Source of the DNA: Collimonas fungivorans Ter331
Lineage (GTDB): Bacteria; Pseudomonadota; Gammaproteobacteria; Burkholderiales; Burkholderiaceae_D
Direction: 5' to 3'
NCBI RefSeq assembly: GCF_000221045.1
Contig: NC_015856.1
Coordinates: forward strand, 3,926,542 to 3,990,541
Length of the DNA stretch: 64,000 bases
The notes beneath the pieces were generated by a model. It was not told the origin of the DNA. It saw only the letters and a program-made list of their open reading frames with translations, and did no database searches. A program made the position numbers and the translations under genes. Shown here piece by piece: positions 1 to 64,000 of the stretch. How positions within the stretch are numbered: position 1 is the first letter of the stretch; each line of letters opens with the position of its first letter.

Positions 1-429
1 CAATCCCGAGCCATATAAATTGTAAATATCCACCAACTCAGAACCGTCAGCGGCGGACATGTCGTAAACATCGCTCTCGGCCTCCGCCGTGAAGGAAACG
101 ACTATCATGATCCCGCCAGTGCGCGCAGCCGTGTAGGAACCTGGCAAAATATTCACTGCGTGTGGAACAACACCAAAACCACTGTCCAACTGCATATCAA
201 ACGTGATTGAACCTTTACGGATTACATGGTGATAGAAGGCAGTCCAGATCGAAAATTGCAGCGCGTCTAAAATAAGAGTTACTTTGAACCGTTGCACACC
301 TCGATCCCAATCCATGCCATAGCGAGGTATGCCACCGGCAACATCTGTGCGCAATACACCGCCTGGCTCATCCATCGAGTAACCGGCAACGACAGGCTTT
401 ATTCCATTTGGCATAACTGGATTTGCCAT
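1..429 (-). CDS. Phage tail protein downstream of the tape measure (partial, 3' end outside window)
   Basis: The frame is open from ATG at 429 down to base 1 (143 codons, no stop), so the C-terminus is missing. The ATG overlaps the tape-measure stop (TAATG) and follows AAGGAG, which gives translational coupling. The protein begins MANPVMPNGIKPVVAGY and has alternating hydrophobic/polar beta-like segments, without signal peptide or membrane helix. Position right after the tape measure suggests a distal-tail or tail-tip component. No specific family is recognised; the tail role rests on context. Confidence 0.75.
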   Translation of the reverse strand, partial: MANPVMPNGIKPVVAGYSMDEPGGVLRTDVAGGIPRYGMDWDRGVQRFKVTLILDALQFSIWTAFYHHVIRKGSITFDMQLDSGFGVVPHAVNILPGSYTAARTGGIMIVVSFTAEAESDVYDMSAADGSELVDIYNLYGSGL

Positions 430-3218
430 TACCTGCTCCTTTGGACACTGAAATTTCTACCCATCGACCTGGATATTTTGCTGTTTGGGTCACCCAACTG
501 CACGCCGGTTGCGGCGAGGGCTTCCTCGATGATTAAGGCCCGTTCCCCATTGCTTAAACGCTGCTCAGTAACTTTTCCAATTGGCGCACTTGTCTGGTTC
601 ACAATGGTGATAGCGCCCGAACCTACTTTTTCGCTGTCAGTGCTGCTGTTCTTTGCAAGATCACGAATCACGTTTGCTTGCTGCTGCGGCAATACCATTT
701 CTTTTTCGTGGAGTTGCGTCAAAGGATTGACGCCGGCGGGAATATCGAAGCCGTCTCTGGCGGAAGCAACACTCAGCGTCGCAGAAGCAATGGCAGCCGC
801 CGCAAAGCCTTCCGCAACAGCTGTTGCCGTGGCCGCCGCCGCTGGTGCAAGTACCGGCCCAACAATCGGTATTGCAGCAGTCGAAGCGAATGCCGCAAGG
901 CCTGCCATTGCGACCATCGCTTGCGATTGCGCCGCTACCGTTCCTGCGTACATGGTGGCCGCTGTCTTGTCGATGAACAGCTTTTGAATCTGAATCTTGA
1001 TGAACGACGTAATGAACGCATCTGCAACACTGCTTGCAACGTTTTTTAAGGCATCGCCCAGATTTTCACTATAAATTATCGACTTGGAAATACTGGATGC
1101 AACGCCCTCAGTCATCGAATCAAAGGCATTTGTGAACATAGCGGCCGTGTTACCTGAGACATTCTCGGCGTTGCTCTGGTAATTTGCAAAAGCCTCGGTT
1201 GCACCGTTCAGCCAGTCACCCTGCTTTTCCTTTATTGCAGCTGTCCTGGCTGTATATGCCTCCACCTCTTTGGCATAAGTATCATTGACAACTGCAAGAT
1301 AGCTGTCGAATTGGTCCTTGGTGATTTTTTCGTTGCGCAAGTCACGCTCGAGGCCTTGACGTTCTGTCGTCTGCTTATCTTCAATCTTGCTGATGCCGGC
1401 TTGATTGTTTCGAAACTCGTCGCCCTTGCCGATGCCGGAAATTTCACGAGCATTCTGCCGATTTATAGTATCCAGATAGGCTTGCGCGGCCGTCGTAGCA
1501 TCGACGTACGATTGCGCAATTTTCTTGTTAGCTGCTTCCTCCTGAATTCCGTTCACAGCAACGTTTGACGCCGCGTCAGCACGGACTTTTGCCAGCTTTG
1601 CCTGAGCGTCTGCGATCTTACGATCGTTATTAATCTTATCCTTGCCGATCAGGTCTTCTTTCTGCAGGCGTGCAATTTCTGCTTGTAGCGCCGTTTCTTG
1701 AGCCTGGCTGTTGAGATTCAAGAATCCCAATTTTGAAGCGTAGTACTGTTGATCATCGACCAGACCAGCCGCACGCATGGCTTGCATGATTTTCTCGGCG
1801 TTCGCATACGCGCCAGTAGTGGCTTCCTGCGCTTTCCGAATTTCGTCCAGGTCTGCCGTAAGCTGGGCTTTCGCCTCCTGACCAGCGGTATTTTTCCCTT
1901 TACCCTCTTTATCCTGAGAAAGGCCTGAAATATTTATCTTCGGCTTGCCTGGCGCCGGATTGTTTCTACCCTCATTCGAATAATTCGACGGATCGGCCGG
2001 CGTCGCCGGTTGCCCGATCGACATAATGCGCGCTTGGAATTTATCCAGTTCGGCCCTTGCTCGCACCGCATCCTGCGAAACGGCATCACTGATGGCGCGA
2101 AAGCCTGTGAAGTCGAGGTGTGCAAGAGCAACAAGTTGGGCGGCAATCGCACCAATTTCACGACCGACACCGAGAAACACAAAACCAACGTCAGATCCGA
2201 CAATTGCAATCGTCTGGAATACAACGATGGCGCCATTCATCGCCGCCTTGAGTATGTCGGTTGCCGTTGCGGCCGTCGTTTCATCGCGTGCAAGATCGGC
2301 AATGATGCCCTGTACGATCGTCAGCGTCGGCACCACGCCGGCGGCCTGTACCTGCAAGAATTCCTGCATGCCTGCCGTCAGACGTGCGTTCGCCTTTGAG
2401 TAGTCGTCGGCAGCTTTGATTTGGTCGTCGGTCAGCCGGATCTGGCGTTCTCCCCCGTCTGCGAGATCATTCAAGAATGGGATGATTTCGGCACCCGACT
2501 TGCCAAATAACGCGACTGCAACAGCTGTCTTCTCCGAACCATCGGCGAACCCGGCCATTGCTCCCGCCACGGCATCCAACTGCTCGACCGGCGACATTGC
2601 CTTGAATTTCTGAAAATCCAGGCCTAGCGCGGATATGGCCGCACCGACAGCCTTCGACTCGTCGTCGGTTTTTGACAAGGATGCAGTCAATTTTATTGAC
2701 GCAGATGCAACACTGTCCAGAGACACGCCAGAAAGACTCGATGCCATGTGAAGGGACGCGATACTACTTGCTGTATCCCCCACCTTTTCAGACAACTGCT
2801 GATAGTTCGCAATTTGTTCGATGACGGCGTTGGTCGCAACGAACATCGCCCCGGCCGCCAGAACACTTGCCGCAGAGAGCGCGATGAAACTGGTGCGGAT
2901 CGTGTTGCCGATTTTTTCGCCCTTTTCGTATGCTTCCTTCAGCTTAATGGCCGAATCGGCAGCTTCCAATTGAGCCTGTGATGCACCCCGGAGGGACAAC
3001 TTAAATAGCTCGGTCTCCCGCGCCGACATACTGATAGTCTGTTGCTGCACTTGCAAACGCCCGATATAACGGTCGATTGACTGCGATGCCTTCCCAGTGG
3101 CCTCCTTGCTGGCGTCACCCAAGCCTCGGATGGAGCGCTTGGCGTCATCAAATCCAGCTTTCAGCTTCGTTGAATCCGCTGAAACCTCGATAACGCCTCT
3201 GCCGATCACATCACTCAT
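429..3218 (-). CDS. Tail tape measure protein
   Basis: 929 residues. Sets tail length and occupies the tail-tube lumen before DNA passage. The N-terminus (MSDVIGRGVIEVSADSTKL) resembles the opening seen in many siphovirus tape measures. Long Ala/Lys/Glu/Gln-rich helical stretches follow, for example around residues 440-640. Hydrophobic segments lie near residues 108-135 and 740-815, as expected for a protein that meets the host membrane on injection. It lies downstream of the frameshifted tail chaperone genes, the canonical siphovirus order. Family call is strong from size, composition and position. Confidence 0.9.
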   Translation of the reverse strand: MSDVIGRGVIEVSADSTKLKAGFDDAKRSIRGLGDASKEATGKASQSIDRYIGRLQVQQQTISMSARETELFKLSLRGASQAQLEAADSAIKLKEAYEKGEKIGNTIRTSFIALSAASVLAAGAMFVATNAVIEQIANYQQLSEKVGDTASSIASLHMASSLSGVSLDSVASASIKLTASLSKTDDESKAVGAAISALGLDFQKFKAMSPVEQLDAVAGAMAGFADGSEKTAVAVALFGKSGAEIIPFLNDLADGGERQIRLTDDQIKAADDYSKANARLTAGMQEFLQVQAAGVVPTLTIVQGIIADLARDETTAATATDILKAAMNGAIVVFQTIAIVGSDVGFVFLGVGREIGAIAAQLVALAHLDFTGFRAISDAVSQDAVRARAELDKFQARIMSIGQPATPADPSNYSNEGRNNPAPGKPKINISGLSQDKEGKGKNTAGQEAKAQLTADLDEIRKAQEATTGAYANAEKIMQAMRAAGLVDDQQYYASKLGFLNLNSQAQETALQAEIARLQKEDLIGKDKINNDRKIADAQAKLAKVRADAASNVAVNGIQEEAANKKIAQSYVDATTAAQAYLDTINRQNAREISGIGKGDEFRNNQAGISKIEDKQTTERQGLERDLRNEKITKDQFDSYLAVVNDTYAKEVEAYTARTAAIKEKQGDWLNGATEAFANYQSNAENVSGNTAAMFTNAFDSMTEGVASSISKSIIYSENLGDALKNVASSVADAFITSFIKIQIQKLFIDKTAATMYAGTVAAQSQAMVAMAGLAAFASTAAIPIVGPVLAPAAAATATAVAEGFAAAAIASATLSVASARDGFDIPAGVNPLTQLHEKEMVLPQQQANVIRDLAKNSSTDSEKVGSGAITIVNQTSAPIGKVTEQRLSNGERALIIEEALAATGVQLGDPNSKISRSMGRNFSVQRSR

Positions 3219-3279
3219 AGTACTAGGCCCAATAAAAAATAGCCCGCCAAAGCGCGCCTGTTGAATTACATACCAGCAG

Positions 3280-3902
3280 TTATTTGTTTGATTGCATTTG
3301 TAGCAGCGCCGCGTCTTCCATGGACCTAACGCACTCGAAGGTCTCGGCGCGGTCGCTGTGCGGAACTCCCATCAGCCTCATAACGACTGGCAAGGAATTG
3401 TAATCAAGCCCAGTTGCACCCGACATTCCAGTCCGCCATTGGGTCGACATCTGGATGAAGACATTCACTGCTAACAGGTTGTCAGGCCATATCTCTACAG
3501 CATCTCCACTTGCTTCTTCTAATGTCAAACCGAACGCCGCAGCCTCGGCTGCGCTCGGTCCTTTCGAGTAGAGCGCCCGGGCTGCGGCTTTCAGTTTTTT
3601 ACTTTTGCCTGCATCAGCTGGTCGATATAAGTCCGATACACGGCAAGTGCTGAACCGATGTAGTTTTCCAGCAAAAGTTCGATGGATTCCTGGTTGAATT
3701 CGTCGTCCAGATCCCACGCCTCAGCCATGGCGAGTAGCGACTCGGCGTCCGACTGGTCGGCGCGGGATTTTATGAATTCGTCCAGCGCGGATTTGGTCCG
3801 ATGTTTGAAGGTGAATTCAACGGGTACCGGCTCGCCGCCGGCGACTGGAATGCCGACCTTCGCTTTGAAAGTCGGCGCAGCTTTGAGAATCAGCTTAGCC
3901 AT
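3280..3902 (-). CDS. Tail assembly chaperone, frameshifted GT fusion form
   Basis: A -1 ribosomal frameshift on A AAA AAC at 3,594-3,600 would join the 103-residue G product to the T frame ending at 3,280, giving about 207 residues. The T part reads LKAAARALYSKG and ends LLQMQSNK; it has no good start of its own. G and GT chaperones of siphoviruses bind the tape measure and recruit tail-tube subunits in a fixed ratio set by slippage. Position directly upstream of the tape measure fits exactly. The fusion is inferred from the slippery site and the overlapping frames. Confidence 0.85.
3591..3902 (-). CDS. Tail assembly chaperone G (unshifted form)
   Basis: 103 residues starting MAKLILKAAPTFKAKVG and ending QAKVKN. 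The ATG at 3,902 overlaps the stop of the major tail protein (TAATG), so I prefer it to the longer upstream frame. This is the short, abundant partner of the chaperone pair, terminating at the TGA just after the slippery heptamer. Rich in acidic and helix-forming residues, as in tail chaperones. No other role is suggested by the sequence. Confidence 0.88.
   Translation of the reverse strand: MAKLILKAAPTFKAKVGIPVAGGEPVPVEFTFKHRTKSALDEFIKSRADQSDAESLLAMAEAWDLDDEFNQESIELLLENYIGSALAVYRTYIDQLMQAKVKN
3594..3600 (-). other. -1 programmed frameshift slippery site A AAA AAC
   Basis: On the minus strand the G frame reads GTA AAA AAC TGA. Slipping back one base on A AAA AAC continues into CTG AAA GCC and the T frame. 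This is the canonical X XXY YYZ heptamer, placed immediately before the G stop codon as in many siphoviruses. Confidence 0.88.
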
Positions 3903-4546
3903 TAGTAGCGCACCGGTTCGGCCAGCATGGACATGGTCACTTCGCACGCCATGATTTCATTGATCGTCAGCGACGGCGTCTTGTTCAGCGTGATGTACAT
4001 GTTGTAGACGATGGCCGAGCCATTCGGCAATGTGATCCGTACAGCGCGCGGCAGCCGATCGTCGTTAGCGGTCGAAGCCAGGATGTAGCCTGGTTGCGTT
4101 GGATCGTCCGCAACTGAGAAAGTCAGGCCAGATGCGCTCTTGACAGTGGGAATACGATTTTGCTTGTCGCCTTCGAGGAACTGATATTCCAGGAACTGTT
4201 GCTCACCACCGCTCGAGCTCGAATTGAGAATCTGGGACAGTTGTGTCCAGCCCGTAATCACCCGAACTGAGCCGGCACCGCCATCAGCTGGGTAGACACT
4301 GGTCAAGGAAGTGTCGATACCCAGAAGAGGAACGTCATTAACCGCGACGTTGCCAGCCTTGACGATCTTATCGGTCAAGCGTGACCATCCCGACGTCACT
4401 TCGAGGAAATCCCCAGAAACGACACCGTGCAAAGCGGCCAAGGTAGCCACACCTGGATTTGCATTCGATACGTCGGACATCGCTTTTGGCGCGCCGTAGC
4501 CAGATGCAATAGCGACCAACGCGCCATTAGGGAGAGAAATCGACAT
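3902..4546 (-). CDS. Major tail tube protein
   Basis: 214 residues starting MSISLPNGALVAIASGYGAP. The ATG at 4,546 is preferred over an upstream in-frame ATG because the extra residues do not look like coding sequence. The protein is rich in Ser, Thr, Gly and Val, consistent with the beta-sandwich fold of tail tube proteins. It lies between the tail terminator and chaperone genes, the standard position. Hairpins lie upstream at 4,574-4,614. The stop overlaps the ATG of gene G. Confidence 0.82.
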   Translation of the reverse strand: MSISLPNGALVAIASGYGAPKAMSDVSNANPGVATLAALHGVVSGDFLEVTSGWSRLTDKIVKAGNVAVNDVPLLGIDTSLTSVYPADGGAGSVRVITGWTQLSQILNSSSSGGEQQFLEYQFLEGDKQNRIPTVKSASGLTFSVADDPTQPGYILASTANDDRLPRAVRITLPNGSAIVYNMYITLNKTPSLTINEIMACEVTMSMLAEPVRY

Positions 4547-4573
4547 TTTGTTTGCCTTTCGGGAATAATAAAT

Positions 4574-4614
4574 GCCGCTCGAAAGCGGCTCTGTAGAAAT
4601 GCCCAAACAAGGGC
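4574..4614 (-). other. Two stem-loops ahead of the tail tube gene
   Basis: Minus-strand reading gives GCCC/GGGC (4,601-4,614), then GCCGCT-TTCG-AGCGGC (4,574-4,589) with a UUCG-type tetraloop followed by ATTTATTATT. The pair could be a weak intrinsic terminator or a 5' stabilising hairpin for the abundant tail-tube message. Function is inferred. Confidence 0.55.
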
Positions 4615-4624
4615 AGGATGAAAA

Positions 4625-4981
4625 CTAAGGAGAAAACCAAAAACTAAAATCTTGCCGCGTGCCGTATAAATTGGTTGTAGTTTCGTGGGTATCGACTGGT
4701 TCGCCAAGAACCGTCGCCTGCAACGGGGCAGCGGCCCGCAAGGCCTTCTTTGCCAGCCTAGCTATAGTCGATGCCTGCAAACGTGTCTCAGCCCATATGC
4801 TGACCTGCCAACGCCCATTTTCTTTGTCTGGATCAGAGCCGTCTAGGAAATTTACTGCTCTACCGCCTACACGCTGATAGGTAACATATGGCGTGACCAC
4901 ACCCTCTGGCGCCTGGTCGGGATAGACACGATTGCTCGTCAAAGCCTTCAGCGCGCTGAAAATATCCGCTTCGACGCTCAT
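4625..4981 (-). CDS. Tail terminator / completion protein (DUF3168-like)
   Basis: 118 residues, starting MSVEADIFSALKALTSNRVYPDQAPEG in outline. The features VYPDQAP, TPYVTYQRV and the late beta-rich part are typical of the DUF3168 (gpU-like) tail completion family, which caps the tail tube and joins it to the head. It follows the HK97 gp10-like gene with a 4-base overlap and precedes the tail tube gene. Family identification rests on motif pattern and gene order. Confidence 0.8.
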   Translation of the reverse strand: MSVEADIFSALKALTSNRVYPDQAPEGVVTPYVTYQRVGGRAVNFLDGSDPDKENGRWQVSIWAETRLQASTIARLAKKALRAAAPLQATVLGEPVDTHETTTNLYGTRQDFSFWFSP

Positions 4982-5382
4982 GACTCTTCGACCAAACGTT
5001 TCTTCATATTTTGCTTTCCTGCCTCGATTGCTTGATCCACCTTATCAAAGGCAGGACGAAGGAATGGTTTAGCTGCCGCATGCGACGTACCAAATTCGAG
5101 CAGATGTCCATGCGGAGCTTTTTTCTTGTTCCAAGATATACGATAGGTCTTTTGTGTTTCGCTCGAGCGCTCTGGGGAATAGACTCTATAAATCGACGAC
5201 TCAAGATTTCCTGTCACGCGACCCATGCGCGGCGGCGATGCATTTAACAGGACCTCGTCGTAAATTACAGTTGCCATCGCCGCGGCGCCAGAGAACAGCA
5301 CTTTGTCCTGAATGTTTTTTTCAAACTTGCCGAGGTCGGCAGAAAAATCTTCATTCAGTTTGACGTCAATGCTATTACCCAT
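4978..5382 (-). CDS. HK97 gp10-like head-tail joining protein
   Basis: 134 residues from ATG at 5,382 (MGNSIDVKLNEDF); 34 upstream in-frame residues overlap the previous gene and are rejected as coding. The pattern RVTGNLESSI, then the late HGHLLEFGTSHAAAKPFLRPAF is characteristic of the HK97-gp10_like family. These small proteins lie between head closure and tail terminator genes and join or complete head and tail. The stop overlaps the next start by 4 bases. Confidence 0.85.
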   Translation of the reverse strand: MGNSIDVKLNEDFSADLGKFEKNIQDKVLFSGAAAMATVIYDEVLLNASPPRMGRVTGNLESSIYRVYSPERSSETQKTYRISWNKKKAPHGHLLEFGTSHAAAKPFLRPAFDKVDQAIEAGKQNMKKRLVEES

Positions 5383-5383
5383 A

Positions 5384-5707
5384 TCAGACTCCGCTGGTGC
5401 TGGTTTCACATGCCATATCCACGTATTTCTTTCCGGTGTTATCTGGCAAAACGGCTTTAATTTCGTAGACTGTCGTTCCTTCAACGATTCTCTGCTCGAC
5501 TTTCACTGATCGATGCCGAATACGAATGCTGCACTTAGCTACTGAAACTGGCGCATTTGCCTTGATCGCCTCCAAACCACTGAGGAAACGAATATCTGCC
5601 CAAATAGTTGCATCGTCTACCCACACTTTAATGGGCTGGCCAGCTTCGTCCTGACCATCCCCCAAGCTTTGCAGCTTGACTCTATGTCGTAGCGCTCCAG
5701 CTCTCAT
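5384..5707 (-). CDS. Head closure / head-tail adaptor protein
   Basis: 107 residues starting MRAGALRHRVKLQ, the usual opening of the SPP1 gp16-like/phage head-tail joining family ('lrhrv.lq' followed by WADIRFLSG). It forms the ring below the connector that closes the filled capsid and accepts the tail. It sits between the connector (stop at 5,710) and the gp10-like gene, in the conserved siphovirus order. Confidence 0.85.
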   Translation of the reverse strand: MRAGALRHRVKLQSLGDGQDEAGQPIKVWVDDATIWADIRFLSGLEAIKANAPVSVAKCSIRIRHRSVKVEQRIVEGTTVYEIKAVLPDNTGKKYVDMACETSTSGV

Positions 5708-5709
5708 GA

Positions 5710-6000
5710 TTAACCGTTCGAAAAGTCACGCTGTTGTGTCAACAAACGTGTGACGGTTTTATTCTCGAAAATCTGAACGGTACTTTGCCCTTCCCGGTTT
5801 TCATATAAATCGCCGACAATCAGAAGCACTGCAGCAGCGACCACTGGCGGAAGCGTCAAAAATGGAGTATCCCGCTTATCGCACCATTCATTGACATATT
5901 GCTCCGCTGCGTCGATGTAGATCGCCAGCGAAGTGTCTTCGTCCGATCCGTCAATGCGCAAGTGAGCTTTGACAGTCGCCAGGGTCGTAAGAGCAGCCAT
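5710..6000 (-). CDS. Head-tail connector (HK97 gp6-like)
   Basis: 96 residues. The sequence TLATVKAHLRIDGSDEDTSLAIYIDAAEQYV has the classic signature of the gp6-like connector family (written here in outline: 'vK.hLRid...eD..l..yi.aAe.yv'). These all-helical subunits form the ring under the portal. It overlaps the upstream small gene at base 6,000 and precedes the head closure gene. Confidence 0.88.
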   Translation of the reverse strand: MAALTTLATVKAHLRIDGSDEDTSLAIYIDAAEQYVNEWCDKRDTPFLTLPPVVAAAVLLIVGDLYENREGQSTVQIFENKTVTRLLTQQRDFSNG

Positions 6001-6203
6001 TACCGTCCTTTTTTTGCAATCTTAGTTGATACTGTCTTGCTCGCAGTTTCAACTGGCTTTTCAATGATGTATTCGGCGGCGCCGCAGTCTTCCACTAGGT
6101 GTTTCGCATAAGCAGCATCTGTGCGAAGAATGTCACCCGAGGAAAGCGTGCCGTAACGATGGGTAATTACCAGCCCAATAATTTTGAGTTGTACCAAATC
6201 CAT
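6000..6203 (-). CDS. Small phage protein between capsid and connector genes
   Basis: 67 residues, MDLVQLKIIGLVITHRYG at the start and Lys-rich at the end. No family recognised. Many siphoviruses carry a short gene of this size at this position; it may assist capsid or connector assembly, which is only a positional guess. It shares base 6,000 with the next gene, suggesting translational coupling. An AAGGAGG-like site precedes the ATG. Confidence 0.7.
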   Translation of the reverse strand: MDLVQLKIIGLVITHRYGTLSSGDILRTDAAYAKHLVEDCGAAEYIIEKPVETASKTVSTKIAKKGR

Positions 6204-6253
6204 GTTGCCTCCTTGGAAATGGAGCCGCCTAACTGCTGCGGCCCCTATATGGA

Positions 6254-7585
6254 TTACGCAGGCACCAGATCGCCGTAACGTGCTGCAGCTGGTTTCTCGA
6301 CTGTCAGTGCGAGGCGGCGTTCGGCGCGAATGGTAATCAGGTTCTTGGTGAAGTTGTCGCCGTCGGAGTCCGACAGATCAACTGCGATACCTTCGCGGTT
6401 GTGCAAGGTAGCCGCTTGCGACAGGCTACCGACCCAGACACTGCCGGCTGTCATGGCATTGCTGGCGACAACTGGACGACCGAACAAGGTCGGCACCACG
6501 GTCGAACCCGGATCACCCAACAGATAACGCCCCTGGCTGTCTTTCGTCAGCCGCATGGTCCACCAGTCAGCAGTGTTCAGGATCACGACATCGGCGGGAT
6601 AATCTGCTACTGCGCAATCGCCGATCATTTTCCCGATCAGGTCAAAACGGTTAGTTGGCGACAGACCGAGAGCTGTGAGTGATGCCGCGGTATAACCGTG
6701 AGCGGTAAAGTTACCAGCCAAGGTCAAGCCGGACAGGTTTGGCGCAACGCCATTGCCAGATACCAGCTGGTTTTCGACGCGCAAATTGACGCCATAGACC
6801 ATACGGCGGTTGATGTATGCAGCCAAAGCAGCGTTGTCCATGGCCAGTTGCCGGGTAATCTTGATCCAGTGAGCCACGGTCGCCACAGGCATAGTGCCAG
6901 GCGAGAATGTGATGCTGCTTTCCGGCTTGGCTGCGCCTTCCGCAGTTTCGGCAGCGGCATTGGTGAAGACGTTTTCACGGACCCAGTCAATTGCGTTGGA
7001 GCTGGTCGGAATGCTGGTCAGCAGATCTTCGATCGTGAAGACGCGAAACGCACCTTCGACAATGCCTGGACGGCGCTCGCTGAAAGTATTGCCGACAGCA
7101 TTGGTCACTGTGTTCTTCAATTCCACGCGCGTGCGCTGGCGGCCGTCAGCCTTCAGGAAGGTGTCGTACGACGCATGCTTGACAAATTGAGTGCCGTAGC
7201 TTTGATCGGCGGGAGCATCGTCGCCTTTCAGAACACTCTTTTGTTCCAGCTGTACCATCCGGTCAGCCAAGGTGCGTTGTTCGATACCCAGCGCATCCAG
7301 TGCGGTCTTGGTATCAGCAGTCACCTTGCCGAGGCTTGCCATCTCACCGTCGGCCTTATCGGACATCGTCTTGAGTTTGGTTTCGACCGAATCAAGCGCC
7401 TTCATGATGGCCTCGCCTTCAATTACACCAGCGAAACCGAGCATGGAGAGACTGGAGAACAGGTCAGGATGTTGCAGGACGTAGCCATGCACATCCACAC
7501 CAGCCGCCTGGGCCGCAATGCCAAAGCACGAAAGAGCCACCGTAATGGCCACAAAAATAGATTTATTCCAGAATTTGGATTTCAT
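6254..7585 (-). CDS. HK97-fold major capsid protein with signal-peptide-like N-terminus
   Basis: 443 residues. Residues ~60-125 form a coiled-coil scaffold-like delta domain; the remainder has the HK97 capsid pattern, including VANAMTAG-like VVASNAMTAGSVWVGSL and the C-terminal RAERRLALTVEKPAA. The prohead protease is encoded directly upstream. Oddly the first ~28 residues look like a Sec signal (MKSKFWNKSIFVAITVALSC, then AAQAAG). The ATG at 7,585 has a good AGAGGA site; an internal ATG at 7,405 (MKALDSVETK) also has GAGG upstream and would give a conventional capsid start. Confidence 0.9.
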   Translation of the reverse strand: MKSKFWNKSIFVAITVALSCFGIAAQAAGVDVHGYVLQHPDLFSSLSMLGFAGVIEGEAIMKALDSVETKLKTMSDKADGEMASLGKVTADTKTALDALGIEQRTLADRMVQLEQKSVLKGDDAPADQSYGTQFVKHASYDTFLKADGRQRTRVELKNTVTNAVGNTFSERRPGIVEGAFRVFTIEDLLTSIPTSSNAIDWVRENVFTNAAAETAEGAAKPESSITFSPGTMPVATVAHWIKITRQLAMDNAALAAYINRRMVYGVNLRVENQLVSGNGVAPNLSGLTLAGNFTAHGYTAASLTALGLSPTNRFDLIGKMIGDCAVADYPADVVILNTADWWTMRLTKDSQGRYLLGDPGSTVVPTLFGRPVVASNAMTAGSVWVGSLSQAATLHNREGIAVDLSDSDGDNFTKNLITIRAERRLALTVEKPAAARYGDLVPA

Positions 7586-7601
7586 AAAGTCCTCTTAAAT
7601 T

Positions 7602-7626
7602 AAAAAAGCCACCTGGATAGGTGGCT
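7602..7626 (-). terminator. Intrinsic-terminator-like hairpin between protease and capsid genes
   Basis: Minus-strand AGCCACCT-ATCC-AGGTGGCT followed by a run of T (7,602-7,607). A perfect 8-bp stem with a T tract fits a rho-independent terminator. It lies 17 bases before the capsid ATG, within the late operon, so it must be read through by an antiterminated polymerase or act as an RNA-processing or stabilising stem. Confidence 0.75.
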
Positions 7627-7646
7627 CGGTTTCGCGGAATGTACGT

Positions 7647-8345
7647 TTATGCAGCGATACGGGAGATTTTTTCCAATATTGCTTTCATTTGCTTCGTATC
7701 CCCCTGCTCGCCTGGATCACCCGAGTGGAACAAGGTTTTAACGCGGGCCACCAACGCCATAGCAGCCCCTTTGCTGAAACCACCTGCATCCCGCAAGAGG
7801 TATTCAAGATCACGAACGGTTTCGACTTCGGCTATAGCAGCATCCATGCCGCCCGATTTAACGCTGCTGATCCGCGCCACGTTGTCCGCCGGCATGGCGG
7901 TCACCGACACTTCCACCAGGCGCGTCCATTTGCGGATCACCCGACCGTTCTCGATTTCGTCGTAATCGCCTTTCTTGACATAGCCGCCGATGCTCAGACC
8001 GTCAATCGTGCCGTGTAACATCGCGGCGCGTACGTCAGCGGAAATGGACATGCCTGGTGTAAGCTCACCGGACACCAATAAGCCATGATCATCTTCGCTG
8101 ACACGATCGAACTTGCCGATAGGCAGTAAGCCGGCGCCATTCGAGAATGGGCTCTGCCAGGAATGCTCCAGGTACATCAATGGCTTTCCGTTGGCACGCA
8201 GTGTGGATTCAAACGCGCCCTTGACGATGGTATCGCCGTAGCTGTCCACACCGCCGAAAACACTGGCATAACCGGTAAATTTTCCGGTTTCACCATCCAT
8301 CTTCAACTCAACATCATTGAGCTTGAGGGTTTTTTGTAGCAACAT
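7647..8345 (-). CDS. Prohead maturation protease (HK97 family)
   Basis: 232 residues from ATG at 8,345 (MLLQKTLKLNDVELK), chosen because GGAGG lies 5 bases upstream; the frame stays open further upstream without such a site. Motifs FTGYASVFGGVDSYGD, KGAFESTL, MYLEHSW (candidate catalytic His) and GLSIGGY (candidate Ser) match the HK97 prohead serine protease family, which trims the capsid N-terminal domain during maturation. Overlaps the portal gene stop by 32 bases. Confidence 0.9.
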   Translation of the reverse strand: MLLQKTLKLNDVELKMDGETGKFTGYASVFGGVDSYGDTIVKGAFESTLRANGKPLMYLEHSWQSPFSNGAGLLPIGKFDRVSEDDHGLLVSGELTPGMSISADVRAAMLHGTIDGLSIGGYVKKGDYDEIENGRVIRKWTRLVEVSVTAMPADNVARISSVKSGGMDAAIAEVETVRDLEYLLRDAGGFSKGAAMALVARVKTLFHSGDPGEQGDTKQMKAILEKISRIAA

Positions 8346-9564
8346 TGCCACCTCCATTTGAAATTGTTCCAAGCATGCGCAGCGGCGCCAGGTTAGTTTG
8401 TGCAGTCAATTCGTCGGCGCCGTCGCGGCGGGGGAGGTTTTCAAGCTGCCGTGCCTCATTGCGATCCATGATGCCGTTTTGCACGCCCTTAGCATAAATT
8501 TCGAATCTATCCTTGATGGACCCACGCAGCAGCGCATCGAAATTGAACTCTGCGGACATCGTGGCGCGCTGCGCCGACGTCATGACGCGTTTACGAACAG
8601 CCTGCTCGATATTGATCAGGATCGGGCGAATCGAAAACTTGTAAAATCCATCTATAATCTGCTCGATGCCAGATCCCCATGCGGTAACGTTGGAGTGGTG
8701 CACCAGCACCGGAGGCACGTCAAACCAACGACAGATCTCTTCTACGCTGAACTTACGCGTTTCCAGCAATTGCTGATCCTCAGGAGACAGGCTTAATTGT
8801 TGATACTTCATTGCCGCCTCAAGAACATACAAACGCGACGTTGATCCTACGGCCATCTCAGCGAAACGCTCCTGGAGCGCCAGGCGTTGTTCTGCCTTCA
8901 ATACCGAGTCGGTCATCAAGACGCCGGTTGGTTTTCCGCTATTTCCGAATATCTTGGATGCGGACACCTGGGCTGCGGTGGCCTCGTTGATACTGGCGCT
9001 CATGAACTCCAACTTAGCCAGGCCGGTTGTCCCGTTCCCCAATCCTTTCAGATGGAGCACATTTTCCTCAGACAAAGCTGCTACATCGTTTCCAATTCGG
9101 TACAAATACACCATGGAGCTATCCGGCAGAACGAAAGATTCGACCTGATCGGCAGGCATTGGCCATACCGCTATTGCCTCTCCCTTCGTGTCCCGGTCAA
9201 TGCGGCCGTAAGCATTCCCGCGCAGATCATGGTTCATCATCATGGCGCGCCAGAACTCAAAAGGCGTCATGCGTGCATTTGGCGAATCGTGCAATATCGA
9301 ATACAGACGCGAAAGACGGGCAATATCTTTCTGGCCATTAGCGAGGCTCTGGTAGGCAAAAAATGGCAGGCTGGCAACGGTCGTAGCGCGACGGTCGATA
9401 CATGCCCAGACCGTACTAATTTGTAACGCACCATCGACATCAGCGGTACGCGCTCCCTCGACCAACGAGGCACCTGGCACCGCATGCTGCAGGCCAAGCC
9501 GTTCGTTGATGGGAGATCTGACCCACCCGAACCAGCCGAGTACGGATGCGAGATTAATTTGCAT
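8314..9564 (-). CDS. Portal protein
   Basis: 416 residues starting MQINLASVLGWFGWVR. Contains the HK97-type portal pattern: ISTVWACIDRRATTVASLPF, LYSILHDSPNARMTPFEF in outline, RGNAYGRIDRD, and a C-terminal ARQLENLPRRDGAD segment. Forms the dodecameric DNA channel at the capsid vertex and the docking site for terminase. Lies immediately after the large terminase gene, the conserved order. Confidence 0.95.
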   Translation of the reverse strand: MQINLASVLGWFGWVRSPINERLGLQHAVPGASLVEGARTADVDGALQISTVWACIDRRATTVASLPFFAYQSLANGQKDIARLSRLYSILHDSPNARMTPFEFWRAMMMNHDLRGNAYGRIDRDTKGEAIAVWPMPADQVESFVLPDSSMVYLYRIGNDVAALSEENVLHLKGLGNGTTGLAKLEFMSASINEATAAQVSASKIFGNSGKPTGVLMTDSVLKAEQRLALQERFAEMAVGSTSRLYVLEAAMKYQQLSLSPEDQQLLETRKFSVEEICRWFDVPPVLVHHSNVTAWGSGIEQIIDGFYKFSIRPILINIEQAVRKRVMTSAQRATMSAEFNFDALLRGSIKDRFEIYAKGVQNGIMDRNEARQLENLPRRDGADELTAQTNLAPLRMLGTISNGGGNVATKNPQAQ

Positions 9565-9571
9565 GGGTCAG

Positions 9572-11299
9572 TTAACCAATAATGGGCGAGTTAATGAAGT
9601 CATCAAGATCTTCCTCAGGTTCATGTTTTGACATTACGCCCACAGCCATAACGCCCGCTACAATGCCGTCAACACGGCCAGTGGCACGCTCTTTGACAAT
9701 TTTTCGATTTCCCGCAGGGTCAGTCATCAACACCACGTTGGCCGCACACCAAGTCATGACGGGGTTACCGTTATGTTTCATGCGGCGATCCAACAGCATT
9801 CTCTCGAACTCGTCGACCGCCGGCGCCATATCTTTGAAGCCTTGGCCGAACGGCACCAATGGCGGTAAGCTCACACCCTCGCGCTCAACCAGTTGCTGGA
9901 AGTCTTCCAGCCGCCAACGGTCACAGGCGATTTCACGCAGGTCGAACACAGAGGCCAGAGCGGCAATCCTGTTCAGCACTGCGAGCTTATCGACTGCCCG
10001 TCCAGGTAGCGCTTCGAGATGCCCGGCATCACGCCAGGCGAGATATGGCACGCGATCTTTGTCGGCTTTGTCATGCAAACCATCGCCCGGCAGCCAGAAA
10101 TATGGAATCAGGCGTGTTACCGGATCTTCTGGAGTGGGATCAAGCGCAACCACAAATGCCGTCAAATCCTGCGTACTCGACAGATCAAGGCCAGCTGTTC
10201 CGCTACGACCGTAGAAATGTTCCAGCGGTATCGGTGGATTTTCTTCGCAGTTGAACCACACTTCTCCTGAGATCCAAGGCGCCGATGCCTCGGTCCACTC
10301 ACAAAAGTTCAGGCGCCGCACTAGCGCCTCTTTCGACGGCATACCCCTGGCCTGCGTCACTTGCTCTCGCAAATATTTAAGTCCAGGAATCCCATTCTGC
10401 AGACTAGGATTTACCTTGTACCAGCACCGTTCATCCTTGAATGGATCGTCGCCAAGGTCGAGGGAACAGATGAAAGCAAAAAAACTGTCGTCCTTCAACA
10501 GGCCGGCGCATACCTTGGAACCGTAGTCGTGGTAATCCCAGCACACGGTACGCTTGTCGGTACCGGAATTGGTGATCATGAAAATCAGCGCTTGTTCCCG
10601 GCTCTTCGTGCCAGCACGCATCATTTCTACGACATTTGCATTCTTGTGTTCGTGGATCTCATCAAGCAGTGCCATATGTGGCCGTGGACCTGATTGTCCA
10701 TCGTCAGCGCTGATTGGCCGGAAAAAGCTGGAGGTCTTGTTGTAGGCAAGATTCCATTCCTTTCCCTTACTGCCTGATACAGTCAATCGCTTTGCCAACG
10801 CCGGCGACTGGTCATACATCGCTACGGCATCGCGAAACAGAATCTGAGCCTGGTCCTTTTTAGTCGCCGCCGCATATACCTCTGCGCGCGGCTCGTTATC
10901 GGCGGTCAAGCCGAACAGGCCCACACCCGCGGCCAGCGGCGATTTCCCGCTACCTTTCGCAGTCTCTACATACGCCACACGAAAGCGGCGAAAGCCATCG
11001 GCACCCTTCCAGCCAAACAGGCAGCCTATTACGAATGCCTGCCATGGCAACACCTCGAATGGCTTACCCTCGAACTGACCGCCGTTGAGACAGAGCACAT
11101 CCTCAAAAAAACCAATCGCATGTTGCGCCGCTTCCAAATCCCAGCACAACCCGCGTTTAGATCCTTGCGCCAGGTCATTTAGATGCCGTTGACATGCGGC
11201 GCGAATATCCGGACCAGCAACAATCTGTGCAGCAATGACGCTGCGCGCGTACTCGGTGGCGCGATCAGAAATATTTGGCTGCAGCGTCTTTTTGGGCAT
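9572..11299 (-). CDS. Terminase large subunit
   Basis: 575 residues. Walker A AKGSGKS at residues ~114-120, Walker B MALLDE at ~210-215, and a C-terminal nuclease core with Asp in GLDLSSTQDLTAF near residue 370. This is the YmfN/HK97-like ATPase-nuclease that cuts concatemers and packages DNA through the portal. The start overlaps the small terminase gene by 35 bases. Length is normal for the family. Confidence 0.96.
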   Translation of the reverse strand: MPKKTLQPNISDRATEYARSVIAAQIVAGPDIRAACQRHLNDLAQGSKRGLCWDLEAAQHAIGFFEDVLCLNGGQFEGKPFEVLPWQAFVIGCLFGWKGADGFRRFRVAYVETAKGSGKSPLAAGVGLFGLTADNEPRAEVYAAATKKDQAQILFRDAVAMYDQSPALAKRLTVSGSKGKEWNLAYNKTSSFFRPISADDGQSGPRPHMALLDEIHEHKNANVVEMMRAGTKSREQALIFMITNSGTDKRTVCWDYHDYGSKVCAGLLKDDSFFAFICSLDLGDDPFKDERCWYKVNPSLQNGIPGLKYLREQVTQARGMPSKEALVRRLNFCEWTEASAPWISGEVWFNCEENPPIPLEHFYGRSGTAGLDLSSTQDLTAFVVALDPTPEDPVTRLIPYFWLPGDGLHDKADKDRVPYLAWRDAGHLEALPGRAVDKLAVLNRIAALASVFDLREIACDRWRLEDFQQLVEREGVSLPPLVPFGQGFKDMAPAVDEFERMLLDRRMKHNGNPVMTWCAANVVLMTDPAGNRKIVKERATGRVDGIVAGVMAVGVMSKHEPEEDLDDFINSPIIG

Positions 11300-11774
11300 T
11301 GGGGAAAAGTTCGCCTTGCGGCGCCGGTATCTGCAGTCGCGCTCTGGCCGACGGATTCAATCCAAAGGAAGCACCTGCGGTCCGCATACGGTCTTCGGCA
11401 CGGTTAGCAACTTGCATCCATGCAGACATTTGCTTGTAACCACTGGGTGTGCTCTCGACGAAACCCTTCTCCTTTTGATCGGCAATCTGTTTCCGAGCGT
11501 ATTTCCAATCGGCCCATGCCTGGCAATACACTGCTAGCTCTCCACGATCCAACTTTGACACCAGTCCCAATAGCACCAGGTCAGCAGCAATGCGCTTCCA
11601 TTCGGCCTTTGCATCTGGTGTCAGAAAATCTGGACAGGTAGGCGCTTCCGCCTTCACGACTACGGCAGTACCGGCGCCGGCAAGTTCTGCCGCTGATTTT
11701 TTACTGGGGTTTCCACGTATGACGTGGATGTTCGTTGGCGTTGCTCGACGCCCTGAATTTGAAGTGCCTGCCAT
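11265..11774 (-). CDS. Terminase small subunit (P27 family-like)
   Basis: 169 residues. The N-terminus (MAGTSNSGRRATPTNIHVIR, then GNPSKK) and the middle block 'W..i...L..lglls.lD...l..Yc.a...w' match the P27 small terminase family, which recognises the packaging site. It is directly upstream of and overlaps the large subunit. No HTH was assigned with confidence, but family pattern and position agree. Confidence 0.9.
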   Translation of the reverse strand: MAGTSNSGRRATPTNIHVIRGNPSKKSAAELAGAGTAVVVKAEAPTCPDFLTPDAKAEWKRIAADLVLLGLVSKLDRGELAVYCQAWADWKYARKQIADQKEKGFVESTPSGYKQMSAWMQVANRAEDRMRTAGASFGLNPSARARLQIPAPQGELFPNAQKDAAAKYF

Positions 11775-11975
11775 GTTGATTCCTCGATATACCCCCCTCC
11801 CATATTTCCCGCTGATGTGAACGAAGGTATACGAGCGGTCTTACGCGATGGGGTTTTGGAGTTTTGACCCGCCCCGGCCACAGTTGATGAGAATCTCTTT
11901 CATTTGATGAAAAATCGAAAATTCTGTAAATCCGAACATTTCCCGCCATCGGCGCTCGGTGGTGGGGCGCACGAT
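11775..11975. other. Non-coding gap upstream of small terminase, possible packaging site
   Basis: About 200 bases without a convincing gene on either strand. It lies between a small phage gene and the small terminase gene. In HK97-like phages with an adjacent HNH nuclease, cos lies in this neighbourhood. I see no recognisable cos core, so this is a positional suggestion only. Confidence 0.3.
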
Positions 11976-12236
11976 CTATGCCTCGACCTTACAGCCGGGA
12001 GTAATAGCCAACGCCACCGGTTGCATACATGTACCAAGCACATAGAGCACAACCGAGCCACCGTCTACCAAGACATGAAGTTCTTCGGCGGTTGGTTTCC
12101 AGAATGACGCCACCGCTGGCGCGCCATCCAGCTCCGTTATAGTTACTGGCAAGGCCGAGCAGGGAACTACGTCCTGATCCCAACCGACAGGCGCACCAAA
12201 GACCGCATTGTTTGTCGGATGCTGAATGAAGTTCAT
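11976..12236 (-). CDS. Hypothetical phage protein between HNH nuclease and terminase
   Basis: 86 residues, starting MNFIQHPTNNAVFGAPVGWD. The ATG overlaps the HNH stop (ATGA), so the two are probably translated together. The predicted fold is beta-rich and compact, with no signal peptide or membrane helix. No family recognised. Neighbouring packaging genes make a role in packaging possible but unsupported by motif. Confidence 0.7.
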   Translation of the reverse strand: MNFIQHPTNNAVFGAPVGWDQDVVPCSALPVTITELDGAPAVASFWKPTAEELHVLVDGGSVVLYVLGTCMQPVALAITPGCKVEA

Positions 12237-12544
12237 AGCCTGTTCCAGTGGTGGTTTGCATCCAGAGGTAGGCCTGCAACATCACAACCACGCAGGGTTC
12301 CGGATTTCTCCAGCTGCTGCTTGGCTCCGTCATGGCATGGCTTGCATAGTGACTGCAAGTTCTTTGGGTCAAAGAACAACACCTCGTCACCGCGATGCGG
12401 CTTGATGTGATCCGCAACTGTTGCCGGTGTCACCTTGTCCAACCTCGAACACATAGCGCACAGCGGTGTATCAGTCAGCTGATAATGTCTAAGCCGATAC
12501 CAACGCTTGGTGTTATAGAGGTGTTTGTATGGACTCGCAGCCAT
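12233..12544 (-). CDS. HNH endonuclease
   Basis: 103 residues. CAMC and CKPCH zinc ligands frame the catalytic segment VADHIKPHRGD, then DPKNLQSLCKPCHD, giving the H-N-H triad. HNH proteins next to terminase genes (HK97 gp74 type) are known to be needed for efficient DNA cleavage and packaging in cos phages. It is the first gene of the late block; two terminator-like hairpins lie just upstream. Confidence 0.93.
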   Translation of the reverse strand: MAASPYKHLYNTKRWYRLRHYQLTDTPLCAMCSRLDKVTPATVADHIKPHRGDEVLFFDPKNLQSLCKPCHDGAKQQLEKSGTLRGCDVAGLPLDANHHWNRL

Positions 12545-12554
12545 CGGCGCTTAT

Positions 12555-12588
12555 AAAAAAGCCCGAGGTCGAGTGATCGACAACGGGC
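12555..12588 (-). terminator. Intrinsic terminator upstream of the late operon
   Basis: Minus strand: GCCCG-tt-GTCGA / TCGAC-ct-CGGGC, then TTTTTT. The stem is interrupted by one internal mismatch pair. It lies 11 bases upstream of the HNH start, a logical target for the adjacent Q-type antiterminator. Confidence 0.65.
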
Positions 12589-12633
12589 AAGCACGTCGCA
12601 CATGCAACGTGAAGGAGTAGATTGCGGAAACGA

Positions 12634-12666
12634 AAAAGCCCCGCCAAAACTGGCAGGGCTTTTTAC
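12634..12666. terminator. Bidirectional intrinsic terminator
   Basis: AAAAAGCCC-c-GCC AAAACT GGC-a-GGGCTTTTT. There is a T run on both strands, so it could stop transcription either way. It lies between the Q-like gene and the late genes. Confidence 0.75.
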
Positions 12667-12729
12667 TTGATATCTCTGGTCGTACCGATTACAACTTTAG
12701 CTGAATAATATGTGAAGTGTCGGAAATTT

Positions 12730-13134
12730 TCAAGCGATTCTTTTAACTTTGTTTTCTCTTACCCGGTCTTCGGCAGCGATAGTGATCTCGTGCAGCTCAT
12801 CCATCACTGCCACGTGCAGCTGATGCAGCCGAGTGTACACAGTATCGCGGTGACATCCCAATTCATGCGCCACCCGCTCCATTGTGAAATCCCCAGCCAG
12901 GTAGACCCAGTTCGCGACAGCATGCAGGTGCGCACGGTCCACCTTGAACCTGCTAACAATGTGCTCGATTTCCATAGCAGCTTCAACTGCCACGATAAGA
13001 TCCGTAGATGCATCGCCGTGCGATTGCACCAGGCGACAATAACTGGTCGAGCGTGGGAATCCTAGTCCACCGTCGTCGCGGCGCTTTGCCCAGGCGGCCC
13101 AATCAATCATTCTTTTGTTGATGTATTCAATCAT
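12730..13134 (-). CDS. Q-type phage antitermination protein
   Basis: 134 residues. The start MIEYINKRMIDWAAWAKRR, then DDGGLGFPRSTSYCRL, and the C-terminal HTH MERVAHELGCHRDTVYTRLH match the Phage_antitermQ family. Such proteins load on RNA polymerase at the late promoter and let it read through terminators. It is the last gene of the early-left operon, and two terminators separate it from the late genes, which fits that role. A sigma-like regulator is the main alternative. Confidence 0.75.
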   Translation of the reverse strand: MIEYINKRMIDWAAWAKRRDDGGLGFPRSTSYCRLVQSHGDASTDLIVAVEAAMEIEHIVSRFKVDRAHLHAVANWVYLAGDFTMERVAHELGCHRDTVYTRLHQLHVAVMDELHEITIAAEDRVRENKVKRIA

Positions 13135-13369
13135 TCGTAGCTCCCGTTAATTTATCAGCCATCACATTGCCGTCGACATTTCTCGCCGCCGATTTCAATA
13201 TCGGCACTCCTACCGCATATCCGTTCTCGCTTGCGCAGAACGTTGCCTGACCGTTTATTCCTTTGCGTATCTGCGCGTTGATCATGTCGCTATCAAAAGC
13301 CAACCTGAGAGCATCTATAAACGCTGCTGTCTGCGGCATTTGCTCTCTCATCTTTTCTTTTTTTGGCAT
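13127..13369 (-). CDS. Hypothetical phage protein upstream of Q
   Basis: 80 residues, starting MPKKEKMREQMPQTAAFIDA. Overlaps the Q-like gene start by 8 bases. Soluble, charged N-terminus, with a segment FIDALRLAFDSDMINAQIRKG that resembles small proteins found next to antiterminators in Burkholderiales prophages. Function unknown. Confidence 0.65.
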   Translation of the reverse strand: MPKKEKMREQMPQTAAFIDALRLAFDSDMINAQIRKGINGQATFCASENGYAVGVPILKSAARNVDGNVMADKLTGATND

Positions 13370-13390
13370 CTATATTTCAATAAAAAATAG

Positions 13391-13655
13391 TGTGCAGGGG
13401 TGTGCATGGTTAAAAATGAACCCTGCACAACGGAAACCCGCATGGATATTGGCTTTGTGCAGGGTGTGCAGGGTGTGCAGGGTTGGCAAGCCCCCATCGC
13501 GAGAAAAATATATTCAACTCACAAAAGCTAAAGAATAATTTCTCTCGCGTGCATGCGCGGAAACCATGCACACCCTGCACACCCTGCACAAACGCAGCAT
13601 TGGCGCTGGTTTCAACTGTGCAGGGTTGTCGATTACCCCTGCACAACCCTGCACA
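13391..13655. repeat. Iteron array TGTGCAGGG / CCCTGCACA, candidate phage origin
   Basis: Ten exact copies of the 9-mer, five in each orientation. TGTGCAGGG starts at 13,391, 13,456, 13,465, 13,474 and 13,617; CCCTGCACA starts at 13,421, 13,573, 13,582, 13,637 and 13,647. Two one-mismatch copies lie at 13,401 and 13,564. Left copies are mostly forward, right copies mostly reverse, flanking an AT-rich core at about 13,500-13,550. It lies at the 3' end of the primase-helicase gene. This looks like a replication origin bound by an initiator; no promoter or gene is evident here. Confidence 0.8.
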
Positions 13656-13668
13656 AAAGTGGCTAGAA

Positions 13669-16185
13669 TCATGCTTTAATCTCCAAAATGTTACGGAAAC
13701 GCGTAACGTCATCATCCAGCTTGGCTTCCGCGTCTTCGCCGACCAACAACACCGTGCGCATCTTTTTCTTTAATGCACCATCCTTAATCCACTTTCTGCT
13801 CTTCACTTCCCGACCGCTGATCAACTCGGAAAACTTCGTTAATGACAATTTTTTCTCGCCGGCACGCTCGCACCAGCGTTGATAGACGGCATGCAATTCA
13901 TCGGTCACACAGGAGCAATACGGCGCATCCACTTCAGAGTCGCGCCAGCGCTGGTAAAACACTTCCCAACTTGGTAAGCCGAAGGTGATCACGGCATCCT
14001 TTGAATCGGTGCGTAATGGCTTACTGTGCTCGTTGAAATCATCCACGGGATAGCTGAGAAGGAACTCGTAAAATGCCGCTGATGCCCCATCCTTGATAGC
14101 CTGCTTGAAGCGAGAGTAGAACGTGGTGGGCATGTGATTCAGCGCCTCAACTACCAAGAAACGCCGGTCTTCCGCATCCAGCGGCAGCGGCTGTCGCTCA
14201 TTGGACAGAAAGACAGAATTGAGGTGGTTGTCCTCGACACGCTCAGGCAATCCCTTTGGATTGATCCGCATATCCTTGCCGGTGATCATGTGCTTGATAG
14301 TGCCGATGTAATTGTGACGTTCGGCACGTCCTAAGACCTCTTCAAACAGCACAAATGTCTTGCGCGAACGCCAGTCGGTGAATGTCGATTCTAATTGATG
14401 CTGGCCGGCCGTTGTGCCATATTCGCCATAAATTGGTCGCATGATCCCATCAAAAAACAACGATTTACCTGTACCTTGTTTTTCCCCGAACATCAGCACC
14501 GCGGTGGACATTTTGGCGCCAGGATTTTGCAGCGGATAAGCCAACCACTTCAATAGCCACTCAAACACTTCAGCACCATTGCGCTCAGACGAACACAACG
14601 ATTCCAGCAATTCCAGCACCAGGGCAGCCAATACATCATTCTTCTGCGGCACCAAAGGGTAGCCATTAAACATATTGATGTGCGTTTCTGGATCCACCTG
14701 GAGACTTGGGTCGAATACCAAGTTTTCCGCATCTACCATCGTCCGGTGCGGACTTTCCAGCCAGCGCCCGGCCAGGTCAGGATATGCCGCACGCAGCGCG
14801 GCCAAACCAACTACCCTCCGCGCCGCGCGATCCCATACAGTTTCCGTGCCATACAACAGCACATATCGATCATGCAAATCCTTGAGCGGGTCTCCCCCAC
14901 CCCCTGACCTGCTGCTGATCGCCCGGCCACCCTTCAGCAAAGGCAAATCCTTGGCATCAATCGTCTTACGATCAGGATGGGCTAACCAGGCCTTGGCCAA
15001 TGTCGCGCCGGAAAAGGCAGCGAACGCCGACTTCTTCAGTAATTGCTTGTTCAGACTATCCCAGACATCGGTTTTCCCGTACACCAACGCGAAATGCTGG
15101 AGCAGCGACTCAAGCGAACCTTGCTTGACCTCTGGCGCCGTCGAATCGCCAGCCACGACGGTAGGAGCGTGAGGAACCACATTTGCCGGCGCGTACAGCA
15201 GGGCGCTTACAGCTGCTAATCCTTCCGCACAATGAAGATCATTGAAGTCGGTCAACATCGGCAGAGTTTCGTCGGTCTTGGTGGCTCGTCGTGGTGTAGT
15301 AAAAACGGGAAGCACTACAGATGCATTACCTATATCTGTGGCAGCGGCCTGCGCCTTCTCGACGCCTTTTCCGCCAGTGAGATAGTCGTCGTCAGCGCAA
15401 AACAGGATGGGACTGGAAGGATAGCGGGCACGCAGTATGCGCGCCGTCGAAAGCAACCCTGATGTATCGAAAGCAATAAAGACCGGCACCGAAAATTGAT
15501 ATGCAGCCCGCACCGACAAACCAGTTGCATAGCCCTCGCATATTGAAATCGCGTCGCCATCAGTCGGCGGTTGACCCAAACGACAAGCCGCGCCGGTCTT
15601 ATCCATACCACCGCTGTATTTTTTTGAACCATCAGCATTGATCTGCTGCTTGCCAACCATCGTCGGCGGCTCCGCATCGTAGCGCATCATGGGTACGACG
15701 ATAGCGCCGTCTGCCAGGTAACGACAAGATTCGCCGACGACCTGCTTACGCTCGAGGTAAGGCGATACACCATCTACAGCAGCCATTCGCCATTGGCTCT
15801 TCGCTCGATTAGATGCTGCAGCTGCTCGAGCGAGGCGATCGGACTCCGCCTTTGCCGCACGTTCGTCACGCGCCTTCTTTTGCGCAGCAAGAATTTCCGG
15901 AGGCACGTTCAGATCGTCTTGCCCAAAACTAAAACCGGCGGCTTGCGCTTCGGAAAACAAGCTGCCGATGCCGATCTTGCCACCGTTTTTGAAGGACTTC
16001 CATGATGATAATGCGGCACCATTGTTATATCCATCAGACGCGGAACTCCATTTCAACCATGCGTCGCGTGCATCATCGCCATATTCAGCTTTGAGTGCCA
16101 TACCCATACGGATCCAGGTATCACGGTCATCCGGTGAGACGAACGACAACGCCCGGCTTGCAACCTCCAACGTTGTCGCTATCAT
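13669..16185 (-). CDS. Phage primase-helicase (PriCT_2, Toprim and DUF5906-type helicase domains)
   Basis: 838 residues. Residues ~10-85 match the PriCT_2 region. Residues ~205-300 form a Toprim-like domain (ISICEGYATGLSV, then FCADDD). The C-terminal third is a superfamily 3-type helicase with Walker A GEKQGTGKS at 567-575 and LFEEV further on. Expected to prime and unwind phage DNA. Unusual: residues ~357-420 and ~434-494 are similar to each other (YGKTDVWDS versus YGTETVWDR), an internal duplication. The gene's 3' end abuts the iteron array. Confidence 0.92.
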   Translation of the reverse strand: MIATTLEVASRALSFVSPDDRDTWIRMGMALKAEYGDDARDAWLKWSSASDGYNNGAALSSWKSFKNGGKIGIGSLFSEAQAAGFSFGQDDLNVPPEILAAQKKARDERAAKAESDRLARAAAASNRAKSQWRMAAVDGVSPYLERKQVVGESCRYLADGAIVVPMMRYDAEPPTMVGKQQINADGSKKYSGGMDKTGAACRLGQPPTDGDAISICEGYATGLSVRAAYQFSVPVFIAFDTSGLLSTARILRARYPSSPILFCADDDYLTGGKGVEKAQAAATDIGNASVVLPVFTTPRRATKTDETLPMLTDFNDLHCAEGLAAVSALLYAPANVVPHAPTVVAGDSTAPEVKQGSLESLLQHFALVYGKTDVWDSLNKQLLKKSAFAAFSGATLAKAWLAHPDRKTIDAKDLPLLKGGRAISSRSGGGGDPLKDLHDRYVLLYGTETVWDRAARRVVGLAALRAAYPDLAGRWLESPHRTMVDAENLVFDPSLQVDPETHINMFNGYPLVPQKNDVLAALVLELLESLCSSERNGAEVFEWLLKWLAYPLQNPGAKMSTAVLMFGEKQGTGKSLFFDGIMRPIYGEYGTTAGQHQLESTFTDWRSRKTFVLFEEVLGRAERHNYIGTIKHMITGKDMRINPKGLPERVEDNHLNSVFLSNERQPLPLDAEDRRFLVVEALNHMPTTFYSRFKQAIKDGASAAFYEFLLSYPVDDFNEHSKPLRTDSKDAVITFGLPSWEVFYQRWRDSEVDAPYCSCVTDELHAVYQRWCERAGEKKLSLTKFSELISGREVKSRKWIKDGALKKKMRTVLLVGEDAEAKLDDDVTRFRNILEIKA

Positions 16186-16637
16186 TTATCGCGTACCCCT
16201 CTGGATACACGGTGACCACCTATCAACGAAGGAACAGAGCGCAAATCGTCCATCCCTGCTCGTTGTGGTCCTGAGCCCATCATTTTTCTGAAGTAGGAAA
16301 TGCACATTGGCTTAAATTCCGGCGCCTCACGCACCTGCGCCACTTTCCCTACATATCGTGTCGGCGTCGGTACTGCACCATGATGCTCTAGGTATTCACA
16401 ACCATTTTCAGTAATGCTGACCGACTGTCCAACTTCGACCCGCACCAAATGCAATTGCTCAAGTTGATCGATTGCCTTGACTATTTTCCCAATCGACTTG
16501 TATTCACGCGGCAGCACAGGCATCAATTGATCTGGCTTTGCCGGACCACCTAATGTATGCAGTAAAGCGAGCATGCGAAACGCTACAGTCCTCGGTCTGG
16601 GTCCGCTTGGTCGTATGACTTTTGTTGCGGATGTCAT
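16182..16637 (-). CDS. Winged-helix-like hypothetical phage protein
   Basis: 151 residues, overlapping the primase-helicase start by 4 bases. Residues ~15-75 (RMLALLHTLGGPAKPDQL, then IDQLEQLHLVRVE and ITENGCEYLEHHG) read like a winged helix-turn-helix. The basic C-terminal tail is suited to DNA contact. Coupling to the primase suggests a helicase loader or replication accessory role, which is inference from context only. Confidence 0.65.
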   Translation of the reverse strand: MTSATKVIRPSGPRPRTVAFRMLALLHTLGGPAKPDQLMPVLPREYKSIGKIVKAIDQLEQLHLVRVEVGQSVSITENGCEYLEHHGAVPTPTRYVGKVAQVREAPEFKPMCISYFRKMMGSGPQRAGMDDLRSVPSLIGGHRVSRGVRDK

Positions 16638-17098
16638 TCCAACTCGCTCCCTTGCGCATCTCGGCAGTAGATGCGGAACGTCAGCCCAAGCAGCTCCTGC
16701 ATGTCCTTGTGAATTTCATCGCCAATCGCCGACAAGTCCGCACGCTCGCGCTTGTCGACCTCGCCGTCGGCAGTGGCTTCACTGAAGCGGCGGGAGAGCA
16801 AACCAATGTGACTGTGGAGCTGATTGAACTTGTTCAGCAGCGCTTCGTTGTCGATGTCCACCGCCGACGGCATTGCCACAAATACCCCGCCGCTTGCCGT
16901 GGCGATCGCTTCCGCGAAATATGTCGTGCTAGAAAAGGCTTGCATCTGTAGCGCAGTGTCAACACACAAAGATTGCCCCTTGCGCTCGTAGATCCGGTTT
17001 TCCAGGGCATCCCGGCTCATTCCCAAAGCTGCAGAGATTGCGTCCCAGCCACCGGAAAACTGCTTAATCATGCTTAGGTACGATTGACGAAGGTTCAC
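16634..17098 (-). CDS. CII/YmfL-like phage regulatory protein
   Basis: 154 residues from a GTG start at 17,098 with AAGGAA 8 bases upstream. The N-terminal block GGWDAISAALGMSRDALENR is an HTH of the type in YmfL/CII-like regulators of Cro-CI switches. The C-terminus is helical. Lies right after the Cro-like gene, the position of CII in lambdoid phages, so an activator of lysogeny or early regulator is likely. A 4-base overlap links it to the following gene. Confidence 0.7.
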   Translation of the reverse strand: MNLRQSYLSMIKQFSGGWDAISAALGMSRDALENRIYERKGQSLCVDTALQMQAFSSTTYFAEAIATASGGVFVAMPSAVDIDNEALLNKFNQLHSHIGLLSRRFSEATADGEVDKRERADLSAIGDEIHKDMQELLGLTFRIYCRDAQGSELE

Positions 17099-17183
17099 AA
17101 CGATTCCTTTTTCCTGTGGTTTTTTTATTGGCTATGATTGAGTACTATTTGGTCATCGATGAGCCACAGCAGATGCTTGAAGG

Positions 17184-17393
17184 CTAATTATCAGCAGGGC
17201 CAAAAGCTTCTTCATTCAATTCGTACCTCGTCACTGCGCCGGATAGGGCTTTTTCGATGGCCCTGCAGCGGCGTGGCGGGACGAGCCCTTTTTCGACCCA
17301 CTTCTGGACCGCTTGAGGACTGACACGAACCAATTTGCCTAAAGCGGTCTGGCTTCCGGCGAGACGTACGGCTTTAGCAATTCCAAGTTCCAT
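17184..17393 (-). CDS. Cro-like repressor (YdaS-type HTH)
   Basis: 69 residues. The HTH spans GSQTALGKLVRVSPQAVQKWVEKG, written here in outline, and is followed by PPRRCRAIEKALSG, the YdaS/Cro pattern. Divergent from the CI-type gene across a 104-bp operator region. Expected to repress CI and early promoters and favour lytic growth. The HTH shares the string VSPQAVQKW with CI, consistent with binding related operators. Confidence 0.88.
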   Translation of the reverse strand: MELGIAKAVRLAGSQTALGKLVRVSPQAVQKWVEKGLVPPRRCRAIEKALSGAVTRYELNEEAFGPADN

Positions 17394-17497
17394 AATTTGG
17401 CCTATAGGTTATTACAACCACAGGTTACAACAGCGTGCACGCTTTTACAACTTAAATTTGCAGTGCGTGTTACAACGTTTACTTGTAATCTCGCGGG
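17394..17497. promoter_or_regulatory. CI/Cro operator region
   Basis: TTACAAC occurs at 17,412, 17,425, 17,445 and 17,470, and TTACAA (17,470) faces TTGTAA (17,483) as a dyad with a 7-base spacer. The element lies exactly between the divergent repressors. It must also hold both early promoters, which I cannot place with confidence. Confidence 0.75.
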
Positions 17498-18178
17498 ATG
17501 AATACAATGGCCAACAGAATTGCAGAAGCACTTGAGAGGAAGGGCGGCAACCAGTCAGAGATGGCTAGATACGTCGGCGTCAGCCCTCAAGCTGTACAAA
17601 AATGGATCGCGGGCGAATCAGAGCCACGCGGGAAAAATCTCGACTTGGCTGCCGAATTCCTTGGCACATCACCTGCCATCCTCAAATTCGGCGATAAGAT
17701 AGGCAACGCGTTGCCCAAGGACTACAAAAACGTCGTGGTTTTTGATCCTGACAACCAGGACTACATTGAAATTCGGAGAGTGAAGTTGAAACTTTCGGCT
17801 GGGATTACTGGATTTACTACTGAGTCGGCAGAGGATTTTGGGCGTCCAATTAGTTTTCGCCGTGAGTGGTTCATTAAGAAGGGCTATTCGCCTGACAGGC
17901 TTGTCGCAATTGACGTCAAGGGAGACAGCATGGAGCCGACTATGTCCGATGGTGATACCGTGGTGATTAACACGGCAGATGTTATCCCAAAAAATGGCGA
18001 AACCTTTGCTGTGAACTATGAAGGTGAAGGCGTCATCAAGCGCCTTGCACGCGACTTCGGAAGATGGTTTTTATCGTCCGACAATCCAGATCAGCGTCGC
18101 TATCATCGCCAGGAATGCAGCACCGGGTCGTGCATCATCATCGGCAAAGTCATTTTGCTTCAAAGAGAAACTATCTAA
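17498..18178 (+). CDS. CI-type repressor with S24 self-cleavage domain
   Basis: 226 residues. HTH at ~19-40 (QSEMARYVGVSPQAVQKW). Ala101-Gly102 is the likely autocleavage site; Ser144 in VKGDSMEPT and Lys181 in EGVIKRL form the catalytic dyad of the LexA/S24 peptidase fold. It should hold the prophage silent and be inactivated through RecA on DNA damage. ATG at 17,498 or 17,507 is possible; neither has a strong ribosome site. Confidence 0.94.
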   Translation: MNTMANRIAEALERKGGNQSEMARYVGVSPQAVQKWIAGESEPRGKNLDLAAEFLGTSPAILKFGDKIGNALPKDYKNVVVFDPDNQDYIEIRRVKLKLSAGITGFTTESAEDFGRPISFRREWFIKKGYSPDRLVAIDVKGDSMEPTMSDGDTVVINTADVIPKNGETFAVNYEGEGVIKRLARDFGRWFLSSDNPDQRRYHRQECSTGSCIIIGKVILLQRETI

Positions 18179-18502
18179 GACTTTTCTGCTGTTATCTCGT
18201 CATTGAGATATTTTACTATCCGATTTTTCCAAAAGGATAGTCTTCTATCCATATAACCTAACCAGTACTGTTGCCGTTCACTAGTAAATCCCCCCGAATT
18301 CACTAGTGCGCACGTTAGCTGGCGCAGTATGTCTTGTAATCCTCCCTTCTCTTATATCTCGCAATTCAGCGGATAAAAACGCTTGCCGATATTTTTCGCC
18401 CATTTCTACAACTTTTAGTTGATATTACGATTTTATTGATGTAACCTTTAGTTGTAGTTAGTTGAAACCGATTGCAACTAAGAGAACCCACGGAGCAGCA
18501 AA
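18179..18502. promoter_or_regulatory. Non-coding region with TTAGTTG repeats before the rightward operon
   Basis: About 320 bases without a convincing gene, AT-richer than its surroundings. TTAGTTG occurs at 18,415, 18,448 and 18,458 and inverted (CAACTAA) at 18,475, close to the start of the next gene. This probably holds a separate promoter and operator for the DGR-containing early operon; the controlling protein is unknown. Confidence 0.55.
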
Positions 18503-18727
18503 ATGAGAAAAAAGGCGATCAACGCAGCACATATTGCAAATTTCCAGCAAGAGCAAGTAAGCCAATCCAGAGGTGATCAAACTAGTCGCCGCTATCAAGC
18601 ACTGATCGGCCTTGTCACCGGGCGGCATGCTCAGCAGTTCTTAGCGGATATGTCTTGGGACGGTCGCGCACCAACTCAGCATGAGCTTGAGGCTCATCTC
18701 GACAAGATGATTGGTGCCACAGCATGA
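18503..18727 (+). CDS. Hypothetical phage protein, first gene of rightward operon
   Basis: 74 residues, starting MRKKAINAAHIANFQQEQ, preceded by GGAG 8 bases upstream. Soluble and charged; no family recognised. Its stop overlaps the next start (ATGA at 18,724). It opens a tightly packed run of small genes leading to the DGR. Confidence 0.65.
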   Translation: MRKKAINAAHIANFQQEQVSQSRGDQTSRRYQALIGLVTGRHAQQFLADMSWDGRAPTQHELEAHLDKMIGATA

Positions 18728-18861
18728 CCTACGTCGTCACCAGCGTGACGGCCACTGGCCGCACTACCTACATAGCCATCGGAGACCGCGATGCGCTGAT
18801 GGATGCAGCATACAACTCGCCTGGCGTCTTGGGTGTTTCTGTCATTGCGAGAGCGCAATGA
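18724..18861 (+). CDS. Small hypothetical phage protein (45 aa)
   Basis: MTYVVTSVTATGRTTYIAIG then DRDALMDAAYNSPGVLGVSV and ARAQ: a compact beta-alpha pattern of a type common among small phage early proteins. The gene overlaps both neighbours by 4 bases (ATGA), which strongly supports that it is real. Function unknown. Confidence 0.6.
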   Translation: MTYVVTSVTATGRTTYIAIGDRDALMDAAYNSPGVLGVSVIARAQ

Positions 18862-18959
18862 GAACTTTCTACCACCTGTACAAATTCTACCGCCGCGGCG
18901 GATCGCGAATTATTCCTGCAATCAAGCGTGCTTCCCGCGTTTGGAAAAGCGGGTTCTAG
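18858..18959 (+). CDS. Very small basic hypothetical protein (33 aa)
   Basis: Begins MRTFYHLYKFYRRGGSRIIP; about one third of residues are Arg or Lys. Start overlaps the previous stop (ATGA), the main evidence for coding. The basic, aromatic character could suit nucleic-acid or membrane binding; nothing specific is known. Confidence 0.45.
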   Translation: MRTFYHLYKFYRRGGSRIIPAIKRASRVWKSGF

Positions 18960-18980
18960 TCTCACTACTGAGCATGCGCC

Positions 18981-19172
18981 ATGCCAGCCCGCATCCAACC
19001 TGATCGAGCCGCACTGGAAATTGCACATCGCATGCTGTTTTCCACATTGTCGCTGGACGAGATGTTGATGCACCCAGCGCACAAGCTGATTGTAGAAACC
19101 GTCGCCCGTCGGCACATGCAGCGCCGCGAACGATTGGACGTAAAAAAGCTGCAGGCAAACGACCGCGACTAA
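18981..19172 (+). CDS. Small hypothetical phage protein (63 aa)
   Basis: Starts MPARIQPDRAALEIAHRMLF and is helical throughout, with an Arg/Lys-rich C-terminus. In line with its neighbours and separated by short gaps. No family recognised and no clear ribosome site, so coding is moderately likely. Confidence 0.5.
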   Translation: MPARIQPDRAALEIAHRMLFSTLSLDEMLMHPAHKLIVETVARRHMQRRERLDVKKLQANDRD

Positions 19173-19199
19173 TCGCACCACTTCCATCATGGAGTAATC

Positions 19200-19382
19200 A
19201 TGCAGATCAAAGTAGACGACGCAGTGAAACACCATAACTACCCCATCGGTACTGTTAAAGCCATTCTTCGCAACATCGCCAACGGCCAAGAATTCGGTAT
19301 CGTCGAATTGCACGGTTACCCGAACGGATCGCTGCAAAGTATTCCTATAGCTGAGTTGACCCTCGATCAGGCTAACGGCTGA
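19200..19382 (+). CDS. Small hypothetical phage protein (60 aa)
   Basis: Starts MQIKVDDAVKHHNYPIGTVK and contains VGDxV-like beta strands in the style of small SH3-fold or KOW-like domains (HGYPNGSLQSIPIAELTL). ATGGAG lies about 8 bases before the ATG. The next gene starts 2 bases after its stop. Function unknown; nucleic-acid binding is a guess from the fold pattern. Confidence 0.6.
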   Translation: MQIKVDDAVKHHNYPIGTVKAILRNIANGQEFGIVELHGYPNGSLQSIPIAELTLDQANG

Positions 19383-19384
19383 TT

Positions 19385-19789
19385 ATGAGCACCTCCAAGC
19401 CACGTCGCAACAAGGCCTACAAGCCGCGCTCGGTTCGCATCCCGATGATGCCTGAGACACGTAACAGCCTGGCGTTGGAATTGCACCTGGCGACAGAGGC
19501 ACTGATCGCCGTACCGTCGCCAGATACATACAACCAGTTGTCAATGATGCTGGCTGCGCTGCGCAGAGCCGGGGCAATGGATGTCTCTATCGATCAAGCC
19601 AGCGACGCCATGCTTTCTATCTGCGATCGCTTTGACCGCGTCGGCAAGGTAGGTGTAGCGGAATCCGAAGCAGCAATCCTGCGCCAAGCTGCCGGCGGTA
19701 TCGACCGCCAGATCGGCACAGTACCAATGAACAAATTTAAGCAATCCGTTGCAGACGTATCCGCGTTCTGCATGGCCATCGGCGCATGA
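19385..19789 (+). CDS. Hypothetical phage protein (134 aa)
   Basis: Starts MSTSKPRRNKAYKPRSVRIP. A basic N-terminus is followed by an all-helical domain; proteins with this opening recur in Burkholderiales prophage early regions. It lies directly upstream of the first DGR target gene, in the same operon. No motif assigns a function. Confidence 0.7.
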   Translation: MSTSKPRRNKAYKPRSVRIPMMPETRNSLALELHLATEALIAVPSPDTYNQLSMMLAALRRAGAMDVSIDQASDAMLSICDRFDRVGKVGVAESEAAILRQAAGGIDRQIGTVPMNKFKQSVADVSAFCMAIGA

Positions 19790-19812
19790 GTGCCACAACC
19801 CAAGGAGTCAAC

Positions 19813-20421
19813 ATGCATCAGATCCACATCAAAGAATTGCCAGCCCTTTGTGCCGCGCTTGCCGGCGGCTATTTCGGCGGCTTATTTCGCATCGACGGCA
19901 AACTGTACGCCAACATCGTCGCCGGCCATGAAGGTGAACTCACCGGCGCCTGGAACAAGTCACTCAAGACGGTAGAAGCTGCCCGCAGCTACAGCGACGG
20001 ACTGGCCAACACCGACGCCATGGTCGCTGCCGGCAGCAAGTTGGCGAATGCAGCGCGATCACTGCGCATCGGCGGCTTTGATGACTGGCATATCGGCGCG
20101 CGCGACGTCGTCGAGCTGATGTATCGCCATTTCAAGCCCGGCACCTGTGCGGAAAACATGTACCGTGCCGGCGACAACCCTAGCAGCGTTCCACCTGGCT
20201 ATCCATACACCAAACAATCCCCGGTGCAGGCCTCTGACCCAGCATTTCAAGAAGGCGGCCCGGAGGCACTGGAGGACAGCTGGTACTGGTCGTCTACGCA
20301 GGACGCCGCCCTCCCCGACTATGCATGGATGCAGTACTTCGACAATGGCTACCAGGACAACAACCGCAAGTCGAATGAGTACAGAGCTCGTGCTGTCCGC
20401 AGATTATTAGTCATTGAGTAA
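19813..20421 (+). CDS. DGR target protein 1, DUF1566/C-type-lectin-like
   Basis: 202 residues from the ATG at 19,813, which has AAGGAG 5 bases upstream; an in-frame ATG at 19,786 lacks a site. DDWHIGARDVVELMY and WYWSSTQ mark the DUF1566/formylglycine-type lectin fold of DGR targets. The last ~37 variable residues (162-198) are VR1, ending RARAVRRLLVIE. No signal peptide, so the displayed lectin would be cytoplasmic or packaged. Variable residues should line the ligand-binding face. Ligand unknown. First of three tandem targets sharing the same C-terminus. Confidence 0.9.
   Translation: MHQIHIKELPALCAALAGGYFGGLFRIDGKLYANIVAGHEGELTGAWNKSLKTVEAARSYSDGLANTDAMVAAGSKLANAARSLRIGGFDDWHIGARDVVELMYRHFKPGTCAENMYRAGDNPSSVPPGYPYTKQSPVQASDPAFQEGGPEALEDSWYWSSTQDAALPDYAWMQYFDNGYQDNNRKSNEYRARAVRRLLVIE
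20297..20404 (+). repeat. DGR variable repeat VR1
   Basis: 108 bp aligned without gaps to the TR at 22,029-22,136. Eight differences, every one at a template A (4 to G, 3 to T, 1 to C). The final ~32 bases (from about GAGTACAGAGC to GCAGAT) are identical, the expected initiation-of-homing end. Confidence 0.96.
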
Positions 20422-20441
20422 TTCAGTAATTTAACCATCTG

Positions 20442-20456
20442 CCGGGCGCAGCCCGG
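20442..20456 (+). other. Hairpin downstream of VR1
   Basis: CCGGGC-GCA-GCCCGG, a perfect 6-bp stem 37 bases after VR1. The same element follows VR2 and VR3. Comparable hairpins 3' of VR assist target recognition in the Bordetella phage BPP-1 DGR. A T-rich tract follows, so it could also act as a weak terminator. Confidence 0.75.
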
Positions 20457-20483
20457 ATCGTTTTAATTTTTTAGAGGTGTTTC

Positions 20484-21002
20484 ATGCACAACGTACTCGA
20501 ATTTGAACTACATGGCGCCAAGGTATCGATCCCAGCGGCCAATCTCATAAGCCATTGGCTGGATAAGGCCGGGCTTCCTCGCAATGCGCTGCAGCAGAAT
20601 ATGCTCACCCCACCTCGTATCGGCGCCACATGGATCGGCCAAGGCGGAATCTACGCGGGCATTCTGCGTGGTGAAAATGGCGCACCTGATTACCACCTGA
20701 TCCACGCCACAGTCGAGCATGAAATGGTCGACATGAACTGGGTCCAGGCAAGTGAAAAAGCCGCTGCGCATATCGATGGCCATTCAGATTGGTCGCTTCC
20801 GAATCGCCGCGAGGCTCGCCTGCTGTACATCAATTCGCCAGACGGCTTCGACACTAGCGGATGGTATTGGACGTCAGCGCAGGGCGCCGCCTACCCCGAC
20901 TTTGCATGGGTGCAGTACTTCGTCCATGGCAACCAGCTCGACGGCCACAAGTCGGTTGAGTACAGAGCTCGTGCTGTCCGCAGATTATTAGTCATTGAGT
21001 AA
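20484..21002 (+). CDS. DGR target protein 2, DUF1566/C-type-lectin-like
   Basis: 172 residues with AGAGGTG before the ATG. N-terminal ~55 residues are unlike targets 1 and 3. From IYAGILRGENGAPDYHLI on, the scaffold matches target 3 (GQPDYHLVLL), then DWSLPNRREARLLY and WYWTSAQ. VR2 forms residues ~132-167. With 16 A-directed changes from the template it is the most diversified of the three. No signal peptide or membrane helix. Ligand unknown. Confidence 0.9.
   Translation: MHNVLEFELHGAKVSIPAANLISHWLDKAGLPRNALQQNMLTPPRIGATWIGQGGIYAGILRGENGAPDYHLIHATVEHEMVDMNWVQASEKAAAHIDGHSDWSLPNRREARLLYINSPDGFDTSGWYWTSAQGAAYPDFAWVQYFVHGNQLDGHKSVEYRARAVRRLLVIE
20878..20985 (+). repeat. DGR variable repeat VR2
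   Basis: 108 bp, gap-free against the TR. Sixteen differences, all at template A (8 to G, 6 to T, 2 to C). The 3' invariant end matches the TR to GCAGAT. Confidence 0.96.
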
Positions 21003-21022
21003 TTTAGTAATTTAACCATCTG

Positions 21023-21037
21023 CCGGGCGTAGCCCGG
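21023..21037 (+). other. Hairpin downstream of VR2
   Basis: CCGGGC-GTA-GCCCGG, 37 bases after VR2. Same stem as after VR1 with a one-base loop change, followed by a T run. Confidence 0.75.
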
Positions 21038-21061
21038 ATCGTAATTTTTTTTGGAGTCGCC

Positions 21062-21439
21062 ATGAGCAAAGCGCAATGGATGAAAGAAAACATCAAAAAG
21101 GGTGAGCAATACGCCGGCATCATTCTTAGTAATAACGGGCAACCCGACTACCACCTGGTATTACTGAGCGCTACGCCAGGCGGCCGCTTGACATGGGGTA
21201 AGGCCAAGGAATGGGCCAGCACCGTCGGCGGTGAGCTACCGACTCGCAATGAGCAATCACTTCTTTTCGCCAATCTTAAGCACGAGTTTGAAGCTGCCTG
21301 GTACTGGTCTAGTGAGCAGAACGCCGCCAGCCCCGACTATGCATGGATGCAGGACTTCGGCTATGGCGACCAGTACTACAGCCACGAGTCGTATGAGTAC
21401 AGAGCTCGTGCTGTCCGCAGATTATTAATCATTGAGTAA
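21062..21439 (+). CDS. DGR target protein 3, minimal DUF1566/C-type-lectin-like
   Basis: 125 residues with GGAG before the ATG; the shortest target, essentially the lectin domain alone. Markers: GEQYAGIILSNNGQPDYHLV, LTWGKAKEWASTVGGELPTR, AWYWSSEQ, then VR3 (residues ~85-121) and RARAVRRLLIIE. ELPTRNEQSLLFANL is the conserved DUF1566 loop. The family occurs as DGR targets in several proteobacterial phages. No export signal. Role unknown. Confidence 0.9.
   Translation: MSKAQWMKENIKKGEQYAGIILSNNGQPDYHLVLLSATPGGRLTWGKAKEWASTVGGELPTRNEQSLLFANLKHEFEAAWYWSSEQNAASPDYAWMQDFGYGDQYYSHESYEYRARAVRRLLIIE
21316..21422 (+). repeat. DGR variable repeat VR3
   Basis: 107 bp, gap-free against the TR. Eleven differences, all at template A (7 to G, 4 to T). 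Identity to the TR begins at GCAGAACGCCGCC, including two A positions still unmutated. Confidence 0.96.
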
Positions 21440-21460
21440 TTCAGTAATTTAACAAACTCA

Positions 21461-21473
21461 CGGGCGCAGCCCG
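21461..21473 (+). other. Hairpin downstream of VR3
   Basis: CGGGC-GCA-GCCCG, one base pair shorter than the VR1 and VR2 versions because the flanking C is A. It lies 38 bases after VR3. Confidence 0.7.
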
Positions 21474-21489
21474 GATCGATTTTTTCAGC

Positions 21490-21885
21490 ATGGCTATCCA
21501 CCACCAATTACCGATTTATAAAGCGGCCTACGGTCTGCTCAAGCTGATGACGACCATCACCAAGAATATGCCAAAGGATTTCAAGGCATCGATTGGTGGC
21601 GAGATTCGCAGCCTGTGCGTCCAAAGCGTAATCCTGATCGCCCGCGCTAATGCGGCGCAGGACAAGGCCCCACACCTGACGACGTTGCTGGAGCATATCC
21701 ACGCCGCCGAGATTCTACTTCGCTTGTCGCAAGACATGCGATTCATCTCGACCGGCCAATACGCTACCGCTATCAGTCTGACGGATGTGATCGGTAAACA
21801 GGCCAATGGATGGCGTAAGTCCGCAATAGTACCAGCGCCCGTCACATCACCGCCAAGGCAGTCATGTCAGAGCGAAATTTTCTAA
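21490..21885 (+). CDS. avd: DGR accessory variability determinant (Avd)
   Basis: 131 residues, all helical (four-helix bundle pattern), starting MAIHHQLPIYKAAYGLLKLM and containing TKNMPKDFKASIGGEIRSL. This is the Avd signature: a small basic protein that forms a ring-like pentamer, binds the RT and template RNA, and is needed for mutagenic cDNA synthesis. It lies between the last target and the TR, as in BPP-1. No strong ribosome site precedes the ATG. The C-terminal ~20 residues are less conserved-looking. Confidence 0.92.
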   Translation: MAIHHQLPIYKAAYGLLKLMTTITKNMPKDFKASIGGEIRSLCVQSVILIARANAAQDKAPHLTTLLEHIHAAEILLRLSQDMRFISTGQYATAISLTDVIGKQANGWRKSAIVPAPVTSPPRQSCQSEIF

Positions 21886-22028
21886 TCTGGTCATGCCGCT
21901 GGGTAGCGAACTGCTGCCCACCGCTATGCGCATCACAGATACCACCGGGACACGCCGGCAGGTCTGGCGCAGTTTCTTTGCTGATCGGCTCACGCCTTCG
22001 GCAGATCGACGTAGATAGCATGAAAAAC

Positions 22029-22136
22029 CGCAGAACGCCGCCAACCCCGACTATGCATGGATGCAGAACTTCAACAATGGCAACCAGAACAACAACCACA
22101 AGTCGAATGAGTACAGAGCTCGTGCTGTCCGCAGAT
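22029..22136 (+). repeat. DGR template repeat (TR)
   Basis: 108 bp matching VR1-VR3 except at adenines. In the target frame it would encode Asn-rich text (NAANPDYAWMQNFNNGNQ...), because AAY codons give the widest amino-acid choice under A mutagenesis. It has 36 adenines by my count, 22 in the central block. The TR lies 143 bp after avd, and its 3' end overlaps the likely RT start. In the RT frame the TR has no stop codon. Confidence 0.96.
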
Positions 22137-23255
22137 CAGAACGGTACTACCCCGAGTCATGCTGATTTTTCTATTACTGAATTGGCACAAGCTTATTTTG
22201 ACTGCCGTCAGAGCAAGCGCAATACCCCTAATGCACTGGCATTCGAGCAGGATCTTGAACGCAATTTGACCCGGCTTTACGCTGAGCTGGTCGATGGCTC
22301 ATACAAACCAGGACAATCTATTTGCTTCGTCGTCACGCGCCCTAAGCCGCGGGAAGTCTGGGCGGCCGATTTCCGTGACCGCGTGGTGCACCACCTGTTG
22401 TATAACCGTATTTCCCCACGTTTTTATGCGGCATTTATCAAGGATACCTGCGCCTGCATTCCGGGGCGCGGCACCATGTATGCAGCCCAGCGCCTGGAAG
22501 CGAAGATCCGCAGCGCTACCGAGAACTGGTCGAAGCCTGTCTGGTACCTGAAATGCGACCTCGCCAATTTCTTCGTCAGCATCGATAAAAATGTGCTGCA
22601 CAAACAGATCGCTGTTCGGGTGACGGAACCATGGTGGATGAGGCTTGCTGAAACGATCCTGTTTCACGATCCGCGCCAGAACTATCAGCTGCGCGGAGCA
22701 TCTGCTCTGATCGAGCTCGTGCCACCACACAAGCGCCTGACCAATCAGCCGGCACATCTTGGCCTGCCGATCGGTAACCTTTCATCGCAATTTTTTGCCA
22801 ACATTTACCTTGATGCGCTCGACCAGCATGTCAAGCACCAGGTACGAGCCCGGCATTACATCCGTTATGTCGATGACTTCATCCTGCTACACGAATCCCC
22901 GCAATGGCTCAACGCGGCGCTTGCAGACATCAACGCTTTCCTCCCGGACGTGCTGCATACCAACCTGAATCCCACCAAGACTATCTTGCAACCCGTAGAT
23001 CGCGGCGTCGACTTCGTCGGCCATGTTATCAAACCATGGTTCAGCAGAACGCGGCCGCGCACAGTACGCCAGGCTGTCTCTCGAATCGGAAGCATGGATT
23101 CAGCTGATGTTTTCACGTCAGCTAACAGCTATTTCGGGCTACTGCGCCAGGCTGGAAGCAGCCACATGGATCGGACGAAAATCGCTAAGGCCGTCATGCG
23201 CCGCGGGCATTCTGTCGATAAGCAATTCACCAAAACATTTAGGAAATCAATATGA
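22107..23255 (+). CDS. DGR reverse transcriptase
   Basis: 382 residues if started at ATG 22,107; the frame is open from ATG 21,864 (463 aa, with AAGG upstream) and a TTG exists at 22,182, so the start is uncertain. Homology begins near ITELAQAYFDCRQSKRN. RT motifs (numbered from 22,107): CDLANFF with Asp151, LPIGNLSSQ at 221-228 (the IGxxxSQ box of DGR RTs), and YVDD at 254-257. It copies TR RNA into A-mutagenised cDNA with Avd. No maturase or group II domain. The stop overlaps the methyltransferase start. Confidence 0.95.
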   Translation: MSTELVLSADQNGTTPSHADFSITELAQAYFDCRQSKRNTPNALAFEQDLERNLTRLYAELVDGSYKPGQSICFVVTRPKPREVWAADFRDRVVHHLLYNRISPRFYAAFIKDTCACIPGRGTMYAAQRLEAKIRSATENWSKPVWYLKCDLANFFVSIDKNVLHKQIAVRVTEPWWMRLAETILFHDPRQNYQLRGASALIELVPPHKRLTNQPAHLGLPIGNLSSQFFANIYLDALDQHVKHQVRARHYIRYVDDFILLHESPQWLNAALADINAFLPDVLHTNLNPTKTILQPVDRGVDFVGHVIKPWFSRTRPRTVRQAVSRIGSMDSADVFTSANSYFGLLRQAGSSHMDRTKIAKAVMRRGHSVDKQFTKTFRKSI

Positions 23256-25363
23256 AGCGCGATGCTTTCACTTTGTCCCTCGACCTCGGCCATGAACTAG
23301 TTGTGGACAACTTCGCCGGCGGCGGTGGCGCCAGCACAGCTCTTGCAATCGCGCTTGGCCGCGAGCCAGATATTGCCATCAACCACGATGGCGAGGCGCT
23401 ATGCATGCACGCAGCCAATCACCCCACAACAGAACACCACACCGAAGACGTGTTCATGATACATCCGGGCTTCGTGACTAAGCAGCGGCCAATTGGCGCC
23501 GCGTGGTTCTCACCGACTTGTACGCATTTCTCAAAGGCGAAGGGCGGCAACCTGTTGAATCAAAAGGTGCGCGGCTTGGCCTGGGTCACCGTCAAATGGG
23601 GTGCCTTGCAGATGCCGCGCATGATGTTTCTGGAGAATGTTGAGGAATTCTTGGGATGGGGACCTCTGGACGCTCATGGCTCGCCGATCAAGGAATTGAA
23701 GGGTCGGACCTTCGAAGCCTTCGTCCAGGTGCTGACGACCGGGATCGCCCATGATCACCCCGATCTGGCGGAAATTCACGACACGCTGGGCGCGGATTTC
23801 CCAATTGAACGCCTGCACATAGGGCTGGGCTACAAGGTCGAATGGCGCGTGCTGAAGGCCTGTGACTTCGGCGCACCGACCATCCGCAAGCGCCTGTTCA
23901 TGGTGATGCGCCGCGACGACCGGCCCATCGTCTGGCCAGTGCCGACGCATGCACCACGCGACTCCGAGGCCGTCAAGTCCGGCCGCTTGCTGCCGTATCT
24001 CAGTGCCGCCAGCTGCATCGACTGGTCGATTCCGTGCCCGTCGATCTTCGGGCGCAAGAAGGATTTGAAACCGGCCACCCTGCGCCGTGTGGGCAAGGGA
24101 TTCGAGCGCTATACGAAGGACGCCGCCAATCCTTACATCGTCGGCCAGGGCGGTCCCGCGTATGCCGGGAAGCCGACGTCGACGGACGCCCCATTCGGCA
24201 CGCTGACAACTGAGAACCACCGAGCCATAGTCATCCCCAGTATTGTTCCAATGACGCATCACGGAAGCGATCGCACTGGCTCGATAGATGAGCCACTGGC
24301 AACGGTCACTTGTGCGAATCGCGGTGAACTCGCACTGGCCGCTGTGTCCATGGTGCAGATAGGCTATGGCGAAGCACCCGGGCAGGCTCCCCGCGTTATG
24401 GATCTTGAATCACCGCTCGGGACCGTTGTGGCCGGCGGCGGCAAGCACGCAATCGTGGCCGCGCACATCACCAAGTTCAACACCGGCAGCGTCGGACATG
24501 CCGCCGACGAGCCGCTGGCCACCGTGACCTCTGGCGGCGGCGCTGCGCGTCCGGCCGGTGCCGCGCACGGGCTTGGAATCGTCGCCGCGTCGCTGGTCCA
24601 GTATTACTCCAACGGCAGCCAAAACCGCAGCATCCAGGATCCGATGCCCGCTATCGTTACCAAGGACCGCATCGGCGTGACGTGCGCCTATCTGGCAAAA
24701 CACTATAAGGGCGTTGTCGGGGCCAGCGTCGAGCAGCCCATGCCCACAGTGACGACGTCGGACCACTCCTCGCTGATCACCGCTCACCTGGTGGGCATCG
24801 ACAACCAACGTAACGGCGACCGCGACACATGGCCTGTGGAAAATCCGCTCGGCACCATCGTGACGGAGAATCGGCACGCACTGGTGACCAGCAACATGAT
24901 CAAGCTACGCGGCGACAACGTCGGGTCGGCCAACCGCGATCCACTCGGCACGATCACCGCCGGCGGCCAGCACCACGCTGAAGTGCGCGCCACGCTGGTA
25001 CCGGTTGGTGCGTACGAAGAAAAGCGCCACGCCATCCGCGAATTCCTTTGGGAATATTGCCCGAGCCTGAAAGACGTCGAGCGGCCGGAACTGCTTATGA
25101 TCCAGGGCGTCATGATGGAAGTAGTCGACATCGGCTTGCGCATGCTCAAGCCGCGAGAATTGGCCAATGCGCAAGGCTTCCCGGCAGACTATATTCTCGA
25201 TCCACTCTACACGAAAGTGAATAAGCGTGGAAAGACTGTAACGAAGCCGCTATCTGGCAGCGCGCAAGTGCGCATGATCGGCAATAGCGTTTCGCCACCA
25301 CCAGCTGTGGCATTGATTCGGGCAAATTGCACTCACGAACAAGCAATTGCGAGGGCAGCATGA
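23252..25363 (+). CDS. C5 cytosine DNA methyltransferase with internal repeats
   Basis: 703 residues. Motif I DNFAGGGGAS, catalytic Cys in SPTCTHFSKA, ENV motif in LENVEEF, and C-terminal ARELANAQGFP plus QVRMIGNSVSP (motifs IX-X). Between ~310 and 590 are eight repeats marked by (D/E/Q)P(L/M)xT(V/I), about 35-45 residues apart; this is the target-recognition region. Probably protects phage DNA from host restriction. Start overlaps the RT stop (ATGA), so it is co-translated with the DGR. Confidence 0.93.
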   Translation: MKRDAFTLSLDLGHELVVDNFAGGGGASTALAIALGREPDIAINHDGEALCMHAANHPTTEHHTEDVFMIHPGFVTKQRPIGAAWFSPTCTHFSKAKGGNLLNQKVRGLAWVTVKWGALQMPRMMFLENVEEFLGWGPLDAHGSPIKELKGRTFEAFVQVLTTGIAHDHPDLAEIHDTLGADFPIERLHIGLGYKVEWRVLKACDFGAPTIRKRLFMVMRRDDRPIVWPVPTHAPRDSEAVKSGRLLPYLSAASCIDWSIPCPSIFGRKKDLKPATLRRVGKGFERYTKDAANPYIVGQGGPAYAGKPTSTDAPFGTLTTENHRAIVIPSIVPMTHHGSDRTGSIDEPLATVTCANRGELALAAVSMVQIGYGEAPGQAPRVMDLESPLGTVVAGGGKHAIVAAHITKFNTGSVGHAADEPLATVTSGGGAARPAGAAHGLGIVAASLVQYYSNGSQNRSIQDPMPAIVTKDRIGVTCAYLAKHYKGVVGASVEQPMPTVTTSDHSSLITAHLVGIDNQRNGDRDTWPVENPLGTIVTENRHALVTSNMIKLRGDNVGSANRDPLGTITAGGQHHAEVRATLVPVGAYEEKRHAIREFLWEYCPSLKDVERPELLMIQGVMMEVVDIGLRMLKPRELANAQGFPADYILDPLYTKVNKRGKTVTKPLSGSAQVRMIGNSVSPPPAVALIRANCTHEQAIARAA

Positions 25364-25470
25364 GACGTACCCAATATCAAATCTTCGTCATCAACACGCT
25401 AATTTTCCTAACTGCGCTGGTGACGATGGTCTTCCTACTGATTGAAGCAATGATGGAGCCTATTTTATGA
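25360..25470 (+). CDS. Small single-pass membrane protein (36 aa)
   Basis: MRRTQYQIFVINTLIFLTAL then VTMVFLLIEAMMEPIL. A basic N-terminus is followed by one hydrophobic helix of about 20 residues. Starts inside the methyltransferase stop (ATGA) and ends inside the next start (ATGA), which supports it as a real coupled gene. Function unknown. Confidence 0.6.
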   Translation: MRRTQYQIFVINTLIFLTALVTMVFLLIEAMMEPIL

Positions 25471-26525
25471 ATAACGATATTCAAACCACTCTCCTGGATG
25501 AGCACGCTGTCGATATATTCAGCAAAGCCATGAAGAAAAAACTGCAGTTCAAGCGCGAGCAAGGTTTTGGCGGCTGGAACGACATTACCAAATGCAGTGG
25601 AGACCGCCTAGCCGAATTACTTCTCGCCGCTGTGGCCAAGGGCGACCCTGTCGATGTGGCCAACTTCGCAATGATGCTGTTCTGCCGGCACGAAAGCCAT
25701 GACGCCCTGAAAGACGCATGTGCAGCTGCACTGACCGCGCCGCAGCGCAATCCATGGCAGGAATTGAGAAATGCAATATCGCCAGAAATGGATGCTGCTT
25801 TCGATAGAGCGGCCGGCGTTCACACAATGCCGATCGCTAAGCTAGAATCGGCGGCGCAGGCTATTAGTGATGGCCGGAATGAAGATGCAGCGAGATTAAT
25901 CACCTTAGCGACATCGCAAACGCTACCGTTCCAACAGCGCGTTCAACCATGGATGATGGAATGCTTCGGTTCTGAAATAGCAGCCGATCGAAAGGAGCGC
26001 AATCATCGCTTCTTCGAAGAGGCAACAGAGCTGATCCAGGCTTGTGAGATGACGCGCAGCGAAGCCCATCAACTTGTGGACTATGTCTATGCCAGGCCGG
26101 TCGGCGACGCGCGGCAGGAAGTCGGCGGTGTCATGGTGACGCTGGCGGCGCTTTGCCTCGCGCAAGATATGGACATGCATGCTGCCGGCGAAATAGAACT
26201 TGTCCGCATCTGGACGAAAGTCGATCAGATCCGTGCCAAGCAAGCTGCCAAGCCGAGACACTCGCCATTGCCAGCGGTGCCAGCAGATCCGGTGCTGAGT
26301 GATGAGGATGCGGAGCATATGCAAGCGGCACGCAAATCCTTGTCAGAATTGCGCGAAGCTGTCGAGTTGTGCGGCCTAGCGCTCGGTCGTGGCGAAGGCT
26401 TCGATGAGGCATGGCAGATCGTTCAGGAAAAGGAAATAGCAGCCTATCAGTGGCTGCTTGCCGACGTGCCGCGTGTACCAGCGCGTCAGCACGCTATCGC
26501 CCTACTCGCCAAGGTGCGGCCATGA
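25467..26525 (+). CDS. MazG-like nucleotide pyrophosphohydrolase with N-terminal phage domain
   Basis: 352 residues. N-terminal ~115 residues (FGGWNDITKCSGDRLAELLL, then KGDPVDVANFAMML) are a recurrent phage domain. The middle, ~155-265, is MazG-like: MECFGSEIAADRKERNHRFF, EEATELIQA, DARQEVGGVMVTLAALCL, with acidic residues EExxE and E-x-GGVM typical of metal binding. C-terminal ~80 residues are helical. Possibly hydrolyses NTPs or alarmones during infection. Confidence 0.75.
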   Translation: MNNDIQTTLLDEHAVDIFSKAMKKKLQFKREQGFGGWNDITKCSGDRLAELLLAAVAKGDPVDVANFAMMLFCRHESHDALKDACAAALTAPQRNPWQELRNAISPEMDAAFDRAAGVHTMPIAKLESAAQAISDGRNEDAARLITLATSQTLPFQQRVQPWMMECFGSEIAADRKERNHRFFEEATELIQACEMTRSEAHQLVDYVYARPVGDARQEVGGVMVTLAALCLAQDMDMHAAGEIELVRIWTKVDQIRAKQAAKPRHSPLPAVPADPVLSDEDAEHMQAARKSLSELREAVELCGLALGRGEGFDEAWQIVQEKEIAAYQWLLADVPRVPARQHAIALLAKVRP

Positions 26526-26725
26526 GCGAAACTCGTGAGCACAGGTTAGATCGTCAAGCCGAATTTGGCATGACGCAGTCGGAAAAAGACGAGTACGACC
26601 GGCTTGCAGAAGCGCAATGGCGTGCCGACATTGCCCATCGTGAGGCGCACCAAGCATTGATCGACAAGGCTTATGCGAATTTGCCAAGCTCCGAGCCTAT
26701 CAATGAAGTGTGGTGGTTACCATGA
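26522..26725 (+). CDS. Small hypothetical phage protein (67 aa)
   Basis: Starts MSETREHRLDRQAEFGMTQS; helical, highly charged, ending INEVWWLP. Overlaps the previous stop and the next start (both ATGA). Its order between the MazG-like and DUF1643 genes fits a nucleotide or early-metabolism cluster, but no function is indicated. Confidence 0.6.
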   Translation: MSETREHRLDRQAEFGMTQSEKDEYDRLAEAQWRADIAHREAHQALIDKAYANLPSSEPINEVWWLP

Positions 26726-27201
26726 GTGCGATCATCAGCGAATGTGGTCAATACCGCTACCGGCTCTCTCGAGACCCGCACGACCTATATACGACGTGCG
26801 GCCCGGCGCTCTTTATTATGCTGAACCCAAGCACCGCTGACGCGGCGCTGGACGATCCGACGATTCGTCGCTGCCATAGTTTCGCCAAGTCCTGGGACTG
26901 CGCCGGCATCATCGTTGCCAATCTCTACGCACTGCGAGCTACGAACCCGGAAGATTTGTGGATCAGCCAAGATCCTGTCGGTCCCGATAACGATATGCAC
27001 CTCGCGGCGCTGATCCTGGAGCATGAAACCGTTGTTTGCGCCTGGGGAGCAAATGCGCGGCCAGAGCGTATCGTTGCGGTCGCCAAGATGTTCAGCAAGC
27101 GAAACCGTCCAATGTGCCTTGGCATAACAAAGCATGGCGCACCACGTCATCCGCTCTATGTGTGTGGCAATCAACCACTGATCGACTGGAGCCAACCATG
27201 A
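26722..27201 (+). CDS. DUF1643 family protein
   Basis: 159 residues from ATG at 26,722 (overlapping the previous stop). CGPALFIMLNPSTADAALDD, TIRRC, GIIVANLYALRATNPEDLW and the late GITKHGAPRHPLYV match DUF1643, a family common in phages and of unknown biochemical role. It sits in a run of ATGA-coupled small genes. A longer start at 26,710 is possible but lacks a better site. Confidence 0.9.
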   Translation: MSAIISECGQYRYRLSRDPHDLYTTCGPALFIMLNPSTADAALDDPTIRRCHSFAKSWDCAGIIVANLYALRATNPEDLWISQDPVGPDNDMHLAALILEHETVVCAWGANARPERIVAVAKMFSKRNRPMCLGITKHGAPRHPLYVCGNQPLIDWSQP

Positions 27202-27311
27202 GCGACCGTGACGACATCTGTACCCTCTGCGGGCGCGTGGGGCACCGGCCAGCGGACTGCCCGTGGCGCAAGTCGACAGTGAATTTTTTGATGCAATGGA
27301 GAGTGCGATGA
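27198..27311 (+). CDS. Small CCHC zinc-knuckle protein (37 aa)
   Basis: The segment CTLCGRVGHRPADC is C-x2-C-x4-H-x4-C, a retroviral-type zinc knuckle, followed by PWRK. Such knuckles bind single-stranded nucleic acid. Starts inside the DUF1643 stop (ATGA). Similar tiny knuckle proteins recur in prophages of this group. Its presence in the same operon as an RT-based system is notable, but no link is shown. Confidence 0.75.
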   Translation: MSDRDDICTLCGRVGHRPADCPWRKSTVNFLMQWRVR

Positions 27312-27394
27312 AAGAACGTCCAATTTTATTTACCGGCGCCAACCCATGGGTATGGGTTGTGGATTTTCAACGTGTTACCGATCGGGTGGAATAA
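27308..27394 (+). pseudogene. Internally deleted phage gene remnant (28 aa)
   Basis: Reads MKERPILFTGA followed directly by NPWVWVVDFQRV. The first part is a standard opening, and the second part a standard ending, of a phage ASCH-like protein of about 150-200 residues, so the middle appears lost by an in-frame deletion. It still overlaps both neighbours (GATGA; TAATG), preserving operon spacing. Family recall is from memory, not a search. Confidence 0.55.
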
Positions 27395-27627
27395 TGGACG
27401 ACTACTTAACAGCTAGTCAAATCGCTACTCTCGTAGGGTGTAGGAATAATAGTTATTCCTGCATGCGCCGGTGGTTGGATAAAAACAGCTGGCCATATGC
27501 CAAAAGCATCACTGGCTTTCCGATCGTCAGTCGCGCATACCACGATGCGCGGATGTCAGGTACTCAAACTGGCAAGCCAAGCGGTAAAGTACGCGTAGAG
27601 CCAAATTTTGGAGCATTGGCAGCATGA
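27394..27627 (+). CDS. DUF4224-like excisionase/recombination accessory protein
   Basis: 77 residues, starting MDDYLTASQIATLVGCRNNS, then MRRWLDKNSWPYA. This HTH-like N-terminus with 'W....' after ~30 residues matches DUF4224 proteins lying immediately upstream of phage integrases, likely directionality factors. Its stop overlaps the integrase start (ATGA). Start at 27,394 is preferred to an upstream in-frame ATG because of the TAATG overlap. Confidence 0.8.
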   Translation: MDDYLTASQIATLVGCRNNSYSCMRRWLDKNSWPYAKSITGFPIVSRAYHDARMSGTQTGKPSGKVRVEPNFGALAA

Positions 27628-28724
27628 TCGGAAGAAGAAAATCACCGGATGGCATGCCATTCCGATTATACGAGCGGATCGGCAAGTTTAAGGTTAGCTA
27701 TGGCTATAAATTGCCAGATGGAACATGGCATTTCCGCCTGACTGCGGGAGTCAATAACCCAGAGGCTGTCGCTGCCATTCGACGCGAAGCGATTTCCCGC
27801 GCTGAGGCACTCAATGGCAATTCTGTCGCAGTTGGAACAACCGAAGCATTGATAAAAAAGTATTTTGCTTGGCAAAATTCAATGCCGGTAGATAGTGAAA
27901 TGCGCAAGGCGACGATCACGCTCGATGAAAACGTAGTTGAATCAAAAAACCTAGTCAAAGTGTTCGGCAAGACCAGCCCGGAAGACATCCGGCCGAAAGA
28001 TATCTACGGTTATCTCAGCGCACGTGCCGCCCTCGGTGCACCATCAAAAGCAAACAAAGAGATAGCGTTACTTTCTGCAGTGCTGGAGTATGGACGACGT
28101 CTCGGCGAGCTTGAGGACAATCCGTGCCGCGGCATTAAATATAACAAGACAAAGCCACGGCAGAAATATGTCGGCCCCCATGAAGTCGACATGATGATGG
28201 CGACGGCACGTGTTCACGGAGGTAGCTACCTGATACTCGCGCTTTGCCTATATACCGCCTATCTGACGGTGAGTCGCCCTACCGAGATGCGCACCCTTGC
28301 CCGCCAGAACGTGAAACCAGGGCTAGGCATCGAGATTGCGATCGGCAAGCGCAAAGCCGGCCAGGCGCAGCGCACGAAGCTGATTCACTGGTCGCCAGCA
28401 TTAAAGGCCACTGTGGACGAAGCATTGGCCTTGCAACGCATTCCGGGTATCTACGTGTTCGCCAACAGCTCCGGCCAAGTGTACACCCGCAGCGGCTTCA
28501 ATACGATCCTGACACGACTGATGAAACATTGCGAAGCCAAAGCGAAAGCGGATGGGACTGATTTTGTGCGCTTCACCCTGGCCGACATGCGCCCCACCGC
28601 TGTCACCGATCGGATGGACGGTGGCGACACGCATATCACCGACGCCACCGGACACAGCGATGGCAGGATGGTAGCAAAGGTTTACGATCGCCGTAAAGTG
28701 AAGACGGCAAAGGCGACAAAATGA
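27624..28724 (+). CDS. int: Tyrosine integrase
   Basis: 366 residues. Catalytic residues: Arg218 in SRPTEM, Arg323 in ADMRPTA (the usual His three residues earlier is Ala320), His344 in TGHSD, Tyr354 in VYDRR. N-terminal arm-type domain precedes a SAM-like core-binding domain (~70-165). Recombines attP with the tRNA-His gene. The gene ends 113 bases before the att core, the usual integrase-att layout. Confidence 0.95.
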   Translation: MIGRRKSPDGMPFRLYERIGKFKVSYGYKLPDGTWHFRLTAGVNNPEAVAAIRREAISRAEALNGNSVAVGTTEALIKKYFAWQNSMPVDSEMRKATITLDENVVESKNLVKVFGKTSPEDIRPKDIYGYLSARAALGAPSKANKEIALLSAVLEYGRRLGELEDNPCRGIKYNKTKPRQKYVGPHEVDMMMATARVHGGSYLILALCLYTAYLTVSRPTEMRTLARQNVKPGLGIEIAIGKRKAGQAQRTKLIHWSPALKATVDEALALQRIPGIYVFANSSGQVYTRSGFNTILTRLMKHCEAKAKADGTDFVRFTLADMRPTAVTDRMDGGDTHITDATGHSDGRMVAKVYDRRKVKTAKATK

Positions 28725-28836
28725 AGTCTGATTTCTTTGGAAGATTGCATAAACGGCCTAGCGTTCATGCTGGTTTTCGGGCTGTTCATGTTCCAACAAA
28801 TCATTGTAATCTATTGATTGTATTGAAAAATATGAT

Positions 28837-28885
28837 AGGATTGTGATTCCTGTTGTCGCGGGTTCGAGTCCCGTCAGCCACCCCA
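28837..28885 (+). other. attR: 3' part of tRNA-His(GUG)
   Basis: Contains the anticodon loop TTGTGAT, anticodon 3' strand TCCTG, variable TTGTC, T arm GCGGGTTCGAGTCCCGT and acceptor CAGCCACCCCA. No 5' half (D arm, GGTGGCTG) precedes it, so it is a tRNA 3' fragment duplicated by integration. An intact tRNA-His is expected beyond the left edge. Confidence 0.9.
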
Positions 28886-28901
28886 ATAAAATCAAACACT
28901 T

Positions 28902-28930
28902 AGCCCGCTCATTGAAGCGGGCTTTTTGTT
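28902..28930 (+). terminator. Intrinsic terminator after tRNA-His remnant
   Basis: AGCCCGC-TCATTGAA-GCGGGCT followed by TTTTGTTTT. Probably the original host terminator of the tRNA-His transcript, now separated from its gene by the prophage. Confidence 0.85.
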
Positions 28931-29077
28931 TTCTGACCCGCCCTTTCTTTCATCATGCTCTAGCCGCAGGCCATGGTGACAATTTGGCACCACATACAGT
29001 ACAATAATTCAGTCCGCTGAAATGCAGGACAAACTTATTTAATTGGCAATTAGAATATACCTGTAGAGGTTCCCAAA

Positions 29078-29389
29078 ATGCATGCAATCGAAGAACGAGG
29101 CCGGATAACGGCAAGAGTTTCTCAGCCGGTAGCGGAGAAACTGCAAGAGGCAGCGGATTTGACCGGTGCAACGGTGAATCAATTCCTGGTTCAGGCGGCG
29201 CTGGAAAAAGCGGAGAAAATCATTGATCGGGAAAGAGCGATCAGATTGACGCTTGAAGACGCGGCCATGCTGATAAACCTGCTTGAAAACCCTTCGAAGC
29301 CCAACAGCGCACTTTTGGGAGCCTTCGAACGATTCAAGGACAAGGTCGAAAATGGCGCATTCCGTAGTAACTCTGGATCAGGCACATGA
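29078..29389 (+). CDS. DUF1778 (TacA-like) antitoxin
   Basis: 103 residues, starting MHAIEERGRITARVSQPVAE. Ribbon-helix-helix residues ~10-50 (TARVSQPVAEKLQEAA, then VNQFLVQAAL) bind operator DNA; the C-terminal segment LTLEDAAMLINLLENPSKPN is the DUF1778 toxin-neutralising helix. GAGG lies 9 bases upstream of the ATG. The toxin frame starts inside it. On the chromosome side of attR. Confidence 0.9.
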   Translation: MHAIEERGRITARVSQPVAEKLQEAADLTGATVNQFLVQAALEKAEKIIDRERAIRLTLEDAAMLINLLENPSKPNSALLGAFERFKDKVENGAFRSNSGSGT

Positions 29390-29845
29390 TATAAAAAGTT
29401 TTGATTGCGGAACAGCTGTTTTAAACATCTGGTTGCAGACAACTGCACGCCAGCACCAAAAAAATCGCTATCGAGTACATTCGTACTGGTTGATGACGAC
29501 AACCCTGATCGCATCATAGGCTTCTATACCCTGGCGATCCGCGGCTTGATGCCCATTACTGAGTTGCCCTCAACGATGGCAAGCAGACTGCCCTTGCACA
29601 TACCGGGATTGACCCTTGCTCGCTTGGCCATAGCAGCGTCACATCAGAGCAAGGGCTATGGAGAACTTCTTCTTGTGGATGCAATGCTGCGAGCAAAGGA
29701 AGTGGCAAAACAAACCGGTGGCTTTGCTCTTTTTGTAGACGCAAAAGACGACAAGGCAGCAAATTTTTACACCAAATATGGCTTTGCCCCTTTGGTCTCT
29801 TACCCGCCCACACTCGCGATCCCAATTGCTTCAATCACGTTGTAA
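29352..29845 (+). pseudogene. GNAT toxin (TacT-like), reading frame interrupted at an A7 run
   Basis: The N-terminal part (MAHSVVTLDQAHDIKSFDCG...ARQHQKN) is in one frame; the remainder (KSLSSTFVLVDDDNPDRI... to ASITL) is in the -1 frame. One extra A in the A7 run at 29,458-29,464 would restore a 164-residue protein. Acetyl-CoA motif QSKGYG follows LARLAIAASH. TacT enzymes acetylate aminoacyl-tRNA. The run is also a slippery A AAA AAT heptamer, so the gene may be dead, phase-variable, made by slippage, or a base-call error. Confidence 0.85.
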
Positions 29846-29854
29846 CTGATAAAT

Positions 29855-30496
29855 TCAAGAACTCCGCTTAACAAAAAATAAAGCCGTCCCCACTCCCATC
29901 AACACGCCGCCGAAGAAACGATTCTGCCTCTTCATCGCGCGCGCATCGCGGAAATACCCCTGCATGGTCGACGCAGCAAAAGCGTAGCTGTGCATCACCA
30001 CCAGGTCCACCGTGCACATGGTCGCGGCCAGCAGCAGCAACTGCGGCAGCAAGGCGCTGTCGCCGCTGATGAACTGTGGCAGCACCGCCACCATGAAAAT
30101 GATTCCCTTCGGATTGGTGGCATTCGTCATGAAACCCAGCAACATGCGCTTGCGCAGGGTCGGCGGCATCGATTGCAAGGCCGGTTCAGGCTGCTGCAGC
30201 GTGACGGCATCGACCTTCGCCCGCCATTGGCTCAGGCCGAGGTAGATCAGGTACAGCGCACCAATCGTCTTCACCACCGTGAACATGGTTTCGGATGCCA
30301 ACAGGATGGAGCCGACGCCGGCGCCAGCCACGAACAAGATCAGCAGCAGGCCCAGCTGCAGCCCGGCGATGGTGGCGGAGGTTTTCTTGACGCCGTACGA
30401 CAAGCCATGCGACATCGACAACACGGCGCCGGAGCCGGGAGAAATGGCGATCAGCCAGCAGGCTGCAAAAAATGTAAACCAGGTATGGAAGTTCAT
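29855..30496 (-). CDS. LysE/RhtB family exporter
   Basis: 213 residues from ATG at 30,496 (MNFHTWFTFFAACWLIAISP, then GSGAVLSMSHGLSYG). Six predicted membrane helices, with FMTNATNPKGIIFMVAVLPQF, the LysE/RhtB signature loop. Exports amino acids or related small molecules; substrate unknown. A longer upstream start (30,571) is rejected because the helix 1 region begins at the chosen ATG. Convergent with the toxin gene. Confidence 0.9.
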   Translation of the reverse strand: MNFHTWFTFFAACWLIAISPGSGAVLSMSHGLSYGVKKTSATIAGLQLGLLLILFVAGAGVGSILLASETMFTVVKTIGALYLIYLGLSQWRAKVDAVTLQQPEPALQSMPPTLRKRMLLGFMTNATNPKGIIFMVAVLPQFISGDSALLPQLLLLAATMCTVDLVVMHSYAFAASTMQGYFRDARAMKRQNRFFGGVLMGVGTALFFVKRSS

Positions 30497-30725
30497 GATC
30501 AAAAAAAGCGTATTTGGCGGTCTTGGATGGAATTCAGCAGGATAACACTGACCGTCAATCCTGGCGTCCACACAGGCGCGGCAAAATTACCACAAAGACT
30601 TTTCATTACGCGCCTCGCGTCGCAATTATTTTTAAAAACTTGAGCCAGGTCAACGCAAGGCGTCCGCAAACGGCCGCACTCTGAACCCGTCGTACATACA
30701 AATATTCTATAACGATGGAGACAAC

Positions 30726-32309
30726 ATGACGTTCAAACTGAAGCCGCTGCAAGCGGCATTTATTGTTGCATTTTCCCTTCCCTCACTGACGCTGTCCACC
30801 GCGGCCAAGGCCGACGCAGCAACCGACGCCCGCATCGAGGCGCTGGAACAGCAGGTAAAACTGCTGACGACAAAACTGGAGCAGGTGTCCACCAAACAAG
30901 AAGCTCCCGCCGCCGCGGAAGTTGCCGCTGCAACACCTTCCGCATCGCCAGCGCTGGGTGAACGGGCGCGCAAGTTCTTCGAAGCGATCAAGGATGTCGA
31001 GTTCTACGGCAACCTGGATGTATCGATCGACGGCAGCACCAAAGGTTTGAAGAATTCATACAACGACGTCGGCGGCAACCGGGTGGTGTCTCCGGTCGGG
31101 CAAAACGGCTGGCAATCCGATCTGTCCACCAACCTCTCTTATGTCGGCATACGCGGCAAACATCCGATCGGCGACACCTTGTCGCTGGTCTATCAGCTGG
31201 AAACGCAGATCGATATCACCGCCACTGCCGGTTCCTCCAATTCCACCAGCGCCCAGGATACGACTGTCAAAGGCGCGCTGACCGCGCGCAACAGCTATCT
31301 CGGCCTGGCCGACGTCAGGTGGGGCGCAGTCAAGCTCGGCAAAACCGACGCCCCGTACAAAACTTCCACCGCCCGCATGAATCCTTTCTCCGGCATGTGG
31401 GGCGACTACTCGGTCATCATGGGCAATACCGGCGGCGACAACCGGGTCGAATTCGGCACCCGCCTGGACCACGCGCTCTGGTACGAATCGCCCAAGTGGC
31501 ATGGCTGGAGTTTCAATGCGCTGATCTCGCCGGGCCAGAACCGCGGTTATGAAAACTCGATCCAGGCCAGCGGCGAATCGAGCTGCACCGGCGGCAATAT
31601 CCCGGGCAGCGGCGGCGGCGCGATTGCTTGCGTCGACGGCAGTTACGGCACTGCGTACAGCGCCAATGTCGCCTATGAGAACGGACCGTTGTATGTAACC
31701 GGCGCCTATGAACTGCATTCCAGGGTTAACCGCAGCGGCGATGTCGGCGGCACGCCGCAAGCACTGGTCAATCCGATAGGACTGGATCCGAACGATGTCG
31801 GCAATGAGTATGCCTATAAAATCGGCGCGCAGTACGCCTTCCCGACAAAAACCACCCTTAGCGCCATCTACGAGGTGATGCGCAGGAATATTCCGGCTTA
31901 CCTGAACGAGCAAAACGAACGCTCGCGCAACGGTTACTGGCTGGCGCTGACGCAAGAGCTGACGCCGGACGACAGCTTGTCGATCGGCTGGGCCCACGCC
32001 AACGCCACGCCCGGCGATCCGGGCCAGCACAATACCAGCGCGGCCGACAGCATAGGCACCATCAGCCCCGACAATGCGGCCAACATGTACACCCTGGCGT
32101 ATAAACACAAGATCGACAAGCAAACCACCTGGTATGCGAACTATGCGCTGACTGCCAACCACGCCCTGGCCCACTATGACCTGGGCGCAGGCGGACGCGG
32201 CGTGACTGCCGATTGCCACGACGGCCAGACGATTGCAGCCGGTGCACCGAACTGCTATGCAGGAGGACGTTTACAGGGTGTATCGGCAGGCGTGAATTAC
32301 AAATTCTGA
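30726..32309 (+). CDS. Outer-membrane porin with N-terminal coiled coil
   Basis: 527 residues. Signal peptide in the first ~30 residues (LSTAAKADA), a coiled coil at ~33-60 (IEALEQQVKLLTTKLEQV), then a 16-strand-type general porin beginning VEFYGNLDVSIDG and ending GVNYKF with the terminal Phe needed for outer-membrane insertion. Contains SYLGLADVRWGAVKLGKTDAP, a typical beta-proteobacterial porin loop. A trimeric channel is expected. Preceded by a 230-bp non-coding stretch. Confidence 0.92.
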   Translation: MTFKLKPLQAAFIVAFSLPSLTLSTAAKADAATDARIEALEQQVKLLTTKLEQVSTKQEAPAAAEVAAATPSASPALGERARKFFEAIKDVEFYGNLDVSIDGSTKGLKNSYNDVGGNRVVSPVGQNGWQSDLSTNLSYVGIRGKHPIGDTLSLVYQLETQIDITATAGSSNSTSAQDTTVKGALTARNSYLGLADVRWGAVKLGKTDAPYKTSTARMNPFSGMWGDYSVIMGNTGGDNRVEFGTRLDHALWYESPKWHGWSFNALISPGQNRGYENSIQASGESSCTGGNIPGSGGGAIACVDGSYGTAYSANVAYENGPLYVTGAYELHSRVNRSGDVGGTPQALVNPIGLDPNDVGNEYAYKIGAQYAFPTKTTLSAIYEVMRRNIPAYLNEQNERSRNGYWLALTQELTPDDSLSIGWAHANATPGDPGQHNTSAADSIGTISPDNAANMYTLAYKHKIDKQTTWYANYALTANHALAHYDLGAGGRGVTADCHDGQTIAAGAPNCYAGGRLQGVSAGVNYKF

Positions 32310-32368
32310 TGCAGCGCAAGGACGGCTGCCTGCGGCGAGATGGCCGTCCTGTTTGCCCTTACCGCAAC

Positions 32369-33529
32369 TTATCGTATTGAACGATAGGGAGCGCTGCGCC
32401 CGCGCTTGCTCAATACAAGCTGCCAGAGCTGGCCTTGACCCGAGCGGAAAAATCCCGCCGAAGAAAGTATGAAATATTTCCACATGCGATAAAAGCGCTG
32501 GTCGTATTTTTCCGCCAGCCGCGGCCAGGCGCGCTCGAAATTGTCCCACCAGGCCATCAAAGTCAGGTCGTAGTCGCGACCGAAATTATGCCAGTCTTCG
32601 ATCAGGAAGCGCCCTTCCAGCACCTGCGTGATTTCCTTGGCGGATGGCAGGTGGCCGTTCGGGAAAATATACTTGTCGAGCCAGACATCGCGCTTCTTTT
32701 CGGTGACGTAGTTGCCGATCGTATGCAGCAGGAACAAGCCTTCTGGCGTCAGCAGTTTTCCAGCAACATCGAAGTAGGCGGCATAATTCTTGGCGCCGAC
32801 ATGCTCGAACATGCCGACTGAAACAATCTTGTCGTATTGTCCGCCGAGCTGACGGTAGTCGGTCAGTTCAATCGTCACCGGCAGTCCGGCGCAGCGTTCT
32901 TGCGCGAGTTTTTGCTGTTCTTTCGAGATCGTGACGCCGGTCACTGTCACCTGGTAGTGTTCCGCCGCATAACGGGCCAGGCCGCCCCAGCCGCAGCCGA
33001 TGTCCAGCAGGCGCTCGCCCGGTTTCAGTTCCAGCTTGCGGCAGATCAGTTCCAGCTTGTGCTGCTGCGCCTCGTCGAGATTGGCGGCGCGCGGCCAATA
33101 GGCGCAGGAATACATCATGTACGGATCGAGCATGCTTTCGAACAGGTCGTTGCCGATATCGTAGTGCTGCTCGCCGACCTGGAAAGCGCGGCCCCGGGTT
33201 TGCAGGTTGAAAAAATTCTGGCGCAGGATTTCCAGGAAAAAACCGATCTTTGCAGGGCCGACCACTGTCTGTTCCAGGTCGTGGCCGGTGACCCTGAAGA
33301 AAAATTCGTCCAGCTTGTCGCAATCCCAGTCGCCGTCCATGTACGACTCGCCGATGCCGAGCTCCCATTTGGTGAACATCTTCTGGAAGAAAGCCGGATC
33401 GTGGATCTGCATGTCCCAGGGCTGGTCGCCGTTGAGCCGGATGCCGGCATGTTCGAATAGCTGCTGGATGATTCTCGGCGCATTCGCCTTCATGTCAAAC
33501 GTCGCAGGGACAGCCTTCACTTTATCCAT
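32369..33529 (-). CDS. cfa: Cyclopropane-fatty-acyl-phospholipid synthase
   Basis: 386 residues. SAM-binding motif LLDIGCGWGGLARYA at ~174-188; the active-site block QHYDIGNDLFESMLDPYMMY is at 121-140; the N-terminal ~90 residues form the usual lipid-interacting domain (WDMQIHDPAFF, MDGDWDCDKLDEF). Adds methylene to membrane unsaturated acyl chains using SAM, making membranes acid- and stress-tolerant. Near full length for the family. Confidence 0.95.
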   Translation of the reverse strand: MDKVKAVPATFDMKANAPRIIQQLFEHAGIRLNGDQPWDMQIHDPAFFQKMFTKWELGIGESYMDGDWDCDKLDEFFFRVTGHDLEQTVVGPAKIGFFLEILRQNFFNLQTRGRAFQVGEQHYDIGNDLFESMLDPYMMYSCAYWPRAANLDEAQQHKLELICRKLELKPGERLLDIGCGWGGLARYAAEHYQVTVTGVTISKEQQKLAQERCAGLPVTIELTDYRQLGGQYDKIVSVGMFEHVGAKNYAAYFDVAGKLLTPEGLFLLHTIGNYVTEKKRDVWLDKYIFPNGHLPSAKEITQVLEGRFLIEDWHNFGRDYDLTLMAWWDNFERAWPRLAEKYDQRFYRMWKYFILSSAGFFRSGQGQLWQLVLSKRGRSAPYRSIR

Positions 33530-33578
33530 GTAGTACTTCCTTCAGAGGCAGCGCTATGGAACAGAACGGACGTATTTA

Positions 33579-34226
33579 TCAGCTTGCAGGACGCCGCAGC
33601 AACGCCAGCAGCAGGCCGAATCCTATCATCAGCGTACCGCTGGCGCGGTTGAACCAGCGCAATCGGCCGGCGGCGTTGGTGAAGGTCCCGAGCCTGGCGC
33701 CGATAGCGGCATAGATGGCGATCGCGATCAATTCAAGCAGCAGGAAAGTCGCGCCCAGCACGATAAAACTGGTGGCGTAGGCCGAGCGGTCGACAAACTG
33801 CGGGAAGAACGCGGTGAAGATGAGGATCGCTTTCGGGTTGCCGGCGGCTACCAGGAACTCTTGCCGGGCGAGTCTGCGCAGCTTGTCCGCCGGCGTTTCG
33901 GGCCTGAGCTCGATTTTGCCGGAGGCGGCTGCCAGCTCGATCGGCGCGGAACGGAACAGCTTGACGCCCAGCCATACCAGGTAAGCCGCGCCACCGAATT
34001 TCAATAGTGTGAACAGCGTTTCCGACGCCAGCAGCAATGCTCCCAGGCCCAGGCCGGAAATGGCGATCATGGCCGCAAACGCCAGCAACCGTCCAAACGC
34101 CGCGAGGACCGAATAGCGCATGCCGTCGCGCGCGCCGTTCGACAGCGACAGCATGTTGTTCGGCCCGAACGCCATGTTCAGCGCAAAGCAGGCCGGCAGG
34201 AAAAGCCAGTAATTCTGGAATGACAT
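33579..34226 (-). CDS. LysE/RhtB family exporter (second copy)
   Basis: 215 residues, six predicted helices. MAFGPNNMLSLSNGARDGM and FLVAAGNPKAILIFTAFFPQF carry the family signatures. Related to, but clearly divergent from, the exporter at 29,855. Substrate unknown. Lies between cfa and an aldo/keto reductase, all on the minus strand, with gaps of about 50 and 30 bases. Confidence 0.9.
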   Translation of the reverse strand: MSFQNYWLFLPACFALNMAFGPNNMLSLSNGARDGMRYSVLAAFGRLLAFAAMIAISGLGLGALLLASETLFTLLKFGGAAYLVWLGVKLFRSAPIELAAASGKIELRPETPADKLRRLARQEFLVAAGNPKAILIFTAFFPQFVDRSAYATSFIVLGATFLLLELIAIAIYAAIGARLGTFTNAAGRLRWFNRASGTLMIGFGLLLALLRRPAS

Positions 34227-34259
34227 CAGATTTGCCTCTCGGTGTTTTTAGAAAAACGC

Positions 34260-35108
34260 TTATCTCATGTCCAGCGCACTGCCGTGCCGCGGAGGCGGGA
34301 ATGCCCGGTCAAGCTCCGCCAGGTCCTGCGCCGTGAGCACGATATCGAGCGCCGCGCGATTCTCGCGCACATGCGCCGGAGCGACTGCCTTGGGAATGAC
34401 GATGACCTGCTCTTGCTGCAACAGCCACGCCAGCGCGATCTGCGCCGGGCTCGCCGTATGCCTTGCCGCCACCGCCAGCAGATGCGCGTTGCCGAGCAAG
34501 CGCTGCTGTTCGCTGGCGGACGATTCCAGCGGCGAATACGCCATCACGGGTATCGCACGTTCACGGCACCAGGGCAGCAGATCCCACTCGACGCCGCGCC
34601 GTTTCAGGTTGTACAGCACCTGGTTGACTGCAACCTGTCCGCCGCCGGGCAGCTCGCTGGCTTCCTGCATGCCGTCGCGGTCGAAATTGCTGACGCCGAA
34701 GTCGCGTATCTTCCCTGATTGCTTGAGCGATTCGAATGCTTCGAGGGTTTCCGCCAGCGGCACCGAACCGGGCCAGTGCAGCAGGTAAAGATCGATATGG
34801 CCGCAGCCAAGCCGCTTCAGGCTGCGTTCGCAGGCGGCCTGCATGCCGCGCCTGTCGGCATTATGCGGATATACCTTGCTGACAACGAATACCTCGTCGC
34901 GGCGGCCCCGGATTGCTTCGCCCACGATTTTTTCGGCGCCGCCGTCGGCATACATCTCGGCCGTATCAATCAACGTCATTCCGAGGTCCATGCCCAGCTG
35001 CAGCGCGTCGATTTCGCGCTTTTTCCGGGCCGGATCTTCTCCCATGTACCAGGTTCCCTGTCCCAATACAGGAATGACAGCACCTGAAGGTAAAAGCAAG
35101 GTCTTCAT
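34260..35108 (-). CDS. Aldo/keto reductase
   Basis: 282 residues. The catalytic tetrad is visible: Asp48 and Tyr53 ([11 protein letters not shown]), Lys78 (VVSKVYP) and His111 (LYLLHWPG). NADPH-binding C-terminal residues ([18 protein letters not shown]) follow. Reduces aldehydes or ketones; substrate unknown. It resembles the YeaE-type enzymes of methylglyoxal detoxification. A near-complete TIM barrel. Confidence 0.92.
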
Positions 35109-35228
35109 TGTCGAGATTGCGATTCAAAAGGTTATTTTTGCACCAGAACAGCAGTTTTTTCCAAGTTTTGGCGCTGCATCGCTCCTAAACTCGATTTCAT
35201 TCTACAACGTAATCAAATGGAGAAAACC

Positions 35229-36071
35229 ATGCAATCCAGCGCAGCCCGGAAGCAGTCAAACATTTTTCATCAGTTGCACCTCGGCCCTCAACCGTTGACT
35301 TTATTGAATGCCTGGGATGCTGCCAGCGCACGCATCCTCGAACGCGCCGGGGCGCCAGCCATTGGCACCACCAGCGCCGGCATGGCGTGGGCGGCCGGTT
35401 ATGCCGACGGCGAGCGGATGCCGGCTACCGAACTGATCGCTGCTTGCGCCCGCATCTGCCGTGTCGCCGGCGTTCCGGTGAGCGTCGACATCGAACGCGG
35501 ATTCGGCCGCGGCGCCGAGGAGGTGTGCGATGTAGTACGGGCATTGGTGGATATGGGCGTAGCCGGCGTCAACATCGAGGATGGCGTGCTGCCAGGGACA
35601 GGCCAGCTGGCGCCGCCGGAGATCCTGTGCGAACGGATAAGCGCGCTGCGCAAGATGCTGGCGCAGATGGATGCGCAGCTGTTCATCAATGCCCGCAGCG
35701 ACACCTATTTTGTCGCCAACGACGATCCGGTGGCTCGTTATGAAGACACCGTCCGGCGCGCGCAAATGTATGCCGCGACCGGCGCCGACGGCATCTTCGT
35801 GCCCGGCATGGCGAACATCGACGACATAACGCGCTTCACGCAGACGGTTTCCTTGCCAGTGAACATCTACGCCGGTTACGCCGGCGCGCCAGATGTCGAT
35901 GTGCTAGGGCAGGCTGGCGTGCGGCGCATCAGCGTGGGTTGCGGCCCCTTGCAATCCGCGCTCGGCCTGCTGCAGAGGATTGCCGGCGAAGCGCTCAGCC
36001 AGGGCAGCTTCCATGCCATGGGCAGCGGCATGCTTTCCGGCGGCGAAATCAATGCCCTTTTCCCCCAGTAA
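35229..36071 (+). CDS. Isocitrate lyase/PEP mutase superfamily protein
   Basis: 280 residues from ATG at 35,229 with GGAG 7 bases upstream; an in-frame ATG at 35,217 is less well placed. VSVDIERGFG and VAGVNIEDG are the Mg-binding motifs; LFINARSDTYF is the third conserved strand. This is the group with carboxyvinyl-carboxyphosphonate mutase-like and oxaloacetate decarboxylase-like members. The exact substrate is not determinable. It lies 22 bases upstream of an alpha/beta hydrolase, so they may share a pathway. Confidence 0.88.
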   Translation: MQSSAARKQSNIFHQLHLGPQPLTLLNAWDAASARILERAGAPAIGTTSAGMAWAAGYADGERMPATELIAACARICRVAGVPVSVDIERGFGRGAEEVCDVVRALVDMGVAGVNIEDGVLPGTGQLAPPEILCERISALRKMLAQMDAQLFINARSDTYFVANDDPVARYEDTVRRAQMYAATGADGIFVPGMANIDDITRFTQTVSLPVNIYAGYAGAPDVDVLGQAGVRRISVGCGPLQSALGLLQRIAGEALSQGSFHAMGSGMLSGGEINALFPQ

Positions 36072-36092
36072 CTTCATAGAAAGCACACGACC

Positions 36093-36962
36093 ATGAACAA
36101 GAATGATTTTGAAGCACTGCGCAAGTTCATCGACACGCCTTCGGGCCGCATCAGCTATGTCGAACAAGGTACAGGGCCGGTTGCCTTGTTCGTGCACGGC
36201 GTGCTGGTGAACGGCTATTTATGGCGCCACCAGCTGTCCGAGCTAAGCGCGATACGGCGTTGCATCGCCGTCGACCTGTTGGCCCACGGCGCGACCGAGA
36301 TCAAGCCGGACCAGGATGTGTCGTCGGCGGCAAACGCCCTGATGCTGCGGCAGTTCCTGGATGCGCTGGAGATCGACAGCGTCGACCTGGTCGGCAACGA
36401 CGGCGGTGGAGGCATGGCGCAGATTTTTGCCGCAGCCAATCCACAGTGCGTGCGCAGCCTCACCCTGACCGACTGCGATACCCACGACAACTGGCCGCCG
36501 GAGGCATTCAAGCCGTTCCTGGCCCTGTCCGCCGGCGGCGGCCTGAGCGGGGCGCTGCATACCATGCTGTCCGACAAAGGATTCTACCGGTCCGTCAACG
36601 CACTTGGCCCGGCGTACGAAGATCCGGCCAGCGTGAGCGATGAGGCAATCGAAATCTATTTGCGCCCCCATCTGGCCAGCGCCGAGCGTACGCGCGACCT
36701 GGAACGGTTCCTGGCGGCGTTCGATTGCGCGGATACGGTGTCGGTGGAAGCGCAGCTAAAAAAACTCCACGCGCCGACGCTGATCGCCTGGGGCAGCGAC
36801 GACATATTTTTTGACGTGGAGTGGTCGCACTGGCTTGAGAAGACCATTCCTGGCACACGCCGGCGGGTGCAACTGGATGGCGCCCGCCTGTTCTTCCCGG
36901 AAGAGCGCTGGCAGGCATTCAACGCGGAACTGCGCGCGCATTGGCGGCATGCGGCTGCCTGA
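36093..36962 (+). CDS. Alpha/beta hydrolase (haloalkane dehalogenase-like)
   Basis: 289 residues. Nucleophile elbow LVGNDGGGG places an Asp (not Ser) at the nucleophile position; oxyanion region FVHGVLVNGYLW; acid residue in IAWGSDDIFFD. In the expected His position the sequence reads GARLFFPEER, with Leu rather than His, so hydrolytic activity may be altered. Typical length. Lies just after the isocitrate-lyase-like gene. Confidence 0.85.
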   Translation: MNKNDFEALRKFIDTPSGRISYVEQGTGPVALFVHGVLVNGYLWRHQLSELSAIRRCIAVDLLAHGATEIKPDQDVSSAANALMLRQFLDALEIDSVDLVGNDGGGGMAQIFAAANPQCVRSLTLTDCDTHDNWPPEAFKPFLALSAGGGLSGALHTMLSDKGFYRSVNALGPAYEDPASVSDEAIEIYLRPHLASAERTRDLERFLAAFDCADTVSVEAQLKKLHAPTLIAWGSDDIFFDVEWSHWLEKTIPGTRRRVQLDGARLFFPEERWQAFNAELRAHWRHAAA

Positions 36963-37115
36963 AAAATGCACACGGCGGCGCCCTCGATTGCATCCGCGGA
37001 CGCTGCCAGGCAGACAACTGAATGCCATTGAATGCCACTAAGCAATATTCCGGCAGGCGCGCTAGAATCCTCCAACCATTTTGTTATTCATCATCCAACC
37101 GTTGGAGCTTGATTC

Positions 37116-38885
37116 ATGCTGCGTTCTGCTGTGTTGTCCGCCCTGCTTACCCTTTCCGTCACTCCCTTCGCCCAGGCCGCCGATCCGCTGAGTACGGTGG
37201 CCGAACGTTCCGGCTTCCAGAAAACCGGGCGTTACGAAGAAGTCATCGCGCTTTGCGCGGCTTTTCAGAAAGCTTATCCGAAGCAGGTGCGCTGCACCGA
37301 GTTCGGCCGTACCCCTGAAGGCCGGCCAATGCTGGCCCTGATCGTCTCGCGCAGCGGCGCGTTGACTGCGGAAGCCGCGCACCAGCGTAATTTGCCGGTG
37401 CTGCTGATACAAGGCGGCATCCACGCCGGCGAGATCGACGGCAAGGACGCCGGTTTCCTGGCCCTGCGCGAGGCCTTGCAAGACACTTCCGCCAACAGCG
37501 TGCTGAACAAGCAGGTGCTGCTCTTCGTACCGGTGTTCAATATCGACGGCCATGAGCGCTTCGGCCGCTGGAACCGCCCTAACCAGCGCGGTCCGGAAGA
37601 AATGGGCTGGCGCACCACCGGCCAGAACTTCAACCTGAACCGCGACTACGCAAAAGCCGACGCACCGGAAATGCAAGCCATGCTGCAGCTGGTCAACCGC
37701 TGGGATCCGCTGGCTTATATCGACCTGCACGTGACTGACGGCGCCAAGTTCGAGCATGACGTTTCGATCCAGGTCGAGCCGGTGCACGCCAGCGACCTGG
37801 CCCAGCGCAAGGATGGCGAGGCGCTGCGCGACGCCGTGATCAGCGACTTGAGCAAGCAGGGTTCGCTGCCGCTGCCGTTCTACATGTCGTTCAAGGTCGA
37901 CGACGACCCTAGTTCAGGTTTTGTCGACGGCGTCTCGCCGCCGCGCTTTTCCACCGGTTATTTCCATCTGCGCAACCGCTTCGGCATGCTGGTCGAAACC
38001 CATTCCTGGAAAGACTACCCGACCCGGGTGCGCATCACGCACAACACCATCGTCTCGATCATGGCGCAGATCGCTGCGCACGGCGACGCTTGGCTGAAGA
38101 CCGCGCAGCAGGCAGACCTGCGCGCCGCCAAGCTGGGCGGCCAGCCGGTTGCGCTGAGCTACGAGGCAAGCGAAAAGACCCGCCCGGTGGCGTTCCGCGG
38201 TTATGAATATACGCGTACCCAGTCAGATATTTCGGGCGCGCTGATGACGCGCTACGATGAGAGCAAGCCGCAAATCTGGAATGTCACGGTGCGCGACGAG
38301 CTGCTGCCCGACGTCAGCGTCAACGCGCCGCAGGCCGGCTACCTGGTGCCGGCAGCGCACGCTGCCTGGGTCGGGCAAAAACTGCAGCAGCACGGCATCG
38401 CTTTCCGCGTACTGCCGGCGGCGCTGAACCGGGTGGCGCTGGAAACTTTCCGCGCCACCAAAACCAGTTTCGCGGCGCAATCGATGGAGAGCCATCAGCT
38501 TCTCAAGCTGGAAGGGACATGGCATGGCGAAACCCGCGACCTTGGCGCCGGCGCCCTGTTCGTACCGATCGCCCAGGCCAAGGCGCGGCTGGTGATGGCA
38601 TTGCTGGAGCCGCAGGCGCCGGACTCGCTGGCGGCCTGGGGCGAATTCAACAATGCGTTCGAGAAGAAAGAATATATGGAGGCGTATGTGGCGGAGGATG
38701 TCGCGCGCGAACAGCTGGCGGCGGATCCAGTGCTGGCGGCCGAGTTCAAGAAGAAATTGGCGGACGATCCTGAATTTGCCAAAGACCCGGCAGCGCGACT
38801 GGAGTTTTTCGCGCGCCGCCATTCTTCCTGGGACGAGCGTTTTAACCTGTACCCGGTGATGCGGACCGCGGTCGTGCCAGGCTAA
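37116..38885 (+). CDS. M14 family zinc carboxypeptidase-like protein, exported
   Basis: 589 residues with a signal peptide (LTLSVTPFAQAA). IHAGEIDGKD supplies the HxxE zinc ligands, YIDLHVTDG the third His, and VETHSWKDY the catalytic Glu, the M14 arrangement. C-terminal ~280 residues are an additional beta-rich and helical extension. Acts in periplasm or outside the cell on peptides. The substrate is unknown. 130 bp of the upstream gap are non-coding. Confidence 0.88.
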   Translation: MLRSAVLSALLTLSVTPFAQAADPLSTVAERSGFQKTGRYEEVIALCAAFQKAYPKQVRCTEFGRTPEGRPMLALIVSRSGALTAEAAHQRNLPVLLIQGGIHAGEIDGKDAGFLALREALQDTSANSVLNKQVLLFVPVFNIDGHERFGRWNRPNQRGPEEMGWRTTGQNFNLNRDYAKADAPEMQAMLQLVNRWDPLAYIDLHVTDGAKFEHDVSIQVEPVHASDLAQRKDGEALRDAVISDLSKQGSLPLPFYMSFKVDDDPSSGFVDGVSPPRFSTGYFHLRNRFGMLVETHSWKDYPTRVRITHNTIVSIMAQIAAHGDAWLKTAQQADLRAAKLGGQPVALSYEASEKTRPVAFRGYEYTRTQSDISGALMTRYDESKPQIWNVTVRDELLPDVSVNAPQAGYLVPAAHAAWVGQKLQQHGIAFRVLPAALNRVALETFRATKTSFAAQSMESHQLLKLEGTWHGETRDLGAGALFVPIAQAKARLVMALLEPQAPDSLAAWGEFNNAFEKKEYMEAYVAEDVAREQLAADPVLAAEFKKKLADDPEFAKDPAARLEFFARRHSSWDERFNLYPVMRTAVVPG

Positions 38886-38954
38886 GCGCGGGTCTTGTTG
38901 ACCGGCTTGCGACTGGCCGCTCTGGGCTACGGCAACCCGGCTGCCGGCCGAGAA

Positions 38955-39050
38955 TTACTTCTGGCTGTTGCCGATTTTTTTCGACAGGTAGAAACGCAGG
39001 GCAAAAGCGGCGACAACGGCGAGTAAAGGCAGGGCTTGAACGAAAGTCAT
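38955..39050 (-). CDS. Small putative membrane protein (31 aa)
   Basis: MTFVQALPLLAVVAAFALRF then YLSKKIGNSQK: one hydrophobic helix and a basic tail. GGAG lies 8 bases upstream of the ATG on the minus strand. Single-pass small proteins of this kind are often overlooked. No function known; it might be non-coding. Confidence 0.45.
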   Translation of the reverse strand: MTFVQALPLLAVVAAFALRFYLSKKIGNSQK

Positions 39051-39189
39051 AGTAGGGCTCCGGTTAGATAGACTGTGTTGATGCATCGCAGCATATAAAA
39101 ACCAGGCACATATGGCCAATTCTTATTTCTGATTCCTTATATAAGGTTCATGAATATCAGGCCGGCCGCCGAACCCATCCTGGAATATA

Positions 39190-39222
39190 AAAAGCCCGCT
39201 ATCTTTAACGATGCGGGCTTTC
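39190..39222. terminator. Bidirectional intrinsic terminator
   Basis: AAAGCCCGC-TATCTTTAACGAT-GCGGGCTTT: a perfect 9-bp stem with flanking A and T runs. It lies in the ~500-base stretch from 39,051 to 39,557 that has no convincing intact gene. Confidence 0.75.
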
Positions 39223-39360
39223 CCTGTCTCCTCACCTCTAGAGAGATGGACTCTTTTTTGCGTGAAGCGATACTGATCCAAAAAACTTTAACAGTCATCA
39301 TGCGCCGCAACATAGCGTTGTTTTGCACCAACAAGCGCATATACCACTTGTCTTGTCAGG

Positions 39361-39561
39361 CTATTTTCGCGTAGCGATAGCGATATTCGCCGCTATTGTC
39401 ATTTTTGAAATAATCGGCATTGGTAACAATGCCGTTTGAAGCCCAGTCGGATACAGCGCCGCGGCGTGCGCAGCCACCAGCGGCTCCAGGATCAGGTGCC
39501 GGGTAAGCAAGATGGTGTCCGCCGGTTTCGAGCCCTGCGCGGCCTGGTGAGCCGGCATCAT
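39361..39561 (-). pseudogene. Truncated GNAT-like N-terminus joined to unrelated 3' sequence
   Basis: Starts MMPAHQAAQGSKPADTILLT and reads RHLILEPLVAAHAAALYP, the opening of many GNAT acetyltransferases (residues ~20-45). It then continues only ~25 residues without the acetyl-CoA motif. The next frame over contains YFKNDNSGEYRYRYAKIA before its own stop, which looks like the end of another protein. Probably two decayed genes fused by deletion; the ATG overlaps the stop of the GMC gene. Confidence 0.35.
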
Positions 39562-41153
39562 CGTCCTTGGCGGATGAAGTCCACCGCCTTTTCAGCGATC
39601 ATGATGGTGGGCGCATTGGTATTGCCGCCGATCAGGGTGGGCATGATCGAGGCATCGACCACGCGCAGGCCCTGGATGCCGCGCACCCGCAAGGTCGAAT
39701 CCACCACGGCGGCCGGGTCGACGCCCATCTTGCAGGTGCCGACCGGATGGTAGACCGTATCGACGTGCTGCCTGAGGATGGCGCGAATCTGCTCGTCTGA
39801 TTCCACATCCGCAGTGCGCATGTCGCGTGTGCTGTAGGCAGCCAGGGCCGGCGCCTCGAGCAGTTTGCGTGTCATCTTGAAAGCATCCACCATGTCTTCC
39901 AGGTCTTGCGGGTGGTCCAGGAACTTGGGGTCGATCAGCGGCGCGTCCTGCGGATTGGTGTTGCGCAGACTGACGTCGCCCTTGCTCTGCGGCCGCAGCA
40001 GGCAGACATGGCAGGAAAAGCCGTGGCCGAGATGCAGCTTGCGCGCATGGTCTTCGACGCCGGCCATGACGAAATGCAGCTGCAGGTTGGGTGCAGGCAA
40101 ATCCGGCCGGGTCTTCAAAAACCCGCCGCATTCGGCGAAATTACTGGTGAGCATGCCGCGCCGCTCATGGCGGAAGCGCTTCAGTTCCTTTAGCATGCGC
40201 AGCGAACCGCTGGCCGAGATGCCGAAGGTATCCAGGCTGTCCGATTTGTGGCAGAACACAAAATCCGGATGGTCTTGCAGGTTCTTGCCGACGCCGGGCA
40301 AATGATGGCGGACCTGGATGCCGAGCTTGCGCAGTTCGGTGCCGTCGCCGATGCCGGACAACATCAGCAATTGCGGCGATTGGAAAGCGCCGGCGGCCAG
40401 GATCACTTCGCGCCGCGCACGCAATATGCGCAACTTGCCGCCTTGCCTGACTTCGACGCCGACCGCCCGCCCCTGCTCGATGATCAGGCGTTCGGCATAG
40501 GCGCCGGTTTCCACCAGCAGGTTGCTGCGCTGTCCCAGGTGCGGCATCAGGTAGGCGCGTGCCGCGCTCCAGCGCTCGCCGTTTTTTTGCGTGACCTGGT
40601 AAACGCCCAGTCCTTCTTGCTGCTCGGCGTTGAAATCCGCACTGAGCGGATAACCTGCCTGGCGCGCGGCTTCCAGGTAGTGCTGCTGGATCGGGTTGTC
40701 GCTGCGCAGGTCGCTGACCCACAAAGGGCCGTCCTGGCCGTGCCAGGCGTTGGAAAACTGTTCGTTATGCTCTGATTTCTTGAAATAAGGCAGCACATCG
40801 TCGAACGACCAGCCGCTATTGCCGAGCTGGGCCCAATGATCGTAATCGGAGCGATGGCCGCGGATATAGACCATGGCGTTGAGCGCCGACGACCCGCCCA
40901 GCGCCTTGCCGCGCGGCTGGTAGCCGCGGCGGCCGTTGAGGCCGGGTTGCGGCACGGTTTCGAAAGCCCAGTTGTTGATCCGGGTCGGCACCATGGCAAC
41001 CGCGCCGACCGGCATCTTCACCATCCAGCTGTCGCCGCTGCCGCCAGCTTCCAGCAGGCATACCGATATTTCAGGATCTTCCGTCAGGCGGCCCGCCATG
41101 ACGCTGCCGGCCGAACCGCCGCCTATCACCACAAAGTCGAACTCGTCATTCAC
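39558..41153 (-). CDS. GMC family FAD oxidoreductase (choline dehydrogenase-like)
   Basis: 531 residues. FAD Rossmann motif FVVIGGGSAGSVMAGRL at the N-terminus, GMC signatures GKALGGSSALNAMVYIRG and GAFQSPQLLMLSGIG, and the C-terminal active site VYHPVGTCKMG with NTNAPTIMIAEKA. Oxidises an alcohol to aldehyde; choline and other primary alcohols are the usual substrates in this group. No betaine aldehyde dehydrogenase or betI is adjacent, so the substrate is open. Confidence 0.94.
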   Translation of the reverse strand: MNDEFDFVVIGGGSAGSVMAGRLTEDPEISVCLLEAGGSGDSWMVKMPVGAVAMVPTRINNWAFETVPQPGLNGRRGYQPRGKALGGSSALNAMVYIRGHRSDYDHWAQLGNSGWSFDDVLPYFKKSEHNEQFSNAWHGQDGPLWVSDLRSDNPIQQHYLEAARQAGYPLSADFNAEQQEGLGVYQVTQKNGERWSAARAYLMPHLGQRSNLLVETGAYAERLIIEQGRAVGVEVRQGGKLRILRARREVILAAGAFQSPQLLMLSGIGDGTELRKLGIQVRHHLPGVGKNLQDHPDFVFCHKSDSLDTFGISASGSLRMLKELKRFRHERRGMLTSNFAECGGFLKTRPDLPAPNLQLHFVMAGVEDHARKLHLGHGFSCHVCLLRPQSKGDVSLRNTNPQDAPLIDPKFLDHPQDLEDMVDAFKMTRKLLEAPALAAYSTRDMRTADVESDEQIRAILRQHVDTVYHPVGTCKMGVDPAAVVDSTLRVRGIQGLRVVDASIMPTLIGGNTNAPTIMIAEKAVDFIRQGR

Positions 41154-41318
41154 TGTGCGTCTCCCGCTCTGGTTATATTTATGCGACTGGACAAGCCAAC
41201 GGCAACAAATTTAACAGCTGCGGGAAGATCGCGCCATGTGGTGAGTTAGAGCATTTGTTTCAATTACGTAAAATATCCAATCGAAAATCCATTCAATCGG
41301 GACAATGCCGCAACAGCG

Positions 41319-41543
41319 TCAGTGCGCTTTCGACATGACCACCAGCCATTTGCGGAACAGCAATATTTCAAGATGGCCAGCCTGGATGCCGGCATTGCAT
41401 TCGAGTATGGGGTTGCTTCGATAGAGGCGCTTGTAGAAATCGCGGCAGATGAACAGCTCACGTTTGCCGAAGCGCATCAGGATTGAGGAAGGGGTAGACT
41501 CCATACCAAAGCGGGAGCCGGAGGTAATATCCAAGTTCGTCAT
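41319..41543 (-). CDS. Hypothetical small protein (74 aa)
   Basis: Starts MTNLDITSGSRFGMESTPSS and ends SKAH. Mixed composition with an even spread of hydrophobic and charged residues. No family recognised; no strong ribosome site. It lies alone between two minus-strand genes, so coding is uncertain. Confidence 0.3.
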   Translation of the reverse strand: MTNLDITSGSRFGMESTPSSILMRFGKRELFICRDFYKRLYRSNPILECNAGIQAGHLEILLFRKWLVVMSKAH

Positions 41544-41674
41544 GGCAGCAATTCCAATCTCGTTGAGGGGAATTGCACTGTACCATAACTACTGTATATG
41601 CATACAGTAAATTGCAGGGTGTCTGTTTTTAGTCACGCCGCAGGCCAGAGGCCGGCAGCGTGGCCTGATGCAAA

Positions 41675-41995
41675 TCAACGGCGCCAGCCGCGGTCATGCC
41701 AGTAATGGTCATGCCAGCCGCGGTCTCCGCGCCAGTAACCCGGACGGCCGTAATAAGCCGGCGGATAGTAGCCAGGAGCGCCGTACACCACGACCGGAGG
41801 CGGCCGCACGTACACTGGCGGCGGCGGTGCGTAGTAGACCGGCGGTGGTGCGTAATAGACCGGCGGCGGTGCGTAATAAGCAGGTCCCGGCACACCGATA
41901 TTCACCGACCAATGGGCTCCGGCAAACGCCGGGGCTGCCGAGAACAGGCTGACGGCAAGCAGTCCGAGCAGGGCAACGCGCATGGGATTTTTCAT
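41675..41995 (-). CDS. Secreted Pro/Tyr-rich repeat protein
   Basis: 106 residues from ATG at 41,995 (MKNPMRVALLGLLAVSLFSA, signal peptide ending APAFA). The middle has four repeats of (V/A)YYAPPP, followed by GAPGYYPPAYYGRPGYWRGD and a His/Trp-rich tail. Envelope proteins of this PXPV/YYAPPP type are common in beta-proteobacteria, with unknown function. A longer upstream start is rejected because the signal peptide begins here. Confidence 0.8.
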   Translation of the reverse strand: MKNPMRVALLGLLAVSLFSAAPAFAGAHWSVNIGVPGPAYYAPPPVYYAPPPVYYAPPPPVYVRPPPVVVYGAPGYYPPAYYGRPGYWRGDRGWHDHYWHDRGWRR

Positions 41996-42132
41996 GGCAG
42001 GTCTCGATGGCTTTGAGTTAAACATGACTATATTTAACCTAATTTTCGAAGGCTGCGCTAGGTACAAGTCGTAAGGCCTGTAACAACATGTATCTCTCTA
42101 TGCAAATTGTGGCCTTTTTCGCACGGAGAAGC

Positions 42133-42783
42133 TTAATCAATCGCCAAGTCCTGGCGTCTATACCGGGCGATGGCGACCAGGGCCATCGCGATCAGGAAAA
42201 ATCCCATCAGCAGCATGGCGGCATTGGCCATCACTCGCGGATAACCGAGCTGGATGACATTCAGGAACGGATAGGGATAAAACCCCGACAAGCCGCCGCG
42301 CACCATCGCCATCGCGAAATAAGCCAGCGGGTAGATCAGCCACAGCAGGCTGTCTTTTGCCTGCAAGCCGCTCTTTGCGGAAAACAGCAGCCAGTACAGG
42401 ACGAACAGCAACGGCACCACGGTGTGCAAACCCTCGTCCGACAGCCGGTGCAGGCCGGTGAACGGCGCGTGGTTGCGCAGCAGCAGGTTGTAACCAAGCC
42501 CGACAATGATGATGTACAGAGTCATTGCAGTGAGCACCCCAGGCCGGGAAAAGAAACGCCCAGGCGTGGAATCCGGCTTGAGCAGCAGCAGCGTGCAGCA
42601 CACCGCCAGCAGGACATTGGTCAGGATGGTCAGGTAGCCGAACATGCGCCAGACGGCTTCACCGTAGGTCATGCCCTTGGCCAGCAGGATCGGGATGGAA
42701 ATGGAAAATTGCGCGGCGATGGAAAACCACGCAACCAGCGTAATCAGCAGCAGCAACAACTGCGGTGCGATGGCTTTTTTCAT
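42133..42783 (-). CDS. Pr6Pr-like integral membrane protein
   Basis: 216 residues with six predicted helices. Sequence features: an N-terminal WFSIAAQFSI, LYIIIVGLGYNLLLRN, LYWLLFSAKSG, LIYPLAYFAMAMVRG. These match the Pr6Pr/FAR-17a-like membrane family, for which no firm function exists. Only 27 bases separate it from ribE, whose direction it shares. Confidence 0.8.
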   Translation of the reverse strand: MKKAIAPQLLLLLITLVAWFSIAAQFSISIPILLAKGMTYGEAVWRMFGYLTILTNVLLAVCCTLLLLKPDSTPGRFFSRPGVLTAMTLYIIIVGLGYNLLLRNHAPFTGLHRLSDEGLHTVVPLLFVLYWLLFSAKSGLQAKDSLLWLIYPLAYFAMAMVRGGLSGFYPYPFLNVIQLGYPRVMANAAMLLMGFFLIAMALVAIARYRRQDLAID

Positions 42784-42810
42784 GAGCGAATTCCGGGATA
42801 GCCGAGCGTC

Positions 42811-43437
42811 TTAGGGAACCACGCCCTGGTCGACGCTCAACATGCGTTCTACATAGCGGGCGATCAAGTCCACTTCCAGGTTGACCTGCTTGCCGACCTG
42901 CAGGTGTTTCAGCGACGTCACTTCAATCGTGTGCGGGATCAGGTTGATCGAAAACAGACAGCCGTCGGCCACGTCGTCGACCCGGTTTACCGTCAGCGAC
43001 ACGCCGTTGACCACCACCGAACCCTTGTAGGCGAAATATTTGGCAAGATCGCGCGCAGCCTTGATCACCAGTTCCCAGGACTCACCCACCGGTTCGAATT
43101 TCTGCACCAGCCCGAGGCCGTCGACATGGCCCGACACCAGATGGCCGCCGAGGCGGTCGGCCAGGGTCAGGGCCTTTTCCAGGTTGACCTCGCCGGCGGC
43201 ATCGAGGCCGACGGTGCGGTTCAGACTCTCGCGCGAAACGTCGACTTCAAAGCTGCCGGCGTCCTTCTCGACCACGGTCATGCAGGCGCCGTTCAGGGAA
43301 ATCGAATCGCCCAGCGCAACATCGGCCAGCGATAAGGCGCCGACGTCGATCTTCAGCCTGACGCCATCCTCGGCGCTGGAACCCAGCGGTTTAACGGAAG
43401 TGATTTTGCCGACGGCGGCGACGATACCAGTGAACAT
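42811..43437 (-). CDS. ribE: Riboflavin synthase alpha subunit
   Basis: 208 residues starting MFTGIVAAVGKI. The two lumazine-binding repeats are each marked by an invariant pattern (GDSISLNGACMTV in the first, GSVVVNGVSLTVN in the second). Catalyses dismutation of two 6,7-dimethyl-8-ribityllumazine molecules to riboflavin. Directly downstream of ribD (18-base gap). Confidence 0.96.
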   Translation of the reverse strand: MFTGIVAAVGKITSVKPLGSSAEDGVRLKIDVGALSLADVALGDSISLNGACMTVVEKDAGSFEVDVSRESLNRTVGLDAAGEVNLEKALTLADRLGGHLVSGHVDGLGLVQKFEPVGESWELVIKAARDLAKYFAYKGSVVVNGVSLTVNRVDDVADGCLFSINLIPHTIEVTSLKHLQVGKQVNLEVDLIARYVERMLSVDQGVVP

Positions 43438-43454
43438 GATGACAATATAGAAAA

Positions 43455-44543
43455 TTAACGGAATCGTGCAAGGATACGCAAATCCTCGCCAACCTGCTTG
43501 ATTTCATGGAATTTCAGGCTCAGCTTGTGGTCCAGGTTCTCCAGCGCCGGCAGGCTGAACATGCCGCGGCCGTCGCCCAGGATGGACGGCGCCAGGTAGA
43601 CCAGCAATTCGTCGACGCAATGTTCGCGGATCAGCGAGGCATTCAGCTTGGAGCCGGCTTCGACATGCAATTCGTTGACCTGGCGTTTGCCGAGTTCGAG
43701 TATCACCTGCGGCAAATCGACCTTGCCGTCAGCGTTCGACAGCACCACGACCTCCGCGCCTTGCTGCTCCAGCAAGGCCTGTTTGTTGGCATCGGCGGTA
43801 GCGCTGAAAATCAGGTTGCCGCCGCCCGCCAGGATTTTTGCATCCGGGCTGATGCTGAGCTTGCTGTCGACGATCACCCGCAGCGGCTGCCGCAGTATCG
43901 GCGGCACGGTGCGCACCGTCAGTTGCGGATTATCTTCTTTCACAGTGCCGATGCCGGTCAGGATGGCGCCGGCGCGGGCGCGCCACATGTGGCCGTCGTC
44001 GCGCGCCGCCTGCGAGGTGATCCACTGGCTCTGGCCGTTATGCAAGGCGGTCTTGCCGTCCAGGCTGGCCGCCACTTTCAGCCTGACCCAGGGTTTGCCG
44101 GTTTGCATGCGCGTGAAAAAACCGATGTTCAGCTCGCGCGCCTGCGCTGCAAGGACGCCGGATTCGACCGCGATTCCCGCCGCCTGCAGGCGCGCCATGC
44201 CCTGCCCTGCCACCAGCGGATTAGGATCGCCTATCGCCGCCACTACCTTTGCCACGCCGGCCAGCACCAGCGCATCGGCGCAAGGCGGCGTGCGGCCGAA
44301 ATGGCTGCACGGCTCGAGCGTGACATACACCGTGGCGCCGCGCACATCGTGGCCCTTGGCGGCGGCATCCTGCAGCGCCTGGATCTCGGCATGGTTGCCG
44401 CCCGGCGGCTGGGTGAATCCACTGCCGATGACCTGGCCGTCCTTGACGATCACGCAGCCGACGGCGGGATTCGGTGCGCTCGACAGCAGGCCGTTTTCGG
44501 CAAGCTGCAGAGCCTGCGACATCAACTGCTCAACCGCGGTCAT
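43455..44543 (-). CDS. ribD: Bifunctional riboflavin deaminase-reductase RibD
   Basis: 362 residues from ATG at 44,543 (MTAVEQLMSQALQLAENG); a 20-residue longer start is possible. Deaminase zinc motifs NHAEIQAL and PCSHFGRTPPCADAL are at the N-terminus; the reductase half includes WITSQAARDDGHMWRARAGA and VEAGSKLNASLI. Converts the GTP cyclohydrolase II product through two riboflavin pathway steps. Confidence 0.96.
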   Translation of the reverse strand: MTAVEQLMSQALQLAENGLLSSAPNPAVGCVIVKDGQVIGSGFTQPPGGNHAEIQALQDAAAKGHDVRGATVYVTLEPCSHFGRTPPCADALVLAGVAKVVAAIGDPNPLVAGQGMARLQAAGIAVESGVLAAQARELNIGFFTRMQTGKPWVRLKVAASLDGKTALHNGQSQWITSQAARDDGHMWRARAGAILTGIGTVKEDNPQLTVRTVPPILRQPLRVIVDSKLSISPDAKILAGGGNLIFSATADANKQALLEQQGAEVVVLSNADGKVDLPQVILELGKRQVNELHVEAGSKLNASLIREHCVDELLVYLAPSILGDGRGMFSLPALENLDHKLSLKFHEIKQVGEDLRILARFR

Positions 44544-44676
44544 GGGAAAAGCCTGGAAATCATGTAAAAGCCGTGAGAAAGGAGAGATGCAATGATTGTA
44601 CAAAATATGCCGCCGCCATCGTTAATTAATATGCGATACAGTTTATAAGCGGTTTATAAGCCATTCTATAGCCGGT

Positions 44677-45600
44677 TCAAGGCATGGCGGCGGCGCGGTT
44701 GCGCAAGGTCACCACTCGCTTGAATACGGCGCGCAGACGGCGATCGCTGGCCACCCTGGCGCTGCCGGCGCAATCGACATAGCGCTGCGGATCGATGGCC
44801 AGGTTGTTCTCGCCGCGCAGCTGCAGGCACAGGCCGACGCGGACCACCCGTTCCCAGTTTTGCCGCTGGTCGTCGGACAAGGCGGCTACCTGGGTTGCGT
44901 TCAGGAACTGGTGCCGCGTTGCGTCGCCAGCCGCAGCCACGCCAAAGGTCAGCTGCAGGTCTTCGACGTTGTTGACCACCGGTTGCGCGCTGCCATTGCC
45001 CTGGCAATAAAGAGAGTTTGCACTGCCGCCGACACGCGTCGCGACAAAATAAAGATTGCGCGCAATGGTCACGTGCGGCCCCAGCATATAGGCCGGATGG
45101 TCGGGCGGCACGGCAATCGCGGCCAGCCGCGCGCCGTTGCAGTCGACGCCGGCGCCGCTGGACGGATCGGAGTAGTCGTCCGAGCGGTAACTGACTTCAA
45201 AAGCGGCCATCCCGGCCTCCGGGCTGCACGAGAAATCTTTCGTTCCCGGTCCCAGCGGCTTGACGAAGCCGTGCTCGCAGCCGCGCAAGCCTTGCGCCGG
45301 CGAACCGTCGTCGAGGATGAAATCGGTGATGGGCGCCGTACCTGCGGGCGAGACCGCGCTCGCCACATTGCCGAACCAGGCTTGCCGCAGATCCCTTTCC
45401 ATCAGGATCATGGCGTAATTGCCGTCCTGGTACAGGCGCCGCTTGTCTTCGTTCAGGCGGAAGCTGGCTTTGCCGCCCAGGTAGAGCGTCGTGCTCAACA
45501 GCAGCAGACCGGATGCAATCGCCAGCGCCGCCAGCAATTCCACCATCGACAGCCCACCGTGGACACAAGCTTGCCTGCGGCGGCTAGCGATGTTCAGCAT
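44677..45600 (-). CDS. PilW-like minor pseudopilin
   Basis: 308 residues from ATG at 45,600. A prepilin leader CVHGG-LSMVELLAALAIASG has the type III cleavage site (G before L, Glu at +5) and hydrophobic helix. The C-terminal domain is long, with Cys residues (YRSDDYSDPSSGAGVDC, VGLCLQL). In type IV pili PilW primes assembly. The ATG lies 1 base before the stop of the preceding pseudopilin gene. No PilV, PilX or PilY1 follows in this window. Confidence 0.87.
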   Translation of the reverse strand: MLNIASRRRQACVHGGLSMVELLAALAIASGLLLLSTTLYLGGKASFRLNEDKRRLYQDGNYAMILMERDLRQAWFGNVASAVSPAGTAPITDFILDDGSPAQGLRGCEHGFVKPLGPGTKDFSCSPEAGMAAFEVSYRSDDYSDPSSGAGVDCNGARLAAIAVPPDHPAYMLGPHVTIARNLYFVATRVGGSANSLYCQGNGSAQPVVNNVEDLQLTFGVAAAGDATRHQFLNATQVAALSDDQRQNWERVVRVGLCLQLRGENNLAIDPQRYVDCAGSARVASDRRLRAVFKRVVTLRNRAAAMP

Positions 45601-46148
45601 TTGCTGGCATCCGGCTTTACGCTGATGCGGCCGGTGTTGGCGATGCATATCGTGCGCGCAAATTCATCGTTATGGCTGACGACCAGCTTCGTGAAGCTGC
45701 TGCTGGTGTTGCCGCCGCTGTGGTAGGTGATCGTCGTCCTGCCGGCAACAACCTGGACATCCTCATCCAGCGCGCCGTGCCGCAACAATATTTGCCGGCT
45801 GTCGGCCGCCAGCACCAGCCAGCCGGCGCCCCAGTCGCCAGCGGCGCGCGTGGCCGTGGCTGCCGCGCTGCATAGCGCATCGGCAGAATCGGCATCTATG
45901 CTGCGGCAGAGCTGCACCGCGCGGCCGCGCTGGATGGCCTCGCTGCGCGCCAGGGTGAGTGCGGCGACCAGCTGGCTGGTATCGGCGGCCAGCCGGTTCT
46001 GGATCACGAACGCCCGCATGGACGGCAACGCCAGGCCCAGCAGGATGCTCGCGATCGCCAGCGTGATCATGGCCTCGACCAGGGTCAGGCCAGAATCCGG
46101 CGCAATTCCGGTTGCATCAGCGCGCAGGGAGGATCGCGGCAAAGGCAT
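45594..46148 (-). CDS. GspH/FimT-like pseudopilin
   Basis: 184 residues. Leader DSG-LTLVEAMITLAIASI has the prepilin cleavage site and Glu5; PSMRAFVIQNRLAADTSQLV is the GspH/FimT signature. The C-terminal domain carries a short Cys pair (CSAAATATR, RTICIANTG). Minor type IV pilus subunit, coupled to the PilW-like gene. Pili allow twitching, DNA uptake or adhesion. Confidence 0.87.
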   Translation of the reverse strand: MPLPRSSLRADATGIAPDSGLTLVEAMITLAIASILLGLALPSMRAFVIQNRLAADTSQLVAALTLARSEAIQRGRAVQLCRSIDADSADALCSAAATATRAAGDWGAGWLVLAADSRQILLRHGALDEDVQVVAGRTTITYHSGGNTSSSFTKLVVSHNDEFARTICIANTGRISVKPDASKC

Positions 46149-46201
46149 ATAGAGTTCCCGGTTATTGGATTTTTTATTTCACTTTTATCAATCATTCTGA
46201 C

Positions 46202-46231
46202 AAAAAAATAGCGCCGGACTGAGCGGCGCTA
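46202..46231 (-). terminator. Intrinsic terminator downstream of nrdR
   Basis: Minus strand TAGCGCCG-CTCAGTC-CGGCGCTA followed by TTTTTTT. Perfect 8-bp stem with T tract; it separates nrdR from the pseudopilin genes. Confidence 0.85.
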
Positions 46232-46245
46232 GCGTATTTAAGAAT

Positions 46246-46713
46246 TTACTTTCGTCGGCTCGGCGGCCCGGAAAACTCTTCGATCATGTTCTGGAATTCG
46301 GCGACGTCTTCAAAGCTTTTGTAGACCGAGGCGAAACGGATATACGCAATCTTGTCCAGGCGCTTGAGTTCCCGCATCACCAGTTCGCCGACATGGCCGG
46401 ACAGCACTTCGCGCTCGCCGCTGGACAGCAGTTTTTCCTTGATGCGCTGCAAGGCCTCATCCAGCGCCTCCACCGATACCGGACGCTTGCGCAGGGCCAG
46501 CATCAGGCTGGCGCGCAGCTTGAGCGGATCGAAGTCGGTGCGGCTGCCGTTCTTCTTGACGATCACCGGCATCGCCAGCTCTATCCGTTCAAAGGTGGTG
46601 AAGCGTTTGTCGCATTGCATGCAACGGCGCCGGCGGCGGATCGAATCGCCCTCTTCCGACACGCGCGTGTCGAGCACCTGGGTTTCTTCATGCTGGCAGA
46701 ATGGACATTTCAT
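46246..46713 (-). CDS. nrdR: Transcriptional repressor NrdR
   Basis: 155 residues. Zinc ribbon MKCPFC...CMQC at the N-terminus with [15 protein letters not shown], followed by an ATP-cone ([15 protein letters not shown], then ALRKRPVS). Binds NrdR boxes and represses ribonucleotide reductase genes when dATP is high. Typical length and typical position after glyA in beta-proteobacteria. Confidence 0.96.
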
Positions 46714-46824
46714 GATGGCGGTAATCCGAAGGTTATAACGGCGTGCAATGTCGGCAGTTCCATCTCTACATTATTCCTTTTCGTGGCCGCGCGCCAAACT
46801 GGCCAGACTGGCGTCATATGGCGC

Positions 46825-46856
46825 ATGGGCCCGGGCAGAAGCTGCACCGGGCCCAT
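46825..46856. other. Long hairpin between glyA and nrdR
   Basis: ATGGGCCCGG-GCAG-AAG-CTGC-a-CCGGGCCCAT: a 14-bp stem in which only one A is bulged. No T run follows, so it may be a factor-dependent stop, an RNA-stabilising stem for glyA, or a protein-binding site. Confidence 0.6.
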
Positions 46857-46906
46857 GACTTCTCTCGATTGCCGGCCTGCCCCGCGGCACACCGGCAATC
46901 GCTGCA

Positions 46907-48154
46907 TCAGGCTGCGTATACCGGGAAAGCGTCGGTCAGTTTCTTGACTTCGGCCTTGACCCGTTCGATGGTCGCTGCGTCATGCGGATTGTCCAGCACG
47001 TCGGCGATCAGGTTGCCGACCTTGGTCGCTTCCGCTTCCTTGAATCCGCGGGTAGTGAACGCCGGGCTGCCGACACGGATGCCGGAAGTGACGAACGGCT
47101 TTTCCGGATCGTTAGGAATCGCGTTCTTGTTGCAAGTCATGTGCGCCGAACCCAGGATCGCTTCGGCTTCCTTGCCGGTGATCTTCTTGGCGCGCAGGTC
47201 GACCAGCATCACGTGCGATTCGGTACGGCCGGAAACGATGCGCAAGCCGCGTGCGATCAGTGCTTTCGCCAGGGCGTCGGCATTCTTCACCACCTGCTGC
47301 TGGTAAGCCTTGAATTCCGGCGTCAGCGCTTCCTTGAACGCTACCGCCTTGCCGGCGATGACGTGCATCAGCGGACCGCCCTGGATGCCTGGGAAAATCG
47401 CCGAATTGATGGCTTTTTCGAACTCGGCCTTCATCAGGATGATGCCGCCGCGCGGGCCTCGCAGGGATTTGTGGGTAGTCGACGTCACGAAGTCGGCGTG
47501 CGGCACCGGATTCGGATATTCGCCGGCGGCGATCAGGCCGGCGTAGTGCGCCATGTCGACCATGAAGTAAGCGCCGACCGCCTTGGCTACTTTAGACATG
47601 CGCTCGAAATCGATGCGCAGGGCGTAGGCCGAAGCGCCGGCGATGATCAGCTTCGGCTTCTTTTCGTGCGCCAGGCGTTCGAATGCTTCGTAATCGATTT
47701 CTTCTTTTTCGTTGAGGCCGTAGGACACCACGTTGAACCATTTGCCAGACATGTTCAACGCCATGCCGTGCGTCAGGTGGCCGCCTTCGGCCAGCGACAT
47801 GCCCATGATGGTGTCGCCTGGCTTGAGCATGGCGAAAAACACGCCTTGGTTGGCTTGCGAGCCGGAGTTAGGCTGGACGTTGGCGGCTTCGGCGCCGAAC
47901 AGTTCCTTGACGCGGTCGATCGCCAGCTGCTCGGCGATGTCGACGAATTCGCAGCCGCCGTAATAACGCTTGCCTGGATAACCTTCAGCGTACTTGTTGG
48001 TCAGCTGCGTGCCTTGCGCTTCCATCACGGCAGGCGAAGTGTAGTTTTCCGACGCGATCAGCTCGATGTGTTCTTGCTGGCGGTGGTTTTCTTTCTGGAT
48101 GGCGCTCCACAATTCCGGATCGACATTGGCGAGGGTATGGTTTTTTTCGAACAT
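46907..48154 (-). CDS. glyA: Serine hydroxymethyltransferase
   Basis: 415 residues from ATG at 48,154 ([15 protein letters not shown]), with GGAG 8 bases upstream; a 4-residue longer start is ruled out. PLP-binding lysine in [12 protein letters not shown], and [18 protein letters not shown] is the conserved tetrahydrofolate/PLP block. Interconverts serine and glycine, charging folate with a one-carbon unit. Preceded by a ZTP riboswitch that should turn it on when purine-folate flow fails. Confidence 0.97.
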
Positions 48155-48245
48155 ATGATACTCCAATCGATAAGGGTGTGCCTAAATCGAATGAGGGCCA
48201 GGGTATTTTGGAATGCGGCAGCCTCAGTCGTACTTTCCATTAGGG

Positions 48246-48364
48246 CTGCCCAGGCGCACGGCGGATGAAATCTCACGCTTCCCGGTGGATGCCCACCTTT
48301 TGCCGAAGCCGCCGCGATCTTATGAATCCGCGCGGTCCGGTTTTTTCGCCAGTCACGTGAGACG
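48246..48364 (-). promoter_or_regulatory. ZTP (pfl) riboswitch upstream of glyA
   Basis: Minus strand carries both conserved halves of the pfl motif: CACGUGACUGGCG near 48,345-48,360 and CCACCGGGAAGCGUGAG near 48,272-48,290, followed by CGCCUGGGCAG at 48,246-48,256. The intervening stem-loop has variable length, as usual. ZTP riboswitches sense purine-biosynthesis intermediate ZMP/ZTP and control glyA and purH in many bacteria. About 90 bases separate it from the glyA start. Confidence 0.92.
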
Positions 48365-48429
48365 AAATGGTGCGGCTATTGTAAGCGAAGCACCTGGTTT
48401 GGGCAAGATTGGCCCTGGCCTCGGCGCTG

Positions 48430-48461
48430 GATAAAAAAAGCCGCCCCGGAGGACGGCTTTT
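48430..48461 (-). terminator. Intrinsic terminator downstream of the TonB receptor gene
   Basis: Minus strand GCCGTCC-TCCG-GGGCGGC followed by TTTTTTT (one mismatch in the stem). It should end the TonB receptor transcript. Confidence 0.75.
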
Positions 48462-48498
48462 GCGTGAAATTTACCAAAAAAACAATAATTACAAGCGT

Positions 48499-50826
48499 TT
48501 ATATCTTTCCCGCCAGGCTGATGCCTATCGTGCGCGGCGCAATCCGGTAGCCTTCCGATACCGACTGCACGTTCGGACGCTGGATCACCTTGTCGCTATT
48601 GGTTGCATTCTTGACAAACAGGGTCAGTTCCCAGCGATCGAAAGTGGCGCCGACGCTGGCGTCGACGGTGCTGTAGGCCGGGCGCTGGTAATCCGGATCG
48701 GTAGCCACCAGGGTGCCGTGGCTGCTGCCGGTCCAGTGCGCGGCGGCACGGGCAAAACCGTAATAATCGCCGGTCAGGTTGAAGCTATATTGGCCGGTCA
48801 GGCTGACGTTGTATTTAGGCACGCCCTGGATCGGATCGCCGGCGTGCGCTTTCAGCGACGGCACGTCAGACGACAAGGTCGCCTTGGTGTAGCCGCCGGA
48901 CAGGCCGAGCAGGATGTTGGACGTCGGCTTGCCCTTGATCTCGAACTCGGCGCCATAGCTCTTGGCCTTGCCGACGTTGGTTTCGTAATCGAAGCCGCAG
49001 CCGGGCAGCGCGATGTCCTGCTGCAAGCCGTCCCACTGGATATAAAAGACCGATGCGTTGACCGACAGGCGGTTGCCCAGCAGGCGCGACTTGTTGCCCA
49101 GTTCATAGCTCCACAGCTTGTCGGACTTGAACGAAGTCGGCGCTTCGCTAATGCCGAGATTGGCGAAGTCGGACGCGCACAGCGACGCCGGGATCGGACG
49201 GGTATTGCCGCCCAGGCGGAATCCTTCGGTGGCCGAGGTGTACACGGTATTGTTAGGATCGACTTCCCAGATCAGAGAAAACTTCGGCGTCAGCTTGGAA
49301 GAACTGCTGCTGACCGATGAACTGGTCGGGCCGCCGTTCCAGTAATCGTCGCCGTTGCGGCTCAGGCTGTCGGTAGCTTGCAGGTAGCGCAGGCCGACGG
49401 TGCCGTGCACGGTCGGCACGAAATAATAATTCAGCTCGCCGAACAGCGCTTTCTGCTCGGTGCGGTAGTGGCGCTCGCTGAAATAGGAATTGTCGTTCGG
49501 GAAGGCGATCCCGAGCTGGCTCGGATCGGCCGGATTGGCGCCGAACGCGGCGTAAGTCGCATTGAGGCCGAAGATCGGTTCGTTGTCGGTCACATTGGTA
49601 TGCAGGTTGGCGTAATAGACGCCGCCCAGCCAGGTGAACGGCGAGACTTTCTGGTCATACGGCTTGGAAGTGACGCGGAATTCCTGCGAGAACTGCCGCA
49701 CCTGGTTCTGCAGGTACACCGCCGATGGCAAGGCGCCGATGGCAGCGGCGAGGCCAGGCGGCGTGTCCGGCACCGCCGAACCGAGGTTGTTGACGGTGGT
49801 GCCGTCCTGGGTGCGGTTGAAGGTGCGCTGGTAGAAACTGGAAACCGAGATCAGGTCGGCCTGGCCCAGGTCGTAATTGACGGTCAGGCTGGGCACCAGC
49901 AGGCGGTCGTTGCCTGGCTCGCGCACCAGCTTGCTGGTCTGGTTCTTGGGCAGGTCCAGGTAGGAGGCGTCGATATCCTTGGAATTGACTTCCTGGTAGA
50001 ACACCGAGGGCGTGATGCTCAGGTTGCGGGTCGGCTGCCATTTCATCGCCAGCTTCACCACGCTCGAATCCTGGGCGTTGATGCCGGAAGCGATCACATT
50101 GCCGGTGGTCGGCGATACCTGGTCGATATAACCGCTCTCATGGCCGGTCTGGATGCCGATGCGCAGCGCCAGTTCGCCCGGGATCAGGGGCTGGTTGACG
50201 ACGCCGTTGACAGTGTAGTTGGTGCCGCCGCCCTTGGTTCCCGAGACTTCGGAATAGACGCTGGCTTCGCGCTCCTTCAGGTTGGGCTGGTTGCTGATGA
50301 ACTTGATGGTGCCGCCCATCGAACTGGCGCCATATAGCGTGCCCTGCGGGCCGCGCAGCACTTCGATGCGGTCGATGTCGAAGAACTTCGGTTCGGAACT
50401 GCCCATGCTGTACAGGTTGCGCGTGGTCATCGAGACATCGTCGAGGTAGACGCCGACGGTGGCCGAACCGGCGGCTGAACTGATGCCGCGGATTTCGATG
50501 TTGCTCAGGCCCGCGCCGGAACCGCTGGCGCCGGAGAACGAGATGTTCGGCATGGCCCGCGTCACGTCTGCAAAATTGTTGATGTGCGCGGCTTGCAGTT
50601 CCTCGCCGCTGATCACCGAAATGCTGAGCGGCACCTTGCTGGCATCTTCCTTGCGCTTTTGCGCCGTAACGAGCACAGCTTCAATCTGGTCGCTCTGCTT
50701 CGCCGATTTTTTTGTCTCGGGCGCATCGGCGGCAAGCTGTTGCGCTGAAGCCGTAGCCAGCAGTAGTGTGGAAGTTGCTGCGGCCACAGCAATCGCACAG
50801 GTCAGATTCGAGGAACCAGGTCTCAT
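48499..50826 (-). CDS. TonB-dependent outer-membrane receptor
   Basis: 775 residues. Signal peptide in the first ~28 residues (LLLATASAQQ). A TonB-box-like stretch is EAVLVTAQKRKEDASKVPLS, followed by the plug (ISVISGEELQ, IEVLRGPQGTLYGASSMGG) and a 22-strand barrel ending SLAGKI. The plug style resembles receptors for siderophores or complex organic ligands; substrate unknown. Isolated, without ExbB/ExbD or transport genes adjacent. Confidence 0.92.
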   Translation of the reverse strand: MRPGSSNLTCAIAVAAATSTLLLATASAQQLAADAPETKKSAKQSDQIEAVLVTAQKRKEDASKVPLSISVISGEELQAAHINNFADVTRAMPNISFSGASGSGAGLSNIEIRGISSAAGSATVGVYLDDVSMTTRNLYSMGSSEPKFFDIDRIEVLRGPQGTLYGASSMGGTIKFISNQPNLKEREASVYSEVSGTKGGGTNYTVNGVVNQPLIPGELALRIGIQTGHESGYIDQVSPTTGNVIASGINAQDSSVVKLAMKWQPTRNLSITPSVFYQEVNSKDIDASYLDLPKNQTSKLVREPGNDRLLVPSLTVNYDLGQADLISVSSFYQRTFNRTQDGTTVNNLGSAVPDTPPGLAAAIGALPSAVYLQNQVRQFSQEFRVTSKPYDQKVSPFTWLGGVYYANLHTNVTDNEPIFGLNATYAAFGANPADPSQLGIAFPNDNSYFSERHYRTEQKALFGELNYYFVPTVHGTVGLRYLQATDSLSRNGDDYWNGGPTSSSVSSSSSKLTPKFSLIWEVDPNNTVYTSATEGFRLGGNTRPIPASLCASDFANLGISEAPTSFKSDKLWSYELGNKSRLLGNRLSVNASVFYIQWDGLQQDIALPGCGFDYETNVGKAKSYGAEFEIKGKPTSNILLGLSGGYTKATLSSDVPSLKAHAGDPIQGVPKYNVSLTGQYSFNLTGDYYGFARAAAHWTGSSHGTLVATDPDYQRPAYSTVDASVGATFDRWELTLFVKNATNSDKVIQRPNVQSVSEGYRIAPRTIGISLAGKI

Positions 50827-51105
50827 TTTTTTATAACCCTATGGTAGGCAGCGGTGAAAAATACTTATCAGCAATATTTATGCCACGCCCGGCATTCCTC
50901 CAAAAGGGGCATTACTGCCAGCAGCACCCCAGGGCGCCAAGTTCAGGGGCTGTTTTTATGTCACGTTCTGGTGCGGCTTGCACCAAAGCAAATATACGAC
51001 CGTACTACCGCACTTCAGCGATAGGGAATAGCGCGCCGGCAAATTGGGCTACAATTTCCGGCTGGACCGACACGCAACCGATAAGCAACAACAGGAGCAT
51101 TGACC

Positions 51106-51852
51106 ATGATTGTCTTGATTACCGGCGCAACCGCTGGCTTCGGCGCCGAAATGGCGCGTAAATTCACCAAGAACGGCCATCAGGTCATCGCTACCGGCCG
51201 CCGCAAGGACCGGCTGGACCAGCTGGCCGCCGAACTGGGCGCGGCAGTGTTGCCTATCGTCATGGACGTCACCGACAAGGCCTCGATCAGCAGCGCGCTG
51301 GCTGCGCTGCCGCCGGCATGGCAGGAAATCGACGTGCTGGTCAATAACGCCGGCCTGGCGCTGGGCGTGGAATCGGCGCAGCAAGCCTCGCTGGAAGAAT
51401 GGGAAACCATGATCGAGACCAATTGCAAGGGCCTGGTGACCATGACCCGCCTGGTGCTGCCCGGCATGGTGGCGCGCGGACGCGGCACGGTGATCAACCT
51501 CGGTTCCATCGCTGGCGAATACCCTTATCCGGGCGGCAATGTGTACGGCGCCACCAAGGCTTTCGTCAAGCAGTTCACGCTCAACCTGCGCGCCGACCTG
51601 GTGGGCACCGGCGTGCGCGCTACCGATATCGCGCCGGGTTTGTGCGGCGGCACCGAGTTCTCCAATGTGCGCTACCGCGGCAACGACGAAGCGGCCGCCA
51701 AAGTCTATGAAGGCACACAGCCGCTGACGCCGGGCGACATTGCCGATACCGCCTACTGGGTCGCGACCCTGCCGGCCCACATCAATATCAACCGCATTGA
51801 AATGATGCCTACCTGCCAGGGTTTTGCCGGCATGAGCATCAAGCGCAACTAA
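51106..51852 (+). CDS. YdfG-like short-chain dehydrogenase
   Basis: 248 residues from ATG at 51,106 with AGGAG 8 bases upstream. NADP-binding GATAGFG, active-site YGATKAFVKQF (Tyr-x3-Lys) preceded by INLGSIAG with Ser. It resembles YdfG, which oxidises L-allo-threonine and 3-hydroxypropionate. The 13-base gap to ybgC suggests they are co-transcribed. Confidence 0.9.
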   Translation: MIVLITGATAGFGAEMARKFTKNGHQVIATGRRKDRLDQLAAELGAAVLPIVMDVTDKASISSALAALPPAWQEIDVLVNNAGLALGVESAQQASLEEWETMIETNCKGLVTMTRLVLPGMVARGRGTVINLGSIAGEYPYPGGNVYGATKAFVKQFTLNLRADLVGTGVRATDIAPGLCGGTEFSNVRYRGNDEAAAKVYEGTQPLTPGDIADTAYWVATLPAHININRIEMMPTCQGFAGMSIKRN

Positions 51853-51864
51853 GCAAGCCAGGCA

Positions 51865-52323
51865 ATGAGCAAGATGACTCCCCTCCCGCATGCAGACTTC
51901 AGCTGGCGTATCCGGGTCTACTACGAAGACACCGATACCGGCGGCGTGGTGTTCTACGCCAACTATCTGAAATTTTTCGAGCGCGCCCGCACCGAGTGGC
52001 TGCGCGCGGCCGGCGTCGGCCAGCGCACGCTGGAACAGACCGACGGCGTCATGTTCGTCGTGAAAAACACCAGTGTCGATTACCACGCGCCGGCCAAACT
52101 GGATGACGAACTGGAATTGACGGTAGTAGTCGAGCGCCTTGGCCGCGTCGGCGTCGATTTCATCCAGCAAGCTTGGCGCCTGGGCGAGGATAAGCCAACC
52201 CTGCTGGCGACCGGCCGCATCAGCGTAGCCTGTGTCAACGCCGTCACTTTCCGGCCGCAAGGCATTCCGAAACCGGTATTGCACAACATCAAACCCGGCG
52301 CCCGGCATGCTGCAGCGGCATAA
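51865..52323 (+). CDS. ybgC: Acyl-CoA thioesterase YbgC
   Basis: 152 residues. Hot-dog fold with the catalytic Asp in YEDTDTGGVVFYANYLKFFE, the YbgC/4-HBT signature. First gene of the Tol-Pal locus; interacts with phospholipid-synthesis enzymes and hydrolyses short-chain acyl-CoA. A ~240-base stretch separates it from tolQ and may hold another promoter. Confidence 0.95.
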   Translation: MSKMTPLPHADFSWRIRVYYEDTDTGGVVFYANYLKFFERARTEWLRAAGVGQRTLEQTDGVMFVVKNTSVDYHAPAKLDDELELTVVVERLGRVGVDFIQQAWRLGEDKPTLLATGRISVACVNAVTFRPQGIPKPVLHNIKPGARHAAAA

Positions 52324-52560
52324 AGCTTGCTTTAATGCACTCAGTGAAAATAGTTCATTACAGCAACCCTTGAACCTTCGGACGCCCGCTGTGGTCTGAG
52401 CAACATTGCAACAAAATCCGGGGCAAGCGATAACGTCTGGTAACAATTCCTTCACCAATTGCTAATTTGGCGGTAAGCACTTTACGTTTACAATTCGTTG
52501 ATTCGTTGTTTAATAAGGTCTTTTACTTAAACCTAAGACCATTCCTCAAGACCGCTATCC

Positions 52561-53262
52561 ATGAATGTCACCCAAGATCTTTCGTTTATCACTCTCATCA
52601 CCAATGCTTCAGTATTAGTACAGCTAGTCATGGCGCTGCTGCTGGCAGTCTCCGTGATGAGCTGGACTTACATTTTCCGCAAGATGTTCGCGATCCGCAG
52701 CGCCCGTTCGCAGACGGAAGAATTCGAGCGCGCATTCTGGTCCGGCGGCAACCTGGCTACCCTGTACCAGGACGCCACCTCGAACCGGCGCAAAGGCGCC
52801 GGCCAAACCGGTGCCCTGGAACGCATTTTCGAAGCCGGCATGGATGAGTTCAACAAGGTCAAGGCTTCGCTCGGCCACAAGAGCGCGGGCGATTCCGCCG
52901 CCTTGCTGGACGGCGCCCGGCGCGCCATGCGCGCGGCTTACCAGCGGGAAATGGATGCGCTGGAATCGCACCTGGCCTTCCTCGCCTCGGTCGGTTCGGT
53001 ATCGCCGTATGTCGGCCTGTTCGGCACCGTGTGGGGCATCATGAATGCGTTCCGCGGCTTGGCAAACGTGCAACAGGCTACGCTGGCGGCGGTTGCGCCC
53101 GGCATCGCCGAAGCCCTGATCGCCACCGCAATCGGCCTGTTCGCCGCGATTCCGGCGGTGGTTGCCTATAACCGTTTCTCGCATGATGTCGACCGCCTGG
53201 CCATCCGCTTCGAGAGCTTCATCGAAGAATTCTCCAACATCTTGCAACGTCAGGCGCGCTAA
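52561..53262 (+). CDS. tolQ: Tol-Pal inner membrane protein TolQ
   Basis: 233 residues with three membrane helices. VSPYVGLFGTVWGIMNAF, then EALIATAIGLFAAIPAVVAYN are the MotA/TolQ/ExbB signature helices that form the proton channel with TolR. It couples proton flow to outer-membrane constriction at cell division. The stop overlaps tolR by 1 base. Confidence 0.97.
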   Translation: MNVTQDLSFITLITNASVLVQLVMALLLAVSVMSWTYIFRKMFAIRSARSQTEEFERAFWSGGNLATLYQDATSNRRKGAGQTGALERIFEAGMDEFNKVKASLGHKSAGDSAALLDGARRAMRAAYQREMDALESHLAFLASVGSVSPYVGLFGTVWGIMNAFRGLANVQQATLAAVAPGIAEALIATAIGLFAAIPAVVAYNRFSHDVDRLAIRFESFIEEFSNILQRQAR

Positions 53263-53696
53263 TGTCCGGCTCCTCATCCATGCGCGGCGGCCGCACCCGC
53301 AAATTCAAGGCGGACATCAACGTCGTTCCGTACATCGACGTGATGATGGTATTGCTGGTGATTTTCATGGTGTCGGCGCCGCTGACCAATCCGAGCGTGA
53401 TCAATTTGCCGAACGCGGCGAAATCGGCGACGCCGCCGACCGAATACATCGAAATCACCCTGAAACCGGGCGACCTCACCAGCGTGCGCATCAACAGCCA
53501 GAAAAGCGGCACCAGCAAGGCCGAGAGCGTGCCGCGCAACGGCCTGAAGCAGAAGCTGCAGCTGCTGCATGCCGACAAACCCGACATGCCGGTGATGATT
53601 TCGGCCGACAAGGACATCAAATACGACGAAGTGATCAAGGTCATTTCGGAAGCCAAGATGCTTGGCATTAACCGCGTCGGACTGGCGACAAAGTGA
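53262..53696 (+). CDS. tolR: Tol-Pal inner membrane protein TolR
   Basis: 144 residues. DINVVPYIDVMMVLLVIFMV supplies the single helix with the Asp essential for proton conduction, then a periplasmic domain (FISADKDIKYDEVIKVI-like segment). Forms the ion-driven stator with TolQ. Starts on the last base of tolQ. Confidence 0.97.
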   Translation: MSGSSSMRGGRTRKFKADINVVPYIDVMMVLLVIFMVSAPLTNPSVINLPNAAKSATPPTEYIEITLKPGDLTSVRINSQKSGTSKAESVPRNGLKQKLQLLHADKPDMPVMISADKDIKYDEVIKVISEAKMLGINRVGLATK

Positions 53697-53706
53697 CGAT
53701 CAGGTT

Positions 53707-54633
53707 ATGACAGGCAACTCCCCGTATTCCGTACCAAAAGAACCCGGCAGCATACGCGCCATCTTGCTTGCAGCGGCGGTGCATGCCGCCTTGTTTGCCT
53801 TCCTCTGGTTCGGCATCCACTGGCAAAGTACGCAGCCGATAGCCGTCGAGGCCGAAGTCTGGGATCCGCAGATCAAGGATGCCGCGCCGACGCCGCCGGA
53901 ACCAGTGCCGCAACCGACTCCGGAACCGAAGCCGGAACCGGTGATCCAGGACACCACGCCGCCGAAGGTGGTGGCGCCGCCGTTGCCGGATCCGGAAATC
54001 GCGCTGGAACAGGAAAAGAAACGCAAAGAACAGGAACGCAAGGACCTGCAGCGCCAGGAAGAACTGGAAAAGCAGCGGAAATTGCAAAAACAGCAAGACG
54101 AACAAGAGCAGAAAGACAAGCTGAAGGCCGAGGCTGAGCAAAAAGCTGCCAAGGACAAGGCCGCGGCCCAGGAAAAACAAAAACTGGATGCCGCCAAAAA
54201 GACTGAAGCCGATGCCAAGAAGAAACAGGCAGCTGCAGAGGCCGCCGCCGAAACCAAGCGCCGCAGCGATGAAATGAAGCGCATGCTGGGCCAGGCAGTC
54301 GGCAACGGCCCGGCCAACAGCACCGGCACCGCGGCCCAGTCGCAAGGGCCGCGCGGCGATCCTGGCTATGCGCAAAAGGTCGCCAGCAAGATCAAGTCGA
54401 ACATCATCTTTAACGTGCCCGAAGGCTTGGCCGGAAACCCGGCAGCGGAATTTGATGTCCAACTGCTGCCGGACGGTTCGGTAGCGAGCGTGCGCCTCAG
54501 GAAATCCTCTGGGGTTTCCGGTTTTGACGAGGCAGTCAAACGAGCGATTGAGAAATCGGCGCCTTATCCAAAAGACAAAACGGGTTCTGTTCCGTCCAGC
54601 TTCATCGGAACCCATAAACCGAAAGATCAGTAA
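53707..54633 (+). CDS. tolA: Tol-Pal protein TolA
   Basis: 308 residues from ATG at 53,707. One N-terminal membrane helix (AILLAAAVHAALFAFLWFGI), a Pro-rich region, then a long Lys/Glu/Ala/Gln helix (~110-220), and a globular C-terminus (VPEGLAGNPAAEFDVQLLPD). TolA spans the periplasm linking TolQR to Pal. Upstream in-frame codons inside tolR are rejected. Filamentous phages and colicins use TolA in enteric bacteria. Confidence 0.95.
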   Translation: MTGNSPYSVPKEPGSIRAILLAAAVHAALFAFLWFGIHWQSTQPIAVEAEVWDPQIKDAAPTPPEPVPQPTPEPKPEPVIQDTTPPKVVAPPLPDPEIALEQEKKRKEQERKDLQRQEELEKQRKLQKQQDEQEQKDKLKAEAEQKAAKDKAAAQEKQKLDAAKKTEADAKKKQAAAEAAAETKRRSDEMKRMLGQAVGNGPANSTGTAAQSQGPRGDPGYAQKVASKIKSNIIFNVPEGLAGNPAAEFDVQLLPDGSVASVRLRKSSGVSGFDEAVKRAIEKSAPYPKDKTGSVPSSFIGTHKPKDQ

Positions 54634-54636
54634 GCC

Positions 54637-55920
54637 ATGAAAAACAAACTGCACCAACTATTCGCAGCCGTGGGGCTTGTGCTTGCCACGGTGGCGTTCA
54701 GCGCCCCGGCCAACGCCCAACTGCGCATCGAAACCTCCGGCGTCGGCGCCAGCCAGATTCCGATCGCCATCGCCGGCTTCAGCAACGAAGACCTGGCGCC
54801 TCAACAGGTTACAGCGATCATCAAGGCTGACCTGGCGCGCAGCGGATTTTTCAAGATTATCGACACCGGCGATGTCATCTCGGAAGCGAGCCAGGTCAAC
54901 CTCGGCGACTGGAAAGCGCGCGGCGCCGACGCCCTGGTGGTCGGCAGCGTGCAACGCCTGGCCGACGGCCGTTTCGACGTCCGCTACCGCCTGATGGACA
55001 CCGTCAAATCGGCCCAGCTGTCGGCGCTGGCGATGGCTGCCGCGCCACAGTACACGCGGGTCACCGCCCACAAGATCGCCGACGACATCTATGAAAAACT
55101 GATCGGCGCACGCGGCGCATTTGCTACCCGCATCGCTTACATCATCAAGGCCGGCAAGGAATACCGGCTGGAAGTCGCCGACTCCGACGGCGAAGGCACC
55201 CAGGTCGCGCTGCGCTCCAACGAACCGATCATTTCGCCGGCCTGGTCGCCGGACGGCACCAAGGTCGCCTACGTCTCGTTCGAAGCCAAGAAACCGGTGG
55301 TCTACGTGCAGAACCTGATCACCAAGCAGCGCATCGTGGTGGCCAACTACAAGGGCAGCAATTCGGCGCCGTCGTGGTCGCCTGACGGCAGCAAGCTGGC
55401 GATTGCGCTGGCGCGCGACGGCCTGACCCAAGTCTACGTGGTGAACTCCGACGGCGGCGGCTTGCGGCGCCTGACCCAGACCAACGGCATCGACACCGAG
55501 CCGCAATTCTCGGCCGACGGCCAGAACATCTACTTCACCAGCGACCGCAGCGGCGGCCCGCAAATCTACAAGATGAGCGCCAGCGGCGGCGACGCCCAGC
55601 GCGTGACCTTCGGCGGCACTTACAACATCAGCCCGCGGATTTCGCCCGACGGCAAGACGCTGGCGTATATCTCGCAGCGCGGCGGCCGCTTCCAGCTGTA
55701 TGCGCTGGACCTGACCAATGGCCAGGAACAGCGTTTGTCGGACACCGTCAAGGATGAATCCCCGAGTTTTTCGCCGAACGGCAAATACATCATGTACGCC
55801 ACAGAATCGGGCCGCCGCGGTTCGCTGGCAGTGGTCTCAGTTGACGGCCGCGTAAAACAGCGCTTAACTATGCAGGCAGGCGATATACGGGAGCCTACTT
55901 GGGGTCCTTTCATGAAATAA
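54637..55920 (+). CDS. tolB: Tol-Pal periplasmic protein TolB
   Basis: 427 residues with a signal peptide ending near APANA. N-terminal domain LRIETSGVGASQIPIAIA, followed by five WD40-like beta-propeller repeats with motifs such as SPAWSPDGTKVAYVS and APSWSPDGSKLAIALA. Binds Pal and the TolA C-terminus. Only 3 bases separate it from tolA. Confidence 0.97.
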   Translation: MKNKLHQLFAAVGLVLATVAFSAPANAQLRIETSGVGASQIPIAIAGFSNEDLAPQQVTAIIKADLARSGFFKIIDTGDVISEASQVNLGDWKARGADALVVGSVQRLADGRFDVRYRLMDTVKSAQLSALAMAAAPQYTRVTAHKIADDIYEKLIGARGAFATRIAYIIKAGKEYRLEVADSDGEGTQVALRSNEPIISPAWSPDGTKVAYVSFEAKKPVVYVQNLITKQRIVVANYKGSNSAPSWSPDGSKLAIALARDGLTQVYVVNSDGGGLRRLTQTNGIDTEPQFSADGQNIYFTSDRSGGPQIYKMSASGGDAQRVTFGGTYNISPRISPDGKTLAYISQRGGRFQLYALDLTNGQEQRLSDTVKDESPSFSPNGKYIMYATESGRRGSLAVVSVDGRVKQRLTMQAGDIREPTWGPFMK

Positions 55921-55971
55921 TCACGTAGTTACTTTGAATCGACGTTCGTTTCCCACTCTGGAGAATTAAAA

Positions 55972-56490
55972 ATGCTAAATATCAGAAACTTTGCCCTCGT
56001 CGTTGCCAGCGCCATCTTGCTGGCCGCTTGCTCGTCCCCTGTCAAGCTGGACGACAAGGCAGTCCCAGTCGTCGACAGCGGCGCTACCGGTGCTGATACC
56101 CGTTCCGTCAATACGGTTGACGCCGGTTCCAGCGATCCGCTGAACCAGCCAGGCGGCATCCTCTCCAAGCGCAGCATTTACTTTGACTTCGACAGCTACA
56201 CCGTCAAGGACGAGTTCAAGTCAGTAGTTGAAGCGCACGCCCAGTATCTGAACAGCCACAAGAACCGCAAGATCATCATCCAAGGCAATACCGATGACCG
56301 CGGCGGCCGCGAATACAACCTGGCGCTGGGACAAAAACGTGCCGAGGCAGTACGCAAGGCATTGGTGTTGTTAGGCGTATCGGACACCCAGGTCGAAGCA
56401 GTTTCGCTGGGCAAGGAAAAGCCTAAGGCGCTCGGCAGCGACGAAGCGTCCTACGCTGAAAACCGCCGTTCCGACATCGTTTATCAATAA
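55972..56490 (+). CDS. pal: Peptidoglycan-associated lipoprotein Pal
   Basis: 172 residues. Lipobox ILLAACSS directs acylation at Cys; the OmpA-like domain (FDFDSYTVKDEF, then NRKIIIQGNTDDRGGREYNL and RAEAVRKALVLLGV) binds peptidoglycan. Anchors the outer membrane to the cell wall with TolB. The stop overlaps cpoB at base 56,490. Confidence 0.97.
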   Translation: MLNIRNFALVVASAILLAACSSPVKLDDKAVPVVDSGATGADTRSVNTVDAGSSDPLNQPGGILSKRSIYFDFDSYTVKDEFKSVVEAHAQYLNSHKNRKIIIQGNTDDRGGREYNLALGQKRAEAVRKALVLLGVSDTQVEAVSLGKEKPKALGSDEASYAENRRSDIVYQ

Positions 56491-57239
56491 TGATGCGGAC
56501 GTTCTTCAAAGCCACGATGACTGCGGCCATGCTGGCCGCGGTTTTTTCCGCTCCGACCGCCCGCGCCGGGCTGTTTGACGACGATGAAGCACGTCGGGCG
56601 ATATTGGATATACGCAGCAAGATCGATGCGGTGAATGCCAAGGTCGATACCAAGGCGGACAAGACCAGTTCCCTCAACCTGTCCGACCAGAATGATCGCC
56701 TGAACCAGGAAATCGCCAAGCTGCGCGGACAGATCGAAGTGCTGACCAACGAGCTGGCAAATACCCAGCAGCGCCAGAAAGATTTCTACGTCGACCTCGA
56801 TACCCGCATGCGCAAGCTGGAGCCGCAGAAGGTCAGCGTCGACGGCCAGGAAGTGAGCATCGGCGCCAACGACCAGAAGGCCTACGATGCAGCGCTGGCG
56901 ACCTTCAAGGCTGGCGACTATAAAACCGCGGCAACGGCGTTTTCGAATTTCGTGCGCTCCAGCCCGGACTCAGGCCTGGCGCCATCCGCGCAATATTTCC
57001 TGGGCAACTCGTATTACGCCCTGCGCGATTACAAGAATGCGATTGCAGCGCAGCAGGTGGTGGTCAGCAAGTACGCCGACAATCCCAAGGCGGCCGACGC
57101 ACTGTTGACTATCTCCAGCAGCTACACCGAGCTGAAGAATAAGCCGCAGTCCAAGCGCGCACTGGAACAGCTGCTGTCGCAGTATCCAAACACGCAGGCG
57201 GCCCAGACAGCAAAGGAACGCCTTGCCACGCTCAAGTGA
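56490..57239 (+). CDS. cpoB: Cell division coordinator CpoB (YbgF)
   Basis: 249 residues. Signal peptide (FSAPTARA), N-terminal coiled coil (~45-110, RLNQEIAKLRGQIEVLTNEL), and TPR repeats (AYDAALATFKAGDYKTAATA, then YFLGNSYYALRDYKNAIAAQ). Coordinates peptidoglycan synthesis with Tol-Pal during constriction. Ends the operon; a tRNA-Lys gene follows by 90 bases. Confidence 0.96.
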   Translation: MMRTFFKATMTAAMLAAVFSAPTARAGLFDDDEARRAILDIRSKIDAVNAKVDTKADKTSSLNLSDQNDRLNQEIAKLRGQIEVLTNELANTQQRQKDFYVDLDTRMRKLEPQKVSVDGQEVSIGANDQKAYDAALATFKAGDYKTAATAFSNFVRSSPDSGLAPSAQYFLGNSYYALRDYKNAIAAQQVVVSKYADNPKAADALLTISSSYTELKNKPQSKRALEQLLSQYPNTQAAQTAKERLATLK

Positions 57240-57329
57240 GCGGCAAAATCTAATTTTGCAGATTATATAAATAAAAGTGCATATGGGTTTGACAGCTCAT
57301 ATGCACTTTACATATAATAGCGGTCTTTC

Positions 57330-57405
57330 GGGTCGTTAGCTCAGCTGGTAGAGCAGCGGACTTTTAATCCGTTGGTCGCAGGTTCGAATCCCGCACGGCC
57401 TACCA
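57330..57405 (+). tRNA. tRNA-Lys(UUU)
   Basis: 76 bases, with acceptor GGGTCGT/ACGGCCT (two G-U pairs), D arm GCTCAGCTGGTAGAGC, anticodon loop CTTTTAA (UUU), T arm GCAGGTTCGAATCCCGC and encoded CCA end. An intrinsic terminator follows at 57,439. Confidence 0.97.
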
Positions 57406-57438
57406 CGAATAAGCAGCAAGAAACAGAAACGCAGAAGC

Positions 57439-57469
57439 AGCCGCTTGCAGAAATGTAAGCGGCTTTTTT
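57439..57469 (+). terminator. Intrinsic terminator after tRNA-Lys
   Basis: AGCCGCTT-GCAGAAATGT-AAGCGGCT followed by TTTTT. Good stem and T run. Confidence 0.85.
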
Positions 57470-57832
57470 GTTTTTGCCTGCCCGCTTTTCCGTCATCGCG
57501 GCGCCCTCTTTCCTTCTTCAAATCCCGGCGGCTGGCCGCGCATTTGTTGTAAATAATTTCCATCCAGCTATCTATTTTCGAATTTTATGTTGTAATGCCC
57601 GTTTTTTTAATCTTTACGGCGCTCACAAAGATTGATGTATGGCCCGGTCAGCCGCATAAACAAAGGCATTTTCATAATGTTCGATAAATTCGAACATACA
57701 CCCCTATTTTTTCCGTTTTTCTTTTGATTTGGCAACGCGCATACTTCTTCCAGTTGCTTCAACACTGCAGCCATCGCTACCATTCTTCATAGTGAAAAAT
57801 GGCGCTGCCTGCAGTCACTGACGGAGAAAATC
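57470..57832. other. Non-coding region upstream of the pirin gene
   Basis: No convincing gene on either strand. AT-rich segments at 57,560-57,740 probably contain the pirin promoter; I cannot place its -10 and -35 boxes. TTCGATAAATTCGAA at 57,679 is a near-palindrome. Confidence 0.45.
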
Positions 57833-58534
57833 ATGCTTCAAATTCGTAAAAGCGAAGAACGCGGCGTCGCCGATCACGGTTGGCTGAATTCGCACCATAC
57901 ATTTTCGTTCGGCCACTATTTCGACGCTGAACATACCGGCTTCGGACCGCTGCTGGTGATCAACGAAGACCGGGTAAAAGCCGGCCAAGGTTTCGGCACC
58001 CACGGCCACAGCGACATGGAAATCATTTCCTATGTGCTGGACGGCGCGCTGGAACACAAGGACAGCATGGGCACCGGTTCGGTCCTGCATTACGGCGATG
58101 TGCAAAGGATGAGCGCCGGCAGCGGCGTACGCCACAGCGAGTTCAATCACTCGGCTGCCGCGCCTGTGCATTTCCTGCAGATCTGGATCAAGCCGAATGT
58201 CACCGGCATTCCGCCCAGCTACGAGGAAAAGCATTTCACGGTTGCGCAAAAGCAGGAACAGCTGCGCCTGATCGCATCGGCCGACGGCCGCGACAACTCG
58301 GTGCTGATCCATCAGGATGCGTCGATCTATGCAGCGATCCTGAACGGCGGCGAGCCGCTGCGGCACACGCTGGCAGATGGACGCAACGCTTATGTGCATG
58401 TGATACGCGGCCGCGTCAGCGTTAACGGCGTCGAGCTGAACGGCGGCGACGCGGTGAAGGTGACGGCCGAGAATGCGGTCGTGCTGGCCAACGCCGAAGC
58501 CGCAGAAGTATTGCTGTTCGACCTGCCTTATTGA
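57833..58534 (+). CDS. Pirin family protein
   Basis: 233 residues. The N-terminal cupin contains TFSFGHYFDAEHTGFG and GFGTHGHSDMEIISYVL, whose His/His/Glu residues bind the metal; SAGSGVRHSEFNHS follows. The second cupin is shorter. Bacterial pirins of this YhhW type may act as quercetinase or redox sensors. GGAG lies 8 bases upstream of the ATG. A strong terminator follows. Confidence 0.93.
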   Translation: MLQIRKSEERGVADHGWLNSHHTFSFGHYFDAEHTGFGPLLVINEDRVKAGQGFGTHGHSDMEIISYVLDGALEHKDSMGTGSVLHYGDVQRMSAGSGVRHSEFNHSAAAPVHFLQIWIKPNVTGIPPSYEEKHFTVAQKQEQLRLIASADGRDNSVLIHQDASIYAAILNGGEPLRHTLADGRNAYVHVIRGRVSVNGVELNGGDAVKVTAENAVVLANAEAAEVLLFDLPY

Positions 58535-58559
58535 TCTGGCGGGCGAAGCAGAGGCCGGG

Positions 58560-58598
58560 CAGGCCGGAACAACGCTACGTTGTCCGGCCTGTTTTTTT
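58560..58598 (+). terminator. Strong intrinsic terminator after pirin gene
   Basis: CAGGCCGG-a-ACAACG / CGTTGT-CCGGCCTG with loop CTA, then TTTTTTT. A 14-bp stem with a single bulge. It lies between convergent genes. Confidence 0.9.
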
Positions 58599-59520
58599 AG
58601 AGCGCTCCCGGCACATGGCGGATCAGGCGCGCCATGGCGTCGCTGTCGCGCATGCGCGCCATCCACCAGCTCAAGGCGGCGCCGTCGTCGCCGGTGCGCC
58701 ACGCCAGCGAAAAGATTTCATCCGGCTTCGGCTCCTCCACTTCTTTCACGATCAGGGCGCCCGAAGCAATCGCCGCGCTTGCGCACGGCTCCGGCAAAAA
58801 GCCGAAGCCGATGCCGGCCAGCTGCAAGTCGTATTTGCTGCGCATGTCAGGCACCGTCAGCGTATCTTGCCCAAACAGCAGGCCGACCGTGCGCGACGCC
58901 ATCTTGCGCGCCGAATCGGCCACGCTGATGGCGCGGTGCGGCAGCAGCTCGGCCTTGCCCAGCACCCGCTTCACCTTGGCCAGCGGATGCGTCGGCGCCA
59001 CCACGAATACAAAAGAGATCGTACCCATCTGCTCGGCGATGTAGCCGCCTCCCGCCGGTCCCTGCCCTGGCGCTGCGATCAGCAGATCGACGCGCCGTTC
59101 CAGCAAGGCTTCCCAGGTGCCGGCCAGCGATTCCCTGGCGACACGCAAGCGGGTTTTATCGGCGACGCTGCAAAAAGCGGATATGTCGGACTCCAGGGCC
59201 GCTACCGAAAACAGCGAGTCTATGCAGACCGTCAGTTCGGTTTCCCAGCCGGAAGCCACGCGGCGCACACGATGCTCCAGGTCTTCCGCCGCTTTCAGCA
59301 GATAGCGCCCTTCCTTCAGCAATTCGGCGCCGGCGCGCGTAAGGGCCACCTTCGGCCCTTGGCGCTCGTAGACCTGCACGCCCAGGTCCTGTTCCAGTTT
59401 CGATACGGTGTAGGAGATGGTTGAAGGAACCCGGTGCAATTCACTGCCGGCGGCGGAGAACGAACCGCGGCGGTCGATGGCGTCAAGGATCAGCAGCGCA
59501 TCGAGACTGATTCTGAACAT
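58597..59520 (-). CDS. LysR family transcriptional regulator
   Basis: 307 residues. N-terminal winged HTH (LDAIDRRGSFSAAGSELH, then VPSTISYTVSKLEQDLG), followed by the inducer-binding domain with a 'rvare' hinge and CIDSLF segment. Controls a target unknown from context; it lies convergent to the pirin gene and adjacent to the DedA-rhodanese gene (25 bases upstream). Confidence 0.93.
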   Translation of the reverse strand: MFRISLDALLILDAIDRRGSFSAAGSELHRVPSTISYTVSKLEQDLGVQVYERQGPKVALTRAGAELLKEGRYLLKAAEDLEHRVRRVASGWETELTVCIDSLFSVAALESDISAFCSVADKTRLRVARESLAGTWEALLERRVDLLIAAPGQGPAGGGYIAEQMGTISFVFVVAPTHPLAKVKRVLGKAELLPHRAISVADSARKMASRTVGLLFGQDTLTVPDMRSKYDLQLAGIGFGFLPEPCASAAIASGALIVKEVEEPKPDEIFSLAWRTGDDGAALSWWMARMRDSDAMARLIRHVPGAL

Positions 59521-59545
59521 GGAGCTCCCGATAGAGAGGAAAGGA

Positions 59546-60508
59546 TTAGGAATCGATCGCGTAGCCGGCCGCGATCCAGGCGTCTATGCCGCCAGACAGC
59601 GGCCGCACCTTCTTGTAACCCCTCAGCATCAGCTGCTTGGCGACCAGCGCCGCCGAAGCTTCGTTCGGGCAGGCGCAGTAGACGATCACTTCCTGGTCCA
59701 CCGGCGCATCGAATACAAAGCTGTTGATTTCCTGGTGCGTGATGGTGCGCGCGCCAGGGATGCGCCCGGCCTGCTGCGAAGCCGGCGAGCGGACGTCGAC
59801 GATGGCCGGCGTAATGCCCTGCTTGAACAGCTGGTCCAGTTCCGCCACCGAGATGCGCGCCATGCGCAGGGACATGCGGAAACGCCGGCGCTGCCACCAT
59901 TTGCTGGCGACGAATATTGCAAAGCCGGCGGCGACCAGCATCATGCCGTACTGGCCGAGCTCGGTCAGCACGCTCAGCAGGTCGTCGATGGTGGTGCTGA
60001 ACAGCGAGCCGAGGAAAATCGCCAGGCCGGCCCACAATGCCGCGCCTATGCTGTCGTAGAGGATGAAGGTGGTGCGGCTGGTGCCGATGGTGCCGGCCAG
60101 CGCGCTGGCGATGGAAGCAAAACCCGGGATGAACTTGGCGACCAGCAGCGAACGCGCGCCCCAGCGCGAATAGATGGACTCGGTTTGCCGCACGCAGGAA
60201 TCGGGCGACAGCGAAATCCGGCACAAGGTAGACAGCACCTTCCTGCCGTAACGCCGGCCCGCCATGTACCAGAGGAAATCGGCGATCAGCGCCGCAACCA
60301 CCGCCGTCAGCAACAGCACCGGCGCAGAATACTCGCCGCGGTGCATCAGCGCGCCGGTAATCACCAGCGTCGGATAAGCCGGCACCGGCGCTCCCAGCTG
60401 TTCAGCCAGCACATTGAAAAAGACGATGACCAGCCCATATTGCTCAATCAAATGAAACAGGTAGGTCATTTCTTTCGTCGCCTCGGTCAAGGATTGCCAG
60501 ATCGGCAA
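59546..60508 (-). CDS. DedA family membrane protein fused to a rhodanese domain
   Basis: 320 residues. Residues ~10-210 are DedA (GAPVPAYPTLVITGALMH, then KFIPGFASIASALAGT), with five membrane helices. Residues ~220-315 are a rhodanese with the Cys in VIVYCACPNEASA and ADVR-like IVDVRSPASQQAGRI. DedA proteins act in membrane lipid or undecaprenyl-phosphate recycling; the tethered rhodanese would face the cytoplasm and may sense sulfane or redox state. Confidence 0.9.
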   Translation of the reverse strand: MPIWQSLTEATKEMTYLFHLIEQYGLVIVFFNVLAEQLGAPVPAYPTLVITGALMHRGEYSAPVLLLTAVVAALIADFLWYMAGRRYGRKVLSTLCRISLSPDSCVRQTESIYSRWGARSLLVAKFIPGFASIASALAGTIGTSRTTFILYDSIGAALWAGLAIFLGSLFSTTIDDLLSVLTELGQYGMMLVAAGFAIFVASKWWQRRRFRMSLRMARISVAELDQLFKQGITPAIVDVRSPASQQAGRIPGARTITHQEINSFVFDAPVDQEVIVYCACPNEASAALVAKQLMLRGYKKVRPLSGGIDAWIAAGYAIDS

Positions 60509-60530
60509 TATCGCCGTAATTCCTCGACCA

Positions 60531-61235
60531 TTATAAAGTTGATGGCGATCCCGCTTCGCCCTTTTCTGAAAGATATTCCGTCACCGCCAGCCAGACCAGC
60601 AACGCCGCCGGCAACAGCAGGGACAGGAACAGCAGGTACTTGTAGGCAAAGGCGCCGCCGATGGCGCCGACGCCGAACATCACTACCGGCCAGAAGAATT
60701 TGATGCAGCGCTGGCGCACCGCTTCATCCGCCGCACCGCGCAGGATATCGACCAGGTCAATCACCAGCTGGGTGACATTGCCGGTCATGACCGTGGTTGG
60801 CGTCAGGTGCTGCAGCACCAGGCGGCTGCTGGCGTTCTGCACACCCATGCAAGCCGCGCCGCAGATGCCTGCCAGCAGGGCCAGCGGCGCTTCCGTGTCG
60901 CCGAGCGGCTGCGCCAGGCAGCCGGCGGTCATGAAGCCCAGCAAAAAAATCAGCTGCAGCATCAGCAGATAAGGCATCGGCGGCCGGGCGCCGCGCTCGA
61001 GCCAGATCAGCGTGACGCGCGTGAGCGCCACCGCGAATATAAAGGCCGGGAACGCCAGCAGCTTGATCAGCACGCCGTGCGAATGGTTGGCCAGCTCGCT
61101 GCCGATCAGCACGAAGTTGCCGGTGACGTGGGCGGTGAACAGGCCGAACAGGGCGACGAAACCTACGGTGTCGACATAACCGGCCAGGAAGCTCAGTACG
61201 ACCGATTGATGGGTCCTGCGATTGCTTGCCTGCAT
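60531..61235 (-). CDS. YoaK/DUF1275 family membrane protein
   Basis: 234 residues from ATG at 61,235 (MQASNRRTHQSVVLSFLAGY), with GGAGG 7 bases upstream; a 12-residue longer start is rejected. FVALFGLFTAHVTGNFVLIG and GVQNASSRLVLQHLTPTTVM are the family signatures. Six predicted helices. Transport of an unknown small molecule is likely. The gap to the DedA fusion is 22 bases, so they may be co-transcribed. Confidence 0.92.
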   Translation of the reverse strand: MQASNRRTHQSVVLSFLAGYVDTVGFVALFGLFTAHVTGNFVLIGSELANHSHGVLIKLLAFPAFIFAVALTRVTLIWLERGARPPMPYLLMLQLIFLLGFMTAGCLAQPLGDTEAPLALLAGICGAACMGVQNASSRLVLQHLTPTTVMTGNVTQLVIDLVDILRGAADEAVRQRCIKFFWPVVMFGVGAIGGAFAYKYLLFLSLLLPAALLVWLAVTEYLSEKGEAGSPSTL

Positions 61236-61351
61236 CGTGCGTCCTCCGTCAAGCTTAGGGCCGGTTAACATGTGATTTTCGTTTTGTATAGCGCATAGTA
61301 ATCCTCAAATCGTTCCCAGGCCGGACTTCCACCGGGCCGTCCGCAATAAGC

Positions 61352-63217
61352 CTAAAAAGCGAAACAGCTGCAACCCAACGCGCCCCAGAATCCCGAATAG
61401 TCCGAAATCGGCACCGTCGATTTTCTTGCTGCATCGTGCGCATGAGCGTGCACGCCGCAGGCGCCCGCGCACTGATGCGGCAGGGCCTGGCGCTGCTGCG
61501 GCACCGGACGATAATGACCCGGCACATTCTTCACCGGCGACCAGTCCGGCAATACCGGGATCGGCGGCGGCGCCAGCGGCCCGAATTCTGCGGCGCCGTA
61601 GACGATCTTGCCGCCCACTACCGTCAGCACCGATTCCAGCGCCTTGATGCTGTCTTCATCGATACTGAAGAAGTCTGCCGACAGCACCGCCAGGTCCGCC
61701 AGCTGCCCTTGCCTGATGCGGCCCTTCTTGCCCTGCTCGCTGGAGAACCAGGCGCTGCCGTTGGTCCACAGTTCGAGCGCGGTTTCGCGCGGTAGCCGGG
61801 CTGCGCTGTCATACAGTTTCATGCCGCCGACGGTGCGTCCCGATACCAGCCAGTACAGCGCGGTCCAAGGGTTGTAGCTGGCCACCCGGGTGGCATCGGT
61901 GCCGGCGCCGACCGGCACGCCCATCTCCAGCATGCGCGCTATCGGCGGCGTATGGGCGGCAGCTTCGGCGCCATAACGGTCGACAAAATATTCGCCCTGG
62001 AACGCCATCCGGTGCTGGATGGCGATGCCGCCGCCCAGCACGCGCACCCGTTCGATGTTCTGCGGCGTGATGGTTTCCGCATGGTCGAAGATCCAGTGCA
62101 GGCCGTCGAAAGGAATCTCGCGGTTCACTTTTTCAAACACGTCCAGCATGCGGCTGATCGATTCGTTGTAGGTAGCATGCAGGCGGAACGGCCAGCGCTG
62201 CGAGACCAGGTGCCGCACCACTTTTTCCAGTTCGTCTTCCATGCCGGCCGCCAGTTCCGGCCGCGGCTCCAGGAAGTCTTCAAAGTCCGCCGCCGAAAAC
62301 ACCAGCATCTCGCCGGCGCCGTTATGGCGGTAGAAATCGTCGCCCTGGCCGGGCGTGACCATGCTGGTCCATTTCTGGAAATCTTCCAGCTCCTGCCCTT
62401 TGCGCTGGGTGAACAGGTTGTAGGCGATGCGTATCGTCAGCTGCTGGTCGCGCGCCAGCTGGTCGATGATGGCGTAGTCTTCGGGATAATTCTGGAAGCC
62501 GCCGCCGGCATCGATGGCGCTGGTGAGGCCCAGCCGGTTCAGCTCGCGCATGAACTGGCGGGTGGAATTGACTTGCAGCTCGTGCGGCAAGGCCGGGCCT
62601 TTGGCCAGGGTTGCATACAGGATCATCGCATTCGGCTTGGCGATCAGCATCCCGGTCGGATTGCCGGCGGCGTCGCGCTGGATTTCGCCGCCCGGCGGAT
62701 TCGGCGTGTCCTTGGTATAGCCGACGGCGCGCAAGGCGGCGCGGTTGAGCAAGGCGCGGTCGTACAGGTGGAGGACGAACACCGGCGTGTCGGGCGCGGC
62801 GGCATTGATTTCTTCCAGGGTCGGCATGCGTTTTTCGGCGAATTGGAATTCGGTCCAGCCGCCGACCACCCGCACCCACTGCGGATGCGGCGTGCGCAGC
62901 GCCTGCTCTTTCAACATGCGCAAGGCGTCCGCCAGCGAAGGCACGCCTTCCCAGCGCAATTCCAGGTTGTAGTTGAGGCCGCCGCGGATCAGGTGCAAGT
63001 GGGAGTCGTTCAAGCCGGGGATCGCGGTGCGGCCGTTCAGGTCGATCACCTGGGTCGCCGCGCCGCGATGACGCATCGCCTCTTCCGCATCGCCCACCGC
63101 AATGAATTTGCCATCCTGTATCGCCACCGCCGTCGCCAGCGGCTGCGCCTTGTCGACCGTGTGGAAGCGGCCGTTCAACAAAATCATGTCTGCGCTTATG
63201 GTTTTTTCGGTTGGCAT
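61352..63217 (-). CDS. YtcJ-like amidohydrolase
   Basis: 621 residues. Metal-binding HxH in PGLNDSHLHLIRGGLN, an Asp/His set further on (WIFDHAETI, AGTDATRVASYNPW), and a composite beta-sandwich with QGQLADLAVLS and VVGGKIVYGA. These make up the metal-dependent amidohydrolase family 3 (YtcJ type). The C-terminal ~50 residues after LPDWSPVKN are atypical, Cys- and His-rich (HQCAGACGVHAHAHDAARKS), and may be a loose extension or metal-binding tail. Substrate unknown. Confidence 0.88.
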   Translation of the reverse strand: MPTEKTISADMILLNGRFHTVDKAQPLATAVAIQDGKFIAVGDAEEAMRHRGAATQVIDLNGRTAIPGLNDSHLHLIRGGLNYNLELRWEGVPSLADALRMLKEQALRTPHPQWVRVVGGWTEFQFAEKRMPTLEEINAAAPDTPVFVLHLYDRALLNRAALRAVGYTKDTPNPPGGEIQRDAAGNPTGMLIAKPNAMILYATLAKGPALPHELQVNSTRQFMRELNRLGLTSAIDAGGGFQNYPEDYAIIDQLARDQQLTIRIAYNLFTQRKGQELEDFQKWTSMVTPGQGDDFYRHNGAGEMLVFSAADFEDFLEPRPELAAGMEDELEKVVRHLVSQRWPFRLHATYNESISRMLDVFEKVNREIPFDGLHWIFDHAETITPQNIERVRVLGGGIAIQHRMAFQGEYFVDRYGAEAAAHTPPIARMLEMGVPVGAGTDATRVASYNPWTALYWLVSGRTVGGMKLYDSAARLPRETALELWTNGSAWFSSEQGKKGRIRQGQLADLAVLSADFFSIDEDSIKALESVLTVVGGKIVYGAAEFGPLAPPPIPVLPDWSPVKNVPGHYRPVPQQRQALPHQCAGACGVHAHAHDAARKSTVPISDYSGFWGALGCSCFAF

Positions 63218-63408
63218 GATATGTCCTTATGCAATTAATTCGAAATTAAAAACAGGCATCGGTTTCTTCCGACTGGCGCTGATACAGCACCGGTGAATTG
63301 CAGTATGGCCGAGGGAAAATTAAAAGAAAAACGGAAAATTTACGGGAAAGCGATCGAATTCATCGATTATTGATTTAATGATATTTCCAGCAGGCGGACT
63401 GCCTCGCT

Positions 63409-64000
63409 TCAAGCCATCTCATCCAGCAGCGTATGGCCGTATACCGTGAAGCGGCTTTTGCCCTGGCGCTTGGCCTGGTACATTGCTTCATCCGCCTGGC
63501 GCATGGCGGAATCCCATTCCATGTTTTCAGCCTGGCACAGGGCGATGCCGATGCTGCAGCCGATACCGTCGCCGATGGCGGCGACGCGGCTGACGATGCG
63601 GCCGGCGACCGCGGTGGCGGTAGCTTTGATGACGGCGGCGGGCGCCACCAGGCACACCACGAATTCGTCGCCGCCGACACGGCCGGCGATATCGCTGTCG
63701 CGCAGCACCGATCTGAGGGCGGCAGCCACTTCGATCAGCACGGCATCGCCGCGGTCATGCCCGAGATCGTCGTTGATGCGCTTGAATCCGTCCAGGTCAA
63801 TGAATAGCAGCGCCACCGCATGGCGGCCCGGCAAATCGCGGCTGCGCAAGGTTTCCGCCAGCTCCAGGAACAGGGAACGGCTGGGCAGCCCGGTCAGGTC
63901 GTCCAGCCGCACCTGGTCCATCCTGACTTCCAGCATGGCGTTGTTCAGCGCCAGCAAACGGGCATCCTGCACCGTCTTCAGATAGACCTGGTTCATTTCG
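63409..64000 (-). CDS. Diguanylate cyclase (GGDEF), partial
   Basis: At least 195 residues; the frame starts near the window edge and the true N-terminus, probably with a sensor domain, lies beyond base 64,000. Contains DDLTGLPSRSLFLE, FIDLDGFKRINDDLGHDRGD, the active site GGDEF within RVGGDEFVVC, and an I-site RDSD five residues upstream, suggesting c-di-GMP feedback control. Makes c-di-GMP. No EAL domain is visible. Confidence 0.92.
   Translation of the reverse strand, partial: EMNQVYLKTVQDARLLALNNAMLEVRMDQVRLDDLTGLPSRSLFLELAETLRSRDLPGRHAVALLFIDLDGFKRINDDLGHDRGDAVLIEVAAALRSVLRDSDIAGRVGGDEFVVCLVAPAAVIKATATAVAGRIVSRVAAIGDGIGCSIGIALCQAENMEWDSAMRQADEAMYQAKRQGKSRFTVYGHTLLDEMA

What the first reader, a model, noticed from the sequence alone, without database searches (positions are those of the whole stretch)
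19813..23255. Complete three-target diversity-generating retroelement in a prophage
Three consecutive DUF1566/lectin-like genes, each with a C-terminal VR, precede avd, TR and a DGR RT (IGxxxSQ box, YVDD). All components look intact, so it may be active. Multi-target DGRs are known but less common than single-target ones. This one is compact and ordered, and each target has its own 3' hairpin. The variable proteins lack export signals, so what they bind is open.
Basis: partly seen in the sequence, partly recalled or inferred. Interest (0 to 1): 0.95.

Follow-up and report, generated by a model that had tools for sequence, protein, structure and literature searches.

The report
Prophage mutation cassette with rearranged RNA
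A prophage carries a complete machine that deliberately mutates three of its own small binding proteins, and its template RNA appears to be built the other way round from the one textbook example, which can now be tested.

Summary
Window 19786-23255 is a complete diversity-generating retroelement (DGR): three lectin-like targets, avd, template repeat (TR 22029-22136) and a DGR-type RT. All 35 TR/VR mismatches face a TR adenine. In its phage lineage two or three targets are usual (58 of 66 new loci). Two contigs of the lineage aligned over 2525 bp differ at 14 positions, all in one VR and all at TR adenines. Two features differ from the BPP-1 prototype. (1) The structured RNA lies 5' of TR (Rfam RT-15, 21833-22030), not 3'. 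An unpaired RT-15 linker pairs with the 3' end of TR; this helix covaries (0 of 20000 permutations as good) and replicated in new loci (0 of 5000). It meets TR where TR/VR homology ends, so it probably sets where cDNA starts. (2) The window's three VRs, and 127 of 134 in new loci, are followed by an 8-bp tandem array (MTTYARYM) that none of 66 new TR flanks shows. Shown: sequence, covariation, natural variation. Inferred: priming, array function, ligands. I found neither feature in the papers I could search; key papers were not held.

The parts
19786..20421 (+). target gene 1 (a second start is at 19813); C-terminal Lcl_C domain with VR1
20297..20404 (+). VR1: 8 mismatches to TR, all at TR adenines
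20413..20436 (+). 8-bp tandem array after VR1 (ATTGAGTA ATTCAGTA ATTTAACC)
   Evidence: score 25.2; coordinates rechecked
20442..20456 (+). hairpin, 6-bp stem, 3-nt loop GCA
20484..21002 (+). target gene 2, N-terminal extension plus C-type-lectin-like domain with VR2
   Evidence: AF2 pLDDT 90.2; Lcl C-terminal domain 8q4e, Foldseek E 2.3e-6
20878..20985 (+). VR2: 16 mismatches, all at TR adenines
20994..21017 (+). 8-bp tandem array after VR2
   Evidence: score 25.7
21023..21037 (+). hairpin, 6-bp stem, 3-nt loop GTA
21062..21439 (+). target gene 3, minimal lectin-like domain with VR3
21316..21422 (+). VR3: 11 mismatches, all at TR adenines
21431..21454 (+). 8-bp tandem array after VR3
   Evidence: score 24.9
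21461..21473 (+). hairpin, 5-bp stem, 3-nt loop GCA
21490..21885 (+). avd
   Evidence: bAvd E 3.9e-12; PHROG Avd E 4.6e-37
21833..22030 (+). RT-15 structured RNA (RF03018), ending at the TR start
   Evidence: 159.9 bits, E 1.7e-39
21880..21889 (+). 5' strand of the closing helix: UUCU, A21884 unpaired, AUCUG
22132..22141 (+). 3' strand of the closing helix: CAGAU (TR end), C22137 unpaired, AGAA
   Evidence: replicated in other loci
22029..22136 (+). TR, 108 bp, 36 adenines
21864..23255 (+). maximal open frame of the DGR RT; start uncertain, in-frame ATGs inside TR at 22077 and 22107; conserved domain from about 22174 (inferred)
   Evidence: PDB chain 8ub7_A, named reverse transcriptase, E 2.1e-37

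Best explanation
This is a complete, probably functional DGR of a temperate prophage (siphovirus-like, inferred from its tail genes). The avd-TR-RT transcript carries a folded RNA (RT-15) just before the template. A single-stranded RT-15 linker pairs with the last bases of TR and a few bases beyond. This closes the template into a loop and holds its 3' end, where copying must begin, beside the folded RNA. In BPP-1 a 3' spacer RNA does this; here I infer that a 5' element does, with the primer in or next to the closing helix. The RT copies TR with errors at adenines, and the cDNA replaces sequence in the three VRs. The VRs, not the TR, carry a short array of 8-bp repeats (here also a hairpin), which I infer marks or opens the target so that transfer is one way. 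The targets are small lectin-like proteins without evident export signals, encoded in the repressor-to-integrase arm; I think they more likely act inside the lysogen or infected cell than as tail adhesins. Shown: components, A-specific divergence, 5' RNA, helix covariation, arrays, lineage-level variation. Inferred: RT-15 as RT/Avd dock, primer site, array role, site of action.
For: A-only TR/VR mismatches. RT-15 is in the window and in 32 of 34 relatives scanned at the gathering score; misses: L037 (sub-threshold hit at the same place) and L038. Its 3' end lies 0-6 nt inside the TR start in 31 of the 32; in L040 the TR start cannot be judged because its VR is cut by the locus end. In 294 family genomes the 12 with RT-15 above cut-off are the same 12 with this RT. 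In L024/L025 about 1.1 kb of other sequence separates TR from RT, and RT-15 stays with TR. Helix: 67 of 81 pairs vs 47.3 permuted, 0 of 20000; covariation 0.230 vs 0.074, 0 of 500, slid controls at most 0.096; new loci 82 of 96 vs 64.5, 0 of 5000. No raised synonymous conservation at the RT 5' end (0.436 over 12 columns vs 0.441 overall). Arrays: 127 of 134 new VR flanks, 0 of 66 TR flanks, 12 of 1340 shuffles. Activity in the lineage: L028/L036.
Against: No experiment. RNAalifold prefers UCUGGU pairing with a nearly invariant ACCAGA inside TR, which shows no covariation, so the two may compete. The unpaired A at -1, an appealing primer, is not universal: A in 24 of 27 discovery and 24 of 32 new combinations. 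Position 3 alone did not exceed permutation in the new set (27 of 32 vs 25.2; 660 of 5000 as high). In L037 other upstream segments pair more strongly with the TR end than the linker does. Eleven of 90 discovery flanks score below 13 for the array and 7 of 134 new ones miss the lower threshold. The synonymous test has only 12 informative columns in its first bin. Several relatives' RT frames run open through RT-15 and TR, so translation through the RNA is possible. Two of four outgroup DGRs show no Rfam RNA on either side. Where the targets act is argued from gene position, size and lack of signals only.
Confidence: 0.72

Rival explanations
1. An ordinary BPP-1-style DGR: the RNA that docks RT/Avd and primes cDNA lies 3' of TR, inside the RT coding sequence, and RT-15 has some other role.
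For: In BPP-1 the Rfam Phage_DGR RNA and in BalMu-1 the RT-14 RNA lie 3' of TR. The RT frame starts in or close after TR, so a 3' element would have to be coding. The test has little power in its first bin.
Against: RT codons 1-30 show no raised third-base conservation. In L024/L025 TR is followed by a short remnant of the RT leader and then by other genes.
Confidence: 0.12
2. RT-15 is a leader that controls translation of RT or avd, and its contact with the TR end is a regulatory switch rather than a priming structure.
For: RT-15 overlaps the avd 3' end in the window and lies before RT; a competing pairing to TR exists.
Against: RT-15 stays with TR when RT moves away. By automatic ORF calls the avd stop shifts from -36 to +93 nt relative to the linker among 40 loci, so RT-15 is not tied to one avd end. 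The helix ends where TR/VR homology ends.
Confidence: 0.15
3. The targets are virion proteins (tail adhesins) that merely happen to be encoded away from the tail genes.
For: Viral DGR targets of clades 1, 4 and 6 are mostly annotated as tail proteins (PMC8144416, section 9 read). The neighbouring loci L037/L038 have long targets of 679 and 610 aa, which no call identified. Some BFVD fold matches are long phage proteins, one named receptor binding protein and one tail fiber protein. In the record SC_8_H2H8_2017 the annotated integrase is not downstream of the DGR.
Against: In the window and in the records Magia, Cruim01 and Haboob the DGR lies between repressor and integrase. Window targets are 125-211 aa with little beyond the lectin-like domain, and tail genes are elsewhere.
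Confidence: 0.35
4. The 8-bp arrays are inherited AT-rich spacers or terminator remnants with no role in homing.
For: All VRs of the lineage could descend from one ancestor. In the window the following hairpins can partly be read as terminators (no more hits than shuffles predict).
Against: The 8-bp phase persists at most VR flanks across RT identities of about 59-100%, at widely separated targets of one phage, while 0 of 43 and 0 of 66 TR flanks show it.
Confidence: 0.3

Closest known systems
Bordetella phage BPP-1 DGR (mtd/avd/TR/brt)
   Same: VR-avd-TR-RT order, A-specific divergence, Avd, C-terminal VR, hairpin after VR (PMC3240598 passages; PMC12875486 introduction and discussion part 1)
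   Different: RNA 5' of TR instead of 3'; RT frame starts in or close after TR; three small targets away from the tail genes instead of one tail protein; 8-bp arrays; hairpin loops of 3 nt rather than GRNA tetraloops
Burkholderia phage Magia, Pseudomonas phages Cruim01 and Haboob (same lineage)
   Same: repressor-to-integrase arm, two or three VRs, avd, RT; RT-15 annotated in Cruim01 and found by cmscan in Haboob; methylase downstream in Cruim01 and Haboob
   Different: target number and spacing; one VR of Magia is 7 kb and one of Cruim01 9 kb upstream of TR; Haboob shows the array at one of two VRs
Rfam RF03018 RT-15
   Same: the window RNA is a strong member
   Different: Rfam calls it only RT-15 RNA; the model stops at the TR start and so lacks the closing helix found here
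Legionella pneumophila Lcl C-terminal domain (8q4e)
   Same: closest solved fold for target 2
   Different: 24% identity; recalled, not tested: Lcl is a surface adhesin, whereas these targets lack evident export signals

Membership tests
Diversity-generating retroelement | RT of the DGR clade, [ILV]GxxxSQ and YxDD | tested here: met
   IGNLSSQ, YVDD; phrog_1423 E 2.6e-121; nearest PDB sequence 8ub7_A (that 8ub7 is the BPP-1 RT is recalled); quick tree with other DGR RTs. The motif as a DGR hallmark is recalled
Diversity-generating retroelement | TR/VR pairs with mismatches at TR adenines | tested here: met
   35 of 35 mismatches
Diversity-generating retroelement | Avd accessory protein | tested here: met
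Diversity-generating retroelement | VR at the C-terminus of a C-type lectin fold | tested here: met
   fold shown for target 2 only; targets 1 and 3 by Pfam, 3 below cut-off
Diversity-generating retroelement | mutagenic retrohoming observed | not testable with these tools
   only natural variation among relatives
BPP-1-type DGR RNA | structured spacer RNA 3' of TR | tested here: not met
   RF03022 in BPP-1 and RT-14 in BalMu-1 lie 3'; here RT-15 is 5', the only Rfam match in 19000-24000, and no constraint is seen in the RT 5' codons
BPP-1-type DGR target site | hairpin after VR with 7-10 bp stem and 4-nt GRNA loop | tested here: not met
   stems of 6, 6, 5 bp, loops GCA, GTA, GCA; consensus from PMC3240598 passages
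RT-15 RNA (RF03018) | covariance-model score above gathering | tested here: met
   159.9 bits vs 82
Tail-fibre-diversifying phage DGR | target within or beside the tail module | tested here: not met
   targets lie between repressor 17498-18178 and integrase 27624-28724; tail genes lie at 429-4606 and left of the window

The most novel reading that the evidence does not exclude
A temperate-phage DGR lineage uses a rearranged template RNA: the docking and priming element precedes the template and clamps its 3' end by a covarying helix, so cDNA is primed from a 5' element. Its targets are tagged by an 8-bp tandem array that does the work of the BPP-1 hairpin and gives one-way transfer to several small, non-tail receptors made in the lysogen.
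Probability: 0.4. Interest if true: 0.82.

Novelty: new variant of a known kind. Interest (0 to 1): 0.62.

Why it matters
As far as the papers I saw tell, the priming and target-marking rules of DGRs come mainly from one phage, BPP-1. A lineage with the RNA on the other side of the template, a covarying clamp at the cDNA start and a different target-site mark would separate what is essential from what is local. It gives an Rfam family known here only by number a context, gives exact residues to probe, and points to phage proteins diversified outside the tail, which might act in superinfection or counter-defence (speculation).

Tried and rejected
Priming by a conserved bulged A: attractive in the first set (A at -1 in 24 of 27) but only 24 of 32 in new loci, where G-C and C-G pairs also occur; kept as a possibility only.

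RNAalifold's alternative UCUGGU-ACCAGA pairing: no covariation; not excluded as a second state.

Hidden 3' spacer in the RT gene: no synonymous constraint seen, with low power in the first bin.

Hairpins as the general target mark: found in 35 of 84 VR flanks and, as I count the printout, in 4 of 41 TR flanks (L024 and L025 not in that count); the 8-bp array is far more general.

RT translated through RT-15 and TR: the frame is open in many relatives but closed inside or just before TR in others; start codon left open.

Helix in L037/L038: the L037 linker pairs with the TR end better than about 96% of shuffles, but other upstream segments pair more strongly; L038 gave no clear linker. Not used as support.

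Weak RT-15 hits in 9 family genomes (25.9-33.3 bits, below cut-off): 8 fetched loci examined, none shows a TR/VR pair.

RT-15 in the class sample: 1 of 369 genomes, the window's own, so no independent loci there.

AF2 of target 1: pLDDT 66, not used.

RT tree: quick tree only, long-branched outgroups, careful search not finished.

Near-identical pairs: in L137/L138 and in two VRs of L098/L099 the ungapped comparison was out of register and was not used.

Literature: search listings. Papers opened: PMC12875486 (introduction, discussion part 1, passages), PMC8144416 (outline, sections 7-9), PMC3521204, PMC3240598 and PMC8867640 (passages).
Full report
What is there. Window 19786-23255 holds three + strand target genes, avd, TR and a reverse transcriptase. 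The three VRs differ from TR at 8, 16 and 11 positions, every one a TR adenine; hypergeometric P 8.6e-5, 1.4e-9 and 1.7e-6. VR3 is one base shorter; the base before it is a non-A difference. Pfam and PHROGs name Lcl_C, Avd and RT; target 3 is below the Pfam cut-off. A search of the own genome finds the TR and these three VRs; the three other matches are 19-23 bp with E 0.26 to 0.91. The prophage has a primase, terminase, head and tail genes on the minus strand and, on the plus strand, repressor, the DGR, a C5 methylase and an integrase; further tail genes and a spanin lie left of the window. The DGR is therefore in the repressor-to-integrase arm.

The lineage. Relatives came from genome contigs (5), viral contigs (29), 12 of 294 family genomes (13 places) and phage records (110 with a match, 9 above 60% identity). 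A quick tree puts 42 of 48 RTs in one clade (SH-aLRT 98), with L037 and L038 next to it; that tree has long outgroup branches and is not the finished search. Two or three VRs per locus are usual: 58 of 66 new loci with a TR, and 34 of 43 discovery loci by the automatic count. That count is a lower bound, since some loci are cut, and it gives zero for L024 and L025, whose TR lies about 1.1 kb from RT; one search shows three VRs in each. Of seven annotated phage records opened, Magia, Cruim01 and Haboob show repressor, DGR and integrase in that order; QDWS and LPPA56 show an integrase downstream; phPA-G shows a repressor upstream; in SC_8_H2H8_2017, sparsely annotated, the integrase lies on the other side. 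Targets in the window are 125-211 aa; L037 and L038 have targets of 679 and 610 aa, not identified further (one search failed). My automatic ORF choice picked a wrong frame or failed for some loci, so I use it only for the window, for homologues seen by BLAST and for L037/L038.

Activity in nature. L028 and L036, aligned over 2525 bp, differ at 14 positions, all within one VR and all at TR adenines. L092/L094 differ at 26 VR positions, all TR adenines, against 95 of 1716 positions outside. In L098/L099 one VR differs at 16 positions, all TR adenines; their other two VRs, and those of L137/L138, were out of register in this ungapped comparison and say nothing. L020-L023, L005/L013 and L008/L035 show no VR difference in the compared span, except one A-to-G difference, at a TR adenine, between L022 and L023 in their distal VR. 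L005/L013 and L008/L035 may be the same strains in two collections. This shows activity for the lineage, not for this prophage.

A 5' template RNA. Rfam RT-15 matches 21833-22030 at 159.9 bits, the only match in 19000-24000, and ends at the TR start. Of 34 relatives scanned, 32 have it above threshold. Its end lies 0-6 nt inside the TR start in 31 of these; L040 cannot be judged because its VR is cut. L037 has a 48-bit match in the same place and L038 none. In the 294-genome sample, RT-15 above cut-off and this RT pick out the same 12 genomes and 13 places. By contrast BPP-1's Phage_DGR RNA and BalMu-1's RT-14 lie 3' of TR; Bacteroides F2 and phiARM81mr show no Rfam RNA at the DGR. In L024 and L025 a stretch of about 1.1 kb with other ORFs lies between TR and RT, and RT-15 stays with TR. 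Third-base conservation in the first 30 RT codons is average (0.436 over 12 columns vs 0.441 overall), so I see no sign of a spacer RNA hidden there, though 12 columns are few.

The closing helix. The RT-15 linker before its main domain reads NNN-N-AUCUGG and the TR 3' end reads CAGAU-N-NNN. Over 41 loci (L037 and L038 left out because the linker pattern was not found), 27 distinct combinations remain. Pairs at positions 2-4 number 67 of 81 against 47.3 (sd 3.1) in permutations, none of 20000 as high; position 2 pairs in 26 of 27, as U-A, G-C or C-G. The AUCUG:CAGAU core hardly varies and partly guided my search, so it is no evidence by itself. The tool's own count on the alignment gives covariation 0.230 against 0.074 shuffled and at most 0.096 for slid versions. 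On the quick tree the C-G forms sit in at least three separate places and the G-C forms in two others, by my reading. Duplex energies agree: cognate -5.41 vs permuted -4.33 kcal/mol, 0 of 5000. As a test on new loci: 83 loci were examined, 9 dropped as duplicates, 74 left, 66 with TR, 2 of these without a linker, 5 without the TR core pattern, 59 usable, 36 distinct, 32 not seen before. They give 82 of 96 pairs against 64.5 (sd 2.85), 0 of 5000. There position 2 pairs in 31 of 32 (20.9 expected), position 4 in 24 of 32 (18.5 expected), but position 3 alone is not significant (27 of 32 vs 25.2). In L037 the linker duplex beats about 96% of shuffles, but other upstream segments pair more strongly, so I do not count it. 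Of 83 TR/VR alignments, 80 end within 4 nt of the helix core and three are truncated alignments. The helix thus sits where copying should start. In BPP-1 an adenine of the 3' spacer primes cDNA at the TR end (PMC12875486, introduction). I infer an equivalent role for this helix; the exact primer is not identified.

The 8-bp arrays. After each window VR lies a short tandem array of MTTYARYM with period 8. Lag-8 self-similarity averages 12.8 in 90 VR flanks of the discovery set against 7.4 in shuffles; two or more phased NTTYA units occur in 69 of 90 VR flanks, 0 of 43 TR flanks and 10 of 1800 shuffles. A weight matrix trained without the window and its three closest relatives ranks the window's three VR flanks first (24.9-25.7; the best unrelated site in 64 kb scores 12.7). 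In new loci 127 of 134 VR flanks, 0 of 66 TR flanks and 12 of 1340 shuffles pass the threshold of 6.64. Four outgroup DGRs (BPP-1, BalMu-1, Bacteroides F2, phiARM81mr) do not have it; Haboob has it at one of two VRs. The flanks are related by descent, so these counts are not independent events. PMC12875486 (discussion, part 1) proposes that the BPP-1 stem-loop keeps the target open for cDNA pairing; an AT-rich array could serve likewise. That is inference.

The targets. AlphaFold2 models target 2 well (pLDDT 90.2): a small N-terminal beta-beta-alpha unit and a lectin-like domain nearest to the Legionella Lcl C-terminal domain. Target 1 modelled poorly; target 3 was not modelled. No long hydrophobic N-terminus was found in the window's targets. 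I favour action inside the cell, at about 0.6, because of gene position and size; the adhesin view is not excluded.

Novelty. The cassette is a new member of DGRs with a variant RNA layout. TR overlapping the RT ORF ends is already described (group 3 in PMC3521204, passages). For RT-15 as part of a DGR RNA, the closing helix and the 8-bp array I found no report in the held library (search listings). The papers most likely to mention them, tried, were not held, so prior notice cannot be excluded.

Noticed in passing
L024 6845-7990 and L025 6947-7990: Two different insertions of about 1.1 kb with other ORFs between TR and RT at about the same point; the first ORF continues the open RT leader frame in both. 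One carries a VSGGKDSAA motif (recalled as PAPS-reductase-like).
   Followed up: partly
window 21062-21439 versus 19786-21002: Target 3 is a minimal lectin-like domain, target 2 adds an N-terminal beta-beta-alpha unit, and other loci have different N-termini: modular fusions on one VR domain.
   Followed up: partly
L062 33229-33558 (BPP-1 record): The BPP-1 record annotates a 'variable region 2' in bbp36 on its repressor side; my TR/VR search listed only the mtd VR.
   Followed up: no
G000:C1 16772-17410, 2686038-2686661, 3069036-3069632: Three further reverse transcriptase matches in the host genome, one with an internal TGA in the matched frame.
   Followed up: no
window 20442-20456, 21023-21037, 21461-21473: The hairpins read GC-GNA-GC in the middle, a sequence recalled as forming an unusually stable DNA mini-hairpin; T-rich stretches follow, so they may also terminate transcripts.
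   Followed up: partly
window 23252-25363: C5 methylase overlapping the RT stop; its PHROG matches are to methylase families plus a separate middle-part family (phrog_23072, residues 276-519).
   Followed up: no
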